A stretch of 64,000 nucleotides of DNA. Source: Yersinia massiliensis. GTDB taxonomy: Bacteria > Pseudomonadota > Gammaproteobacteria > Enterobacterales > Enterobacteriaceae. Shown here piece after piece: positions 1 to 64,000 of this stretch. How positions within the stretch are numbered: position 1 is the first letter of the stretch; each line of letters starts with the position of its first letter. Position numbers and translations under genes: made by a program. The notes below the pieces were generated by a model that was given only the letters and a program-made list of their open reading frames with translations, did not search any database and was not told the origin of the DNA. The stretch covers positions 558,001 to 622,000 of the forward strand of contig NZ_CP028487.1 of the NCBI RefSeq assembly GCF_003048255.1, in the 5' to 3' direction.

Positions 1-288
1 ATAGTAACCTTTATTCTCATCGAGCAATTGTTCTATTTGAGGATTTGTATATTTATCATTAGAACTAACATCGAGAATAAATGGTTTGTCACCCTGAATT
101 TCGGCTATAAGTGTCATTCGACGATGGATATCACCATCAGGTGCCACTTTGGTTTTTCGTGACTTTGTTAACTCGTATATAGGTAGGATTTCAGAGAGTA
201 TGTCATCATTAAGACGAGATATTGCTTTTAACTCTGCATCTCTAGTTTTGATTAATGGAAAATATTTAAATTTTTTAATATTTTTCAT
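1..288 (-). CDS. beta family protein, N-terminal part (runs off window)
   Basis: Ninety-six codons are open from an ATG at 288 to the window edge, so the gene is truncated by the window and not necessarily broken. The start overlaps the stop of the ImmA/IrrE gene as ATGA, which suggests translational coupling. The N-terminus (MKNIKKFKYFPLIKTRDAE) followed by an ILPIYELT strand resembles the phage T4-type beta protein family (Pfam Beta_protein), whose biochemical role is not known to me. Family assignment rests on this short stretch. It is the third gene of an AT-rich cargo operon unlike the surrounding tail genes. Confidence 0.6.
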   Translation of the reverse strand, partial: MKNIKKFKYFPLIKTRDAELKAISRLNDDILSEILPIYELTKSRKTKVAPDGDIHRRMTLIAEIQGDKPFILDVSSNDKYTNPQIEQLLDENKGYY

Positions 289-827
289 AGATTATGTCCA
301 TCATACCCAAGCTGTTGAGCACGAATGCGAACAGCCATAGATGATACTTCAAAATGTGCCGCTATATCAGATACTTTCTGAGAATGATTCTCAATATAAT
401 ATCTAAAATCGCTATCCGGCATTAATAATTCAGCTGCAAATTTATTGGCCTCAACTTCCATTCGATCTGTCTGTCCATTTCTGAAGAAAACACTATCAGT
501 AAAAACTTCAGTAATCATGGCATGCTTGATAAAATGCCCTATTTCATGGGCTATTGTAAAACGCTGGCGATGAGGGTGGTGTAAAGAATTTACTGTCATT
601 ATCCATGTGCCAGACTTGTCTTTTTTTAGGCATCCTGACTCTTCACCTAACATGGGTTCCATCCGCATAGTAATGCCAAGTAATTTTGTCAGGGCTGATA
701 CATCTAGTGGGCTGGTCTTAATGTTTTTTTCTTTAGCAAAAGACAATAATTCGTCGGGAGCAATTAAGTTTTGTATATCCGGTTTTTTTTCTTTGTCCTC
801 GGTAGGTTTTTTTCTGATAAATGCCAT
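285..827 (-). CDS. ImmA/IrrE family metallo-endopeptidase
   Basis: 180 residues. A zinc-metallopeptidase motif HEIGH sits at residues 94-98 and is followed about 28 residues later by EVEANKFAAELLMP, which gives the third glutamate ligand (E126) and the family's typical FAAxLLMP helix. The C-terminus (SQKVSDIAAHFEVSSMAVRIRAQQLG) is the usual small helix-turn-helix-like tail. Relatives (ImmA of ICEBs1, IrrE of Deinococcus) cleave repressors to switch on genes, or act in stress and toxin-antitoxin modules. No Xre-type repressor partner is visible next to it, so its substrate is unknown. It abuts the membrane-protein gene exactly and overlaps the beta gene by 4 bases. Confidence 0.85.
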   Translation of the reverse strand: MAFIRKKPTEDKEKKPDIQNLIAPDELLSFAKEKNIKTSPLDVSALTKLLGITMRMEPMLGEESGCLKKDKSGTWIMTVNSLHHPHRQRFTIAHEIGHFIKHAMITEVFTDSVFFRNGQTDRMEVEANKFAAELLMPDSDFRYYIENHSQKVSDIAAHFEVSSMAVRIRAQQLGYDGHNL

Positions 828-1571
828 TTACTCAACCTCCTTTTTTAGAACAAATGATCCACCATCATTATCAACAGTATCTTTTAGTGCTATATTTTTT
901 GCTAAAACATTTATATACCTTTTTAGCTCACTATTTTCTTTAGCTATAGCATCAACTTTTTCCGATAAAGTTCTTAACTCACTAATATCCCCTGCAATTT
1001 CTGAAATTGTTTCTATTTGCTCATTTAAATCAAACTGAGTAGATGCTATTTTTTCATTAATTTTACGTTCTACTTTATCTTCAATTACTGCCTTGACACT
1101 TTTGTCAAATTTAATGCTATCCATGTGAGCGTTAACCTCAATTATTGCTTCTTCTCTAGCCATCGCGTTAGATGAATGCTTTACCATGAAAAAAGCGAAT
1201 GCTCCTAAAATCGCATTAATAGCAATAAGTACCGTAATGATTGTTTGATAGAAGCTACTTTGGAATGACCAAAGATCGTCTAGGCTGAGTATTGTACCAT
1301 TTGCAACTAATTCACCGATATGGTGGAGCATTAGTGGATCTTTAAGTGAATTTGGTTCTTTTAAAAAATATTGGTTGCTTAAGCCCAAATATGACAAAAA
1401 TCCGTGCTTCATTGTCAATTGTAAAACAAAAACCCAGCAAAAAAATGTTGCTACAGAGGAAAATAATATAGAGCAAACCGTAATCCATCGATTATGGTAG
1501 CAAATCTTTATTCGCCCAGAGGAATTATTGGGTCCATTGGATTGAGTTGAACCATTTTCAGTAACTGCCAT
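828..1571 (-). CDS. Two-helix membrane protein with coiled-coil domain (cargo operon gene 1)
   Basis: 247 residues of unknown function. Two hydrophobic segments are visible at about residues 31-52 and 109-130, separated by a polar loop of about 55 residues. The following 110 residues are charged and heptad-rich (IEDKVERKINEKIASTQFD and onward to the C-terminus), predicting a cytoplasmic coiled coil. The stop codon TAA directly abuts the ImmA/IrrE start, and the SD for that start lies inside this gene. The architecture of a membrane anchor plus a coiled-coil sensor arm is common in phage exclusion and abortive infection modules, but I do not recognise a named family. Confidence 0.72.
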   Translation of the reverse strand: MAVTENGSTQSNGPNNSSGRIKICYHNRWITVCSILFSSVATFFCWVFVLQLTMKHGFLSYLGLSNQYFLKEPNSLKDPLMLHHIGELVANGTILSLDDLWSFQSSFYQTIITVLIAINAILGAFAFFMVKHSSNAMAREEAIIEVNAHMDSIKFDKSVKAVIEDKVERKINEKIASTQFDLNEQIETISEIAGDISELRTLSEKVDAIAKENSELKRYINVLAKNIALKDTVDNDGGSFVLKKEVE

Positions 1572-1606
1572 TTAAGCAAGCCTATTTTCACTCTAAATTG
1601 TTACTA

Positions 1607-1635
1607 TTATTATCACCTTAAGTGAAGTTGATCAA
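1607..1635 (-). promoter_or_regulatory. Probable sigma70 promoter of the cargo operon
   Basis: Read on the minus strand there is TTGATC, a 17-base spacer, then TAATAA, ending about 35 bases before the ATG of the membrane-protein gene. This would transcribe the three cargo genes independently of the prophage late program, as expected for a moron expressed in the lysogen. Confidence 0.6.
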
Positions 1636-1661
1636 ATAATATCACTATCGCTAATGTTTGT

Positions 1662-1679
1662 TGTGTGGCGAATGACACA
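1662..1679 (+). promoter_or_regulatory. Ogr-type activator site of late promoter PV
   Basis: TGT-N12-ACA, the dyad bound by Ogr/Delta proteins about 55 bases upstream of P2 late transcription starts. The site lies upstream of gene V, where P2 has its PV promoter. Centre-to-start geometry would put +1 close to the V initiation codon at 1726, leaving almost no leader. Confidence 0.6.
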
Positions 1680-1725
1680 TTTGAAGTTCATTGTACAGGG
1701 GCTTATCAACAAGCATCCTTTCCCC

Positions 1726-2367
1726 ATGAACACTCAAACCCAACTCACTGAAATTCTGCGCCTACTGCGCAACCTGATCCGTATTGGTACGGTGGTCGAG
1801 GTCGATCTCGACAATGCCCTGTGCCGCGTAGCGACGGGTGACAATACCACCGGCTGGTTAAACTGGCTGACGCTGCGCGCTGGTCAATCGCGATCATGGT
1901 GGGCACCGTCCGAGGGTGAACAGGTGTTGATATTGTCCCTCGGTGGCGAACTCGATACCGCCTTTGTGCTGCCGGGTATTTTCTCTGATGACTTCCCGCC
2001 ACCGTCGGCCTCGGCCAATGGCCTGTATATCGCCTTTCCTGACGGTGCCACGTTGCACTATGAACCTGAGAGCGGCGAGTTGCAGGCTGACGGCATCAAA
2101 ACGGCGGTTATCAATGCCAGTGAATCGGTGAATGCCACCGCCCCCAATATCACCTGCGCCGCCTCGGTCAAAATCCTTTTAGACACACCCGAAGTGGAAT
2201 GCACTAACAACCTGACCACCGCCACCTTGAATGTGACCCAAGGCGGCAAGATGAGCGGCAATATCACGCATACCGGCGGGAAACTTTCATCTAATGGCGT
2301 AGTGGTTGATAAGCATGACCACGGCGGAGTGCAGCGCGGTGGCAGCTATACGGAGGGGATTCAATGA
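1726..2367 (+). CDS. V: Phage baseplate spike protein gpV
   Basis: Central membrane-piercing spike of the P2-type contractile tail, which forms a trimer under the tube. The ATG at 1726 gives 213 residues, close to P2 gpV, and its N-terminus (MNTQTQLTEILRLLRN) aligns with the phage protein, whereas an upstream in-frame ATG at 1654 would add an unrelated tail. An OB-fold region with WWAPSEGEQVL (about residues 60-75) is followed by a beta-helical part. The C-terminus has the metal-binding HxH apex motif (KHDHGG, near residue 196). The gene overlaps W by ATGA. No strong ribosome binding site is visible. Confidence 0.93.
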   Translation: MNTQTQLTEILRLLRNLIRIGTVVEVDLDNALCRVATGDNTTGWLNWLTLRAGQSRSWWAPSEGEQVLILSLGGELDTAFVLPGIFSDDFPPPSASANGLYIAFPDGATLHYEPESGELQADGIKTAVINASESVNATAPNITCAASVKILLDTPEVECTNNLTTATLNVTQGGKMSGNITHTGGKLSSNGVVVDKHDHGGVQRGGSYTEGIQ

Positions 2368-2714
2368 CCACAGCAAAATACCTCGGCATGAACCGCAACG
2401 CCGGGCAAACCATTACCGATGCTGACCATATCAGCCAGTCCATCGCCGACATTCTGATTACGCCCGTCGGTTCGCGGGTGATGCGTCGCGCTTATGGTTC
2501 GCTCCTCTCGGAGCTGATTGACCAGCCACAAAATTCGGCCCTGCGCCTGCAAATTATGGCCGCCAGTTACAGCGCTATTTTGCGCTGGGAGCCGAGGGTC
2601 AAGCTGACGGGCATCACCTTTGATACCACCTTTGACGGAAAAATGGTGGTCGATATCACTGGCACCCGCACCGATAGCGCGGCCCCCCTTTCTTTAACCA
2701 TCCCTGTGAGCTGA
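2364..2714 (+). CDS. W: Phage baseplate assembly protein gpW (gp25-like)
   Basis: 116 residues, matching the length of P2 gpW, a T4 gp25/lysozyme-like wedge protein of the baseplate. The core ILITPVGSRVMRRAYGSLL (residues 30-48) is the family hallmark. It begins with a 4-base ATGA overlap with V and is followed 4 bases later by J, consistent with one late transcript V-W-J-I-H-G. Confidence 0.93.
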   Translation: MTTAKYLGMNRNAGQTITDADHISQSIADILITPVGSRVMRRAYGSLLSELIDQPQNSALRLQIMAASYSAILRWEPRVKLTGITFDTTFDGKMVVDITGTRTDSAAPLSLTIPVS

Positions 2715-2718
2715 CCCT

Positions 2719-3627
2719 ATGGCAACCATTGACCTGAGCCTGTTACCGCCGCCTTTTGTGGTGGAAGAACTGGATTATGAAATTCTGTTGGCCGAGCGTA
2801 AAGCCACACTGATTTCTCTTTACCCGGAAGAACAGCGCGCCGCCGTGGCCCGTACGTTGTCGCTGGAATCTGAGCCGCTGGTCAAGCTATTACAGGAAAA
2901 CGCTTACCGTGAGGTGATATTGCGCCAACGCGTCAATGACGCGGCCCGCGCGGTGATGGTGGCCTATGCCGTCGGCAGTGATTTAGACCAGCTTGGCGCA
3001 AATAATAACGTTGAGCGATTGGTGATTATTCCAGCAGACCCCACCGCCATTCCGCCGATTGACGCGGTGATGGAATCTGACTCTGATTTCCGCGTGCGTA
3101 TCCCGCAAGCCTTTGAGGGCTTGAGCGTCGCCGGGCCAACGGGCGCGTATGAATATCACGCCAAAAGCGCCGACGGCCGGGTGGCCGATGCCTCTGCAAT
3201 CAGCCCGACCCCCGCTTGTGTCACGGTCACGGTGTTATCGCGTGAGGGCAACGGCGAAGCCTCAAACGAGTTGCTGGCCGTGGTTGAGGCCGCGCTGAAT
3301 GATGAGAACACGCGGCCGGTGGCTGACCGGGTGACGGTGCAATCCGCCCGCATTGAAGATTATGAGATTGACGCGGTGCTCTATCTGCATCCGGGGCCGG
3401 AAGCGGAGCCGGTGCGCGTGGCGGCTAAGAAGAAATTAACCGCTTTTGTCACCGCCCAACGCCGTCTTGGTCGTGACATTCGCCTGTCGGCACTCTATGC
3501 CGCGCTGCATGTTGAGGGCGTTCAGCGAGTCGTGATTAATGCCCCATTGGCTGACGTGGTGCTGGATAAAACCCAAGCCGCTTATTGCACCGGCAGCACC
3601 ATCACTGTCGGGGGTACGGATGACTGA
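2719..3627 (+). CDS. J: Phage baseplate protein gpJ
   Basis: 302 residues, the same size as P2 gpJ, a baseplate wedge component with the J-like/gp47 fold that connects the central hub with the fibre network. Family-typical features are the N-terminal LLPPPFVVEELDYE, the ALNDENTRPVADRV stretch and the LGRDIRLSALYAALHV segment. It overlaps gpI by 8 bases. Confidence 0.93.
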   Translation: MATIDLSLLPPPFVVEELDYEILLAERKATLISLYPEEQRAAVARTLSLESEPLVKLLQENAYREVILRQRVNDAARAVMVAYAVGSDLDQLGANNNVERLVIIPADPTAIPPIDAVMESDSDFRVRIPQAFEGLSVAGPTGAYEYHAKSADGRVADASAISPTPACVTVTVLSREGNGEASNELLAVVEAALNDENTRPVADRVTVQSARIEDYEIDAVLYLHPGPEAEPVRVAAKKKLTAFVTAQRRLGRDIRLSALYAALHVEGVQRVVINAPLADVVLDKTQAAYCTGSTITVGGTDD

Positions 3628-4228
3628 CCGTTTACTGCCTGTCGGTTCGTCGGTGCTGGAAGTGGCTGCTGCGCGCGCCTGCGCGGAGTTGGAGAATACC
3701 CCTGTCCCAATTCGCCAATTGTGGAATGCCGACACTTGCCCGCTGCCCCTATTGCCCTATCTGGCGTGGGCGTGGTCGGTTGACCGCTGGGATGAGAAAT
3801 GGCCGGAAGCCACTAAGCGCGCGGTGGTGAAGTCCTCGCAGTACGTCCACAAACACAAAGGCACCATCGGCGCGATCCGTCGCGTGGTCGAGCCGCTGGG
3901 CTATCTCATCAAGGTGATTGAATGGTGGAAGACCAACGAAACCCCCGGAACCTTTCGCCTCGATGTCGGCGTATTGGAAACCGGCATTACCGAAGAAATG
4001 TATCAAGAGCTTGAGCGGCTGATAGACGACGCCAAACCATGCAGCCGCCATTTAATCGGTTTGTCTATCAACCTCGACAGCAGCGGCCCGCTGTATGTAG
4101 CTGCTGGCAGTTACAGCGGTGACGAGCTGACCGTGTACCCGTATTTACCTGAAACCATAACCGTGACCGGCGAGGATTACGCCAGCGCCGCCGTCCATAT
4201 TATTGATAACCTGAGAGTGAACCCATGA
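3620..4228 (+). CDS. I: Phage tail protein gpI
   Basis: Baseplate wedge protein to which the tail fibres attach. The ATG at 3620 overlaps the end of J. It gives 202 residues beginning MTDRLLPVGSSVLEVAAARA, whereas the longer reading frame upstream is only the shadow of J. The motif LPYLAWAWSVDRWD (about residues 46-59) is characteristic of the tail protein I family. It is somewhat longer than P2 gpI. The stop overlaps the H start as ATGA. Confidence 0.92.
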   Translation: MTDRLLPVGSSVLEVAAARACAELENTPVPIRQLWNADTCPLPLLPYLAWAWSVDRWDEKWPEATKRAVVKSSQYVHKHKGTIGAIRRVVEPLGYLIKVIEWWKTNETPGTFRLDVGVLETGITEEMYQELERLIDDAKPCSRHLIGLSINLDSSGPLYVAAGSYSGDELTVYPYLPETITVTGEDYASAAVHIIDNLRVNP

Positions 4229-5394
4229 CCGCAAAATTTTTTGCTTTACTGACCAATATCGGCGCGGCCAAGCTGGCGAATGCCACCGCCCTCGGCACCC
4301 GCGTAGAAATCACCCAAATGGCAGTTGGTGACGGCGGCGGAACCTTGCCAACGCCGAACCCAGCACAAATTAAACTGGTGAATGAGCAACGCCGGGCGGC
4401 TCTGAATATGCTGACCGTTGACCCCGTCAACACCAGCCAGATTATTGCGGAACAGGTTATCCCTGAAACTGAGGGCGGGTGGTGGATTCGAGAAATTGGC
4501 TTGTTGGATAAAGACGGTGATTTGATTGCCATTGCCAACTGCGCCGAAACCTATAAACCGCAACTGCAAGAGGGCAGCGGCCGCACCCAAACCATTCGGA
4601 TGATTTTGATTGTCAGCAGCACGGCGGCGGTTACGTTGAAAATCGACCCGTCGGTGGTGCTGGCAACGCGTAAATACGTGGATGATGGGGTGATTGAGGT
4701 TAAAACCTATGCCGATGAATTGATGACTGCACATTTAGCAGCGGTTGATCCGCATTCACAGTATGCACCCAAAGCCAGCCCCGCACTGACGGGTAAACCA
4801 ACTACCCCTACACCGGCTGCGGGAAATAATACCCAACAATTGGCGAATACCGCTTTTGTGCAAGCCGCCCTCACTGCTTTGGGTTTGGGAGATGCAGCTA
4901 AATTAAGCTCTGGTGTCGCCGGAGGCGTTGCACTCTTTAACGATACTCTCCGCGTGGTTAATGACTTAATCGAAATTAAAAACAAAGGTGAAATCGCCAA
5001 GACTAACACAAGAATTAATATCGGCTGTGGAACGGCGGCGGCAAAAGATGTCGGAACCGGTGCGGGACAAATACCCGATATGAGCGCCTGGTCATTTGTC
5101 AAAAATGCCGATAGCAGTAAATGGACACTGACCTTACCCAACGGTTTTTTACTTCAAAAATGCTCCGTTGTCACTCCGGGCGCCGCCGCAACGATTAACG
5201 CCGTCTGGCTAACCCCATTTCCGATTGAGTGTTTAGGCGTGTGGGGAATGGATGGTGCATCAGCAGCTTCAGACTTGTCATCATCAGCGGCAGGCGCTCT
5301 CCCTGTCGGACGGGTTTACGCCGTCGGCTCAACAAATACCCATGCCCCTGTCGGCGGACTCGGTGGTATTGATATCTACGCAATAGGACATTAA
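4225..5394 (+). CDS. H: Phage tail fibre protein gpH
   Basis: 389 residues, the receptor-binding tail fibre. The N-terminal 150 residues (MTAKFFALLTNIGAAKLANA and following) form the conserved P2-type baseplate attachment domain. A fibre-repeat stretch follows (SPALTGKPTTPTPAAGNN..LANTAFVQAAL, about residues 188-215). The short C-terminal tip (residues 270-389) differs from P2 H. The protein is much shorter than P2 gpH (about 670 residues), so the shaft is reduced. The C-terminus sets host range and is normally mosaic among P2-like phages. Confidence 0.88.
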   Translation: MTAKFFALLTNIGAAKLANATALGTRVEITQMAVGDGGGTLPTPNPAQIKLVNEQRRAALNMLTVDPVNTSQIIAEQVIPETEGGWWIREIGLLDKDGDLIAIANCAETYKPQLQEGSGRTQTIRMILIVSSTAAVTLKIDPSVVLATRKYVDDGVIEVKTYADELMTAHLAAVDPHSQYAPKASPALTGKPTTPTPAAGNNTQQLANTAFVQAALTALGLGDAAKLSSGVAGGVALFNDTLRVVNDLIEIKNKGEIAKTNTRINIGCGTAAAKDVGTGAGQIPDMSAWSFVKNADSSKWTLTLPNGFLLQKCSVVTPGAAATINAVWLTPFPIECLGVWGMDGASAASDLSSSAAGALPVGRVYAVGSTNTHAPVGGLGGIDIYAIGH

Positions 5395-5396
5395 GA

Positions 5397-5876
5397 ATGA
5401 AATATTATTTTTCGCCTACCACGCTTGGTCTTTACCGCGAAGAAATGAAATCACGTTATATTGCGGCCGAGTCATGGCCCAGTGATGCAATGGAAATCAC
5501 GCAGGATATTTATGACCAATACACCTGCGCAGCCCCAACAGGGAAAGAAATAGGTATCAATAACGCCCAGCCTTGTTGGGTCGATATTCAAACGCCACCG
5601 CTAACCCCCGACCAACTGGCGGCAAAGGCTCGCGCCCATCGTGATGATTTTATTATGGCGACTGACCCCATGATGGTCACTGATTACTCCATTAACGATA
5701 CTCTGTTGACCAAGGCAGAGCGCACCGAATTAACCACTACCCGCGCGGCCTATCGCGCATGGACGACGCTGGAAAACTGGCCGCTGATTGAGCTGCCCGA
5801 CCTGCCGCAATGGCTATTGGTGGAAGCGGTCAATCAGGGCTATCAGGTGCCAGTCTGGCCGCCGCTCGCCGTTTAG
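5397..5876 (+). CDS. G: Phage tail fibre assembly protein gpG
   Basis: 159 residues starting 2 bases after the fibre stop. It is a chaperone that helps the fibre trimerise and is matched to the H tip. The N-terminal half (MKYYFSPTTLGLYREEMKSR) is variable. The C-terminal half with LAAKARAHRDDFI and TKAERTELTTTRAAYRAW is the conserved tail-fibre-assembly region. A strong terminator lies 12 bases downstream, closing the V-to-G transcription unit. Confidence 0.85.
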   Translation: MKYYFSPTTLGLYREEMKSRYIAAESWPSDAMEITQDIYDQYTCAAPTGKEIGINNAQPCWVDIQTPPLTPDQLAAKARAHRDDFIMATDPMMVTDYSINDTLLTKAERTELTTTRAAYRAWTTLENWPLIELPDLPQWLLVEAVNQGYQVPVWPPLAV

Positions 5877-5888
5877 CTATTCAACTTG

Positions 5889-5909
5889 GCCCCGATTGCG
5901 GGGCTTTTT
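5889..5909 (+). terminator. Rho-independent terminator after G
   Basis: Perfect GC-rich hairpin GCCCCG-ATTG-CGGGGC followed by five T residues, immediately downstream of the G stop codon. Confidence 0.9.
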
Positions 5910-5912
5910 CGT

Positions 5913-5930
5913 TGTACCAGCCACCACACA
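5913..5930 (+). promoter_or_regulatory. Ogr-type activator site of late promoter PF
   Basis: TGT-N12-ACA placed just after the G terminator and about 73 bases before the FI start. A CATACT -10-like element at about 5968-5973 puts +1 near 5978, which fits the -55 position of Ogr sites in P2. It would drive FI-FII-E-T-U-D. Confidence 0.68.
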
Positions 5931-6002
5931 TCCCCTATCAGATGCCCCTCGCACAGTAAGCCGTCAACATACTCTCACCCTCAACCAACAGAGAGTTAAT
6001 CC

Positions 6003-6471
6003 ATGAGTGATTATCATCACGGCGCGCGTGTCCTCGAAATCAACGACGGCACCCGCGTCATTTCCACTGTGTCCACTGCCATTGTCGGCATGGTCTGCAC
6101 CGGCGAGGATGCCGACGCGGCAACATTCCCCCTCAACACCCCGGTATTGATTACCAATGTGTTAGCCGCCGCCGGTAAAGCCGGTAAAAAAGGCACGCTG
6201 GCCGCGTCATTGTTAGCCATTGCAGAGCAGGCCCGCCCAGTGACCATTGTTGTTCGTGTCGCTACCGGTAAAGATGAGGATGAAACCACGTCTAATATTA
6301 TCGGCGGTGCTGACGAGAACGGCCGCTACACCGGCATGAAAGCGTTGTTAGATGCGCAATCAGTCACCGGTGTGCGCCCGCGTATTCTCGGTGTGCCGGG
6401 GCTGGATAATCTGGCGGTATCGACGGCGCTGGCGGATATTTGCCAGAAGCTGCGCGCCTTTGGTTATATCA
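6003..6471 (+). pseudogene. FI: Tail sheath gpFI, 5' part, interrupted by transposon
   Basis: The first 156 codons of the contractile tail sheath. They start MSDYHHGARVLEIND, as in P2 FI, and the sheath motif GVRPRILGVPGLD lies near residues 123-135. The reading frame is cut at ..FGYI by the transposon end. It runs on through the inverted repeat and stops at 6581, giving a 192-residue chimera if translated. Joining 6003-6471 to 14058-14758 restores a 389-residue protein, close to P2 FI (396). Without sheath the phage cannot assemble a contractile tail. Confidence 0.95.
6467..6471. repeat. Target site duplication, left copy (TATCA)
   Basis: TATCA immediately precedes the left inverted repeat and is repeated immediately after the right one. 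Five bases is the standard Tn3-family duplication. Confidence 0.97.
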
Positions 6472-6509
6472 GGGGTCTGACGCTCAGTGGAACGAAAACT
6501 CACGTTAAG
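6472..6509 (+). repeat. Left terminal inverted repeat (38 bp)
   Basis: Identical over 38 of 38 bases to the reverse complement of 14015-14052. Begins GGGGTCTGACG and ends ACGTTAAG. The tnpA stop codon (6505-6507) lies inside it, as in Tn3. Confidence 0.97.
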
Positions 6510-9500
6510 CAACGTTTTCTGCCTCTGACGCCTCTTTTAATGGTCTCAGATGTCCTTTGGTCACCAGTTCTGCCAGCGTGAAGGAATAATGGCCGAGCAT
6601 ATTGATATGTCCGTGGCAAAGCGGGGAGAGGCGTGCGATATCATCATCATTCAGTGTTTCACCCTGCGCCCGGAGATGATCCAGGGCTGCCTGCATATAA
6701 ATAGTGTTCCATAACACGACGGCGTTAGTGACCAGCCCCAGTGCTCCCAACTGATCTTCCTGACCGTCGGTATATCGTTTTCTTATCTCACCTTTTTGAC
6801 CGTGACAGATGGCTCTGGCAACGGCATGGCGGCTTTCTCCCCGATTAAGCTGGGTCAGAATGCGCCGGCGGTAATCTTCATCATCAATATAATTAAGCAG
6901 ATACAGCGTTTTGTTGATGCGCCCCACTTCAATGATTGCCTGAGTCAGTCCGGAAGGACGTTCACTTTTCAGCAATGAACGGACCAGCACTGAAGCCTGT
7001 ACTTTGCCCAGCTTCAGGGAGCCAGCGGTCCGGATCATTTCGTCCCACTGAAGGACTATTTTTCGGGGATCTGATTGCCCTCTAGCAATATCATTCAGCA
7101 CACCATAGTCGGCATCATGGTCCATTCGCCAGAAAACCGAAGCACCGGCATCAGCCAGGCGTGGAGAAAACTGGTATCCCAGCAGCCAGAAAAGGCCAAA
7201 GACAAGTTCGCTGGCACCTGCTGTATCGGTCATAATTTCGGTTGGATTCAGCCCGGTCTCCTGTTCCAGAAGGCCTTCCAGCACAAAGATAGAGTCCCTC
7301 AGCGTCCCCGGTATAACGATGCCATGAAAGCCGGAATACTGATCGGACACAAAGTTGTACCAGGTGATCCCTCTGTTATTACCAAAGTATTTGCGGTTCG
7401 GTCCGGCATTGATTGTTCTGACTGGCGTAACAAAGCGCATTCCATCTGCAGATGCCACTTCTCCTCCACCCCATATCTGTGCCAGTGGCAGCGTTGCCTG
7501 AAAATCAACCAGTCTGGCATTAGCGCTGGTGATAGTTTCAGCCCGCAGATAGTTCGCTTTTGTCCAGTTCAGCCGGTGTCGGGTCAGTGCAGGAACATTT
7601 GATCTGATCAGTGGTTCCAGACCGATATTGCAGGCTTCAGCCATCAGCACGGCGCTGATGCTGACGGGCAGATCATCAACTCTGGCACTGGCTTCACTAG
7701 CATGGAAAAACTCATCAGCAAATCCGGTATGGGCGTTAATTTCGAGTAGCAACTCCGTTAAATCTACCGGAGGGAGCAGATCACTGATCATTTTGCTCAG
7801 TCGTTTCAGACTGTCCGGCTCATCAAGACTGGCGAGGGGAGAAATTGTCAACCGGGGCTTCGGGCCAGAAACATCGAGTTCGACAGCCTCATTTTCGCCA
7901 AGACGTGCAGCAACCTGTCTGTAACGACTATCAAGCTGATGACCCAGAGATTTTATTGCTTCCTGCGGGTCTGTCGGGTGCCCCAAAGAACGATAAACCT
8001 TAATCCGGTTTGCCTGCCAGTCAGCACCCTGTAGTAATCTTGCACGAGGATCTCCCCACCGGTTACTGCCGGTAACGTAGACATCCCTCCGCCTCAGACT
8101 ATCCTGCAGTTTACTGAGAAAGCAGAGCGTGTATCCCCTGCGGGTGATATGTTTGTCCTTGTTAATCACCAGCCGTTTCCATGACCGACTGATAATTTCC
8201 GTTGGTGCGTCGTCAAAAAACTGCCGCCGTGAGCTGAACTCTCGGCTGAGGTAGTCACAGGCATTCAGAGTGGTAACCCCGGCAGGTGCGGATGAAAATT
8301 TAACGGTATTCAGCAGATGGGGCAGGAAACGACGAACGCGCCCGTACTGCTCCACCATTTCTTCATGAAAATTATCGTCTGAGGGCCGGGCAATTTCACG
8401 GACAAGCGTGATGATTTCAGCCAGCTTTTGTCTGGGGATGTAGCTGAACACCTCAGCACGAATCGATTCGTCCGGTGTTTCTTCTTTCAGCAGGTACGAA
8501 CATGCGCTGGCGAGCGCCAATGCAGATTTATCCAGATCCTTCAGCGAGCGGAGCCGTTTTTTCTGCCCAATCTTTCTGGCGTCACGGATGATAACGGCCA
8601 GCATGGCGTCCAGAACGTCCAGTGCATCATCCAGCGCCAGCGTTTCCCATGCAAGGACAAAGGCAACCAGAACCGCTATCCTTTTCTGCGGTGACATCCT
8701 GGCAATATTGAACACCGAAGTCATACCAGCATAACGTGCGAGATTTTTCAGGCGCACAGCCGGGAGTGTACTCAGGTTGTCAGCATGCAGGCCAAAATCG
8801 TTCAGAGTTTTCCAGCGTTCAATTGCTTCATTAAACGCCGGACCACTGATGGTCACAGGGCCTTTTTTCAGTGATTCCAGTAAAGACAGGCGGCTGCAAT
8901 CAGTTGGCCCCAGCAGCATCTCCAGCTGTGAACGCTGTTCGGCTGACGGTATCAGTGCCAGTTTGTTCCACAGGCGCAACGTCGCCTTTTCCCTTACCTC
9001 TGAAATCAACCGGGTCAGCGTAGTGGCTCCGGGGAGAATAATACGATGTTGCATAAGCCACCCTGTCGCCAGATCGAAAAGCAGGCCAGGACGTTCGTTG
9101 CTTATCCAGCTCCGGGTATATAAAAGACGGGTAAGGCGAAATGTCCAGGGCCAGGCAAATTCACGATACTGATAGTGCTGACGTATCAGCGCTGCATGCT
9201 CACGGCGGGTATTTTCCCTCTGACCGTATTCTGCAAGAACGGTGATATCACGAATCCCGAGCTGTCTGGCGGTAAAATGCCGGACGCCGGAAGGAATATG
9301 ATTCATATCGGTGAGGAAGGTGCCCAGAAAACGGACACATCCAATTTGCAGGGCAATGCCCAGACGGTTGTGATCACCTCTGCTTTTTCCGATAAATTCC
9401 TTGTCTGCTTCATCAAGGTGAAAATATCGTGCCAGCTGAAGCTCATCCGGTTCACCGGTGAATCTGCCATAGCTTTCAGTCTGCTCAGTGGTCAGAAAGT

Positions 9501-9510
9501 CAACGGGCAT
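6505..9510 (-). CDS. tnpA: Tn3 family transposase TnpA
   Basis: 1001 residues, full family length. It catalyses cleavage and strand transfer at the 38-bp ends to give cointegrates. The N-terminal DNA-binding part begins MPVDFLTTEQTESYGRF. The C-terminal RNase H-like catalytic core shows the acidic residues in EVASADGMRF, EIMTDTAGASE and RYTDGQEDQLGALGL, the likely D-D-E set. It is close to Tn3 TnpA throughout and has no frameshift. It is transcribed away from tnpR with res between them. Codon and base use are more GC-rich than the gajAB cargo. Confidence 0.96.
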   Translation of the reverse strand: MPVDFLTTEQTESYGRFTGEPDELQLARYFHLDEADKEFIGKSRGDHNRLGIALQIGCVRFLGTFLTDMNHIPSGVRHFTARQLGIRDITVLAEYGQRENTRREHAALIRQHYQYREFAWPWTFRLTRLLYTRSWISNERPGLLFDLATGWLMQHRIILPGATTLTRLISEVREKATLRLWNKLALIPSAEQRSQLEMLLGPTDCSRLSLLESLKKGPVTISGPAFNEAIERWKTLNDFGLHADNLSTLPAVRLKNLARYAGMTSVFNIARMSPQKRIAVLVAFVLAWETLALDDALDVLDAMLAVIIRDARKIGQKKRLRSLKDLDKSALALASACSYLLKEETPDESIRAEVFSYIPRQKLAEIITLVREIARPSDDNFHEEMVEQYGRVRRFLPHLLNTVKFSSAPAGVTTLNACDYLSREFSSRRQFFDDAPTEIISRSWKRLVINKDKHITRRGYTLCFLSKLQDSLRRRDVYVTGSNRWGDPRARLLQGADWQANRIKVYRSLGHPTDPQEAIKSLGHQLDSRYRQVAARLGENEAVELDVSGPKPRLTISPLASLDEPDSLKRLSKMISDLLPPVDLTELLLEINAHTGFADEFFHASEASARVDDLPVSISAVLMAEACNIGLEPLIRSNVPALTRHRLNWTKANYLRAETITSANARLVDFQATLPLAQIWGGGEVASADGMRFVTPVRTINAGPNRKYFGNNRGITWYNFVSDQYSGFHGIVIPGTLRDSIFVLEGLLEQETGLNPTEIMTDTAGASELVFGLFWLLGYQFSPRLADAGASVFWRMDHDADYGVLNDIARGQSDPRKIVLQWDEMIRTAGSLKLGKVQASVLVRSLLKSERPSGLTQAIIEVGRINKTLYLLNYIDDEDYRRRILTQLNRGESRHAVARAICHGQKGEIRKRYTDGQEDQLGALGLVTNAVVLWNTIYMQAALDHLRAQGETLNDDDIARLSPLCHGHINMLGHYSFTLAELVTKGHLRPLKEASEAENVA

Positions 9511-9554
9511 ATCGGTCTCCCTGCCTGACGGGCATTTAGTAACACTTTTGCAAC

Positions 9555-10252
<698 letters not shown>

Positions 10253-10253
<1 letters not shown>

Positions 10254-12019
10254 TGAATATCCAAATTGATGTTGTTCGAATTTGTGGATTCAGAGGTGTC
10301 TCCAATGTGGAGGTTATTTTGCCTCGGGTAACTGTATTGTTTGGCCAAAATAACGCAGGGAAAACATCGATAATAAAAGCCCTGCAACTTTCATTAGGGG
10401 ATTATTCTCGGTATTTATCTGATGAGGATTTTCATATTGGCGATGATGAAAAGAGACAAGATAACATTACAATTGACTTGCGTTTTATTGCATTAGATCG
10501 CGGCATTAGAACCGCTGAGTTTTCAGAATCATGGCAACAAGAATTTGGTGATTCGATACAAGCAGAGGCTGATGGGAAACAATTTGTAGCAATACGAACA
10601 ACTGCAAAGCCTGATAGAGTTAAAGGTGGATATAACGTCGAACGATTTTATTTAGATGTTTGGCCGAATGCCGAAAATTGGCAAGATTCTCGCATTAACA
10701 GTAAAAATAAGATGGGAAGGAGACTCGAGTCCATACCTTTTATTTCTATAGATGCACAGCGAGATATCCATAATGAGTTGAAAGAAAAATCTTCGTTTGT
10801 TGGTAGAGTTCTATCAAGTATTGAATACGGTGATGATGATGTAGCAGAATTGGAAAAAATGGTTGCCGAAATCAACAAGGAAGCGATTAATAAAAGCGAA
10901 CCTCTTAAACGTTTAAAAATTCATCTTGATACTCTAAATCAATCATTTGAAGGGTCTGGACAAACTGAACTGACACCATTTCCAAAAAAAATAAGAGATC
11001 TTTCAAAACGATTCAGCGTGCATTTTGGAGAGTCTGATAAAAGCTCATTCTCTATGGAATACCATGGTATGGGAACACGCAGTTGGGCGTCTATATTAGC
11101 AGTGAAAGCATTTACAGAGTTGATGGCGACAAACCATGAGAAAGAAGCTGAACCATTCTTTCCAATATTAGCGGCGGAAGAACCTGAGGCACATTTACAT
11201 CCGAATGCGCAAAGAACACTTTTCCAACAATTACAAGATAGTCCTGGCCAAGTTATCATTAGTACACACTCCCCATATTTAGTGGGGATGTCAGAACTTG
11301 AAAACTTACGTGGGTTGATTAGAACATCAAATGCTATCAATGCTACGCAATTAATTAGTGGATTAGATCCAGAAGATATAAATATTCTTCAGCGAGAAAT
11401 TATGCGATTCAGAGGCGAGCTATTGTTCTCAAAAGCGCTAATATTATTCGAAGGTGTTACTGAAGAACAAATAATACCTTCAATGTTTTCAGCCTTTTTT
11501 AGAAAATCTGCATTTTCTCTTGGAGTAAATTGTATAAGTGTTTCTGGGAAAAACTACCCGCCATTTATAAAAATGGCATTGAGTTTTGGCATTCCTGTGT
11601 GCATTGTCAGTGATAACGATGGAAATACTAAAACGGAAATTGAATCTCAATTAAGGAAGATTGAAAGAAACACATCATTAATTCTGTCTGAAAAAAATTT
11701 ACATGTTTCCTATTTGTCACCTAAAAATGATATTGAGGCTGAGTTAATTCATGTTGTGGGGATGCGTCAAGAAATTATCGAGGCTCTGATTAATACGGAG
11801 ACAAGGGGGGGAAGTAATGCTGCCTATAATGAAGCTAAAACTAGAGAAATCGAGGCGCTTAGTGATGATGAGCTTCTAAAGAGAATGCGTTCCTCCAAGG
11901 CATCTTACGCTGGTTTTCTAGCTGATGTCATATTAAGAAATCCAAACAATAAAACAGTGGAACAATTAATACCTCAGGCTGTTATTGATACTTTTACTCA
12001 GCTAAAAGGGTGGGGATAA
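10253..12019 (+). CDS. gajA: Gabija protein GajA (OLD-family ATPase and Toprim nuclease)
   Basis: 588 residues, near the 578 of the founding GajA. GajA is an ATP-sensing, site-specific DNA-nicking endonuclease activated when nucleotide pools fall during phage infection. Visible parts in order are Walker A GQNNAGKTS (31-39), an ABC-signature-like region YHGMGTRSW (about 270-278), Walker B ILAAEEPEAHLHP (305-317) and H-loop STHSPY (337-342). A C-terminal Toprim domain follows, with LFEGVTEE (398-405) and SDNDGN (453-458). The ATG overlaps the tnpR stop by one base. The gene is visibly AT-richer than tnpA. A stand-alone OLD nuclease is less likely because the helicase partner follows. Confidence 0.92.
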
Positions 12020-13917
12020 TGATGTTGAACTTATCATCAAGTCAAGCTCAAATAGTGCACGCACCATTTAATAAAGCGATTCAAGTGCTTGCTTCAGCCG
12101 GTTCTGGTAAAACACGAGTTTTAACTGAACGAGTTCGCTATATATTGCAGAATACAAAAAAAGATGGAGTGATAGCGCTTACTTTCACAAACAAAGCTGC
12201 GGAAGAAATGTCTGTTCGCCTAGAGGACTGTATTGAAGCGGAAGATAGGGCTTGGATAGCAACAATTCATTCTGTGGCTCAGCGTATTCTTGAGAAGTAT
12301 GGGCATACAGTAGGATTACCTGCAGAGCTTCATATTTATGATCGAGATAAAGATCGAATGGAAGTTTTCCTCCAATCCTTACGTGAAGATGGCGTAAATA
12401 TTGATGAATATCTGAATATTTCTGATTCTAAGGAGCTAAAAAGTCGAGAAAAAAATCTTCAAAATTATATGGATATATTTTCAAGGATCAAGCGTGAGCT
12501 ATTTACAGAATCAGATGTAACAGAAAAATATCCAAACAGTAATATTTGGAAGGTCTTTCAAGACTATCAATCATCTTTAGTCAATAGTGGTGGGATAGAT
12601 TATGATGACATATTAGTTTATGCTCACAAAATTTTATTAACACATAACTGGATCGCTCAAATTTATCGTTCTCAGTACAAACATGTTTGTATCGATGAAG
12701 CTCAAGACTTAAATAAAGCCCAGTATGAGTTTATTAAGGCATTGTGCGGAGATGTCATCCACAGTGTATTCATGGTGGGAGATCCGAATCAGATGATTTA
12801 TGGGTTCAATGGTTCTTCAAAAGAGTATCTTTGCACCTATTTCTTGGAGGATTTTACTCCATTTCAGTTTGAATTAAGAGAAAACTATCGTAGCGCAAAG
12901 GCTATTATTAGGGCTGCGAATAAATTAAAGCCGAACTCTCAAGCGGAACTTGATTATGCCTTAGAAGGCGGTGTTAAGATAGTTTCTGCTGATACGGAAG
13001 AAGCTGAGGCTGAATGGATTACATCTACAGTTAAGCTGCTCTTAGAGTTAAAAACACATCCTGAAATAGAGGGTGACATATCTTTAGATAAAATGGTGGT
13101 TATAGCAAGGAATAGATTCGTTTTTAATAAACTAGAAGCTTGTTTAAAACAAAATAATATCCATTTTTCCATGAGAAAAGGAGAGCGTCAACTAGAGCCT
13201 ACGACAATTTTTGGAAGAATTCTCGATTACTCTATTCGCATAAAGCTAAATCCAAAAGATTGGGTTGATGGTAAAAAGTTGTGCTCGCTATTGGGAGTTA
13301 TAGCGCCTACGTCATGGTCAAATGGTGTTTTAAATATTTTAGCCAATCAAACTAAAAATCTGGATAGAGAAAACGCTGAATTGTATTCTGAGTTGATGAA
13401 TTCAATAAATAGCCTAGACGTTGATGAACCTAATATAAGAAAGTTCGTTCGTTTGTTTGAAGAAAAGTTAACTAGTTTAATTAGTCAAGGTACAGCTCCA
13501 TCTGAAGGGAAGTCTGAAGAGATAAAATTAAGTTTAGATGAATTGAATGAGTTTAGCAGAGCTTGGACCTTATTCAAACGCAAAGGGTTGGGAAATTCTT
13601 TAGTCGCTTTTAGAAATGCTTTAGCCCTTGGTCAGTTAACAGAAAACTCATTAGAAAATGGGTTGTTATTGAGTACCGTTCATACTATGAAGGGACTTGA
13701 AAAAGACATCGTTTTTTTGATGGGAATGTGTGAGGGTGTTTTCCCTGATTACCGAGCTAACTCATTAAAAGAAATTGATGAAGAACGTAATAATGCCTTT
13801 GTGGCAGTAACTCGCGCAAAGCGTTGGCTTTATGTTACGTACCCTAAACAAAGAATGATGCCTTGGAAGGATCTTAAGTTCCAACAGAAATCTCGCTTTG
13901 TCAGAGAAATAGAGTAA
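12019..13917 (+). CDS. gajB: Gabija protein GajB (UvrD/Rep-like helicase)
   Basis: SF1A helicase-like partner of GajA, proposed to sense DNA ends and be activated after GajA nicks. I place the start at the ATG at 12019, which overlaps the gajA TAA as TAATG and follows a GGGTGGGG Shine-Dalgarno-like run. An ATG at 12022 or a GTG at 12010 are alternatives. Of 632 residues, Walker A ASAGSGKTR is at 25-33, motif Ia ALTFTNKAAEEM near 56-67, motif II DEAQ at about 226-229 and GDPNQMIYGF near 255-264. Motif V-like TVHTMKGLE lies near 552 and motif VI VAVTRAKRWLYV near 594-605. It is longer than the founding GajB (494), nearer to a full UvrD core. Confidence 0.9.
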   Translation: MMLNLSSSQAQIVHAPFNKAIQVLASAGSGKTRVLTERVRYILQNTKKDGVIALTFTNKAAEEMSVRLEDCIEAEDRAWIATIHSVAQRILEKYGHTVGLPAELHIYDRDKDRMEVFLQSLREDGVNIDEYLNISDSKELKSREKNLQNYMDIFSRIKRELFTESDVTEKYPNSNIWKVFQDYQSSLVNSGGIDYDDILVYAHKILLTHNWIAQIYRSQYKHVCIDEAQDLNKAQYEFIKALCGDVIHSVFMVGDPNQMIYGFNGSSKEYLCTYFLEDFTPFQFELRENYRSAKAIIRAANKLKPNSQAELDYALEGGVKIVSADTEEAEAEWITSTVKLLLELKTHPEIEGDISLDKMVVIARNRFVFNKLEACLKQNNIHFSMRKGERQLEPTTIFGRILDYSIRIKLNPKDWVDGKKLCSLLGVIAPTSWSNGVLNILANQTKNLDRENAELYSELMNSINSLDVDEPNIRKFVRLFEEKLTSLISQGTAPSEGKSEEIKLSLDELNEFSRAWTLFKRKGLGNSLVAFRNALALGQLTENSLENGLLLSTVHTMKGLEKDIVFLMGMCEGVFPDYRANSLKEIDEERNNAFVAVTRAKRWLYVTYPKQRMMPWKDLKFQQKSRFVREIE

Positions 13918-14014
13918 AACGCTCATTTCTATTAATTAAAATGGCCCTTAGGGCGGAAAGTTTAACCTCACGGTAAGTTTTCGCTCTGTTGGCCTCCTAC
14001 TTTCAGAAAAGAAT
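13918..14014. other. Short non-coding stretch between gajB and the right end
   Basis: 97 bases with no gene. They contain a small dyad GCCCTTAGGGC (about 13944-13954) without a T-run and, at 13961-13995, a sequence resembling a degenerate Tn3-type inverted repeat (TTAACC...GTAAGTTTTCG). Confidence 0.6.
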
Positions 14015-14052
14015 CTTAACGTGAGTTTTCGTTCCACTGAGCGTCAGACCCC
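14015..14052 (-). repeat. Right terminal inverted repeat (38 bp)
   Basis: Exact reverse complement of 6472-6509. The adjoining TATCA at 14053-14057 is the second target duplication copy. A GTG at 14021 inside the repeat opens a frame that continues without interruption into the sheath remnant. Confidence 0.97.
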
Positions 14053-14057
14053 TATCA
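14053..14057. repeat. Target site duplication, right copy (TATCA)
   Basis: Matches 6467-6471. Deleting the transposon plus one copy rejoins GGT TAT ATC AGC GCC TAC in frame (Gly-Tyr-Ile-Ser-Ala-Tyr) in gene FI. Confidence 0.97.
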
Positions 14058-14758
14058 GCGCCTACGGTTGCAAGACTCTTTCTGAAGCCATTTTGTACCG
14101 CGACAATTTCAGCCAGCGTGAGCTGATGCTAATCTGGCCGGATTTTCTGAGCTGGAACACTACTGCTAATAGCACCGATATTGCTTATGCCACCGCCCGC
14201 GCGCTGGGTCTGCGCGCCAAGATTGACAACGATACGGGCTGGCATAAAACCCTGTCTAACGTCGGGGTGAATGGCGTCACCGGTATCAGTGCCAGCGTCT
14301 ACTGGGATTTGCAAACCGTTGGCACAGATGCCGACCTGCTAAACCAAGCCTGCGTCACAACACTCATCCGTAAAGACGGCTTCAAGTTTTGGGGTTCGCG
14401 TACCTGCTCTGATGATCCGTTATTTGCTTTCGAGAACTACACCCGCACCGCCCAAATTTTGGCGGACACCATGGCCGAGGCGCAGTTGTGGGCGATTGAC
14501 CGCCCGATGCACCCGACGCTGGTTAAAGACATGATTGGCAGCATCAACGCCAAATTCCGCGAAATGAAATCCGCCGGGCTGATTATTGACGGCACTTGCT
14601 GGTATGACGACAGCGCCAACGATAAAGACACCCTGAAAGCGGGCAAGCTGTTTATTGATTACGACTACACCCCAGTGCCACCACTGGAAGACCTCACCCT
14701 GCGCCAGCGCATCACCGATAAATATCTGGTGAACTTTGCCGCTGCCGTCAACAGCTAA
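14058..14758 (+). pseudogene. FI: Tail sheath gpFI, 3' part, interrupted by transposon
   Basis: The remaining 233 codons of the sheath, beginning ..[19 protein letters not shown] with no internal stop. The C-terminal sheath domain is recognisable by [20 protein letters not shown] and [19 protein letters not shown], ending 13 bases before FII. An in-frame GTG in the transposon repeat (14021) could start a 245-residue fragment, but that would lack the N-terminal third. The sequence itself is undamaged apart from the insertion. Confidence 0.94.
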
Positions 14759-14771
14759 GGAAACCTGATTT

Positions 14772-15287
14772 ATGGCACTGCCACGTAAGTTGAAATTAAT
14801 GAATCTGTTTAACGATGGCCGCGATTACATGGGGATCGTGTCCTCAATTACGCTGCCAAAACTCACGCGCAAGCTGGAGAACTATCGCGGCGGCGGGATG
14901 AATGGTGTTGCGCCGATTGATTTGGGGCTGGATGACGATGCGTTATCCATGGAGTGGTCAATGGGCGGTCTTGACGAGTTTGTGTTGCAGCAATGGGGCG
15001 CGCCCAAGGTTGATGCGGTTCCGCTGCGTTTTGCGGGCGCTTATCAGCGTGACGACACCGGCGAAGTCACCGCAGTAGAAGTCGAAATCCGTGGTCGTCA
15101 TAAAGAGATTGATGGCGGCGAATCCAAGCAAGGGGAAGACACCGAAACCAAGGTGTCCACCCAGTGCACTTACTACAAGCTGACCATTGACGGCAAAGTG
15201 GTAATGGAGATTGACGTGGTTAACCTGATTGAAATCGTTAACGGCGTAGACCTGCTGGAAGCCCAACGCAAGGCCATTGGCCGCTAA
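14772..15287 (+). CDS. FII: Phage major tail tube protein gpFII
   Basis: 171 residues, matching P2 FII (172). It polymerises into the rigid inner tube of the contractile tail. Start MALPRKLKLMNLFNDGRDYM and the segment LTRKLENYRGGGMNG are family-typical, as is the terminal INGVDLL-like EIVNGVDLLEAQRKAIG. It follows FI by 13 bases with an AAGGAAA ribosome binding site. Confidence 0.95.
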   Translation: MALPRKLKLMNLFNDGRDYMGIVSSITLPKLTRKLENYRGGGMNGVAPIDLGLDDDALSMEWSMGGLDEFVLQQWGAPKVDAVPLRFAGAYQRDDTGEVTAVEVEIRGRHKEIDGGESKQGEDTETKVSTQCTYYKLTIDGKVVMEIDVVNLIEIVNGVDLLEAQRKAIGR

Positions 15288-15340
15288 CCCTGACGGCCAG
15301 TGCTCACATGCTGGCCGCCCTAAATTAATTGGAAAAAAAC

Positions 15341-15652
15341 ATGAAAAAAGTAACTGCTAAAACTGAACCCGCCGCCGAGGTTAACGAGAATGTGGTGGTA
15401 CTGGATACCCCATTAAAGCGTGGAGATACCTTAATCACTGAAATTGAAGTCCGTCGCCCCAATGCCGGGACATTGCGCGGTGTTCGCCTGTTTGATGTGG
15501 CTCACTCTGAAGTTGATGCGCTGATTATCGTGTTGCCACGAATCACCACCCCCACACTGACCGCCGCCGAATGTGGCCGCTTAGAACTGCCCGACTTGGT
15601 GGCACTGGCGGGCAAGGTGATTGGTTTTTTGTCGCCGAAACAGGGGGCGTAA
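15341..15652 (+). CDS. E: Phage tail protein gpE (tail assembly chaperone, unshifted product)
   Basis: 103 residues from the ATG at 15341 (MKKVTAKTEPAAEVN). An upstream TTG at 15329 is less likely because a purine-rich GGAAAAAAAC precedes the ATG. gpE binds the tape measure during tail-length determination. The core LKRGDTLITEIEVRRPNAGTL matches the P2 E family. The 3' end contains the frameshift heptamer at 15625-15631 that yields the longer E+E' protein. Confidence 0.92.
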   Translation: MKKVTAKTEPAAEVNENVVVLDTPLKRGDTLITEIEVRRPNAGTLRGVRLFDVAHSEVDALIIVLPRITTPTLTAAECGRLELPDLVALAGKVIGFLSPKQGA

Positions 15653-15807
15653 CGCTCGACCCAAAATTGGAAGTTGACGACCTGATGGCGGATATTGCCG
15701 CCATTTTTCATTGGCCGCCGTCAGAGCTTTGGGCCTTGAGTCTCACCGAGCTGGTGCGCTGGCGTCATAAAGCCCTGCTAAGAAGTGGAGCCGTAAACCA
15801 TGAGTAA
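15341..15807 (+). CDS. E+E': Phage tail protein gpE+E' (programmed -1 frameshift product)
   Basis: A T_TTT_TTG slippery heptamer lies at 15625-15631 in the E frame (GGT TTT TTG). A -1 slip there enters the overlapping frame, which is open to 15807 and reads VAETGGVTLDPKLEVDDL and on to WPPSELWALSLTELVRWRHKA. The fusion would be about 155 residues, similar to P2 E+E' (142). E' has no plausible start of its own, and P2 is known to use the same heptamer. The E' end overlaps the T start codon region by 8 bases. Confidence 0.88.
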
Positions 15808-18232
15808 GAGCTTACAGTTACAGGTATTGCTCAAAGCCGTAGACCAAGCCACCCGCCCATTTAAAGCCATTCAAACCGCCAGTAAATCCCTCACTGGCGA
15901 TATTCGCAACACGCAAAGCAGCATTAAATCGCTCGATGCGCAGGCGGCGAAGATTGACGGTTTCCGCAAGGCCAGCGGCCAACTGGCCGTTACCGGGCAG
16001 GCATTGAAAAAAGCCAAAGAAGATGCGGCGGCGTTGGCGATTGCCTTTAAAAACACCGAGAAACCCACAGCCCAACAAGCCCGGCTGATGGAGGGAGCCA
16101 AGCGCGCAGCAGCCGAACTGCAAACCAAATACAACGGGCTGCGCCAGTCAGTGCAGCGCCAGCGTGATGCGCTGAACGCCGACGGTATCGCCACCAAAAA
16201 CCTGAGCAGTGAACAGCGCCGGTTACGCAGCAGCGCTGCCGAGGCGACAGTAGCACTAAGTCGCCAGCGCCAAGAGTTGCAACGCCTGAGCCAGAAACAG
16301 GAACAACTCAACCGTATCAGTAACCGCTACCAGAAAGGAAAAGCGGCCACCGCCACGGTGCGCAATGTGGGCGCGGCCAGTCTGGGTGTGGCAACCGCCG
16401 GGTTATACGGTGCGGCAAAACTGATTGCGCCGGGTATGGAATTTGATAGCCAGATGTCCGGTACGCAGGCGATTTTAGGGCTGGATAAAAATGACGCCAA
16501 ACTGGCGGCCATACGCCAACAGGCGCGGGATATCGGCGGTTCCACTGCATTTTCCCCGACGGATGTGGCACGAACCCAAGACACGCTGGCCCGTTCCGGC
16601 TATGACGCTGACGCCATTCTGGCGGCGACGGAACCCACGGTTAACCTGTCGCTGGCGTCCGGTGTGGATATTGCCGAGGCTGCGGATATTGTTACCAACA
16701 TGCAGTCGGCGTTTAACCTGCCGCTAGACCAGATTAAGCGTGTATCGGATGTGATGGCGAAAGGCTTTACCAGCTCAAACACCAACCTGTTAGAGCTGGG
16801 CGAGGCGATGAAATATGTGGCCCCGATTGCCGAGGCCGCCGGGGCCAGTATTGAAGACACCACCGCACTGCTTGGCGTTCTGGCCGATAACGGCATTAAA
16901 GGCAGCATGGCCGGCACCAGTACCAGCGCCGTGTTTAGTCGGTTGCAGGCACCCGTCGGTAAAGCGCCGGAAGCCTTGCGTGAGCTGGGAATCACGACAC
17001 GCGACAACAAGGGCAATATGTTGCCGGTGGAGAAAATCCTCAAAGATATTGACCGTTCGTTTAAAAAGAACAAGCTCGGCACCGCGCAGCAAGCCGAATA
17101 CCTGAAAGTGATATTCGGTGAGGAAGCCATGAAAGGCGCGGTGAAACTGGTGGCCGCCGCTGGTAACGGCAAGCTGGCGGAGAAACAAAGCAAGCTGAAA
17201 AATGCCGATGGCACCGCGCAATCTATCGCCACGGTCAGAATGGATAACCTCGACGGCGACCTGAAAAACCTGAGTTCGGCATGGGAAGACTTAGAAATTG
17301 AAGTCTTTGAAAAGCAAGATTCCGCGCTGCGTAAGCTGACCGTCACCACTACCGACTGGCTAGTTAAGGTGGCGGCATGGGCTAAGAAAAACCCTGAATT
17401 GGTCAGCACCATTACCACGGTCACTGGCGCAGCGTTGGCGCTGGTCGCTGGGCTGGGTGCGTTGGGGTTAATTGCATGGCCGGTGATGGCCGGATTTAAC
17501 CTGTTGTTGGCGGGGGCTAGCCTGCTCAGTACCGGGTTTTCCCTGATGGCCGGAACCATTGCCACGGCACTCACCGCGCTGACATGGCCGATAGCCGCCG
17601 TGGTCGCGGTCATTGTGGCCGGTGGGCTGCTTATCCGTAAATATTGGGAGCCTATCAGCGCCTTTATTGCGGGCGTGGCCGAGGGATTTACCGCTGCCAT
17701 GGGGCCAATCAGTGCCGCCTTTGAGCCGCTTAAGCCGGTGTTTAACTGGTTTAGTGACAAGGTGAAACAGTTGTCGAACTGGTTCGCTGACCTGATTAAA
17801 CCGGTCAAAGCCACGCAGGAAACCTTAGACGCGGCCACTAACGCGGGCAAGTTATTCGGCGAGGGGCTGGCGGCGGCGCTCAGTCTACCCATGGATGCGC
17901 TAAACACCCTGCGCAGTGGCATTGACTGGGTGCTGGAAAAGCTCGGCGTTATTGATAGCAAATCTACCGGACTGGCTGATAACGTCCCGAAAGATAACCC
18001 TTACGCGGGCGGATACTCACCCAGTGGCGGCGTGTTGTACGGTGGTTATCAGCCGGTTACGGCCAATACCGGCACCACCATCGTTGATAGCAGTGTGACC
18101 ACCAATGATATCAAGGTCACTATCCCGCCGGGCATGAGCCGACAGGATGCCGAACGCATGATGACAGATGCCCTTGCCAAAAATGAACGCACTAAACGCG
18201 CCCGCCAGCGCGGCCAGATGGAGAGTGATTAA
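15800..18232 (+). CDS. T: Phage tail tape measure protein gpT
   Basis: 810 residues (P2 T is 815). It sets tail length and is expelled with the DNA. Residues 1-175 are strongly coiled-coil and rich in A, Q, K and R. A TP901-type tape-measure core follows (about 205-440, with FSPTDVARTQDTLARSGYDA and VIFGEEAMKGAV). Several hydrophobic helices at about 534-610 likely interact with the host membrane. The C-terminal 60 residues are basic. A long minus-strand open frame opposite this gene is its codon-bias shadow. Confidence 0.95.
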   Translation: MSKSLQLQVLLKAVDQATRPFKAIQTASKSLTGDIRNTQSSIKSLDAQAAKIDGFRKASGQLAVTGQALKKAKEDAAALAIAFKNTEKPTAQQARLMEGAKRAAAELQTKYNGLRQSVQRQRDALNADGIATKNLSSEQRRLRSSAAEATVALSRQRQELQRLSQKQEQLNRISNRYQKGKAATATVRNVGAASLGVATAGLYGAAKLIAPGMEFDSQMSGTQAILGLDKNDAKLAAIRQQARDIGGSTAFSPTDVARTQDTLARSGYDADAILAATEPTVNLSLASGVDIAEAADIVTNMQSAFNLPLDQIKRVSDVMAKGFTSSNTNLLELGEAMKYVAPIAEAAGASIEDTTALLGVLADNGIKGSMAGTSTSAVFSRLQAPVGKAPEALRELGITTRDNKGNMLPVEKILKDIDRSFKKNKLGTAQQAEYLKVIFGEEAMKGAVKLVAAAGNGKLAEKQSKLKNADGTAQSIATVRMDNLDGDLKNLSSAWEDLEIEVFEKQDSALRKLTVTTTDWLVKVAAWAKKNPELVSTITTVTGAALALVAGLGALGLIAWPVMAGFNLLLAGASLLSTGFSLMAGTIATALTALTWPIAAVVAVIVAGGLLIRKYWEPISAFIAGVAEGFTAAMGPISAAFEPLKPVFNWFSDKVKQLSNWFADLIKPVKATQETLDAATNAGKLFGEGLAAALSLPMDALNTLRSGIDWVLEKLGVIDSKSTGLADNVPKDNPYAGGYSPSGGVLYGGYQPVTANTGTTIVDSSVTTNDIKVTIPPGMSRQDAERMMTDALAKNERTKRARQRGQMESD

Positions 18233-18234
18233 TC

Positions 18235-18720
18235 ATGATGTTATCGCTGGGCTTATTTGTGTTTATGCGTCAGACCACACCCTATCAAACCATGGGGCGC
18301 AATATTGATTATCGTTGGCCGACTAACAGCCGCGTGGGTTTGCGCCCGTCCGCGCAATTTCTTGGTGTCGATAATGAAAAAATCACCTTGTCCGGGGTGC
18401 TATTACCGGAGCTGACAGGGGGCCGCCTGTCATTGCTGACCCTTGAGGCGATGGCTGACCAAGGCAAGGCTTGGCCGCTGGTTGAGGGTAGCGGCATGAT
18501 TTACGGCATGTTTGTCATCGAGAGCCTGAGCCAGACCGGCGCACTGTTTTTTGAAGACGGTAGCGCCCGTCGTATTGAGTTCACCCTCAACCTGTTGCGG
18601 GTAGATGAGTCGTTAACGGCCATGTTCGGCGACCTGCAACAACAAGCTGACGAGTTACTGGGTAAGGTGACGGAAATGACCGGCAAGGCGCAGGCGGCTA
18701 TCGGGGGATTCTTCTCATGA
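18235..18720 (+). CDS. U: Phage tail protein gpU
   Basis: 161 residues, equal in size to P2 gpU (159). It is required for tail completion and probably caps the tube near the head-proximal end. Family landmarks are LGLFVFMRQTTPYQTMGRN at the N-terminus and MFVIESLSQTGALFFEDGSA in the middle. It follows T by 2 bases. The stop overlaps the D start (ATGA). Confidence 0.93.
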   Translation: MMLSLGLFVFMRQTTPYQTMGRNIDYRWPTNSRVGLRPSAQFLGVDNEKITLSGVLLPELTGGRLSLLTLEAMADQGKAWPLVEGSGMIYGMFVIESLSQTGALFFEDGSARRIEFTLNLLRVDESLTAMFGDLQQQADELLGKVTEMTGKAQAAIGGFFS

Positions 18721-19880
18721 TGACCGGCATGGCACTACCGGCGGGTGCGGATATGGCCCCGGACTTTATGCTGGATATTAATCAAAAAGATATCACCCAG
18801 AATATCCGTGACCGTTTGCTCTCACTAAGCCTGACCGATAACCGAGGCTTTGAGGCTGACCAGCTCGATGTGGAACTGGATGACGCCGACGGCCAGCTTG
18901 CCATGCCGGAACGGGGCGCGGTGCTGTCGGTGTTCTTAGGCTGGAAAGGGTCGGCCTTAATTGGTAAAGGCGATTTTACCGTGGATGAAGTCGAGCATCA
19001 TGGCGCGCCGGATACGCTCACCATTCGCGCGCGCAGTGCTGATTTTCGCGGCTCACTCAATGCGCGGCGAGAAGTCTCTTATCATGAAACCACGTTGGGG
19101 AAAGTGGTGGCGCAAGTGGCCGAGCGCAACAACCTGAAAGCCATGCTGGCCGAGGGGCTGGCGGATATCGCTATTTCGCACATCGACCAGACGCAAGAAA
19201 CGGACGCCAAATTTATTACCCGGTTAGCCTCGCTAAATGGCGCGGTAGCTGCTGTAAAAGCCGGGCGTCTGCTGTTTATCAAACCGGGCAGCGGTGTTAC
19301 TGCCAGTGGTAAACCTATCCCGCAAATGACGATCACCCGACAAGATGGCGACCAGCACAGCTTTAGTATTGCTGACCGGGGCGCGTATACCGGTGTGAGT
19401 GCCAGTTGGTTGCATACTAAAGACCCCAAACCGGCCAAGCCGAAAAAGGTTAAGTTGCAGCGTAAGCCCAAGTTTAAACAACTCCGCGCGCTGGAACACC
19501 CCAAAGCCAAACCGACCCGCACCAAAGCAGCAACAGTAAAAAAGCCAGTGGAGGAAAAGCAAGGGGATTATCTGGTGGGGTCTGAGGATAACGTTTTTAC
19601 TATCACCACGGTTTACGCCACACAAAAAGCCGCCATGCGCGCCGCTCAATCTAAATGGGAGAAGCTACAGCGCGGTGTGGCTGAATTCAGTATCACCCTT
19701 GCTATGGGGCGCGCTGATTTATTCCCTGAAACCCCGGTTGCGGTCAACGGCTTTAAATCCGTGATAGACCAGCAAAGCTGGATAATCAGCAAGGTATCGC
19801 ACAGCTTGAGCAACAGCGGCTACACCACACAATTGTCACTCGAAGTGTTATTGTCGGATGTGACATATGAGGCCGAGTAG
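18717..19880 (+). CDS. D: Phage late control / baseplate hub protein gpD
   Basis: 387 residues (same as P2 gpD). It is the baseplate hub protein of the gp27-like fold, joining tube and spike; its gene was historically called late control D. Conserved stretches include the DFMLDINQKDITQNIRDRL start, the ELDDADGQLAMPERG turn and the GRADLFPETPVAVNGFKSVI region. A lysine- and proline-rich linker lies at about 238-280 (KPAKPKKVKLQRKPKFKQ). It overlaps U by 4 bases. Confidence 0.94.
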   Translation: MMTGMALPAGADMAPDFMLDINQKDITQNIRDRLLSLSLTDNRGFEADQLDVELDDADGQLAMPERGAVLSVFLGWKGSALIGKGDFTVDEVEHHGAPDTLTIRARSADFRGSLNARREVSYHETTLGKVVAQVAERNNLKAMLAEGLADIAISHIDQTQETDAKFITRLASLNGAVAAVKAGRLLFIKPGSGVTASGKPIPQMTITRQDGDQHSFSIADRGAYTGVSASWLHTKDPKPAKPKKVKLQRKPKFKQLRALEHPKAKPTRTKAATVKKPVEEKQGDYLVGSEDNVFTITTVYATQKAAMRAAQSKWEKLQRGVAEFSITLAMGRADLFPETPVAVNGFKSVIDQQSWIISKVSHSLSNSGYTTQLSLEVLLSDVTYEAE

Positions 19881-19986
19881 ATTCACAATAAGTGATTTAT
19901 TGATTAATTAGTTCACATAAAGCTAATTATTAAGCATTTCTAGTGTTATCATACTTGCATAAGCAGAGAGAGGAGGGGATACGAGT

Positions 19987-20205
19987 ATGATGCATTGCCC
20001 GCTTTGTAAGACCGCTGCACATGCTCGGTCTAGCCGTTACCTGAGTGAAAAAACGAAAGAACGTTATCACCAGTGCCAGAATATAAATTGCAGTTGTACT
20101 TTCGCTACGCACGAAACGGTAGACAGAATCATTGTGTCACCGGGGGAAACAAAGCCAGCTCCACCCCATCCAAGTCGAACGAATCAGGGTGTATTGTGGA
20201 TATAG
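19987..20205 (+). CDS. ogr: Ogr/Delta-like late gene activator
   Basis: 72 residues (P2 Ogr is 72). It is a small zinc-binding activator that recruits RNA polymerase to P2 late promoters through its alpha subunit. The single zinc finger uses CPLC and CQNINC, giving four cysteines at about residues 4-34, followed by the family-typical CTFATHETVDRIIVSP. It may start at either of two adjacent ATGs. It sits 106 bases after D, next to the prophage end, and its predicted targets (TGT-N12-ACA) occur at 1662 and 5913. Confidence 0.95.
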   Translation: MMHCPLCKTAAHARSSRYLSEKTKERYHQCQNINCSCTFATHETVDRIIVSPGETKPAPPHPSRTNQGVLWI

Positions 20206-20209
20206 AATA

Positions 20210-20233
20210 AGCCTGCGAAAGCAGGTTTTTTTT
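20210..20233 (+). terminator. Rho-independent terminator after ogr
   Basis: CCTGC-GAAA-GCAGG stem-tetraloop followed by a run of eight or more T residues. Confidence 0.92.
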
Positions 20234-20296
20234 CGCCCTAAGAACCGATCACCAGAATATCTATCGCCATTTTATCGCCATCGCCATTTTAGCCAA

Positions 20297-20322
20297 CAAA
20301 AAAGCCAACTCGAAAGTTGACT
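20297..20322 (-). terminator. Rho-independent terminator facing out of the tRNA-Ile2 gene
   Basis: On the minus strand AGTCAACT-TTCG-AGTTGGCT is followed by six T residues. It would stop transcription leaving the tRNA gene before it enters the prophage late genes. Just beyond it is a small direct repetition of ATCGCCATTTT at about 20261-20290. Confidence 0.8.
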
Positions 20323-20334
20323 TAATGTGCTGAT

Positions 20335-20400
20335 TTAACAGCTAAAATTTGGTGGCCCCTACTGGACTTGAACCAGTGACCAAGCGATTATGAGTCGCGT
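20335..20400. other. Probable prophage attachment site at the tRNA 3' half
   Basis: P2-like phages often integrate in tRNA genes. The tRNA-Ile2 gene is complete, with its 3' end pointing at the ogr end of the prophage, so the att core should lie in its 3' half or just beyond. The partner copy is outside the window, so the exact core cannot be read here. Confidence 0.45.
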
Positions 20401-20426
20401 GCTCTAACCAACTGAGCTAAGGGGCC
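20350..20426 (-). tRNA. ileX: tRNA-Ile2 (CAU anticodon, lysidine-modified)
   Basis: A 77-base cloverleaf with encoded CCA. The acceptor stem GGCCCCT pairs with AGGGGCC, the T-arm loop reads GTTCAAGTC, and the anticodon loop is CTCATAA with anticodon CAT at 20390-20392. The body is nearly identical to the minor isoleucine tRNA next to rpoD in E. coli (ileX), not to either methionine tRNA. The CAU anticodon is converted by TilS to lysidine-AU to read AUA. Its position downstream of rpoD is conserved. Confidence 0.93.
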
Positions 20427-20583
20427 AAGCTTGGGCGCTGATTATACGGTAGTTTTTGTCCTGCGGTCTAGAGCTGATAAATCAGGTGGGTGTTTTATGC
20501 GCAAATTTAAGGTTTTTAATGGAGCTAGCCGCTAATAGGGTGCAAGGATTGGCTTGATATTAAGGGTTTTAAGGCCATAAAAG

Positions 20584-20610
20584 AAAACCCCCGGCATGCC
20601 GAGGGTTTTA
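20584..20610 (-). terminator. Terminator of the rpsU-dnaG-rpoD operon
   Basis: A near-perfect stem AAAACCCTCGGC / GCCGGGGGTTTT lies 24 bases after the rpoD stop, with T-rich sequence on both sides, so it could act in both directions. Confidence 0.88.
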
Positions 20611-20633
20611 TGTGCAGTGACTTCGAGCGACGA

Positions 20634-22472
20634 TTAATCGTCTAGGAAGCTACGCAGCACTTCAGAACGGCTTGGGTGACGCAACTTACGCAATGCCTTC
20701 GCTTCGATCTGACGGATACGCTCACGGGTGACGTCGAACTGTTTACCCACTTCTTCCAAAGTGTGGTCAGTGTTCATATCGATACCAAAGCGCATACGCA
20801 GAACTTTCGCTTCACGCGCGGTCAGGCCAGCCAACACGTCGTGAGTAGCAGAACGCAGGCTCTCAGAGGTGGCAGAGTCCAGCGGCAGCTCTAGAGTGGT
20901 ATCTTCGATGAAATCGCCAAGATGTGAATCTTCATCATCACCGATTGGGGTTTCCATTGAGATTGGCTCTTTAGCAATCTTCAGCACTTTACGGATTTTG
21001 TCTTCCGGCATCAGCATGCGTTCAGCCAGTTCTTCTGGCGTTGGCTCGCGACCCATCTCTTGCAGCATCTGGCGAGAAATACGATTAAGTTTATTAATCG
21101 TTTCAATCATATGCACCGGAATACGGATGGTGCGCGCCTGATCCGCGATAGAACGGGTGATAGCCTGACGAATCCACCAAGTGGCATAAGTTGAGAATTT
21201 ATAACCACGACGGTATTCGAACTTATCTACTGCTTTCATCAAACCAATGTTGCCTTCCTGAATTAAATCTAGGAATTGCAGGCCACGGTTGGTGTATTTT
21301 TTCGCAATAGAGATAACCAGACGCAGGTTAGCCTCAACCATTTCTTTCTTGGCGCGACGTGCTTTTGCTTCACCGATAGACATACGACGGTTAATGTCTT
21401 TCACTTGCTCAATGGTCAGGCCGGTTTCTTCTTCGATCTGGCGCAATTTCTGCAAGCTACGTTGCACATCTTCCGAAACATCTTTCAGTTTTTCAGACCA
21501 TGGTTTACCCATAGCCACTGCTGCCGCGAACCAAGTATCGCTGGTTTCATTGCTGGCAAACAGGGTAACGAAGTTTTTCTTCGGCATTTTGCACTGTTCA
21601 ACACACAGTTTCATGATGATACGTTCTTGAGTACGAACGCGATCCATCATGGCACGCATGTTATTGACCAGATAGTCGAACTGCTTCGGCACCAGACGGA
21701 ACTGTTTGAAGACTTCAGAAAGTTTCAGAATTTCAGCAGCAGCATTGGCATGGCTGCGACCATTCTTCTTGATCTCCATGCGCGCGTTTTCATACTGCTC
21801 ACGCAATTCGCTGAATTTCTGACGAGCCAGCTCTGGATCGATGCTGTTATCGTCTTCCTCTTCTTCTTCGTCTTCATCTTCGTTGTCGTCATCATCCATC
21901 TCTTCAGAGGATAATTCAGAACCAACGTGAGTCGCGGTTGGTGCAATATCTTCTTCGGCGTTTGGATCGACAAAGCCGGTGATCAGGTCAGATAAACGGG
22001 CTTCACCCGCTTCAACGCGATCATATTGTTCCAACAGATAAGTAATGGCTTCAGGGTATTCAGCAACGGAGCACTGAACCTGATTGATGCCGTCTTCAAT
22101 GCGCTTAGCGATATCAATCTCGCCTTCACGCGTCAGTAGTTCAACGGTGCCCATTTCGCGCATGTACATACGCACCGGGTCGGTTGTCCGCCCGATTTCT
22201 GATTCAACACTGGACAATACCTGTGCAGCAGCTTCCGCCGCGTCATCGTCGGTATCAGTGGTGTTTTCGGCCAGCATTAAATCATCGGCATCAGGGGCTT
22301 CTTCAAGTACCTGTATGCCCATGTCATTAATCATCTGGATGATGTCTTCGATCTGATCGGAATCGACGATATCTTCCGGCAGATGGTCATTGACCTCAGC
22401 ATAGGTCAGATAGCCTTGCTCCTTACCACGGGTGACAAGTAGCTTCAGCTGTGACTGCGGGTTTTGCTCCAT
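20634..22472 (-). CDS. rpoD: RNA polymerase primary sigma factor RpoD (sigma70)
   Basis: 612 residues (E. coli 613) from the ATG at 22472 ([20 protein letters not shown]). Upstream in-frame codons are not conserved. Region 1.1 is N-terminal, and an acidic tract [16 protein letters not shown] lies near residue 190-207 in the non-conserved region. Region 2 ([20 protein letters not shown] through [14 protein letters not shown]) binds the -10 element. Region 4.2 ([20 protein letters not shown]) is the -35 helix-turn-helix. It is the last gene of the rpsU-dnaG-rpoD macromolecular synthesis operon. Confidence 0.98.
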
Positions 22473-22629
22473 AAGACGGTATCCACACTTCAGAGTATTT
22501 GGGTTGGTGTCGGTCGGCGAAACCGCCAACAATAGCATTTGGGGCTTTTTTTTGTCGCCGCTGCCCGCTATGGCGGCATATTGTGGGGAGTCGCCCCCAC
22601 ATTTATCGGCAATTAAGCCGTTGGGTAAT

Positions 22630-24378
22630 TCATTTTTTTCTGGCTAAAGCCAGATTCAAAGACCAAAGCTCTTTACGTTCTTCGGCGCTTAATCCATGTG
22701 TTCGGTCACGCGCTATCAGTGTTTCCTGACGTTGCTCCAAAATGGAGTCATACAGGCTCGCTAGCGTATCGACAAAAGTCGGTTCGACCATGTCCTCAAC
22801 AATCATGTGGTTCCATGTTGCGAGAGTTTCAAGCTGTTGGCTGAATTTATTATCACGGTACAGCTCTAATAACTGCCCGGTTGTCAGCCCTGGCTGGGCT
22901 AAACAAGTCTCAACCAATTCAATAAATAGTGGCAAACCCGCTAACTTAGCTTGCTCAACTCCCTGTAGTGAAGGAATCAATGTTGCCAGTTGCGGATTTT
23001 GTACCAGTAGCCCTATAAGTATACGCATGGTTGTGCGTTTTAGCTGGGGCGGCTGGTATGAATTCGTGTTTTCTACCTGCTTTGGCATCAACTTATCAAG
23101 CTGGCTGTCATCAAGTAGACCTAACTTATTGCCCAACTGCTGACGCAAATAAAGGCGCAAGGTTTCACCGGGCACTTGGCTGATTAAAGGTAATGCCAAT
23201 GTGCTTAATTTGGCTCTCCCATCGGGGCTGCTCAAATCCACCTGTGGCATCAACGTTTCAAACAAGAAGGTTGAGAGTGGCTGCGCCTCCTCCATCCGCT
23301 GTTCGAATACGTCTTTCCCTTCTTTACGTACCAAAGTATCGGGGTCTTCGCCATCGGGCAAAAACATAAAGCGTAGCTGACGTCCATCATTTAGATAGGG
23401 CAGTGCCGTCTCTAATGCTCGCCAAGCTGCATCCCTACCCGCCCGATCGCCGTCATAACAACAAATTACGTTATCGGTCGCGCGGAATAATAATTGAATA
23501 TGTTCCGCAGTTGTCGCTGTTCCCAGCGAGGCAACGGCATAATCAATGCCAAATTGCGCGAGTGCCACCACATCCATATAGCCTTCCACCACGAGTAAAC
23601 GTGTTGGATTGGGATGATTCACTTGTGCTTCATACAAGCCGTATAACTGCCGACCCTTATGAAAGATTTCTGTTTCTGGGGAGTTGAGGTATTTTGGCAC
23701 TCCATCGCCCAGAATTCGCCCACCAAAAGCGATAACCCGACCACGTTTATCACGGATAGGGAACATGACACGCTCACGAAATCGATCGTAAGTTCGCCCC
23801 GTATCATTAGTCACCAGCATTCCTGCATCGTTCAGCGCGGTACGGCTCTCACCATCGCGACCAAAACGTTTTAAGGCGTTGTCCCAACCTGGGGGGGCAA
23901 AACCAATAGCAAAATGTTGGATGATTTCTTCACTCAATCCGCGATGCTTGAGATATTCGCGTGCCTGATTGGCAGTCTGGCCGTTGAGTGATTGTTGATA
24001 GAATGCACTAAGGCTATCCATCAGTTGATAAAGACTTTGTCGTTGGTGACGTTCGATCTGGGTGGTGCCGGTTCCTGCCTCATAAGGCACTTCCAGCCCA
24101 TGCATGGTGGCTAATTCCTCAATACTTTCGACAAATTCGAGTCGATCGTAATTCATCAAGAAATCAACAGCATTGCCATGTGCGCCACAGCCGAAACAGT
24201 GATAGAACTGTTTTTCACCGTTAACGGTGAATGAGGGGGTTTTCTCATGATGGAATGGACAGCACGCATGGTAATTTTTGCCTTGCTTCTTCAGCTTTAC
24301 CCGAACATCGATCAGATCGACGATATCGGTACGAGCCAGCAAGTCATTGATAAATACGCGTGGAATTCGTCCAGCCAT
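22630..24378 (-). CDS. dnaG: DNA primase DnaG
   Basis: 582 residues (E. coli 581). It synthesises RNA primers at the replication fork with DnaB. The N-terminal CHC2 zinc finger uses [12 protein letters not shown] and [11 protein letters not shown] (about residues 39-68). The Toprim catalytic domain shows [17 protein letters not shown] and [19 protein letters not shown]. The C-terminal 140 residues form the helicase-interaction domain. It lies between rpsU and rpoD, all on the minus strand. Confidence 0.98.
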
Positions 24379-24414
24379 AAGCCCCTAGTCGTCAGTCCAT
24401 AAACGAGAACAAGC

Positions 24415-24460
24415 CGCGCATTCCTTTCGGAAAGCACGGCCTTCGTATGCAACTACTCGA
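24415..24460 (-). terminator. Attenuating hairpin between rpsU and dnaG
   Basis: On the minus strand GCCGTGCTTTCC-GAAA-GGAATGCGCGGC forms a long imperfect stem followed by TTGTT. The E. coli operon has an internal terminator T1 at this place that makes rpsU transcripts much more abundant than dnaG. The weak T-run here fits partial read-through. Confidence 0.68.
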
Positions 24461-24513
24461 TCTGCGCGTTCTTAGAACATCAAAAACGACGCGATGGGGT
24501 TACCCCCGAAGAA

Positions 24514-25101
<588 letters not shown>

Positions 25102-26115
25102 ATGCGAGTTTTGGGTATAGAGACGTCCTGCGATGAAACCGGAATTGCAGTCTATGACGATGAGACCGGTCTGTTAGCTAACCAATTGTACAGTCAGGTT
25201 AAATTACACGCTGATTATGGCGGTGTCGTACCTGAACTGGCTTCCCGCGATCATGTGCGCAAAACAGTGCCGCTGATTCAAGCGGCGTTGAAAGAAGCCA
25301 ATCTGAGTGCCAAAGATATCGATGGTGTGGCTTATACCGCCGGTCCCGGATTGGTTGGTGCATTATTGGTTGGGGCCACAGTTGGCCGAGCATTGGCATT
25401 TGCTTGGGGTGTCCCTGCGGTGCCGGTCCATCATATGGAGGGGCATTTGTTGGCCCCGATGCTGGAAGAAAATGCCCCTGAATTTCCGTTTGTCGCGTTG
25501 CTAGTTTCCGGTGGTCATACTCAATTGATCAGCGTAACCGGTATCGGCGAATACCTGCTATTGGGTGAATCTGTTGACGATGCAGCCGGTGAAGCATTTG
25601 ATAAAACAGCCAAATTATTAGGGTTGGATTATCCCGGTGGGCCGATGTTGTCGCGGATGGCACAACAGGGCACGGCGGGGCGATTTACCTTCCCAAGGCC
25701 AATGACTGACCGCCCAGGGTTGGATTTCAGTTTTTCTGGCCTGAAAACCTTTGCGGCAAACACGATCCGTGCCAATGGGACGGACGATCAGACTCGAGCC
25801 GATATCGCTCGTGCATTTGAAGATGCTGTTGTAGACACGCTGGCGATAAAATCTAAGCGTGCGCTGGATCAGACAGGTTTCAAACGTTTGGTCATTGCCG
25901 GTGGTGTTAGTGCCAACCGTACTTTGCGATCAAAACTGGCTGAAATGATGCAAAAGCGGGGCGGTGAAGTGTTCTATGCTCGGCCAGAGTTTTGTACCGA
26001 TAATGGAGCGATGATTGCTTATGCTGGATTGATTCGGCTGAAAAGTGGTGTGAACAGCGAGTTGAGTGTATCGGTACGGCCACGTTGGCCCTTATCTGAA
26101 CTGCCAGCAGTCTGA
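25102..26115 (+). CDS. tsaD: tRNA threonylcarbamoyladenosine transferase TsaD
   Basis: 337 residues from the ATG at 25102 ([20 protein letters not shown]), the conserved start. ATGs at 25087 and 25090 would add five or four residues. It transfers the threonylcarbamoyl group to A37 of ANN-decoding tRNAs together with TsaB and TsaE. The metal-binding HxxxH is in [11 protein letters not shown] (about 109-119) and ASKHA nucleotide-binding motifs include [10 protein letters not shown] and [15 protein letters not shown] [14 protein letters not shown]. It is divergent from rpsU, as in E. coli. Confidence 0.97.
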
Positions 26116-26311
26116 GTGCTATATATCGAATGTCTGTACGGGGCTGCGGCTGTGCTGCCCCGTCATCTCGTGATGCTCACATACCGATGTATGCTCCGCT
26201 CTCTCAATTCCTTGCGCCTTGGCTCGCTCCCGCTCAGCCATTCTAGATGCGGCGGGGTGGCTAAGTTGATAGGCGGAGAAAGCCCCGTCAGACCCCGAGC
26301 CTATTGGGTCA
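26116..26311. repeat. Intergenic palindromic sequence between tsaD and plsY
   Basis: 196 bases between convergent genes with several dyads, such as GGGGC-TGCGGCTGTGCT-GCCCC near 26140 and GATGCTCACATACCGATGTATGCTCC near 26170. The GGCGGGGTGGC...GGCGGAGAAAGCCCCGTC stretch is also self-complementary. It resembles an inactive interspersed palindromic element, but I cannot name a family. Confidence 0.4.
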
Positions 26312-26962
26312 TTAATCCTCTTTCTCTTCCAACTCGGCAGCTTCTTCGGCGGATGTTTTCTGTTTTTTCTTTCTGAGTTTGTCCCAGATTTTGCTTTCTT
26401 TTCCTCGCCATAAGCGTTGAATATTGTCATGGTGGCGCATCAAAATCAGGCAAGAAAGCATGGCGACCGGAAAGGTGAATTGTGGTTTAAACCACCAGAC
26501 GTAGAAGGGAGCGATCAGCGCGCTGATAATGGCCCCTAAAGATGAATAACCACTCAGTAAGACGGTCAGCAACCATGTCCCTGTCATTAACCCCGTTAAA
26601 TCCCAACCAATAGGTGCGATGGCACCAAATGCGGTGGCGACGCCTTTGCCACCCTTAAAGTGGAAAAATACGGGATAAATATGACCAAGGCAGGCAGCGA
26701 TGGCGGTCAGGCCAAGATACAGCGGGGAAACATGTAGCAGGTAAGCTATCCAAACCGGCAACATCCCTTTAAGCACATCAAAAATCAGGACTGTTGCAGC
26801 AGCGGTGCGGCCACCGATGCGTAGAACATTGGTCGCTCCGGGATTACCGGAACCATGCTCACGCGGATCTGGTAGCTTGGCAACCCGACATACTAAGATC
26901 GCACTGGAAATTGAGCCACACAAATACGCGAAGATAATCATGCCAAGCGCGATAGCACTCAT
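26312..26962 (-). CDS. plsY: Acyl-phosphate glycerol-3-phosphate acyltransferase PlsY
   Basis: 216 residues from the ATG at 26962 ([20 protein letters not shown]). It is an integral membrane enzyme making lysophosphatidic acid from acyl-phosphate. Signature loops are [12 protein letters not shown] (about 34-45) and [13 protein letters not shown] (about 96-108). The C-terminal tail is highly charged ([20 protein letters not shown]) and cytoplasmic. The longer upstream open frame overlaps the folB promoter and is not conserved. It is divergent from folB. Confidence 0.96.
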
Positions 26963-27069
26963 AACACCGCCCTGTTGAATAATGATCGTTTTAATCCCAA
27001 CATCAGTGGATAATACGCATATTCGGCTGGAAGTGGTATCCGGCGAGCACAAAAACAGAGAATGACGTG

Positions 27070-27429
27070 ATGGATATCGTATTTATTGAAGAGCTCAGCG
27101 TTATCACCACCATCGGTGTTTATGACTGGGAGCAGACCATTGAACAAAAGTTAGTGTTCGATATCGAAATGGGCTGGGATAACCGTAAAGCTGCAGCTAG
27201 TGATGATGTGAATGATTGCCTCAGTTACGCAGATATCAGTGATAGCGTGATAAAGCATGTGTCATCGCAGCGATTTGCCTTGGTGGAGCGGGTCGCTGAA
27301 GAGATAGCTGAATTGCTGCTACAGCGTTTTAAATCGCCTTGGGTGCGAGTTAAGGTCAGTAAACCGGGAGCGGTTGCTCAGGCCAGAAATGTGGGCGTCG
27401 TGATTGAACGTGGCCAGCGCCTTAATTAA
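27070..27429 (+). CDS. folB: Dihydroneopterin aldolase FolB
   Basis: 119 residues starting [20 protein letters not shown]; the GTG one codon earlier is unlikely. It converts 7,8-dihydroneopterin to hydroxymethyl-dihydropterin in folate synthesis. The family hallmarks are [18 protein letters not shown], the DCLSYADI substrate loop and catalytic-lysine segment [10 protein letters not shown]. The gene is divergent from plsY, an arrangement conserved in enterics. Confidence 0.97.
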
Positions 27430-27608
27430 GTGATGGACTATTTTTTGCTGGGATGACATAAAAGTGCAACCCTGCATCAATACTGTGGTCTGATTGCATG
27501 GCGCGATAATTTTATCAATATTGAATTTGAACGGCATTATTCTGCTAACCACTGGGTTTGCAGTTTTGCCGTTTTTTGGTTTCTATCACATGGCATTGGG
27601 TATCGTTG

Positions 27609-28427
27609 ATGACGGATATGTATTCGCTGTTTGTGGCTTTTGTTCTGGGTGTAGTAGAAGGGTTGACCGAGTTTTTGCCGGTTTCATCCACTGGGCATAT
27701 GATTATCGTTGGCGAGTTGCTGGGCTTTACTGGCGACAAAGCAAAAACCTTTGAAGTCATTATTCAGTTGGGGTCGATTCTGGCCGTGGTAGTGGTGTTC
27801 TGGCGGCGGTTGTTCGGCCTGATTGGTATCCATTTTGGCGCGACACCTCATGAAGGGAAAACCAGTGGTCACCTAACATTAGGCCACATTTTATTAGCGA
27901 TGTTGCCCGCCGTGGGGCTGGGTTTGGTCTTTCACAATGCCATCAAAGCTTTATTTAACCCGCACAGTGTGATGTATGCCCTAGTCGCGGGGGGCTTGTT
28001 ATTACTGGCTGCTGAGTGGTTCAAACCTAAAAATCCAAAAGCGGTTGGGCTGGATGACATTACTTATCGCCAAGCCTTTGCCATCGGCTGCTTCCAGTGC
28101 CTTGCCTTGTGGCCGGGGTTCTCCCGTTCCGGTGCGACTATTTCTGGTGGGATGTTAGTGGGCGTCAATCGCTACGCGGCCTCTGAGTTCTCGTTTATTT
28201 TGGCGGTGCCAATGATGATGGGAGCCAGTGGGCTGGATTTGTATAAGAGTCTGCACTTCCTGTCGTTGGGCGATTTAACGATGTTTGCTGTCGGATTTAT
28301 CACGGCATTTATCGTTGCCCTGATCGCCATCAAAACCTTCTTGTCACTGATTAAGCGTATTTCTTTTGTCCCATTTGCTATTTATCGCTTCGTGGTCGCG
28401 GCCGCGGTGTATTGGGTCTTTATGTAA
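27609..28427 (+). CDS. uppP: Undecaprenyl-diphosphatase UppP (BacA)
   Basis: 272 residues (E. coli 273) from [20 protein letters not shown]. It is a multi-pass inner-membrane phosphatase recycling undecaprenyl pyrophosphate for peptidoglycan and O-antigen synthesis, with a basal effect on bacitracin tolerance. Catalytic motifs [16 protein letters not shown] (about 18-33) and [14 protein letters not shown] (about 170-183) are intact. The start was chosen by alignment, as a longer upstream frame is not conserved. Confidence 0.97.
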
Positions 28428-28448
28428 TCGCCCACGAATATTAAGCAT

Positions 28449-28476
28449 AAAAAAACCCTGAATGATCAGGGTTTTT
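28449..28476. terminator. Bidirectional terminator between uppP and cca
   Basis: AAAAACCCTG-AATGAT-CAGGGTTTTT, a perfect stem flanked by A and T runs between two convergent genes. Confidence 0.93.
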
Positions 28477-28490
28477 ATTATTCTAGACCG

Positions 28491-29729
28491 TTATTCTGAA
28501 ATGACTTCCTGTGTTGCTTTCCACTGCGCCAAAGCCTGCTGACGGCGACGTTTTAGTTCGTCACGTATCGCTAAACCTTGTAGCCCACTGGCGACAACCT
28601 CTTGTACGGATACGCCATTCGCAATTTGGTATGCAGCTCGCAAATAATCCCCTTGCGGATAAGGATTATCTTCAAACCCCGTACGACCACGGGCATCGGC
28701 TTCACTGGTCATAATCATCTGCTCAAGACGTTCTGGCTTGCGCCAGATATCGATCGCATCAAATAATTTGAGCAGAGTTTCTGGGCGAAGCTTATTCACC
28801 GTATGGATAAGGTCATGATACTCAGCCACTAGTTTTGCCAAATCACGAACTGGATTAGGGACGCGTAAACGCTGGCACATCTGCTCAACCAATTTAACGC
28901 CTGCCGGACCATGGCCGTGATGATGCGGCCAGAATTGCTTGGGTGTCAGCCCTTTGCCTAAATCATGGCAAAGGGCGGCGAAGCGAATATCCACTTCAGG
29001 ACTGAGTTGAGCGGCAATAGCCAACGTCATCAGGGTATGGATGCCGGTATCAATCTCTGGATGCCATTTCTCCGGTGCGGGAACACCGAATAGGCGATCA
29101 ATTTCTGGGAACAACACCGCCAATGCACCGCAATCGCGCAGCACTTGAAAGTAAACCTGTGGGCTTTGCGTTTTCAGGGCTTTTTCAGTCTCTTTCCAGA
29201 CCCGCTCTGGCGTTAAAGCTGATAACTCACCACTTTGTGCCATGGCAGCCATCAAGGTTTGAGTTTCAGGTGCGACGGTAAAGCCCAAGTGTGCGAAACG
29301 GGCCGCGAAACGGGCGACACGCAGGACACGCAACGGGTCTTCGCCAAAAGCATCAGAGACATGGCGCAGTACGCGATTTTCTAAATCTTGCCGACCGTGA
29401 TAGGGATCGATTAACTCTCCGTCATGGCGACGAGCAATGGCATTAATAGTGAGATCGCGACGTAATAAGTCTTCTTCCAAAGTGACGTCAGGGGCTGCGT
29501 AGCAGGTAAAGCCTGTATAACCTTGGCCTGATTTACGTTCGGTTCTGGCCAGCGCATATTCTTCATGGCTGACCGGATGGAGGAATACGGGGAAGTCTTT
29601 ACCGACCTGTTGGTAGCCCTGCGCCAGTAATTGCTCTGGGGTGGCACCCACGACGACCCAATCCTGCTCAGTGACAGGTAGGTTGAGTAAGGTGTCGCGG
29701 ACGGCACCGCCGACTAAGTAGATTTCCAT
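28491..29729 (-). CDS. cca: Multifunctional CCA tRNA nucleotidyltransferase
   Basis: 412 residues, as in E. coli. It repairs and adds the 3' CCA of tRNAs. The class II nucleotidyltransferase head has GGAVRDTLL and the acidic EQDWVVVG, and the template-recognition region includes [14 protein letters not shown]. The C-terminal HD domain ([11 protein letters not shown], about 250-260) provides phosphatase and phosphodiesterase activity found in the gammaproteobacterial enzyme. A tandem repeat array fills the gap to ygiM. Confidence 0.97.
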
Positions 29730-29743
29730 GTAAACCCTTCGTT

Positions 29744-30136
29744 CTTGACGTTGCAGCGTTGTTAGCTGCTCTCGCTTACCCGAATCACTTACCGGTGTAA
29801 GCTCATCGGGATGCGCTCATTTGCTGCCTAGCTGGAACGCCAATAACGTTGGGTTTGCCTTGTATCTTGACGTTGCAGCGTTGTTAGCTGCTCTCGCTTA
29901 CCCGAATCACTTACCGGTGTAAGCTCATCGGGATGCGCTCGTTTGCTGCCTAGCTGGAACGCCAATAACGTTGGGTTTGCCTTGTATCTTGACGTTGCAG
30001 CGTTGTTAGCTGCTCTCGCTTACCTGAATCACTTACCGATGTAAGCTCATCGGGATGCGCTCATTTGCTGCCTAGCTGGAACGCCAATAACGTTGGGTTT
30101 GCCTTGTATCTTGACGTTGCAGCGTTGTTAGCTGCG
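29744..30136. repeat. Tandem repeat array A, 122-bp units, 3.2 copies
   Basis: Units begin CTTGACGTTGCAGCG at 29744, 29866, 29988 and 30110 (the last is truncated at the ygiM end), giving an exact 122-base period with few substitutions. Each unit has a central CCCGA..CTTACCGGTGTAAG..TCGGG hairpin inside imperfect outer arms (GCAGCGTTGTTAGC / GCTGCCTAGCTGGAAC). It lies between the minus-strand genes ygiM and cca. Confidence 0.95.
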
Positions 30137-30138
30137 CT

Positions 30139-30759
30139 TCAGTTCATCCAACGATTATTCTTTTTACGACTCGGGATCAGATGCGGCAAGATCAGACCGA
30201 GCAATAAACCAATCCCAGCAACACCGCCGCCATACATAAACCACTGTAGGATAATCGTGCGCTGCTTATCATCTAATTGCAGATTGACTGCACTGACCTT
30301 CTTCTGCGCGACCACCAACTGGTTTTTCAGTGATTCATTTTCCTTCTGCAGCTCGGAAATGACGCTATCACTTGCCGCGACTTTTTGCTGCATTTCAGCG
30401 GTGCGTTGGTTCCAGCTATTATCAATGTTAGCTAATTTATCTGTCAGCGTTTTGACCTGCTGTTCAAGGTCAGGCACACGAATGCGAAGGCTTGGCGTTT
30501 CACTCAGTTGATTCAGCGGGATCCATATCGTTTTACCCTTATTATCGCGGATTTGGCCATAATTTGTGCCTTCATCAACGCTTATCAGGGTGACTTCATC
30601 CCCACCTTTCAGCGTGCCGACGATACGGTATTGATTACCGGGGCCGCTACGAACGTAGGTATCCAGCTCATCAGAGATGTAGCGTTTTTCTTCGGCGTGT
30701 GCAGTCCAAGAGAGACTGAGACTAAGCACCGCGAGGCAAATTAGGCGTATTTTCTGCAT
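30139..30759 (-). CDS. ygiM: SH3-domain periplasmic membrane-anchored protein YgiM
   Basis: 206 residues (TIGR04211-type). A Sec signal peptide (MQKIRLICLAVLSLSLSWTAHA) is followed by a bacterial SH3 domain (RYISDELDTYVRSGPGNQYR, about 26-90), a coiled coil (about 100-165) and a C-terminal transmembrane helix ending in a short basic tail KKNNRWMN. Its function is not established. SH3b domains often bind peptidoglycan. Neighbours cca and ygiF match the E. coli locus. Its stop codon is 3 bases from repeat array A. Confidence 0.92.
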   Translation of the reverse strand: MQKIRLICLAVLSLSLSWTAHAEEKRYISDELDTYVRSGPGNQYRIVGTLKGGDEVTLISVDEGTNYGQIRDNKGKTIWIPLNQLSETPSLRIRVPDLEQQVKTLTDKLANIDNSWNQRTAEMQQKVAASDSVISELQKENESLKNQLVVAQKKVSAVNLQLDDKQRTIILQWFMYGGGVAGIGLLLGLILPHLIPSRKKNNRWMN

Positions 30760-31062
30760 TAGAGAGTCATTTGTGAGTGAATTTAAGGAACGATAGTAGT
30801 GTGTTCAGTTTGCCGACGCAACGCATAAACCGGAATGAGAACTATCTTACTCTCATAGCCAGCGCGGCTTGAGCCACCTTACTTGGCTATTTTTATCGCG
30901 GTGAAAAATTGTCTTATGAAGCCTTAGGGCAGACTGACTAAAACAGGTTAAAATAGGGTTTGACTTGGGGCTGCTGCACGGTTTTTTTGTGTAAAACACG
31001 CAAATCACCGTGAAAAAGGCATAATGCCCGTAATCTCGCAACATACCGGTGTGAATAAAATT
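30760..31062. promoter_or_regulatory. Divergent ygiM / ygiF upstream region
   Basis: 303 bases without a credible gene. A CACGGT...ACCGTG dyad spans about 30977-31012 and a CATAAT -10-like hexamer lies near 31019, about 40 bases before the ygiF start. Confidence 0.4.
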
Positions 31063-32379
31063 ATGACCGTTGAAATAGAACTAAAATTTATGGCTACGCC
31101 AGAGGCCATTGCCGCGTTGCCTGAACGACTCACATCTTGGCCGAGCCAGCATTACGCGCCGCAAACACTAACGAATATCTATTTTGAAACCGCAGATAAC
31201 CGCCTGCGCCAGCATGATATGGGTTTGCGTATTCGTGGCTATGATGGCCGTTATGAAATGACGATGAAGACCGGCGGTAAAATTGTCGGCGGTTTACATC
31301 AACGCCCCGAATATAATGTCGATATTGATAGCGACAAACTCGACTTGGCCCGCTTCCCGACAGATATCTGGCCAGAAGGTTGGGATATCGCGGAGCTACA
31401 AACGGCGCTAACACCCTTGTTCCGTACTGATTTTACTCGTGAGAAGTGGGTAATCACTTACGGTGAGAGTGAGATTGAGCTTGCTTTGGATCAAGGGGCA
31501 ATTTCTTCTACTCATGCGGGTAAACTGTCGGAACCGTTGAGCGAAATTGAGCTGGAGCTGAAACAAGGCAATCAGGCTGATTTACTGGCATTGGCGGCTG
31601 AACTCGCACCAATCGGTGGTTTACGTCAAAGCAATTTGAGTAAAGCTGCGCGCGGTTATCACTTGGCACAAGGCAATCCTCCACGCGAACTTCGGCCACT
31701 ATTGGTTTTGCAGCCAGCACCGAAATCAACTGTTGAGCAGGGGATGGTTGCAGGGTTGGAAATGGCGCTGGATCACTGGCAATACCATGAAGAGCTGTGG
31801 TTGCGTGGTGAACCCGCGGCGAAGGCGATGATCGGTGAAGCTTTAGCAATGATACGCCAAACTTTGGCGATTTTTGGCGGTTTGGTGCCACGTAAAGCCA
31901 GTACTGACCTGCGGGCATCATTGACTGCGCTGGAGCCACAACTCGAATCAAAAAATGTGAACGCCGAGCAACTCTGTTATAGCGTCGATTATCTAAAAAG
32001 TAAGTTAGCACTTACATCGTGGTTAGTCACCGCAGGCTGGCGGCCATTTATGGATGCAAAGGCACAAGCTAAGTTTGATGGCTCATTTAAGCGTTTCTGC
32101 GACATTATGCTGAGCCGTAGTGCTGCTGATTTGAAAGAAGCCTTTAGTCAAAATATGGATGATGACGGCTATGTGGCACAGTTGCCCCGTTTGAACCGGC
32201 AAATTATAGCCTTCCAGTTACTCTCAGGTTTCTACCCGCAGAGTGAATGGCACCCGTATATCGATGCTTGGTTTGGTCTGCAACTGGCGATTAAAGAACG
32301 CCAGGGCCATTGGCGCGATACCGCCCGTAAAGAAGCATTAGCGCAGGCAGCCTTTTGGCTGAACGGTGCTGTCCGTTAA
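31063..32379 (+). CDS. ygiF: Inorganic triphosphatase YgiF (CYTH-CHAD)
   Basis: 438 residues (E. coli 433) from MTVEIELKFMATPEAIAALP. The N-terminal CYTH tunnel domain carries the ExExK motif EIELK and hydrolyses tripolyphosphate. The C-terminal CHAD domain (about 215-430), helical with conserved basic and histidine residues, binds polyphosphate. The start was chosen because ExExK must be at the extreme N-terminus. It is followed 94 bases later by glnE, as in E. coli. Confidence 0.95.
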   Translation: MTVEIELKFMATPEAIAALPERLTSWPSQHYAPQTLTNIYFETADNRLRQHDMGLRIRGYDGRYEMTMKTGGKIVGGLHQRPEYNVDIDSDKLDLARFPTDIWPEGWDIAELQTALTPLFRTDFTREKWVITYGESEIELALDQGAISSTHAGKLSEPLSEIELELKQGNQADLLALAAELAPIGGLRQSNLSKAARGYHLAQGNPPRELRPLLVLQPAPKSTVEQGMVAGLEMALDHWQYHEELWLRGEPAAKAMIGEALAMIRQTLAIFGGLVPRKASTDLRASLTALEPQLESKNVNAEQLCYSVDYLKSKLALTSWLVTAGWRPFMDAKAQAKFDGSFKRFCDIMLSRSAADLKEAFSQNMDDDGYVAQLPRLNRQIIAFQLLSGFYPQSEWHPYIDAWFGLQLAIKERQGHWRDTARKEALAQAAFWLNGAVR

Positions 32380-32473
32380 TCGCGTAGATACCCAACGTCA
32401 TTGACGTGGCTGATAGGTCGGTAAGCCAAGGTCTTTGCCACGTCATGTACGATGGGGATACAAGGAATTCGAT

Positions 32474-35326
32474 ATGTTGCCACTCCCTTCGCAATTACAG
32501 ATTCAGGCGCAGCATGTACAGCAGCGCTTTCATGAGTTACCAACGCCGCAGCGTTTAAGTGATGAAGACATCGCCATCTTGGCGTTGAGTGACTTTGTCA
32601 GTGATATGCTACTGATTCACCCTGAATGGCTGGAGGAGTTGCATCAGCAACCACCGCAACCGCAGGAGTGGCAATATTATCCCCAATGGCTCAGCCAAGT
32701 GCTGAGTGAAATCCAAGACGAAGCCGCACTCTTAGCGGCCTTGCGTCTGTTTCGTCGCCGTATCATGGTGCGCATTGCCTGGTCACAAGCGCTGCAAACC
32801 AGTACCACGACAGATACCTTGCAGCAACTCAGTTGGTTGGCGGAAACGGTGATTGTTGCCGCGCGTGATTGGCTCTATCAGGCCTGTTGCCGTGAGTTCG
32901 GTACGCCCTGCAATAGTGAAGGTGTACCGCAGCCGCTGTTGATTCTGGGGATGGGCAAACTCGGCGGTGGCGAACTGAATTTTTCCTCAGATATCGACCT
33001 GATTTTTGCCTATCCCGAAAATGGTCAAACGCAAGGCGGGCGGCGGCAGTTGGACAATGCCCAATTCTTTACCCGCTTAGGCCAACGGTTGATCAAGGCA
33101 CTCGATCAACAAACCATTGATGGTTTCGTCTATCGAGTGGATATGCGTCTGCGCCCATTTGGTGACAGCGGTCCTTTAGTGTTGAGCTTTGCTGCACTGG
33201 AAGATTATTACCAAGAGCAGGGCCGCGACTGGGAACGCTATGCGATGGTTAAGGCTCGTCTGATGGGCGGCGCAGAAGACCACTACAGTCAGGAGCTGCG
33301 CCAGACTTTGCGGCCATTTGTGTTCCGTCGCTATATCGACTTCAGCGTGATTCAATCGCTACGCAATATGAAAGGGATGATCGCGCGTGAAGTGCGCCGG
33401 CGTGGCTTGAAAGACAATATCAAGCTAGGGGCGGGCGGCATTCGTGAAATCGAGTTTATCACGCAGGTTTTCCAACTGATTCGTGGTGGCCGCGAGCCTC
33501 GCCTGCAACAGCGAGCTTTATTGCCTACGTTACAGGCTGTCGCGGAGCTGGGGCTACTGCCCGAGCAGCAAGTTGCGGATCTGAGTGGTAGCTATCTGTT
33601 TTTGCGCCGCCTTGAAAATCTGTTGCAAGCCATTGCTGATGAACAAACCCAGACATTACCCAGCGATACACTGAATCAGGCCCGATTGGCTTGGGGTATG
33701 GGATATGCGGATTGGGCGGCAATGAGTGCTGCGCTGGAACAGCATATGCAAGCGGTACGTTGCGTGTTTGATGACTTGATTGGCGATGATACCCCTGATA
33801 TTGGCGAAGATCCCCGTCATGGTTTGTTCAAAAGTTTATGGCAGGATGCGCTGGAAGAGTGTGATTTAGCGCCACTGACGCCGCATCTGGATGAAGCCGC
33901 TCGTCGCCAGTTACTGACCACCATCAATGACTTCCGTCGTGATGTGGATAAACGCACCATTGGCCCCCGTGGCCGTGAAGTTCTGGATCAGCTTATGCCG
34001 CGATTGTTTGCGGAAATTTGCCCACGTCCGGATGCCAATATTGCGTTGAGCCGCCTGATTCAACTGCTGCTGAGTATTCTCACCCGCACCACGTATTTGG
34101 AACTGCTGGTGGAGTACCATGCGGCGTTAAAACACGTTATCCGACTGTGTTCAGCCTCGCCAATGGTCGCTAGCCAGTTAGCCCGTTACCCACTGTTATT
34201 GGATGAGTTGCTCGATCCGCAATCATTCTACCAACCGCTCGAACCGGGCGCGTATCGCGATGAGTTGCGTCAATATTTGCTGCGCGTTCCTGAAGACGAT
34301 GAAGAGCAACAACTCGAGGCATTGCGCCAGTTTAAACAGGCGCAGCAGTTACGAATTGCCGCCGGTGATATCACCGAAGCACTGCCTGTGATGAAAGTGA
34401 GTGATCACTTAACTTATCTGGCAGAAGCCATTATTGATGCGGTTATCCAGCAAGCGTGGAACCAAATGGTGGCGCGCTATGGTCAGCCAAGCCACCTATC
34501 GCAGCAAGAAGGTCGTGGTTTTGCCGTCATCGGCTATGGCAAATTGGGTGGATGGGAGCTGGGCTATAGCTCGGATTTGGATCTGGTGTTTCTGCTCGAT
34601 TGCCCGTTGGACGCCATGACTGACGGTGAGCGCAGTATCGATGGCCGCCAGTTCTATTTGCGTTTAGCTCAGCGAGTCATGCACTTATTCAGCACCCGCA
34701 CCTCGTCGGGCATTTTGTATGAGGTTGATGTTCGGCTGAGGCCATCGGGTGAGGCAGGTATGCTGGTCAGTACGGTCGAGGCTTTCGCTGATTATCAGCA
34801 AAATGAGGCTTGGACTTGGGAACATCAAGCACTGGTGCGCGCCCGTATCGTGTATGGCGATCATGCCTTGCAGCAACAGTTTGATACTATCCGCCAGCAA
34901 ATCTTGTGCCGTCATCGTGACTGCCCGCTCTTGCAGCAAGAAGTGCGAGAAATGCGCGAGAAAATGCGCAACCACCTCGGCAGCAAGCAACGCGACATTT
35001 TTGATATCAAAACCGATGAAGGTGGGATCACTGATATTGAATTTATTGCGCAATATCTGGTGTTACGTTATGCCGCCAGTGAGCCAAGGCTGACCCGTTG
35101 GTCAGATAACGTGCGCATTTTTGAACTGATGGCCAACTATGACATTATGCCGCAGGAAGAAGCGACCGCGCTGACGTGTGCCTACGTCACCATGCGGGAT
35201 GAAATCCATCATTTAGCCTTGCAGGAGCAATCCAGTAAGGTCGCTGCTGACTGTTTTGTCGCCGAGAGAGCACAGGTTACGGCTAGTTGGCATAAATGGC
35301 TGGTATCAACGCCTGTTGATGCATAA
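32474..35326 (+). CDS. glnE: Bifunctional glutamine synthetase adenylyltransferase/deadenylylase
   Basis: 950 residues (E. coli 946) starting [19 protein letters not shown]. It adenylylates and deadenylylates glutamine synthetase in response to PII. Two nucleotidyltransferase domains are evident: the N-terminal deadenylylase with [20 protein letters not shown] (about 160-179) and the C-terminal adenylylase with [20 protein letters not shown] (about 686-705). The regulatory helical region lies between them. Start chosen by conservation. Confidence 0.97.
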
Positions 35327-35469
35327 GTCATGGTGATTAATGGTATGGAATATGTCTGTGATATTATTCGATACCTTACAATGAACATAATCCTTACATT
35401 GAAAATATTATTGGAGCGAAGGATGGGTGATTTCGGGGTTAATAACAGCTCACATTGGGGGGCAAACGT

Positions 35470-36900
35470 ATGAAAGTCACGCTGCCTGATTTTCGTCGCG
35501 CCGGAGTCTTAGTCGTGGGCGATGTCATGTTAGACCGTTACTGGTACGGACCTACCAGCCGCATTTCACCGGAAGCGCCGGTTCCTGTTGTCAAAGTTGA
35601 TACCATCGAAGAACGCCCAGGCGGTGCCGCGAACGTGGCGATGAACATTGCTTCCTTGGGCGCAATATCCCGCTTGGTGGGTTTAACCGGCATCGACGAT
35701 GCGGCGCGTGCCTTGACCAACAAACTGAATGAAGTTCAGGTGCGCTGTGATTTTGTCTCGGTTCCCACCCATCCGACTATCACCAAACTGCGTGTTCTTT
35801 CCCGTAATCAACAACTGATTCGTTTGGATTTTGAAGAAGGTTTTGGTGGCGTTGACCCCCAGCCGATTTTCGAGCGCATCCAACAAGCGCTTCCACAAAT
35901 TGGTGCGCTGGTCCTGTCCGATTACGCTAAAGGGGCATTGAGCAGCGTACAACCGATGATTCAACTGGCGCGTAAAGCGAAAGTACCGGTGCTGATTGAT
36001 CCTAAAGGTAGCGATTTTGAACGTTATCGCGGTGCGACACTGTTGACACCTAACCTGTCTGAATTTGAAGCCGTCGTCGGTCACTGCAAAGACGAAGAAG
36101 AATTGGTCACTCGCGGCATGAAGTTGGTGGCTGATTTTGATCTTTCTGCCTTGCTGGTGACGCGTTCCGAACAAGGGATGACCTTGCTGCAACTGGGCAA
36201 GCCACCACTACATTTACCTACCCAGGCTCAGGAAGTGTTTGATGTGACGGGTGCCGGTGACACTGTGATTGGTGTGCTGGCAGCGGCTTTGGCGGCGGGT
36301 AATACCCTCGAAGAGTCGTGCTTCCTCGCGAATGCGGCGGCAGGTGTGGTGGTTGGGAAGCTGGGTACGTCAACGGTTTCTCCGATTGAGTTGGAAAATG
36401 CCATTCGTGGCCGAGCTGAAACCGGTTTCGGTGTAATGAATGAGCAGCAACTGAAAAAAGCCGTCGCACAAGCCCGCCAGCGCGGTGAAAAAGTGGTGAT
36501 GACCAACGGTATTTTCGACATCCTCCATGCTGGCCATGTTTCGTATTTGGCTAATGCACGTAAATTAGGCGATCGCCTGATCGTTGCCGTGAACAGTGAT
36601 GCTTCGACCAAACGATTGAAAGGCGAAAAACGCCCAGTGAATCCGTTAGAGCAGCGCATGATCGTGTTAGGTGCGTTAGAAGCTGTCGACTGGGTTGTGC
36701 CGTTTGAAGAAGATACCCCTCAGCGATTAATCGCCGATATCTTGCCAGATTTGCTGGTCAAAGGTGGCGATTACAAACCCGATGAAATTGCAGGCAGTGC
36801 CGAAGTTTGGGCCGCCGGTGGTGACGTGAAGGTGTTGAACTTTGAGGATGGTGTTTCTACGACGAATATTATTCAGTCGATCAAGAATGGTCGCGGCTAA
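35470..36900 (+). CDS. hldE: Bifunctional heptose kinase/adenylyltransferase HldE
   Basis: 476 residues (E. coli 477) from [20 protein letters not shown]. It makes ADP-glycero-manno-heptose for LPS inner core. The N-terminal PfkB-type kinase (1 to about 318) shows [11 protein letters not shown] and the catalytic [14 protein letters not shown]. The C-terminal cytidylyltransferase-like domain has [15 protein letters not shown] (about 350-364). It is preceded by a 140-base gap after glnE and followed by repeat array B. Confidence 0.97.
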
Positions 36901-36910
36901 ATACCCGTCG

Positions 36911-37397
36911 TCCTTGGCGCTGCAGCGTTGTTAGCGGCACTCACGCGCCCGAATCACTTACTGATGTAAGCTCATCGGGACTTGTTCGTTTGCTGCCTAG
37001 CTGCAACACCAATGACTTAGGGTATTACTACTTTTTTGTCCTTGGCGCTGCAGCGTTGTTAGCGGCGCTTACGCGCCCGAGTCAGTGACTTGAGTCAGCT
37101 CATCGGGACTTGTTCGTTTGCTGCCTAGCTGCAACACCAATGACTTAGGGTATTGCATACTTTACTGCCCTTGGCGCTGCAGCGTTGTTAGCGGCACTTA
37201 CGCGCCCGAGTCACTGACTTGAGTCAGCTCATCGGGACTTGTTCGTTTGCTGCTTAGCTGCAACACCAATGACTTAGGGTATTACTACTTTTTTGTCCTT
37301 GGCGCTGCAGCGTTGTTAGCGGCACTTATGCGCCCGAATCACTTACCAGTGTAAGCTCATCGGGTACGCCTACTGGCAACGCCAATGGATCTGGGTA
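36911..37397. repeat. Tandem repeat array B, about 128-bp units, 3.8 copies
   Basis: Units begin (T/C)CCTTGGCGCTGCAGCG at 36911, 37039, 37168 and 37296, spaced 128, 129 and 128 bases, with the last shortened. The design is that of array A, but the central hairpins differ: CTTACTGATGTAAG, GTGACTTGAGTCAG, CTGACTTGAGTCAG and CTTACCAGTGTAAG. The array fills the gap between hldE and the permease gene, ending 10 bases before its ATG. Confidence 0.95.
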
Positions 37398-37406
37398 GAG
37401 AATAAA

Positions 37407-38657
37407 ATGAGTGGACTCAAACAGGAGTTAAGCCTCGCACAGGGAGTCGGGTTGTTGTCCACCTCGCTGCTGGGAACAGGTGTCTTTGCCGTCCCTGCAC
37501 TGGCAGCAATGCTCGCGGGCGATGACAGCCTATGGGCATGGCCGGTACTGATTGTGCTGGTTTTCCCGATTGCTATTGCCTTTGCTGCTTTGGGGCGTCA
37601 CTTCCCCAGCGCGGGTGGTGCCGCTCACTTCGTGACTATGGCTTTTGGGCCGAAATTAGGCAAAGTCACTGGCTGGTTATTCTTGTCCGTCATCCCTGTA
37701 GGCCTCCCCGCTGCTTTACAGATTGCCGCAGGTTTTTGGCAAGCAACCTTTGGTTGGCGTGATAGCGAACTGCTGATGGTGCAACTGGTGACCTTATTGG
37801 TCATTTGGTTGCTCGGCACGCGCAGTGCAGGCTCAAGTGCCAATGTACAAACCTTGATTGCACTACTGGTCATCGCCTTCGTGGTGGCTATTTGGTGGCA
37901 AGGAGAGATTCATCCATCCCAAATCCCTTGGCCATCACCGCAAGATATATCCCCGCCGAATATGTTCAATGCACTTGCCGTGATGTTCTGGTGCTTCGTC
38001 GGGCTAGAAGCATTCGCGCATCTGGCGACAGAATTCCGTCATCCTGAACGTGATTTCCCTCGAGCGCTAATCGTAGGGCTATTGGTCGCGGGTGCGGTTT
38101 ATTGGGGATGCACTGTGGCTGTGCTGCATTTTCATGCCTACGGTGAAGAACAAGCTGCTGCGGCTTCATTACCCGGCATTGTGGTACAACTGTTTGGGGA
38201 ACATGCGCTGTGGATTGCCTGCATTATTGGCTATTTAGCCTGCTTTGCTAGCGTCAATATTTATACTCAAAGCTTTGCCCGCATGGTGTGGTCGCAAGCT
38301 CAGGTTCGTCCACAAAGTAAGCTGGCGCAGCTTTCTGCCGGTCAAACTCCCGTCTATGCATTAACGGCCGTTGTGGGTAGTTGCTTAGTGTTCGCCTTAC
38401 TGATTTATTGGTTGGCGCTACCTTTGGATTTACTGATTGTTTATGCCAACGGTATTTTCGTGTTGATTTACTTGTTGTGCATGCTGGCAGGTATTCGTTT
38501 ATTGAGCGGGCGCTCGCGCGTGATGTCGATGATTGGCAGTATTCTATGTTGTGTATTGCTGGTGATGATTGGTTGGAAAAGTTTATACGCGTTACTAATG
38601 TTTGTTCTGCTATGGATTGGGATATCTCGAATGCCGAAAGCGGTACTGCCATCGTAG
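37407..38657 (+). CDS. yjeH: APC-family amino acid exporter, YjeH-like
   Basis: 416 residues with about 12 transmembrane segments. It is collinear with E. coli YjeH, an exporter of L-methionine and branched-chain amino acids. Matching landmarks are MSGLKQELSLAQGVGLLSTS, LFLSVIPVGLPAALQIAAGF and ALAVMFWCFVGLEAFAHLAT. In E. coli yjeH is elsewhere on the chromosome, so its location between hldE and ubiK is a lineage-specific arrangement. It begins 10 bases after the end of repeat array B. Confidence 0.9.
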   Translation: MSGLKQELSLAQGVGLLSTSLLGTGVFAVPALAAMLAGDDSLWAWPVLIVLVFPIAIAFAALGRHFPSAGGAAHFVTMAFGPKLGKVTGWLFLSVIPVGLPAALQIAAGFWQATFGWRDSELLMVQLVTLLVIWLLGTRSAGSSANVQTLIALLVIAFVVAIWWQGEIHPSQIPWPSPQDISPPNMFNALAVMFWCFVGLEAFAHLATEFRHPERDFPRALIVGLLVAGAVYWGCTVAVLHFHAYGEEQAAAASLPGIVVQLFGEHALWIACIIGYLACFASVNIYTQSFARMVWSQAQVRPQSKLAQLSAGQTPVYALTAVVGSCLVFALLIYWLALPLDLLIVYANGIFVLIYLLCMLAGIRLLSGRSRVMSMIGSILCCVLLVMIGWKSLYALLMFVLLWIGISRMPKAVLPS

Positions 38658-38717
38658 ACTTATTGTCAGTGTAATGCCCCTAAGTACCTCCTTCTTAAGT
38701 TCAAGAGCACAATAAAA

Positions 38718-38742
38718 TCAGGGTGCTACATGAGCACCCTGA
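38718..38742 (-). terminator. Terminator of ubiK
   Basis: A perfect 10-bp stem TCAGGGTGCT / AGCACCCTGA with a 5-base loop, followed on the minus strand by TTTTATT. Convergent yjeH may share it. Confidence 0.82.
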
Positions 38743-38777
38743 AGAGTAATAACGTCTCCGCTTAATGATTTTTCACA

Positions 38778-39086
38778 TCACTCGGCAGCTTTGTTCTCTC
38801 TGTTGTTATCATCGGTTGGACTTTCAATCGCAGTAGGCGCGCTATTGAATTTAGCCTCCAATTGACCCAGACGTTGCTCGAGTAAGGCCAGTTTTTCTCT
38901 GGTGCGCAGCAACACTTGAGTTTGCACGTCGAACTCTTCACGGTTGACCAAATCCAGTCGGGTTAACTGCGCTTGTAGCACCAGCCGGATTTTCTTTTCG
39001 ACGTCGTCCCCGAATTCGCGAATACCTTTCGGCATAGACTCATGCACCTGGCGGGCGATTTGTTCAATTTTTTTCGGGTCAATCAT
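38778..39086 (-). CDS. ubiK: Ubiquinone biosynthesis accessory factor UbiK
   Basis: 102 residues, formerly YqiC. It binds UbiJ and lipids and supports the aerobic ubiquinone biosynthesis complex. The protein is a BMFP-type trimeric coiled coil: [20 protein letters not shown] at the N-terminus and the heptad region [20 protein letters not shown] (about 53-72). The C-terminal 25 residues are polar and disordered. It is divergent from the ribB riboswitch, as in E. coli. Confidence 0.95.
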
Positions 39087-39212
39087 GATATTTCCCTAAT
39101 TAGAGGTGTAGTGACTCCCTCTAGTGTAATGCCAGATTAAGATTGTATAAACCTCCACACATCTACATTTTGGTAATTGCTCCGAAGAATCAATAGCGCT
39201 ATAGTCATACAC

Positions 39213-39392
39213 TTATTCTCAGGGCGGGGTGTAAGTCCCCACCGGCGGTAAATTGTGTTGCGGCGTATCAACGTCGTGGTGCAAAAGCCCGCGAGCGCTC
39301 ACCTTGCTTCTCTTATCAAAGAAAGTCGGGTAGAGGTCAGCAGATCCGGTGTAATTCCGGGGCCGACGGTTATAGTCCGGATGGGAGAGATT
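39213..39392 (+). promoter_or_regulatory. FMN riboswitch (RFN element) upstream of ribB
   Basis: The conserved RFN core is readable: TTCTCAGGGCGGGGTGTAAG opens it, then CCCCACCGGCGGTAA, a variable arm, AGCCCGCGAGCGCTC, GGTCAGCAGATCCGGTG, and CCGACGGTTATAGTCCGGAT with GGGAGAGA closing. It controls ribB according to FMN level. The remaining 200-base leader before ribB contains a T-run and GAGG ribosome binding site where expression may be blocked. Confidence 0.96.
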
Positions 39393-39594
39393 AACGGTAT
39401 CTGCTGGTTTTATGCACGTTTTAGATTTCAAGAAACAATTAACACAGTCGCTTGAAAACTGTCGGGTATAGATCACCTGCCTTATTTCAGCTATTTCTCT
39501 ATCTATAAGATTTTATAGATAAAAGAATGGCCTGTTACTCCTCAAGACCGCCCTGATTCTGGTAATCCATAATATTAATGAGGTTTTTTTTACC

Positions 39595-40233
39595 ATGAAT
39601 CAGACTCTTCTTTCAGATTTTGGCACGCCTTTCGAGCGTGTAGAACGTGCTATCGACGCTTTGCGTAATGGTCGTGGCGTAATGGTATTGGATGATGAAA
39701 GCCGTGAAAACGAAGGTGATATCGTTTTTGCTGCTGAAGCGATGACAGTTGAACAAATGGCGCTAACCATTCGTCACGGTAGCGGCATCGTGTGTCTGTG
39801 TATCACGGATGAACACCGTCAGAAGCTTGAATTACCGATGATGGTCACCAACAATACTAGCCAGTTCCAAACCGGTTTTACCGTGACAATTGAAGCGGCA
39901 GAAGGCGTTACTACGGGCGTTTCTGCGGCAGATCGTTTAACTACGATCCGTGCAGCCATTGCCGATAATGCAAAACCAAGCGATCTTAACCGCCCAGGCC
40001 ATGTATTCCCACTGCGCGGCCAGTCAGGCGGCGTTTTATCCCGCCGTGGCCACACCGAAGCGTCAATTGATTTGGCTATCTTGGCAGGTTACAAACCAGC
40101 GGGTGTGCTGTGTGAGCTGACCAATGATGATGGCAGCATGGCTCATGCGCCAGAAGTGATCGAGTTCGCCAAGTTGCATAATATGCCTGTTGTCACGATT
40201 GATGATCTGGTGGCGTATCGCCAATCTCGCTAG
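39595..40233 (+). CDS. ribB: 3,4-dihydroxy-2-butanone-4-phosphate synthase RibB
   Basis: 212 residues. It converts ribulose-5-phosphate to the four-carbon precursor of riboflavin, Mg-dependent. Signatures are [20 protein letters not shown] (about 30-49), [13 protein letters not shown] and [17 protein letters not shown]. It is stand-alone with no GTP cyclohydrolase II fusion, as in E. coli. Regulation is by the upstream FMN riboswitch. Confidence 0.97.
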
Positions 40234-40297
40234 AAGATAGCCAAAATAATTTAGTTTGGTTGCTATTGCATATTGGCTGCTAAAGTTGAGCATTAAA

Positions 40298-40340
40298 CAC
40301 CGGGTTACCTCTCGTTTTCTGAAAAGACAGTGACCCGGTG
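40298..40340 (+). terminator. Inverted repeat after ribB, possible terminator
   Basis: CACCGGGT and ACCCGGTG are separated by a 27-base loop that contains a smaller TTTTCTGAAAAG dyad. The T-run afterwards is poor, so it may be an mRNA 3' stabiliser and not a terminator. The rest of the 297-base ribB-ygiD gap shows no gene. Confidence 0.5.
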
Positions 40341-40530
40341 ATGTTCTACTTTAATCCCCGTAATCTCCCACTATAACAGTGTCTTAATCGGTCTTTTACC
40401 CCAGCTAATTTCCCATTCAAAATTATTGAACATCATCATCATGGTTATCCGGCTGTGAAATAGAATAAAAGCGCGTAATGTGTTGCTCATGGTTTAAGCA
40501 CACTTTTCTATTTAATCGTAAGGATTCTCT

Positions 40531-41313
40531 ATGAACACTCCACGTATGCCTGCACTGTTTCTCGGCCACGGTAGCCCGATGAACGTGCTGGAAGAAAACA
40601 GTCACACCCTGGCATGGCGTACGTTGGGTGAGACATTACCGCGTCCTAAGGCCATCCTAGCGATTTCCGCCCACTGGTATACCCGTGGAACTGCGGTAAC
40701 CGCCATGGCGAAACCTCGGACCATCCATGATTTTGGTGGCTTCCCGCAAGCGCTGTTTGATACCGAGTATCCAGCGCCGGGCTCGCCCGAGCTAGCTGCG
40801 CAAGTCCAACAACTGCTAGCGCCAATCCCTGTACGGGCGGATACCAGCGAATGGGGTTTGGACCATGGTAGCTGGGGAGTCTTGATCAAGATGTATCCTG
40901 AGGCGGATATTCCCGTCGTGCAACTGAGTATCGATGGCACTCAACCGGCAGAGTATCACTATGAGTTAGGCCGTAAATTGGCAGTATTGCGCGATCAAGG
41001 TGTGATGATTGTTGCCAGCGGCAACGTGGTACACAACTTGCGGATGGTGAGATGGCAGGGAGAAAGTGATCCCTATCCTTGGGCTGAATCTTTCAATCAG
41101 TTCGTACGGGATAATTTGAGCTATCAGGGCGATAATCACCCATTAGTTAACTTTATGCAGCATGAAGGCGCGGCCTTATCTAACCCAACACCTGAACACT
41201 ATTTACCCCTGCTTTACGTGCTGGGGAGCTGGGATGGCAAAGAGGCGATTTCAATTCCTACCGATGGGATTGAAATGGGGTCGCTGAGTATGTTGTCGGT
41301 CGTGGTGAACTAA
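40531..41313 (+). CDS. ygiD: 4,5-DOPA dioxygenase extradiol, YgiD
   Basis: 260 residues of the LigB/DODA class III extradiol ring-cleavage family. Start MNTPRMPALFLGHGSPMNVL includes the metal histidine in GHGSP. Further likely ligand histidines are in ISAHWYTRGT, GLDHGSWGVL and ASGNVVHNLR. E. coli YgiD opens L-DOPA to betalamic acid in vitro; the natural substrate is unknown. It is convergent with ygiC. Confidence 0.93.
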   Translation: MNTPRMPALFLGHGSPMNVLEENSHTLAWRTLGETLPRPKAILAISAHWYTRGTAVTAMAKPRTIHDFGGFPQALFDTEYPAPGSPELAAQVQQLLAPIPVRADTSEWGLDHGSWGVLIKMYPEADIPVVQLSIDGTQPAEYHYELGRKLAVLRDQGVMIVASGNVVHNLRMVRWQGESDPYPWAESFNQFVRDNLSYQGDNHPLVNFMQHEGAALSNPTPEHYLPLLYVLGSWDGKEAISIPTDGIEMGSLSMLSVVVN

Positions 41314-41357
41314 CTGAAGCACCAGTAGCAGCGTTTAGAAGTTAGGAATTAGAAATA

Positions 41358-41386
41358 AAAAGGGAAGGCCATATGACCTTCCCTTA
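41358..41386. terminator. Bidirectional terminator between ygiD and ygiC
   Basis: AAGGGAAGGCC-ATAT-GACCTTCCCTT, an almost perfect hairpin with A-run on its left (a T-run for the minus strand), placed between convergent genes. Confidence 0.88.
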
Positions 41387-41399
41387 TCAATGCAGCAAC

Positions 41400-42560
41400 T
41401 TATCCCAGAATGATATGGGGATAAAAACGCGACAGATCTTGGGTGATCAATTCGCGATCTTCACGCAAACCAATACCGCATGGTTGGTCATTCACCAGCC
41501 AGCTACCAATCAACGTATAGCTGTCACCGAATTTAGGCAACGGATGGAATTGCTGCACAATCATGCCTTCCTCGCCATACGGCCCATCAACCCGTGCCAC
41601 TTCTTTACCGTTCTCCACTATCTGGATATTGGCACCTTCCCGCGAGAATAACGGTTTGGTGACATAATGATCCATTGCAGGATGATCGTCTTCAGCAAAA
41701 TAGGCCGGTAACAGATTAGGGTGATTTGGGAACATCTCCCAGAGCAGAGGGAGCAAGGCTTTGTTGGAGATAATACTTTTCCAAGCGGGTTCCAGCCAGC
41801 GCACGCCAGCATCTTCCAGTTTGGTAGAGAACATTTCGCGGAACATAAATTCCCACGGATAGAGCTTGAACAAATTACTGATGACTTGGTTATCAAGGTC
41901 AGTAAATTGTCCTTTTTCTCCAAGGCCGATCTCTTCCATAAACATGAATTCAGTCGGCAGGCCCGCTTCCAGTGCACAATCTTGCAGATATTGCACCGTA
42001 CCGCGATCCTCTTCGCTGTCCTGACAACAAGCCAGATGCAGCAAGCTAAAACCGTGGTTTTCACGCAGATCAACAAAACGCTCAATCAGCTTCTCTTGCA
42101 TGCTGTTGTATTGATCAGAATCTTGGCTCAAATTGCCTGCATTGATCTGATCTTCCAACCATAACCATTGGAAAAAGGCAGCTTCATACAGTGAGGTTGG
42201 CGTGTCTGCATTGTTCTCCAGCAATTTTGCTGGATTGACGCCATCATAGGCCAGATCAAGGCGAGAATAGAGTGACGGTTGCTGGGTTCGCCAAGAACTA
42301 CGGACAAAATCCCAGCAGTGCTTTGGAATACGGAATTTAGCCATCAGTTGATCGCTATTGATGACTTTCTCAACCACTTGCAGGCACATTTGATGCAACT
42401 CTGCCGTGGTCTCTTCCAACTCTTCAATTTGCGCTAGCGTGAACTCGTAATAAGCATCTTCACACCAGTACGGCTCGCCATACATGGTGTGAAAACGGAA
42501 ACCAAATTCAGTGGCTTTTTCGCGCCAATCTGGGCGTTCGCTAATCGCTAAACGTTTCAT
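41400..42560 (-). CDS. ygiC: Glutathionylspermidine synthase-like ATP-grasp protein YgiC
   Basis: 386 residues of the GSP synthase C-terminal-like ATP-grasp family. ATP-grasp features appear in [40 protein letters not shown] and [20 protein letters not shown]. coli YgiC shows no glutathionylspermidine synthase activity, so the natural amide-forming reaction is open. It lies 10 bases after ygiB, in the same order as E. coli tolC-ygiB-ygiC. Confidence 0.93.
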
Positions 42561-42570
42561 TAATCAGACC

Positions 42571-43260
42571 TTAGCCACCCATGCTGCGAGTGCTGGTTTT
42601 AGATGACGTCGCGGCGCTACGTTGCATGGTGGACTGTTTAGCGACTGATTCGCCAAAACCGCCACGAGTGATGGTATTGGTCACGGCTGGCTTCGGTGCC
42701 ATCGCGGTACGCGGCACAGTCATGGTGCGGCCTGTGGTCGCTGAACCAAAGTTTTTACCAGTGGCATCAACAAACTTGCCATTCGCCGGGCTATTCGGTG
42801 CTTTAGAGGTGAACAGTGGCTGACTTGCGCCGCCGCCCATCATCCGACCCATCATATAACCGGCCATCAGTGGCATCCACATACCGCCACTCTGCTGTGG
42901 TGCAGCCGCAGCTGTTTCGCTGGTCGATGATGAGGTTGGCACCATACCCGCTTGCGCAGGGGCCTGAGTACACTGAGACTCGCCAAATTCTGCAATGCAG
43001 TCTTCACGGGTCGCATATTTTGGCGCTGTCTTAGCCGCTTCCTGCAAAGCAGTATTATAAGCAGTCGTACATTCCGCACTCTTAGACGGGTTCGCTTGAG
43101 AGCAATCATCGGCATTTTGGTACAAAGAGACGGTTTCATCGGTCTTTTCGCAGCCGGCCAGCATAAATACAGCGCTGACAGCCAAAGCTACCGGCGCAAG
43201 GCGATAGCTGCGCCAATATTTACGGAAAGTCTCTTGATTGATGTTTTGAGTCCGTTTCAT
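42571..43260 (-). CDS. ygiB: DUF1190 lipoprotein-like protein YgiB
   Basis: 229 residues from the ATG at 43260 ([20 protein letters not shown]). Upstream codons are unsupported. A hydrophobic segment ending [12 protein letters not shown] (about 25-40) looks like a lipobox. The middle has the cysteine-spaced DUF1190 core ([36 protein letters not shown]). The C-terminus is Gly/Ser/Thr-rich low complexity. Function unknown. Probably co-transcribed with ygiC. Confidence 0.92.
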
Positions 43261-43461
43261 CATTAGTAATCTCATTTCCGGGCATTCGAAGCCCTTTCCC
43301 AGTAAGTGTCCATAGGATAGGGGAAACGTGTATAAAATTAAAGCGCGAGGGCCGGTCAGCAACAGACTTTACAAAGCTATACGAAATGGTGCGAGTAGCC
43401 TCGCTTTTTTCATTGACGAAAAATGCTTGGTGCGGGTGAAAAGAGGGACTGAAAATAAGCC

Positions 43462-43484
43462 GGATGCAGCCTAATGCTGCACCC
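43462..43484 (-). terminator. Probable terminator after tolC
   Basis: On the minus strand GGGTGCAGC-ATTAG-GCTGCATCC, 24 bases past the tolC stop, followed by a weak TTATTTT tract. Confidence 0.65.
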
Positions 43485-43507
43485 GGAGAGCCTAACTAAA
43501 CGACGAA

Positions 43508-44989
43508 TTAGTTACGGAATGGATTGCCGTTACGTGTTGCTGCCGGTGTGGCGGTTGTTGTCTGGCTGGCAGTGGTAGCGCGCGGTGCAGATTGCGTGTT
43601 ACTACCCTCAGCGTAGGCATTTTGATTCGCATTATCGGGAGCCAAAGCGGTGGCTGAAGTTGGGACTGGTTTATCCAGCACCCCATTCAGTTCCGTCAGG
43701 TCATTCATATTCAGCGTACCGAGTGCAGACTTGATAGTTAGCTGATTAATCAGATAATTATAACGCGCATCAGCCAATTGTTGCTTGGACTGATACAAGT
43801 TAGTGGTGGCGGTTAACACGTCCAGAATTGTACGTGTCCCGACTTGGTAGCCTGCTTCCATGGCATCCAATGAGCTTTGGTTAGAAATAACCACTTGCTC
43901 ATAAGCTTTAATGCTGCTGATGGAGGCCGAAATATTGTTGAAGGAGGAACGAACAGTCTGCACGACACTGCGATGAGCGCTTTCCAACTGTTCACTAGCA
44001 CCGACAAAATTATATTGCGCTTGTTTCACAGCAGAATTAGTCGCCCCGCCGCTGTAAAGTGGCAAGCTCAATTGCACGCCAATTTGGTTCTGGCCAGCAT
44101 CATTATTGACTTGTTGAGTGCTCGGTGTGCCACCACTGTAACGGGTATTAGTTACCGAGGAGGATGCTGTCAAATTAACGGTTGGCATGTAGCCTGTTTC
44201 AGCCGATTTAATTTGCTCACGAGCTAAATCTTGCGTTAAACGAGCAGAAAGCAACGAAAGGTTACGTTTCTCTGCATCTTTCAATAGGTTAGCAACGGCT
44301 TCTGGGCGCTGTGTCTTCAAGCGGCTAACATTCAGTGAAGCCAACTCAGGGTAATAAACGCCAGTAATCTGACGCAGATTTTCTAGCGCGTTATCCAGAT
44401 TATTGCGCGCCGTGACTTCATCCGCTAAAACGGTATCGTAGCTAGCACGGGCGTTCTGGACATCAGTGATTGCCACCAAACCTACGTTAAAACGCTGAGT
44501 GGTTTGATCTAACTGGCGATAAACCGATTGTTTCTGTGCTTCGGTATAAGACAGGCTATCAATCGCTCTGAGCACGTTGAAATAGGCTGTTGCCGTATTC
44601 AGAATCAAGGATTGTTCGCTTGTTTGGAACGTGACATCCTGAATACCTGCTGTTTTTTCCTGTAACGTCAACGCGCGCCATTTGGACATATCAAAAATGG
44701 TCTGTGTCAGTTGCAGGGAGCCTGAGGTGGCGTTGCTATCGGGATTGTCAGAGGCATCGCGGAAACCATTAGTATGGCTATAACCCGCGCCCAAACCGAG
44801 TTGTGGTAATAATGGACTGCGTGCTTCATTAATTTTTTCATATGCAGCATCGCGGTCAGCCGCCGATTTGCGTAAATCTGGGTTACTATCCCTGGCTTGC
44901 TTATAAACTTGCAGCAAGTTTTCTGCCTGGCTCATGGTACTGAAACCAGCCAGACTCAGCCCGATAAGAAGGGGGAGCAGTTTCTTCAT
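43508..44989 (-). CDS. tolC: Outer membrane efflux channel TolC
   Basis: 493 residues, as in E. coli. It is a trimeric outer-membrane and periplasmic tunnel for AcrAB-type pumps and type I secretion. The signal peptide MKKLLPLLIGLSLAGFSTMS ends at SQA, with the mature N-terminus ENLLQVYKQARDSNPDLRKS. Two internally homologous halves of the OEP family are visible (for example YFNVLRAIDSLSYTEAQKQ, and YQVGTRTILDVLTATTNLYQ near 380-400). The 3' tail is N/A/T-rich and variable. It is divergent from nudF. Confidence 0.97.
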   Translation of the reverse strand: MKKLLPLLIGLSLAGFSTMSQAENLLQVYKQARDSNPDLRKSAADRDAAYEKINEARSPLLPQLGLGAGYSHTNGFRDASDNPDSNATSGSLQLTQTIFDMSKWRALTLQEKTAGIQDVTFQTSEQSLILNTATAYFNVLRAIDSLSYTEAQKQSVYRQLDQTTQRFNVGLVAITDVQNARASYDTVLADEVTARNNLDNALENLRQITGVYYPELASLNVSRLKTQRPEAVANLLKDAEKRNLSLLSARLTQDLAREQIKSAETGYMPTVNLTASSSVTNTRYSGGTPSTQQVNNDAGQNQIGVQLSLPLYSGGATNSAVKQAQYNFVGASEQLESAHRSVVQTVRSSFNNISASISSIKAYEQVVISNQSSLDAMEAGYQVGTRTILDVLTATTNLYQSKQQLADARYNYLINQLTIKSALGTLNMNDLTELNGVLDKPVPTSATALAPDNANQNAYAEGSNTQSAPRATTASQTTTATPAATRNGNPFRN

Positions 44990-45243
44990 TTGCAGTCCTT
45001 GTTGTGCAGCAGTTGTGCGGCAATATTACTATGGTAGCTGTCGATAGACGAATTGTTGCCGATTCTATCAGAGTCTGCCAATGGGATAAGGTGGCCGATT
45101 GTGCCATCTCGCCTTAATTTACTTAAATCTATCACAAAGCTACATATGTGTTCAGTCAACTAATCGGTATCAGAGTATGTTTGTCAAACAATCTTTATCA
45201 AACTGTCTTTTTAGACCGCTAATCTGAGTAAGGAAATCAGTCT

Positions 45244-45876
45244 ATGTCATCTGCCAACCCTTCACCGGTGACTTTCGACAAGCACGACGTGGAAATTATT
45301 GCACGTGAAACTCTGTACAGTGGTTTTTTTTCACTTAATTTATACCGTTTTCGCCACCGCTTATTTAATGGCGAAATGAGTGGCGAAGTTAAGCGCGAAA
45401 TTTTTGAGCGCGGCCATGCTGCAGTGTTACTCCCTTATGATCCTGTGCGTGATGAAGTGGTATTGGTCGAGCAATTACGGATTGCTGCCATTGACACCAG
45501 CCCATCGCCTTGGTTATTAGAAATGGTTGCAGGGATGATTGAAGACGGTGAAACAGTAGAGGAAGTCGCCCGCCGCGAAGCAGAAGAAGAAGCGGGTATT
45601 CACATTGGGCGTTGTAAGCCCGTGCTCAGTTACTTGGCCAGCCCTGGCGGTACCAGCGAACGTTTATCGATCATGGTCGGTGAGGTTGATGCGACGACGG
45701 CCAGTGGGATTCATGGGCTAGCCGATGAAAATGAAGATATCCGAGTACATGTAGTGAGCCGCGAACAGGCTTGTCGTTGGGTTGAGGAAGGTGCTATTGA
45801 TAACGCAGCCTCAATCATTGCATTACAATGGCTGGCGTTGCACCACCACTCGCTAAGAGCAGAATGGCAGTCGTAA
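45244..45876 (+). CDS. nudF: ADP-ribose pyrophosphatase NudF
   Basis: 210 residues. It cleaves ADP-ribose to AMP and ribose-5-phosphate. A full Nudix box is present: [20 protein letters not shown] followed by AG (about 97-118), consensus GX5EX7REUXEEXGU. It lies divergent from tolC and upstream of yqiB-cpdA-yqiA-parE, the same five-gene string as in E. coli. Confidence 0.96.
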
Positions 45877-45895
45877 AGAGAAAGTGAGCATAATA

Positions 45896-46321
45896 ATGAT
45901 AAAACGCTATACACCTGATTTCCCAGAAATGATGCGGCTATGCGAAACCAATTTCGCACAATTACGTCGTTTGATACCGCGGAATGATGAAGTGGGTGAA
46001 AATATCGCTTATCAGGTTAATGGCGTCAGTTATCGGCTGACAATTATTGAGTCAACCCGCTACACTTCGGTGGTAGAGATTGTGCAAACTGAGCCTGCGG
46101 TTAATCAGTGGAGCCTGCCATCGATGGTCGTGAGGCTTTATCATGATGCACAGGTCGCGGAAGTGTGTGCCAGTCAGCAGATCTCTCGCTTCAAAGCAAG
46201 TTATGATTATCCGAATAAAAAGTTGCATCAACGGGACGAAAAGCATCAAATTAACCAGTTTCTAGCTGACTGGTTGCGCTATTGTTTGGCGCATGGAGCT
46301 GTGGCAGTTCCGGTTTGTTAG
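45896..46321 (+). CDS. yqiB: DUF1249 protein YqiB
   Basis: 141 residues (E. coli 140) starting [20 protein letters not shown] at the ATG at 45896. A GTG four codons upstream is rejected by conservation. Highly conserved C-terminal half: [20 protein letters not shown] then [13 protein letters not shown]. Function unknown. It follows nudF by 19 bases and precedes cpdA. Confidence 0.93.
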
Positions 46322-46400
46322 ACAGACTTATCGCCTTGCCTACCGAACATATATATCCGTGAGAACGGGGTAGAAAAGGGTGCAAAAACAAGGACACCAT

Positions 46401-47228
46401 TTGGAAAGCCTGTTTAAACTGCCTATGGCGAGTGGGGCCAAGGTCAGAATTTTACAAATAACAGATACCCACCTCTTTGCGGGTGAGCATGAGACATTAC
46501 TGGGTGTAAATACATCTCGCAGTTATCGCGCGGTATTGGATGCGATTATTGCGGAGCAGCATCCATTTGATCTTATTGTCGCCACGGGTGATTTGGCTCA
46601 GGACCATTCTGTTGCCGCCTATCAGAATTTTGCGAAGGGTATTGCGCGTTTACCTGCACCTTGCTTATGGCTACCGGGGAATCACGATTTCCAGCCCGCG
46701 ATGGTGGATGCACTGGCAGATGCGGGAATTGCACCTTCAAAGCAAGTTCTAGTCGGTGATAACTGGCAAATTTTGTTATTGGATAGTCAGGTCTTTGGCG
46801 TTCCTTATGGTGAACTTAGCGACTATCAGTTGGAATGGATGGAACGTTGTCTGGTGGCACACCCAGAACGTTATACGCTGATTTTATTGCATCACCATCC
46901 TATGCCATCAGGATGTACTTGGCTTGATCAGCACAGCTTGCGTAATGCGCATATGCTGGCGGCGGTTTTGACTCGTTATCCGCGAGTGACCACTTTATTG
47001 TGCGGTCATATCCATCAAGATTTGGATCTCGATTGGTACGGCAAACGCCTACTGGCTAGTCCCTCAACTTGCGTACAGTTCAAACCTCACTGTACTAATT
47101 TCACTATTGATACTGTGGCCCCGGGATGGCGCTACCTCGATTTACTGCCTAATGGAATACTTGAAACTGAGGTTCGTCGGTTAGCCAGTGATGAGTTCAG
47201 CCCGGACATGGACGCGGACGGTTATTGA
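46401..47228 (+). CDS. cpdA: 3',5'-cyclic AMP phosphodiesterase CpdA
   Basis: 275 residues if started at the TTG at 46401 ([20 protein letters not shown]). The TTG is preferred over the GTG at 46380 because AAGGA lies six bases upstream and E. coli CpdA begins MESLL. It hydrolyses cAMP and so tunes CRP. Metallophosphoesterase ligands are in [36 protein letters not shown] and [11 protein letters not shown]. The stop overlaps the yqiA start (TGATG). Confidence 0.95.
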
Positions 47229-47809
47229 TGAGCACCCTTTTATATATCCATGGTTTTAATAGCTCCCCCAGCTCGGCGAAAGCAACGACCTTCAAAAGTT
47301 GGTTGCAGATACACCATCCTCATATTGAGATGCTGACGCCGCAGCTACCGCCTTATCCTGCGGAAGCGGCTGAAATGCTAGAAAACATCGTGATGGATAA
47401 AGCTGGGCAGTCAATTGGTATCGTTGGTTCTTCCTTAGGTGGGTATTTTGCGACTTGGCTTTCTCAGCGTTTCAGTATCCCTGCTGTACTCGTCAACCCA
47501 GCCGTGCGGCCATTTGAACTACTCAATGATTACTTGGGCGAAAATGAGAACCCCTACACAGGGCAACAATATGTGTTAGAGTCTCGGCATATTTATGACC
47601 TGAAGGCCATGCAGATTGAAACGTTGGAATCACCGGATTTACTCTGGTTATTGCAACAGACAGGGGACGAAATCCTCGATTACCGTCAAGCGGTGGCCTA
47701 TTACACCCCTTGTCGGCAGACCGTCGAATCCGGTGGGAATCATGCCTTTATTGGTTTTGATCACTTTTTCTCCCCGATCGTAACGTTTTTAGGGCTAGCG
47801 ACCGCCTAA
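47228..47809 (+). CDS. yqiA: Esterase YqiA (alpha/beta hydrolase)
   Basis: 193 residues, as in E. coli, from the ATG overlapping the cpdA stop by one base. UPF0227 esterase active on short acyl esters. The nucleophile elbow is GSSLGGYFA (about 74-82). The oxyanion region is [13 protein letters not shown], and the histidine is probably in [14 protein letters not shown] near 171-184. Translationally coupled to cpdA; parE follows after 35 bases. Confidence 0.94.
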
Positions 47810-47826
47810 AGCCTTCCAACCCTTAG

Positions 47827-49740
<1,914 letters not shown>

Positions 49741-49743
49741 TCG

Positions 49744-50667
49744 ATGAAAGTGACGTTAGAAGAGTTACAGGCTTTCACCTCGGTGATCGACTGTGGCTCG
49801 ATTACGGCAGCTGCAGAGCAGCGTAATCAGACGACATCGGGTATCAGCCGTGCTTTAAGCCGGCTGGAGAAAAAACTGGCCACTACGCTGCTGCGTCGCA
49901 CTACTCGGCGCTTGGAGTTGACCGAAGAAGGTGAGTTATTCCTCAGCCATGCGCGGCAGATTATTGCTGCGGTAGATGATGCTGAAGAGCAAATTGCGCT
50001 GCGTCGATTACAGCCAGCGGGACGGCTGCGGGTGAATGCAGCCGCTCCGTTTATGCAACACGTGATTGTGCCGATGGTCACTGGATTTCGTGCGTTATAC
50101 CCGCAAATCCTTCTCGAATTAAATACCGATGATCTTAATATCGATCTCCTTGAACAACGCACCGATATTGCGATCCGTATCGGCGCGTTGCGTGACTCGA
50201 CGATCCATGCTCGCTTGCTCGGAGCCAGTCGAGTACGTATCCTCGCCAGCCCTGATTATCTCGAACGCCACGGTACACCACACAATATCGACGACTTAGC
50301 AAACCATAGCTTGTTGGGGTTCACGCAACCTGAATCTCTCAATCAGTGGTCATTGCCCCATTTGCCGACAGGACGAACCTCAATCATCCCCAATCTAGCT
50401 GCCTCCAGTGGTGAAACTCTGCGTTTACTAGCTTTGCAAGGGGAAGGGATCGTTGAGTTATCTGATTTTATGACCCGAGAGGATCAGCGAGCAGGGCGTT
50501 TAGTTGAAGTCATGCCCGACAAAATTTTGGAAACTTGGCAACCCATCAACGCTGTTTATTATCGTAATACGCAGCTTGCGGCGCGGATTATGTGTTTTCT
50601 GGATTATGTGAGTGAGCAGATTCGGTTGCGGGGGCGTGATTGGCTCAAAGATCCCCTTCGCCCTTGA
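49744..50667 (+). CDS. LysR-family transcriptional regulator
   Basis: 307 residues. The N-terminal winged helix begins VTLEELQAFTSVIDCGSITA with helix-turn-helix QRNQTTSGISRALSRLEKKL (about 26-45). A periplasmic-binding-like effector domain spans about 90-290, and AASSGETLRLLALQGEGIVE is typical of the DsdC/AaeR-like group. It starts 3 bases after the parE stop, so it may be co-transcribed. The neighbouring convergent quinone-redox genes ygiN and mdaB are plausible but unproven targets. Its stop codon lies inside repeat array C, which thus forms its last codons. Confidence 0.88.
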   Translation: MKVTLEELQAFTSVIDCGSITAAAEQRNQTTSGISRALSRLEKKLATTLLRRTTRRLELTEEGELFLSHARQIIAAVDDAEEQIALRRLQPAGRLRVNAAAPFMQHVIVPMVTGFRALYPQILLELNTDDLNIDLLEQRTDIAIRIGALRDSTIHARLLGASRVRILASPDYLERHGTPHNIDDLANHSLLGFTQPESLNQWSLPHLPTGRTSIIPNLAASSGETLRLLALQGEGIVELSDFMTREDQRAGRLVEVMPDKILETWQPINAVYYRNTQLAARIMCFLDYVSEQIRLRGRDWLKDPLRP

Positions 50668-50897
50668 CGCAGCAGCGTTGTTAGCGGCACTCGCGCACCC
50701 GAATCACTGACTTGAGTCAGCTCATCGGGATTTACTCGTTTGCTGCCTAGCTGCAACGCCAATGGCTTTGGGGATACCCCTTCGCCCTTGACGCCGCAGC
50801 GTTGTTAGCGGCACTCGCGCACCCGAATCACTGACTTGAGTCAGCTCATCGGGATTTACTCGCTTGCTGCCTAGCTGCAAGGCCAATGGCGTTGGGG
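50661..50897. repeat. Tandem repeat array C, about 124-bp units, 2 copies
   Basis: Units begin CCCTTGACGC(A/C)GCAGCG at 50661 and 50785. The central hairpin is CTGACTTGAGTCAG within CCCGA..TCGGG, and the outer arms are as in arrays A and B. It occupies the whole gap between the LysR gene and ygiN, which are convergent. Confidence 0.94.
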
Positions 50898-50904
50898 TGA
50901 GGCG

Positions 50905-51210
50905 TTACGCATTATCCAGAATATGAATATTCACACCCAGCACATCATCTTTGGTGACTTCATGATGCTGCTGCATATGTTGCGTCTGTAAATGCAACTC
51001 CAAATGGTGGACGCTTTGCCACTTCTCTAACATGAAAATAGAATCCGGCGATTTCTTTTGCCAATCGAGCTGAGTCGATACATCCACCATCGGGCGGTAA
51101 GCGCCACAACCGTCTTCTGCTAACACTGAAGGGAGAAGCTTCCCAATGGCCTGCAATACGGCCTCACGACGCCCCGGTTTAACTTTTATTTCTGCAAAAA
51201 CAGTAATCAT
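50905..51210 (-). CDS. ygiN: Quinol monooxygenase YgiN
   Basis: 101 residues of the ABM (antibiotic biosynthesis monooxygenase) dimeric ferredoxin-like fold. MITVFAEIKVKPGRREAVLQ at the N-terminus and SIFMLEKWQSVHHLELHLQT (about 58-77) are family-typical. In E. coli YgiN oxidises menadiol and forms a possible quinone cycle with MdaB. It lies 30 bases downstream of mdaB on the same strand. Confidence 0.93.
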   Translation of the reverse strand: MITVFAEIKVKPGRREAVLQAIGKLLPSVLAEDGCGAYRPMVDVSTQLDWQKKSPDSIFMLEKWQSVHHLELHLQTQHMQQHHEVTKDDVLGVNIHILDNA

Positions 51211-51240
51211 TGCTGCCTCAAATGACCTAATGGTAAGAAT

Positions 51241-51834
51241 TTAAGCGGTCTGACCGTTAAAATGCTCAGCCAAATGCTGATGATAACGACGAATATCCCC
51301 TTCAATATCAGGTTGTTTCATGACGTCATTACACATAAATGTTGGTAATGGCTCCATGCCAAGGAATTGGTTGGCTTTATGGAAATGCAGATACACGCCA
51401 TCTACCCCGACGCCCTCAAAAAACTGTGTAGGATCGGTAAAGGCTTCAATTGGTGCATTCCAGGTTACTGAAAGCATGTACTTTTTACCTTGAATCAAAC
51501 CACCAGAGCCGTAGCCTTTAGTCACATCGGAGCGGGTACGGCCATCACTTTGATACAAACGGCCATGACCAAAGGTAAAGACTTCATCAATGTATTTTTT
51601 CAAAATCCATGGCTCACCCATCCACCAAGCGGGCATCTGGTAAATGACAGTATCAGCCCACAGGTAATTTTCAATTTCACTTTCAATATCATAACCTTGG
51701 TCAACTGTAGTGACTTTAACCTGATGACCACTTTCCTGCAAAAAGTCGGCGGCTACATTAGTGAGAGTGAGATTAAGCGCGCCTTTGGAGTGCGCAAATT
51801 CTTTCATTGCGTTAATAATTAATACGTTACTCAT
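51241..51834 (-). CDS. mdaB: NADPH:quinone reductase MdaB
   Basis: 197 residues from the ATG at 51834 (MSNVLIINAMKEFAHSKGAL); the longer upstream frame is unsupported. Flavodoxin-like FAD enzyme reducing quinones by two electrons. Signatures are YQMPAWWMGEPWILKKYIDE (about 65-84) and KYMLSVTWNAPIEAF. Pairs with ygiN as in E. coli. Confidence 0.94.
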   Translation of the reverse strand: MSNVLIINAMKEFAHSKGALNLTLTNVAADFLQESGHQVKVTTVDQGYDIESEIENYLWADTVIYQMPAWWMGEPWILKKYIDEVFTFGHGRLYQSDGRTRSDVTKGYGSGGLIQGKKYMLSVTWNAPIEAFTDPTQFFEGVGVDGVYLHFHKANQFLGMEPLPTFMCNDVMKQPDIEGDIRRYHQHLAEHFNGQTA

Positions 51835-52179
51835 TGGGATAATCCTTGTATAGCTAGGAACCGATAGCGCAGATAAATATATGGCTCGGAATAGTGAGTA
51901 TGCTAATGGGTACATGACCAGAGAAAAATGTACAATTATGCATAACACTCTTGCTCATTTAGCAACAAAAGCGATGTATTAAGGCTGTTTCGTTTCTTTA
52001 GTGAGTTCGACAGTGGGGAAATTTACTCTGTTGAAGGGGAAAGATTGAGATTCTCTGCGGATTGTGACAGTCACCCTGCAGATGAGGTACTATCGCGGGC
52101 AGAATTCGACAATAAACTTGCGGTGCCGATCCGCTGACGCCCAGTGATCGCCATTCCAGAGTCTGAGGATATTTGAGTA
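51835..52179. promoter_or_regulatory. Divergent mdaB / parC upstream region
   Basis: 345 bases with no convincing gene. A GAGTCTGAGGATATT leader precedes the parC ATG by about 10 bases, with GAGG as a usable ribosome binding site. I could not fix promoters with confidence. Confidence 0.4.
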
Positions 52180-54453
52180 ATGAGTGATTTGACTCATGAC
52201 GGTGCAGAACGCTTACCGCTGCACACCTTTACTGAAAACGCCTATCTGAACTATTCCATGTACGTCATCATGGATCGGGCGTTGCCATTTATCGGCGATG
52301 GTTTGAAACCCGTCCAGCGGCGCATTGTTTATGCGATGTCTGAACTGGGGCTAAGCAATAGCGCGAAATTCAAAAAATCTGCTCGTACTGTGGGTGACGT
52401 GCTGGGTAAATATCATCCTCATGGCGACAGCGCTTGTTATGAGGCGATGGTCCTGATGGCGCAGCCATTCTCTTACCGCTATCCGCTGGTGGATGGGCAA
52501 GGGAACTGGGGGGCACCAGATGATCCTAAGTCTTTTGCGGCGATGCGTTACACCGAATCACGTCTGTCAAAATACGCCGAAGTTTTGTTGAGCGAGCTAG
52601 GCCAAGGTACGGTTGATTGGGTGCCAAACTTCGACGGCACCATGCAGGAGCCGAAAATGCTGCCTGCACGCCTGCCGAACATTTTGCTCAACGGCACCAC
52701 AGGTATTGCTGTCGGGATGGCAACCGATATTCCACCTCATAACGTACGTGAAGTTGCTCAGGCGGTGATCGCACTTATCGATAAACCTGCGACGTCGCTC
52801 GAAGAATTGCTGGAATTCGTGCAAGGGCCAGATTTCCCAACGGAAGCTGAGATCATTACGCCTCGTAATGAAATTCGTAAAATTTACGAGAATGGCCGTG
52901 GCTCTGTACGTATGCGGGCATTGTGGAAGAAAGAAGACGGTAGTGCGGTTATTACCGCATTGCCGCATCAGGTTTCCGGTGCCAAAGTGTTGGAACAAAT
53001 TGCCAGCCAGATGCGCGCTAAGAAATTGCCGATGGTCGAAGATTTGCGTGATGAATCTGACCATGAAAACCCGACTCGCCTAGTTATTGTTCCGCGTACT
53101 AACCGAGTCGATCTGGATCAAGTGATGCACCATCTGTTCGCCACGACAGATCTGGAAAGAAGCTACCGCATCAATATGAATATGATCGGTTTGGATCATC
53201 GTCCATCAGTCAAAGGGCTGTTGGAGATCCTCACCGAGTGGCTGGTCTTCCGTCGTCAAACTGTGCGTAACCGATTGAACTACCGTTTGGAAAAGGTACT
53301 GAAGCGGTTGCATATTTTAGAAGGTTTATTGATTGCCTTCCTAAACATTGATGAAGTTATTCGTATCATCCGCACTGAAGATGAACCGAAACCGTTGCTG
53401 ATGCAGCATTTTGGTATCTCTGAGACGCAGGCTGAAGCGATCCTCGAACTGAAACTCCGCCATTTAGCCAAACTGGAAGAGATGAAGATTCGTGGTGAGC
53501 AGGATGAACTGGCTAAAGAACGTGATCAATTGCAGGCATTGTTAGCATCAGAACGCAAACTTAATACTCTGATCAAAAAAGAGATTCAAGCTGATGCCGA
53601 GGCCTATGGCGATGAACGTCGTTCGCCATTGACTGAACGCGCTGAAGCGAAAGCCATGAGTGATCATGACATTGTGCCTTCTGAACCGGTGACCATCGTA
53701 TTGTCTGAAATGGGCTGGGTGCGCAGTGCCAAAGGCCATGATATTGACCCGAGCGGGCTAAGTTATAAAGCGGGTGACAGCTTCCGTGCAGCCGCTCGTG
53801 GCATGAGTAACCAGCCCGTGGTGTTTATTGATTCAACGGGTCGTAGTTATGCGTTAGATCCGCTGACGTTACCTTCTGCTCGTGGGCAAGGGGAACCGCT
53901 GACCGGTAAATTGACGCCACCGCCGGGCGCGACCATTGAGCAGGTCTTAATGGCTCCGGATGACCAGAAATTATTAATGGCTTCGGATGCGGGCTATGGC
54001 TTTGTTTGCACTTTCAATGATTTGGTTGCTAAAAACCGAGCCGGTAAAACAATGATCACGTTGCCGGAGAATGCTAAGGCACTGCCGCCATTAGAAATTC
54101 ATGGCCCAGATGATATGTTGTTATCCATCACGGCTGCTGGGCGTATGTTAATGTTCCCTGTTGCTGATTTACCTGAATTATCAAAAGGTAAAGGGAATAA
54201 GATTGTATCAATTCCTGGCGCGCAAGCGGCCGCAGGTGAAGATCGTCTGGCGTGGCTATTTGTGTTGCCGCCGCAAACTTCAGTGACACTGCACTTTGGG
54301 AAACGTAAATTAACGCTACGACCTGAAGATTTGCAGAAATTCCGTGCTGAACGAGGCCGTAAAGGTTCACCGTTGCCTCGAGGGCTGCAACGTATTGATC
54401 GTGTAGATATTGATGCACCAGCGCCGGCAGCACCAGCAGAGGGTGATGCCTAA
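52180..54453 (+). CDS. parC: DNA topoisomerase IV subunit A (ParC)
   Basis: 757 residues (E. coli 752). It is the DNA breakage-reunion subunit. The catalytic tyrosine is Y124 in AMRYTESRL (E. coli Y120; the N-terminus here is 4 residues longer). The quinolone-determining region reads [14 protein letters not shown] with Ser84 and Glu88, equivalent to wild-type E. coli S80 and E84, so no common resistance change is visible. The C-terminal beta-pinwheel begins near residue 500. Confidence 0.98.
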
Positions 54454-54651
54454 TATCCTAAGTGACTGGAATCTCAGAAAGGGACTAGCGGGTAAAAAGG
54501 TACTAGCGGGTAAATGTAACAGGCGGCGCGCGCATTTTGCGCGCGTTGTCGCGTAACATGATAATGGCAAGCAATCAGCGCGGTTTTTTGTTGCTAAGCC
54601 GTTATACTAGCGTCGATTAGGTGTCTAAGAGTCAGTGTTTAAGAGGGTGTT

Positions 54652-55392
54652 ATGTTATTAATTTTGCGCACGGTACTGGCTGTTTTATATTGTGTTCTGG
54701 TGTGTGTGTTTGGTTCTATTTATTGCCTATTTAGGCCGCGTAATCCGCGTAATCTCGCCACGTTTGCCCATCTATTTGGCCGGATGTCTGTGCTGTTTGG
54801 CATTACGGTTGAACAACGCATACCCAAAGAGGCTGCTGATTACGGCACCTGTATTTATATCGCTAACCATCAAAATAATTACGATATGGTCACCATGTCG
54901 AATGTGGTTCAATCCGGTACGGTGACCGTGGGTAAAAAGAGTTTATTATGGGTGCCATTATTTGGCCCACTTTACTGGTTGACCGGAAATTTGCTCATCG
55001 ATCGCGATAATCGCGCTAAAGCGCACGGCACTATCGCTCAGGTTGTTGAGCAGGTACAAAAAAGAAATGTCTCTATCTGGATGTTCCCAGAAGGTACTCG
55101 TAGCCGTGGCCGCGGGTTATTGCCATTTAAGACCGGCGCTTTTCATGCCGCTATAGCTGCGGGTGTGCCGATTGTGCCGATTTGTGTCTCGAGCACAAAC
55201 CACATCAACCTCAATCGTTGGTCCAACGGCAAAGTGATTGTAGAAATCATGCCGCCAGTAGATACCTCAGGTTATGGCAAAGAGCGAGTGCGCGAGTTGT
55301 CAGAGCATTGTCGCAATTTAATGCTGGCTAAAATTGAGCAACTCGATGCGGAAATTGCCCAAGAGTCACAACAGGCGGCGATTGAAAAGTAG
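54652..55392 (+). CDS. plsC: 1-acylglycerol-3-phosphate acyltransferase PlsC
   Basis: 246 residues (E. coli 245). It is an inner-membrane enzyme making phosphatidic acid. An N-terminal transmembrane helix is followed by the acyltransferase motifs: catalytic IANHQNNYDMVTM (HX4D, about 73-85), GNLLIDRDNR, and FPEGTRSRGRGLL (about 144-156). It lies between parC and ftsP, the E. coli order. Confidence 0.97.
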   Translation: MLLILRTVLAVLYCVLVCVFGSIYCLFRPRNPRNLATFAHLFGRMSVLFGITVEQRIPKEAADYGTCIYIANHQNNYDMVTMSNVVQSGTVTVGKKSLLWVPLFGPLYWLTGNLLIDRDNRAKAHGTIAQVVEQVQKRNVSIWMFPEGTRSRGRGLLPFKTGAFHAAIAAGVPIVPICVSSTNHINLNRWSNGKVIVEIMPPVDTSGYGKERVRELSEHCRNLMLAKIEQLDAEIAQESQQAAIEK

Positions 55393-55591
55393 TCTATTAG
55401 TTGCGGCGGGTCAGTGAGTACGCCTCGCTATAAGATTGAAATTGGCCTTGATTCAAGCGAATTTTGGTTGAAGTGAAATTTGGGTTTTCATTTAAGCGGC
55501 CTCGGCCGTGAGCGTTTTGCCGTGCTTCAGCGTTATTCGCAGTCAGGCAAAATATTGCAGTAGATTTGATTGTGGTTTTCACGGAGAAGAT

Positions 55592-57010
55592 ATGTCACTC
55601 AGTCGTCGCCAGTTCATTCAGGCCACGGGCTTAGCGCTAGGTGCTGGCTCGTTGCCATTGAGGGCACAGGCTAATAGCACCAAACAACCCTCGCTACCAG
55701 TTCCCCCTTTGCTGGAGTCCCGTCGCGGTCAACCGTTGTTTTTGACCTTACAGCGAGCGCACTGGGCATTTAGTGGTGGTCAGAAAGCGGCTGTTTGGGG
55801 CATTAACGGCATGTATTTGGGGCCGACCGTCAGGGTTTTCAGTGGCGATGACGTCAAACTCATTTACAGCAATCGTTTGACTGAGCCGGTATCCATGACG
55901 ATAAGTGGGCTGCAAGTCCCAGGTACGTTAATGGGGGGCGCGGCCCGTATGATTTCTCCTGGTTCCGATTGGTCGCCGGTATTACCTATAAGGCAAGCGG
56001 CGGCGACCCTTTGGTATCATGCTAATACACCCAACCGCATGGCTCCGCATGTTTATAACGGGCTGGCGGGTATGTGGCTGGTGGAAGATGCCACTAGCAA
56101 AGGGATGCCTTTGCCGAACCATTACGGCGTTGATGATTTCCCGATTATTATTCAGGATAAGCGGCTAGATAACTTTGGCGTACCGGAATACGACCCACCT
56201 GCTAAAGGGGGATTTGTCGGTGATACGTTGCTGGTTAACGGAGTGCAAAGCCCGTTTGTAGAAGTTTCTCGTGGTTGGGTGCGCTTACGTTTACTTAATG
56301 CCTCTAACTCACGCCGTTATACCTTACAACTTAGTGATGGTCGCCCACTCCATGTTGTTGCCAGTGACCAAGGGTTCCTGCCCGCGCCAGTCGCCGTGCA
56401 GCAACTTTCGCTGGCCCCAGGCGAGCGGCGTGAAGTTGTCATCGATATGTCGCAAGGCAGTGAAGTCTCCATCACTGCGGGCGATTCCGCTGGCATTATG
56501 GATCGCCTGCGCGGTTTATTTGAGCCATCCAGTATTTTGATTTCTACCTTGGTTTTGACCTTAAAACCGACGGGCTTGCTGCCATTAGTGACTGATAATC
56601 TCCCTATGCGCTTACTCGCTGATCAGATTCTAGATGGCAGCGTGGTTCGTTCACGCGAGTTCAGGTTGGGGGATGATTTGCCGGGTATCAATGGCGTTAT
56701 CTGGGATATGGGGCGCGTTGATGCTCAGGCACAGCAAGGGACTTGGGAACGTTGGACGTTACACGCTGATATGCCACAAGCATTCCATATCCAAGGCGTC
56801 TCTTTCTTAGTGAAGAAAGTAAACGGCGCATCTGCAATGGCCGAAGATCGCGGTTGGAAAGATACTGTCTGGGTTGATGGTGATGTGGAGCTGCTGGTGT
56901 ATTTCAATCAAGTGTCTTCTGAACACTTCCCGTTCTTGTTCCACAGCCAAACGCTTGAGATGGCGGATCGCGGTTCAGCGGGGCAGTTGGTGACGGCGGC
57001 AGCACCGTAG
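55592..57010 (+). CDS. ftsP: Cell division protein FtsP (SufI)
   Basis: 472 residues (E. coli 470) from the ATG at 55592. The Tat signal peptide has SRRQFIQATGLALGAGSLPL with twin arginine and exports the folded protein. The mature part has three cupredoxin domains of the multicopper oxidase family, but the copper-ligand His clusters (HxH, HCHxxxH) are absent, as known for SufI. It stabilises the divisome under stress. The longer upstream frame lacks the Tat N-terminus, so the internal ATG is right. Confidence 0.96.
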   Translation: MSLSRRQFIQATGLALGAGSLPLRAQANSTKQPSLPVPPLLESRRGQPLFLTLQRAHWAFSGGQKAAVWGINGMYLGPTVRVFSGDDVKLIYSNRLTEPVSMTISGLQVPGTLMGGAARMISPGSDWSPVLPIRQAAATLWYHANTPNRMAPHVYNGLAGMWLVEDATSKGMPLPNHYGVDDFPIIIQDKRLDNFGVPEYDPPAKGGFVGDTLLVNGVQSPFVEVSRGWVRLRLLNASNSRRYTLQLSDGRPLHVVASDQGFLPAPVAVQQLSLAPGERREVVIDMSQGSEVSITAGDSAGIMDRLRGLFEPSSILISTLVLTLKPTGLLPLVTDNLPMRLLADQILDGSVVRSREFRLGDDLPGINGVIWDMGRVDAQAQQGTWERWTLHADMPQAFHIQGVSFLVKKVNGASAMAEDRGWKDTVWVDGDVELLVYFNQVSSEHFPFLFHSQTLEMADRGSAGQLVTAAAP

Positions 57011-57680
57011 AAAGAATACGCACCTTAATCGCCAAATGGGCCATGAGCGTGGCCCCTTTGGAAACCCGCGCTTGCGCACGTATCGCTTGCCTGCTTCGCA
57101 GGTTCCCTCACTCATCGTTTCGGCTGACGGACGGCTTTATTCGCATCCCTGCTCATGGCGCCTAAAACGGGCGTCCTGCCCGTTTTCCTTGCCTTCACTC
57201 TTCATTCGGCAGCTCAAATGTGCTTTTAAACTTCAAGGTCAACACCATGATTTTTAGGTCTTGGGTCTTGACCTTAAGCGCAATCAGAAAAATTGCCGAC
57301 AAAGCTTGCAGGCCGAATGAGCCGCATGGACGCGGCGAAAGGGGCTGTCGAGCTGGGAGCGAGTCAGCACCGGTTCGATAAGCCGGCAAGCTGCAGGAGG
57401 GGATGGCGAAGCCACAATATTTCGCGCAAAGGCGCAGGTGTTGGGCCGCCGCCCTGCGGCCCGACTCGGTTGAGGCGACACAGGCAAAGTGATCACCGAA
57501 CGAATAGCAACCGAAACCAGATCCGGTCTTCAACCGAAACTAGATCCAACCCTCATTGAAATTGAAACCAAAACCACCATTATCCTTCCTCTTCTAATGG
57601 ATAAATGCGTATAATCCCCGCCCGGTGATGATTTCTTAACCCGAACCACCTCAACTTTCCCCAATTCGAAGAGTGTTGCC
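57011..57680. other. 670-base gap with terminator and structured GC-rich sequence
   Basis: No credible gene. It holds a GGCCA-TGAGCG-TGGCC hairpin near 57040-57055 and the terminator at 57164-57188. A GC-rich, dyad-containing block follows at about 57285-57480 (for example GCCGCCGCCCTGCGGCC), then short direct repeats CAACCGAAACnAGATCC at about 57507-57550. The block has no extended reading frame on either strand with family resemblance and may be an interspersed element or gene remnant. Confidence 0.5.
57164..57188 (+). terminator. Rho-independent terminator downstream of ftsP
   Basis: AAAACGGGC-GTCCT-GCCCGTTTT, a perfect 9-bp stem with T-run, 154 bases past the ftsP stop. Confidence 0.8.
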
Positions 57681-59951
57681 ATGAGTACCAGCCTGATCCA
57701 ACCAGAACGTGACCTATTCTCCTATCAGCCATATTGGGCTGAATGCTACGGCACTGCGCCATTCTTGCCGATGTCACGGGAGGAAATGGACGTACTAGGC
57801 TGGGACAGCTGCGATATTATTGTCATCACTGGTGATGCTTATGTTGATCACCCAAGTTTCGGAATGGCTATCATTGGTCGGATGCTAGAGGCCCAAGGCT
57901 TCCGCGTGGGCATTATCGCTCAGCCAGATTGGACCAATAAAAATGATTTCATGCGCCTTGGTGAGCCGAATCTGTTTTTTGGTGTGACCGCCGGAAACAT
58001 GGACTCGATGATCAACCGTTACACGGCTGACCGAAAGTTGCGTCATGACGATGCCTATACGCCCGATAATGAAAGCGGTAAGCGACCAGACCGTGCCACA
58101 TTGGTCTATAGCCAGCGCTGCAAAGAAGCCTATAGCCATGTGCCTGTCTTGCTCGGCGGTATTGAGGCCAGCTTGCGGCGCATTGCCCATTACGATTATT
58201 GGTCAGACACAGTACGCCGTTCGGTTATCGTGGATGCGAAAGCAGATATGTTGGTCTACGGTAATGGCGAGCGGCCACTGGTTGAAGTTGCGCATCGTCT
58301 GGCAGCCGGTGAGAAAATCGCCGACATTCAAGATGTTCGTAACACGGTCGTGATGCGCAAAACGGCGCTACCAGGCTGGAGTGGGGTAGATTCTACCCGT
58401 ATAGATAACCCCGGCCGTATTGAAGCTATCCCCAATCCATATGGCGAAGATTTACCCTGCGCAACGAATGAGATCCCTGAGCCGGAAGCTAAACCTGTTA
58501 CTGTGCGTGCCGCCAAGCCCAAGCCATGGGAGAAAACCTATGTCTTGCTGCCTTCCTATGAAAAAGTGAAAGCAGACAAAGTGTTATATGCGCATACATC
58601 GCGGATTTTGCATCATGAAACGAACCCCGGTTGCGCTCGTGCATTGATGCAAAAACATGGCGACCGCTATATTTGGATCAATCCGCCAGCCATTCCGCTG
58701 AGCACAGACGAGATGGACAGCGTTTTCGGGCTCCCTTATCAGCGTGTGCCGCATCCTTCTTATGGGAAATCACCTATCCCAGCGTACGACATGATTCGCT
58801 TCTCGGTTAACATCATGCGCGGATGCTATGGCGGCTGTTCATTCTGCTCCATTACTGAGCATGAAGGGCGTATTATTCAGAGTCGTTCAGAGGATTCCAT
58901 TATTCGCGAGATCGAAGAGATTCGCGATAAAGTGCCTGGTTTTACCGGCATTATTTCCGATCTAGGTGGCCCGACAGCGAACATGTATATGTTACGTTGC
59001 CAATCACCGCGTGCTGAACAAACGTGCCGCCGCGCATCTTGCGTTTATCCTGATATTTGCCAGCACATGGACACCAACCACGAGCCGACCATTTCCCTCT
59101 ATCGGCGGGCGCGTGATTTGAAAGGGATCAAAAAGATCCTGATTGCCTCAGGGGTACGTTACGATATTGCAGTTGAAGACCCACGTTATATCAAAGAATT
59201 AGCCAGCCACCATGTGGGCGGTTATTTGAAAATAGCGCCGGAACACACGGAGGAAGGGCCACTTTCCAAAATGATGAAACCGGGCATGGGCAGCTATCAA
59301 CGCTTTAAAGAGCTATTTGATACCTACTCTAAGCAAGCGGGTAAAGAGCAGTATTTGATCCCTTACTTCATCTCTGCCCATCCGGGGACGGAAGATAAGG
59401 ACATGGTTAATTTGGCGCTGTGGTTGAAGAAAAACCGATTCCGTTTGGATCAGGTGCAGAACTTCTATCCTTCGCCATTGGCGAACTCCACCACCATGTA
59501 TTACACCGGTAAAAACCCGCTGTCGAAAGTTGGTTATAAAAGTGAAGATGTCGTGGTGCCAAAAGGCGATCGCCAGCGGCGGTTACATAAAGCATTGTTG
59601 CGCTATCATGATCCAGCTAACTGGCCAATGATTCGCGATGCATTAAGCGATATGGGGATGCAGCACCTGATTGGTAGCCGCCGTGAGTGCTTGGTACCCG
59701 CAGCGACGATTGAAGAGCAACGTGAAGCTCGCCGTGCGCTGCGCCATCATACGCCAGCGCTCACTAAACATACGTCAATCACTCGTCAGCGTCAGCCTGG
59801 TGGTCGAACACATGCCGTGCCAGCGGGGAAAAAACCGCCTTCAGCTAGTGGCGCAACAGCACCTAAATCAGCAGGTAGTAAAACCGGCGCAAATAGAGCG
59901 CCGGTGAATAAGCCGTCAGGGACGAGCAAAGGCAAAACAAAACCTCATTGA
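57681..59951 (+). CDS. ygiQ: YgiQ family radical SAM protein
   Basis: 756 residues of the UPF0313 family. The radical SAM cluster motif CX3CX2C is in [19 protein letters not shown] (about 376-394). The N-terminal B12-binding-like part holds [20 protein letters not shown]. Two further cysteine sets occur in [19 protein letters not shown]. The C-terminal 60 residues are basic and low complexity ([19 protein letters not shown]), typical of the family. Reaction unknown. The reading frame is complete, whereas E. coli K-12 carries it as a damaged gene in some versions. Confidence 0.93.
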
Positions 59952-59970
59952 GCTGAAAATCACATCTGAA

Positions 59971-60804
59971 TCAGCCGTCAGACCCGAAGACAGCCGGGTC
60001 TGGCCCTAATCGTTTACCACAATCTAACTTCGAAATTGCCGTCAACTCATCTTTGTGCAGTTTGAAGTCAAACACGTCGAAATTTTCCTTAATACGCGCT
60101 GGTGTGACTGATTTTGGAATCACAATCAGCCCGCAATCAAGATGCCATCGGATCACAATTTGTGCCGGCGTTTTGCTGTATTTTTGCGCTAACTGGCGAA
60201 TAATCTCTTGATCAAAAACACCCTGGCCTCCTTGCGCTAAGGGGCTCCAAGACTCAGTTGCAATATGATGAGTGGCATTCCAAGCATGGATCTGGCGCTG
60301 TTGTAGCAGTGGATGCAGTTCAATCTGATTGAGCGTAGGCGCAACCCCCGTTTCATCAATCAATCGTTGTAGATGCGGGATATTGAAGTTACAGACGCCA
60401 ATACTGCGGATCAAACCTTGTGCTTTTAAGGCGATAAGTTCACGCCAAGCACTGACATAATGATCCTGTGCGGGAACCGGCCAATGGATGAGATAGAGAT
60501 CGACATAATCGAGCTGAAGTTTTTGCAGGCTCTCTTCGAGCCCCTGTTTTGGGTTACGTTGGCTATCATTCCACAGTTTAGTGGTCACAAATAGCTCTTC
60601 CCGGGCGACGTTTGCCTCTTTTATTGCCTTGCCGACGCCTTCTTCATTTTTATAAATAGCCGCGGTATCCACCGACCGATAGCCCACCTCTAAAGCCTTG
60701 CTGACAGCAAGCTGCGTTTCTTCAATACTTGCCTGCCAAACGCCAAGGCCAAGTTGTGGCATCAGATTGCCATCGTGCAATTTGATAATGGGTTGCGTCG
60801 ACAT
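59971..60804 (-). CDS. dkgA: 2,5-didehydrogluconate / methylglyoxal reductase DkgA
   Basis: 277 residues of the aldo-keto reductase family. NADPH-dependent reduction of 2,5-diketo-D-gluconate, methylglyoxal and beta-keto esters. Catalytic tetrad context is YRSVDTAAIYKNEEGVGKAI (Asp and Tyr), FVTTKLWND (Lys) and LYLIHWPVP (His), with the C-terminal nucleotide-binding VIPKSVTPARIKENFDVF. It lies downstream of yqhD on the same strand and is part of the YqhC regulon in E. coli. Confidence 0.95.
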   Translation of the reverse strand: MSTQPIIKLHDGNLMPQLGLGVWQASIEETQLAVSKALEVGYRSVDTAAIYKNEEGVGKAIKEANVAREELFVTTKLWNDSQRNPKQGLEESLQKLQLDYVDLYLIHWPVPAQDHYVSAWRELIALKAQGLIRSIGVCNFNIPHLQRLIDETGVAPTLNQIELHPLLQQRQIHAWNATHHIATESWSPLAQGGQGVFDQEIIRQLAQKYSKTPAQIVIRWHLDCGLIVIPKSVTPARIKENFDVFDFKLHKDELTAISKLDCGKRLGPDPAVFGSDG

Positions 60805-61133
60805 GTTTATCTCCTTAGCTTACAGACTGGGCTACTCCAGCCCGGTGACCGATAGTGTAAGTTTAGTCGTGATCATCATAATTATTAGCTTGGTTGGTAT
60901 TTATCGCGTGTGGGAAATTATCAACGTTAACAGGTCTATCATTGGCACTGGCCTGCCACTGAGATAGGAGGAGCGTAATGTGCGGCAATAATCCAAAGCC
61001 TAGCAGTAAATAATAATTTCGCCCACTATGGAAGGCGAAAATAATGAATCACTGGTTGGCTGAAAACATGACATCTGCGCAATGCCTTCAGCCATGATCT
61101 GGGGCCAGCCTACGCGGCTCCCATTACATCATT
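60805..61133. other. 329-base yqhD-dkgA gap with a possible tiny plus-strand ORF
   Basis: The gap carries the dkgA ribosome binding site (AGGAG on the minus strand near 60811). On the plus strand an AGGAGG followed six bases later by an ATG opens an 11-codon frame at 60978-61013 (MCGNNPKPSSK). Just before it a frame ending at 60967 contains a hydrophobic VVIIIIISLVGIY run, but has no ribosome binding site. Confidence 0.35.
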
Positions 61134-62291
61134 TTAGACAGCAGCTTCGTAGATACGTTTACTCTCTGCTAGCGTGATATCACCGTGTTCACCCAGTTGA
61201 GTCATTCCATGCTCTTCCAATTTCTTGATCAAGTCAGGAATGGAACTACCATCGAGTTTGTAGGCAGATAGGCGAGTCGCGACACCCATGCTTTCAAAGA
61301 AATGACGAGTGGCTTCAATCGCGGCATCAATGCGTTGATCTTCAGTTCCCTCACGCAGACCCCATACACGCTCGGCATATTGCAGCAGTTTGGTGCGTTT
61401 CTGCTCTTTTTTCGCCACCAACAGTGCAGGCAATACCACGGCCAGTGTTTGTGCATGATCGAGGCCATGGCGAGCGGTGAGTTCATGGCCGAGCATATGG
61501 GTTGCCCAATCTTGCGGCACACCAGCACCAATCAGCCCATTTAATGCCATGGTTGCGCTCCACATAATATTGGCGCGTACAGCGTAATTTTCTGGGTCGG
61601 TCAGCGCTTTAGGACCATCCTCAATCAAGGTTAATAGCAGACCTTCAGCAAAACGGTCTTGTACTTTTGCATCAACGGGGTAAGTCAGGTATTGCTCAAT
61701 GGTATGAACAAATGCATCGACTACCCCATTAGCGACCTGACGCGGTGGCAGGCTATAGGTGACCACAGGGTCCAATATGGCAAACAGTGGTTGTACATGT
61801 GGTGAGAAGAAGTGTTGTTTGTCACCAGTGCTACGACGGCTGATAACTGCGCCGCTGTTGGTTTCAGATCCCGTCGCGGGTAAGGTCAATACTGACCCCA
61901 TCGGCAATGCTTCAGTGATAGCGCTGCCTGTCGTTTCTAGAATGTGCCAGGGATCCTGCGGATAGTTGACGGCCGCAGCAATGAATTTGGTGCCATCAAG
62001 AACTGAGCCTCCACCCACAGCTAACAGGAAGTTGATCTTTTCTGCGCGGATAAGCTCAACTGCTTTCATCAATGTTTCATAGGTCGGGTTAGGTTCAATA
62101 CCGCCAAACTCCAAGAAATCAAAGCCTTTCAGTGCATCATGGACTTGGTCTAACACGCCATTTTGCTTAATGCTGCCGCCACCATAGGTGATCAAAATAC
62201 GGGCATCAGCAGGAATTTCTTTGCTCAACTGCGCTATCTGGCCAGTACCAAACAGCACCTTAGTCGGGGTATGAAGGGTAAAGTTTTGCAT
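61134..62291 (-). CDS. yqhD: NADPH-dependent alcohol/aldehyde dehydrogenase YqhD
   Basis: 385 residues (E. coli 387) from the ATG at 62291 (MQNFTLHTPTKVLFGTGQIA). Zn/Fe-type group III alcohol dehydrogenase that reduces reactive short-chain aldehydes. Cofactor loop LAVGGGSVLDGTKFIAAA and TYGGGSIKQNGV are visible. Metal ligands are in GVVDAFVHTIEQYL, HMLGHELTARHG and LDHAQTLAVVLP. The longer upstream frame overlaps the yqhC promoter region. Confidence 0.95.
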   Translation of the reverse strand: MQNFTLHTPTKVLFGTGQIAQLSKEIPADARILITYGGGSIKQNGVLDQVHDALKGFDFLEFGGIEPNPTYETLMKAVELIRAEKINFLLAVGGGSVLDGTKFIAAAVNYPQDPWHILETTGSAITEALPMGSVLTLPATGSETNSGAVISRRSTGDKQHFFSPHVQPLFAILDPVVTYSLPPRQVANGVVDAFVHTIEQYLTYPVDAKVQDRFAEGLLLTLIEDGPKALTDPENYAVRANIMWSATMALNGLIGAGVPQDWATHMLGHELTARHGLDHAQTLAVVLPALLVAKKEQKRTKLLQYAERVWGLREGTEDQRIDAAIEATRHFFESMGVATRLSAYKLDGSSIPDLIKKLEEHGMTQLGEHGDITLAESKRIYEAAV

Positions 62292-62487
62292 AATTTGTCT
62301 TCCTGTGTTGTCAGTTTTATTGTCAGCCATTGTCGGCAACTTAGCGTGATACCTCAATGCACATTTCTGCCTTGCTCTTGCCTATTTCTCCAAAGCGCTG
62401 TAGAAAACACGATAAATACGGCACAATTTATGTCAGATCGTTTCCGATGATAGATTGCCTTAGATAGCAGAAGCAGGTGAAAGCATA

Positions 62488-63381
62488 ATGACAGAGGTGA
62501 ATGATATTCAAGCGCAGATGGCGGAGAAGATTACCCGTTTGGCAAAGGGTAATGGCTTAACACTTTCCGCAGTACCGAAGGTGAAAATCCTGTACTCCAC
62601 CGTTCATCAGCCGCGTACACCGGTCATGTACACCCCCAGTGTGGTGATTATATTCCAGGGGCATAAAGTCGGTTATTTGGGCAGTAAAGTGTTTCGTTAT
62701 GACCCGAAAAACTACCTGATTTTGACAGTGCCATTGCCGTTTGAATGTGAAACTTTTGCTAGCCCAGAAATACCACTGGCGGGCATTTCAATTCATATCG
62801 ATAGCCAAATGCTACAGGATTTACTCATCGATATTGGTGATGATGAGCTGGACAAACCCTTCGGTAATGCGTCAGGCGTTAACTCATCTGCGCTCACAGA
62901 TGAAATGCTGTGTGCTACCGAACGGTTGCTAGATGTGATGTCCCAACCCCGTGATGCCAGAGTCTTAGGGCCACAAATTGTGCGTGAAATTCTCTATTAT
63001 GTGCTTTGTGGTCAGTGCGGTGGGGCATTGCAGGCGTTAGTGAATCGACACGGGCACTTTAATCAAATTACAAAGACATTACGGCGGATTGAACATCAGT
63101 TTGCAGATAATCTTAATGTGGAGCAATTAGCCGCCGATGTGAATATGAGTGTTTCTGCATTCCATCACAACTTTAAAGCGGTAACCAATACTTCTCCTTT
63201 GCAATATCTGAAATCTTATCGGTTGCATCGTGCGCGGATGATGATGTTACACGACGGCCTAAAGGCCAGCACCGCCGCAAACAAAGTGGGGTATGAAAGT
63301 GCGTCACAGTTCAGTCGTGAATTTAAACGTTACTTCGGCCACACCCCCAGCGAAGAGGTTGCCAAGTTGCGCACCAACTGA
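62488..63381 (+). CDS. yqhC: AraC-family regulator YqhC
   Basis: 297 residues. It is the aldehyde-responsive activator of yqhD and dkgA in E. coli, divergently placed here too. The N-terminal AraC_N domain (about 25-180) includes [20 protein letters not shown]. The C-terminal double helix-turn-helix shows [20 protein letters not shown] (about 211-230) and [20 protein letters not shown] (about 271-290). The 196-base gap to yqhD should contain its operator. Confidence 0.95.
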
Positions 63382-63395
63382 GTATGACGGTTGCG

Positions 63396-64000
63396 TTATT
63401 CCGTCGCGCTTTTACGTTTACACCACACCAGCACCAGTGTGCCGACCAAACCGACCAATAACAAAACAATCGGTAAAATCATCAGTGCGGTCATGACCTG
63501 ATTTTCATAATGCTTAACTAACGGGATGTGGCTCAGCGCGAAGCCCAGCCCCACGACGCTGCCAACCCATAACAGCCCACTGAGCCAGTTAAAGAATTGA
63601 AAACGCGCACTGTTCAGGCCAGAAATACCGGCAAGTGTGGGCAACAGGGTACGCACAAAAGCGAGAAAACGGCCAATAATCAGGGCTGCCAAACCATGGC
63701 GAACAAACAAGGTATGGGCACGTTGACGATAATGAACCGGTAATTGTAGCAGCCACCTTTTGACGACTTTGGTATCGCCTAACCATAATCCCTGCAAGTA
63801 ACTTAGCCAACAACCGAGGCTGGCCGCCAAGGTCAGAATGATAAGGGTGGGTAAGAACCCCATGACGCCCTTGGCGATTAAGGCCCCTGCCAATAGCAAT
63901 AAGCTATCACCGGGTAAGAAAGAAGCTGGCAGCAGACCGTTTTCTAAAAATAGGGTGGTAAAGAGAATGCCATAAATGACCCAAATCACATTTGGATCAG
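63396..64000 (-). CDS. yghB: DedA family inner-membrane protein YghB (5' end beyond window)
   Basis: DedA-family membrane protein linked to envelope integrity, cell division and proton-motive force. At least 201 codons are visible. The frame continues to the window edge (..[20 protein letters not shown]), so about 20 N-terminal residues are missing; the GTG at 63989 is internal. Family motifs are [34 protein letters not shown] and [14 protein letters not shown]. coli YghB is 219 residues. Convergent with yqhC, 14 bases apart. Confidence 0.94.

What the first reader, a model, noticed from the sequence alone, without database searches (positions are those of the whole stretch)
6472..14052. Gabija anti-phage system carried as cargo of a Tn3-subgroup transposon, itself inside a P2-like prophage
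Seen directly: perfect 38-bp Tn3-type ends, TATCA duplication, intact tnpA, res and tnpR, then an OLD-type ATPase/Toprim gene and a UvrD-like helicase gene filling the slot that holds bla in Tn3. Established: OLD nuclease plus UvrD helicase adjacent genes define Gabija (GajA, GajB). Inference: this element is a self-mobile defence transposon. Tn3-subgroup elements are best known for resistance genes on plasmids, so a Gabija cargo means phage defence can spread by the same route. Nesting in a prophage adds a second layer of mobility.
Basis: partly seen in the sequence, partly recalled or inferred. Interest (0 to 1): 0.92.

Follow-up and report, generated by a model that had tools for sequence, protein, structure and literature searches.

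The report
Jumping gene carrying phage-defence genes
A Tn3-type transposon, the kind best known for spreading penicillin resistance, carries what looks like the two-gene anti-phage system Gabija, and identical copies of it sit on the chromosome and on a plasmid-like molecule of one bacterium, so it has moved recently.

Summary
Window 6472-14052 is a complete Tn3-subgroup transposon with perfect 38-bp ends and a TATCA duplication. Its cargo matches Gabija profiles nearly end to end (GajA 798 bits, GajB 924 bits). Mobility is supported: a second copy, identical over 7,581 bp, lies on a 121.6-kb plasmid-like contig of the same genome.

Not in the finding:
(i) The element is a chimaera joined at res site I. 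The tnpA half is 99.1% identical to a transposon carrying a type III restriction-modification system; the tnpR-gajAB half belongs to a divergent lineage.
(ii) Related tnpR-gajA-gajB-IRR units lie in Xenorhabdus and on an Aeromonas plasmid, with tnpA broken.
(iii) A TnpS/TnpT-like Tn3-family element independently carries Gabija.
(iv) gajA overlaps the tnpR stop codon, so defence may be expressed from the resolvase-repressed res promoter.

Ten searches of open-access papers, four naming Gabija, gave no report of Gabija on a Tn3-family element. Defence activity is inferred, not shown.

The parts
6467..6471 (.). left copy of 5-bp target duplication TATCA
   Evidence: sequence
6472..6509 (+). left terminal inverted repeat (38 bp)
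   Evidence: identical in R-M sister Tn3s
6505..9510 (-). tnpA, Tn3 DDE transposase, 1001 aa, open throughout
   Evidence: NF033527 1164 bits; 99.1% aa identity to TnpA of the type III R-M transposon L115
9511..9686 (.). res region, presumed divergent tnpA/tnpR promoters
   Evidence: position between divergent genes; alignment with three relatives; function by analogy with Tn3 (PMC7157771 passages)
9566..9571 (.). TTATAA of res site I: chimaera breakpoint
   Evidence: near-identity to R-M Tn3s up to TTAT at 9569, divergence after it (against L097; against L115)
9687..10253 (+). tnpR serine resolvase, 188 aa
   Evidence: 79.9% to R-M Tn3 TnpR, 77-78% to Xenorhabdus and Aeromonas TnpR
10253..12019 (+). 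gajA, OLD-type ATPase/TOPRIM nuclease, 588 aa; start codon overlaps the tnpR stop
   Evidence: PDLC00067 798 bits; PF13175, PF20469; invariant motif residues; best fold matches are GajA structures
12019..13917 (+). gajB, UvrD-like helicase (start ATG 12019 or 12022)
   Evidence: PDLC00132 924 bits; PF00580, PF13361
13967..14000 (-). possible relic of an older right inverted repeat just inside the present one
   Evidence: resembles Xenorhabdus and Aeromonas right ends; 1 of 1000 shuffles reach the score for each of these two related queries, 5 of 1000 for the Tn3 end
14015..14052 (-). right terminal inverted repeat (38 bp)
14053..14057 (.). right copy of TATCA duplication
6003..6471 (+). 5' part of the interrupted P2-like tail-sheath gene
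   Evidence: phrog_23 positions 20-235; uninterrupted in 8 of 9 same-genus loci
14058..14758 (+). 3' part of the interrupted tail-sheath gene
   Evidence: phrog_23 positions 236-475

Best explanation
This is an autonomous Tn3-subgroup transposon whose cargo is a Gabija anti-phage operon. TnpA makes replicative copies between 38-bp ends, and TnpR resolves cointegrates at res (shown: open genes, ends, and two identical copies on two contigs; inferred: the biochemistry, from Tn3). gajA and gajB follow tnpR without a gap and are probably transcribed from the res promoter that TnpR represses (inferred). GajAB should sense phage-induced nucleotide depletion and cut DNA, as described for other Gabija systems (inferred from family membership). 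The element arose by recombination at res site I: a modern enterobacterial Tn3 tnpA half, shared with a type III R-M transposon, was joined to an older tnpR-gajAB half whose relatives survive with broken tnpA in Xenorhabdus and Aeromonas. This gave a defence module a working transposase again (breakpoint and two lineages shown; resolvase as agent and direction of events inferred). It probably arrived on the plasmid and then jumped into the prophage tail-sheath gene, likely crippling that prophage (inferred).
For: Ends, duplication and open genes. Gabija profiles over nearly full length; ATPase and TOPRIM motif residues invariant in 20 aligned GajA sequences; GajA model pLDDT 82.5 with best PDB fold matches to GajA 8u7i and 8sm3. 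Second identical copy on contig C2; the 1.5 kb next to it includes a replication-initiation gene and is 94.6% identical to a Yersinia massiliensis plasmid. Empty site in 8 of 9 same-genus loci. 98-100% identity per 200 bp to R-M Tn3 L115 over 6472-9471 (29 differences in 6472-9569), then 60-78% beyond the TTATAA of res site I. Xenorhabdus (L026) and Aeromonas plasmid (L128) units 90.7% identical over 4,734 bp, ending at the right repeat, in unrelated surroundings; between them gajA and gajB show dN/dS 0.12 and 0.10 and tnpR 0.25, while tnpA is broken in both. Published precedent for res-site I module exchange and for TnpR repression (PMC7157771, passages).
Against: The C2 copy has no 5-bp duplication. 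The deletion explanation rests on one related plasmid, to which C2 matches only in scattered pieces, with the replication region present twice. The whole chimaera was found nowhere else: no plasmid record among the 5000 best covers 80% of it; the cargo has no match in plasmids or E. coli genomes, and in 24 other same-genus genomes only one 38-bp hit. By sequence, the best PDB hit of GajA is an OLD nuclease (6p74, 5e-11; GajA entries about 1.6e-9), and that of GajB is UvrD (3e-52; GajB entries about 1e-10); no NCBIfam model passes its cut-off for either protein. Fold TM-scores are about 0.5, rmsd 9-15 angstroms. Defence activity, promoter use and transposition were not measured.
Confidence: 0.84

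Rival explanations
1. Gabija is cargo of the P2-like prophage, and the Tn3 ends are incidental.
For: The block lies inside a P2-like prophage, and this prophage has another candidate defence cassette.
Against: The identical unit, bounded by the same ends, sits on C2 next to plasmid genes; it interrupts a structural gene with a 5-bp duplication; P2-like relatives have the site empty in 8 of 9 loci.
Confidence: 0.02
2. The cargo mainly serves the transposon or its plasmid by excluding competing plasmids and phages, rather than protecting the cell as such; immunity of the cell is a by-product.
For: gajAB is fused to the transposition module. The same slot in related Tn3s holds R-M or toxin-antitoxin genes in several records, kinds of genes known to stabilise mobile elements (recalled).
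Against: The selfish and host-serving readings predict the same anatomy; loss of tnpA with retention of gajAB fits host benefit at least as well; mercury resistance also occurs in the slot.
Confidence: 0.35
3. The second copy is an assembly duplicate and the element has not moved in this strain.
For: The two copies are 100% identical and the C2 copy lacks a duplication.
Against: The flanks differ and both C2 junctions fall exactly at the 38-bp ends; the Tn3 DDE domain is open at both places; C2 is a 121,622-bp contig with plasmid replication genes.
Confidence: 0.05
4. The join at res is a product of homologous recombination or uneven divergence, not of resolvase.
For: No experiment. Res-flanking DNA is shared among Tn3s, so homologous exchange could also end there.
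Against: The change falls at the central TTATAA of site I, with near-identity up to it, as in published res-site exchanges.
Confidence: 0.2

Closest known systems
Tn3 / Tn1 / Tn2 (Tn3 subgroup, blaTEM cargo)
   Same: 38-bp ends, tnpA-res-tnpR layout (names recalled), cargo between tnpR and the right end; listed blaTEM records match about 48% of the element at about 95%
   Different: Gabija operon instead of bla; tnpR-cargo half from a divergent lineage
Tn3-subgroup transposon with a type III R-M system on K. pneumoniae IncC plasmid p1_130002 (CP064854, L115); no published name found
   Same: tnpA half 99.1% identical up to res site I; 38/38 ends and own AAGAA duplication; a defence cargo in the same slot
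   Different: MTase_III plus ResIII cargo; TnpR 79.9% identical; about 100-bp gap between tnpR and cargo
tnpR-gajA-gajB units of Xenorhabdus japonica (L026) and Aeromonas hydrophila pK533-strA (L128)
   Same: same gene order; TnpR 77-78%, GajB 71-72% identical; degenerate Tn3-type right end
   Different: tnpA broken by internal loss and no left end found; GajA 62% and 58% identical
Gabija of Bacillus cereus VD045 (PDB 8sm3; also 8u7i and others)
   Same: OLD-type ATPase/TOPRIM gene next to a UvrD-type helicase gene; best fold match
   Different: about 15% identity over the fold alignment; GajB here about 630 aa against 493-499 aa in the PDB chains
Tn7-like transposons carrying Gabija (PMC8649781, passages only)
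   Same: Gabija as transposon cargo (338 for OLD nuclease in their table)
   Different: different transposon family
Tn3-family elements with toxin-antitoxin modules (PMC7157771, passages only)
   Same: accessory module abutting res or the resolvase gene; exchange at res site I
   Different: those TA pairs lie upstream of the resolvase gene; here Gabija lies directly downstream of tnpR

Membership tests
Tn3 family, Tn3 subgroup | terminal inverted repeats of about 38 bp | tested here: met
   38/38 perfect; same ends as Tn3-subgroup relatives
Tn3 family, Tn3 subgroup | 5-bp target duplication | tested here: met
   TATCA at the window copy; absent at the C2 copy
Tn3 family, Tn3 subgroup | about 1000-aa DDE transposase | tested here: met
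   NF033527 1164 bits, PF01526 497 bits
Tn3 family, Tn3 subgroup | divergent serine resolvase gene with res between tnpA and tnpR | tested here: met
   layout, resolvase domain, res region aligned with relatives; resolvase binding not tested
Tn3 family, Tn3 subgroup | replicative transposition through a cointegrate, transposition immunity | not testable with these tools
   no experiment; two identical copies fit replicative movement
Gabija | GajA: OLD-type ABC ATPase plus TOPRIM nuclease domain | tested here: met
   PDLC00067 798 bits, PF13175, PF20469; fold search top hits GajA; sequence-only PDB search ranks an OLD nuclease first
Gabija | GajB: UvrD-like helicase | tested here: met
   PDLC00132 924 bits, PF00580, PF13361
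Gabija | gajA and gajB adjacent, same strand | tested here: met
   10253-12019 and 12019-13917
Gabija | ATPase and TOPRIM motifs intact | tested here: met
   G31, G36-K37-T38, E309-E310, H339, E400, D454, D493, E495 and K549 invariant among 20 aligned GajA sequences; their assignment to catalysis is recalled or inferred from motif position
Gabija | protection against phages | not testable with these tools
   needs an experiment

The most novel reading that the evidence does not exclude
Gabija in this lineage is a regulated part of the transposition module. gajAB is read from the res promoter that TnpR represses, so defence expression would burst when the transposon enters a cell without TnpR (by conjugation or transposition) and then settle. 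The mobile element would defend itself and its new host hardest at the moment of invasion, and res-site exchange would let such modules switch to fresh transposases when their own decay.
Probability: 0.3. Interest if true: 0.78.

Novelty: new variant of a known kind. Interest (0 to 1): 0.62.

Why it matters
Tn3-family transposons are well-known carriers of antibiotic resistance. The same backbone, with nearly identical transposase genes, is shown here to carry two different defence systems (Gabija and type III R-M) in the slot that holds bla in Tn3, and a second Tn3 subgroup appears to have acquired Gabija independently. Phage defence could therefore move between plasmids, prophages and chromosomes without an island, an integrase or a Tn7-type target system. 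The res-site chimaera suggests how a defence module with a dying transposase can become mobile again, and the tnpR-gajA overlap makes a link between transposition control and immunity directly testable. It also warns that defence genes found inside a prophage need not belong to the prophage.

Tried and rejected
Prophage-encoded Gabija: rejected because of the identical copy on C2. A tail-only bacteriocin instead of a prophage: considered, rejected because terminase-, capsid- and lysozyme-like genes lie upstream (L135; assigned by eye, not by a family search) and an ogr-like gene and tRNA-Met downstream. Cargo at DNA level in E. coli genomes and plasmids: no match; same genus: one 38-bp hit besides the window's genome. 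Phage records: only the Tn3 resolvase region of phage P7 (two records), 69.6%. Viral contigs: 2 Gabija loci at 53-58%, no tnpA or tnpR match in them. End-pattern census: 8 of 394 order genomes hold the 38-bp end with up to 3 mismatches; the cargo of the 7 other than the window's genome was not examined. GajB in the order: 3 of 394 genomes at E up to 1e-100, the window's own included. The R-M transposon in E. coli genomes: 0 of 5,426 hold 80% of it in one place. Promoter scan: 17 sigma-70-like hits against 13.3 in shuffles, so not used. No 5-bp duplication was seen at L021. In one search the window TnpR was extracted one base out of frame; corrected. Paper searches (10 of 10 used; those named Gabija): of the 5 papers holding 'Gabija' and 'Tn3', passages were read in 4, none describing Gabija on a Tn3-family element; the fifth concerns chewing candy and was seen in the listing only. 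Passages were also read in PMC7157771, PMC12607529 and PMC13227991.
Full report
WHAT IS THERE. Window 6472-14052 (7,581 bp) is bounded by perfect 38-bp inverted repeats and flanked by TATCA on both sides. It encodes tnpA (1001 aa, minus strand), then divergently tnpR, gajA and gajB. TnpA matches the Tn3 family transposase model NF033527 at 1164 bits. TnpR has resolvase and HTH_7 domains; its likely start is 9687 (188 aa). GajA and GajB match PADLOC profiles PDLC00067 (798 bits) and PDLC00132 (924 bits) nearly end to end, far above the next profiles at 222 and 293 bits, and carry the expected Pfam domains (AAA_15 and OLD-like TOPRIM; UvrD helicase N and C). No NCBIfam model passes its cut-off for either. 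In an alignment of 20 GajA sequences the ATPase and TOPRIM motif positions are invariant. An AlphaFold2 model (mean pLDDT 82.5, pTM 0.80) finds Gabija GajA structures first in the PDB (8u7i E 1.5e-22, 8sm3 E 5.3e-20), an OLD nuclease third, with TM-scores of about 0.5. By sequence alone the PDB ranks an OLD nuclease just above GajA, and UvrD above GajB, as expected for a divergent branch.

HOST AND SETTING. The window is bases 558001-622000 of a 4,986,001-bp contig in a genome of 5,164,900 bp and 3 contigs. The genus is probably Yersinia: the 1.5 kb beside the copy on C2 (121,622 bp) includes a replication-initiation gene and is 94.6% identical to a Yersinia massiliensis plasmid. The insertion splits a P2-like tail-sheath gene (phrog_23 positions 20-235 and 236-475) in a prophage that runs from terminase- and capsid-like genes (by eye) to an ogr-like gene next to a tRNA-Met and rpoD. 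In 8 of 9 same-genus loci examined the two flanks are contiguous, that is, the site is empty; the ninth, L110, lacks part of the gene. Those nine are the best-matching of 18 other genomes with a match, out of 24. A tail-sheath break probably stops the prophage making infectious particles, so the prophage is a victim rather than a vehicle (inference).

IT HAS MOVED. The same genome has a second copy on C2 (8043-15623), identical over all 7,581 bp, and both places hold an open Tn3 DDE domain. The C2 copy has no direct 5-bp repeat (TATTA/GAATA). Its two flanks match the Y. massiliensis plasmid at places 8,479 bp apart, which fits an adjacent deletion made by intramolecular transposition, a known behaviour of replicative transposons (recalled). 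But C2 matches the fetched 21.6 kb of that plasmid only in scattered pieces, and its replication region occurs twice on C2, so another rearrangement is possible.

A CHIMAERA JOINED AT RES. Against the complete type III R-M transposon L115, the element is 98-100% identical in 200-bp blocks from 6472 to 9471, with 29 differences over 6472-9569, then falls to 78%, 66%, 72% and 60%; TnpA is 99.1% identical (L097 gives the same picture). At base resolution the near-identity ends at TTAT of the TTATAA in res site I (9566-9571). The right half is related to units in Xenorhabdus japonica (L026) and on Aeromonas hydrophila plasmid pK533-strA (L128): TnpR 77-78% identical and DNA alignments of about 70-72% through tnpR and parts of gajA and gajB. 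At protein level TnpR of the R-M element is no more distant (79.9%); what ties the right half to Xenorhabdus and Aeromonas is the shared tnpR-gajA-gajB order. Base composition also changes there (about 50-54% G+C in tnpA, mostly 33-45% beyond). Just inside the present right end lies a possible relic of an older right end (13967-14000) resembling the Xenorhabdus and Aeromonas ends; 1 of 1000 shuffles reached the score for each of these two related queries, 5 of 1000 for the Tn3 end. A simple history, inferred, is that a modern Tn3 landed beside the old right end and exchange at res then linked its tnpA to the old tnpR-gajAB. Exchange of modules at res site I is published for other Tn3-family elements (PMC7157771, passages).

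AN OLDER LINEAGE AND AN INDEPENDENT ONE. L026 and L128 share 4,734 bp at 90.7%, ending at the right repeat, in unrelated surroundings. The L026 right end has 9 mismatches out of 38, against a best of 13 in 200 shuffles. In both, tnpA survives only as pieces of its start and of its later part, yet gajA and gajB are open, with dN/dS 0.12 and 0.10 between the two (tnpR 0.25). So the defence genes were kept while the transposase was lost, although part of that constraint may predate the loss. Locus L021, a Pseudomonadales metagenome contig, is a different Tn3-family element: transposase with the Tn3 DDE domain (453 bits), a divergent KfrA_N coiled-coil gene and a tyrosine recombinase (a TnpS/TnpT-like layout), then gajA and gajB, all between 61-nt inverted repeats 85% complementary. 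In all, 3 of 89 Gabija-bearing loci tested held Tn3 transposase sequence: 2 of 79 from the genome-contig scan, 0 of 2, and 1 of 8 plasmid loci. Many loci are short contigs, so this is a lower bound. The 8 plasmid loci were read out of 12 records with a GajB match at E up to 1e-60. The association is real but uncommon.

SISTER ELEMENTS. In the four near relatives read, a DNA methyltransferase gene follows tnpR. The whole R-M gene pair was seen in L115; in L097 and L098 an IS follows the methyltransferase gene, and L099 runs to the end of its record. The L115 proteins match MTase_III (257 bits) and, weakly, REase_III (32 bits) and ResIII. L115 has two perfect 38-bp ends and its own AAGAA duplication. 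Its cargo has matches in 70 of 72,556 plasmid records, 20 of them over at least 80% of its length. More distant relatives sharing tnpR carry mercury resistance, toxin-antitoxin pairs or other genes there (5 records read), so the slot is general and not reserved for defence.

HOW IT PROBABLY WORKS. The tnpR stop and the gajA start overlap (TAATG) here and are 4 bp apart in Xenorhabdus and Aeromonas; gajB likewise can start at the gajA stop. In Tn3-family elements res sites hold promoters of tnpA and tnpR, and TnpR of Tn3 represses transposase expression by binding there (PMC7157771, passages). I therefore infer one tnpR-gajA-gajB transcript under TnpR control, which would give a burst of defence when the element enters a naive cell. 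This is untested; the promoter scan was uninformative. GajAB should act as in other Gabija systems, degrading nucleotides and nicking DNA (passages of PMC12342005, and recalled).

RARITY AND NOVELTY. The cargo has no DNA match in plasmids or E. coli genomes, and one 38-bp hit in 24 other same-genus genomes. Among predicted proteins the nearest full-length GajA are 97% (source unnamed) and 96% (Morganella morganii), and the next 79%; their surroundings could not be read. Gabija as Tn7-like cargo is published (PMC8649781, passages). No paper describing Gabija on Tn3-family transposons turned up in ten searches of an open-access library that lacks most subscription journals (four of them named Gabija). 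I rate this a new variant of a known kind.

Noticed in passing
window 1-1571 and L135:11639-14571: Cassette between the lysis and tail genes of the P2-like prophage: proteins matching PADLOC 'cll' and 'beta' (PF14350), an M78 peptidase (CapP-like) and a protein without a PADLOC match; a second candidate defence set in the same prophage.
   Followed up: partly
L115:3002-11350 (K. pneumoniae CP064854): Complete Tn3-subgroup transposon with type III R-M cargo, perfect ends and AAGAA duplication; cargo has matches in 70 plasmid records.
   Followed up: partly
L021:29-9172: Tn3-family element of TnpS/TnpT-like layout carrying gajAB in a Pseudomonadales metagenome contig.
   Followed up: partly
G000 C2:109002-109039, C2:120037-120201 and C1:4979624-4979734: Tn3-type end with 5 mismatches and two short transposase fragments elsewhere in the host genome, traces of earlier Tn3-family insertions.
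   Followed up: no
G000 C2:6030-7446 and 98258-99028: The replication region of the Y. massiliensis plasmid matches C2 twice, so C2 may be a fused or rearranged plasmid.
   Followed up: no
P0002 (Morganella morganii): GajA 96% identical on 76 contigs, longest 4.16 Mb: possible second host of the same module.
   Followed up: no
L137-L140: Tn3-family elements with related tnpR carry mer or toxin-antitoxin genes in the slot that holds Gabija here.
   Followed up: partly
G162:C1:1903279-1905081: Related gajB with an internal TAA stop in another genome of the same order.
   Followed up: no
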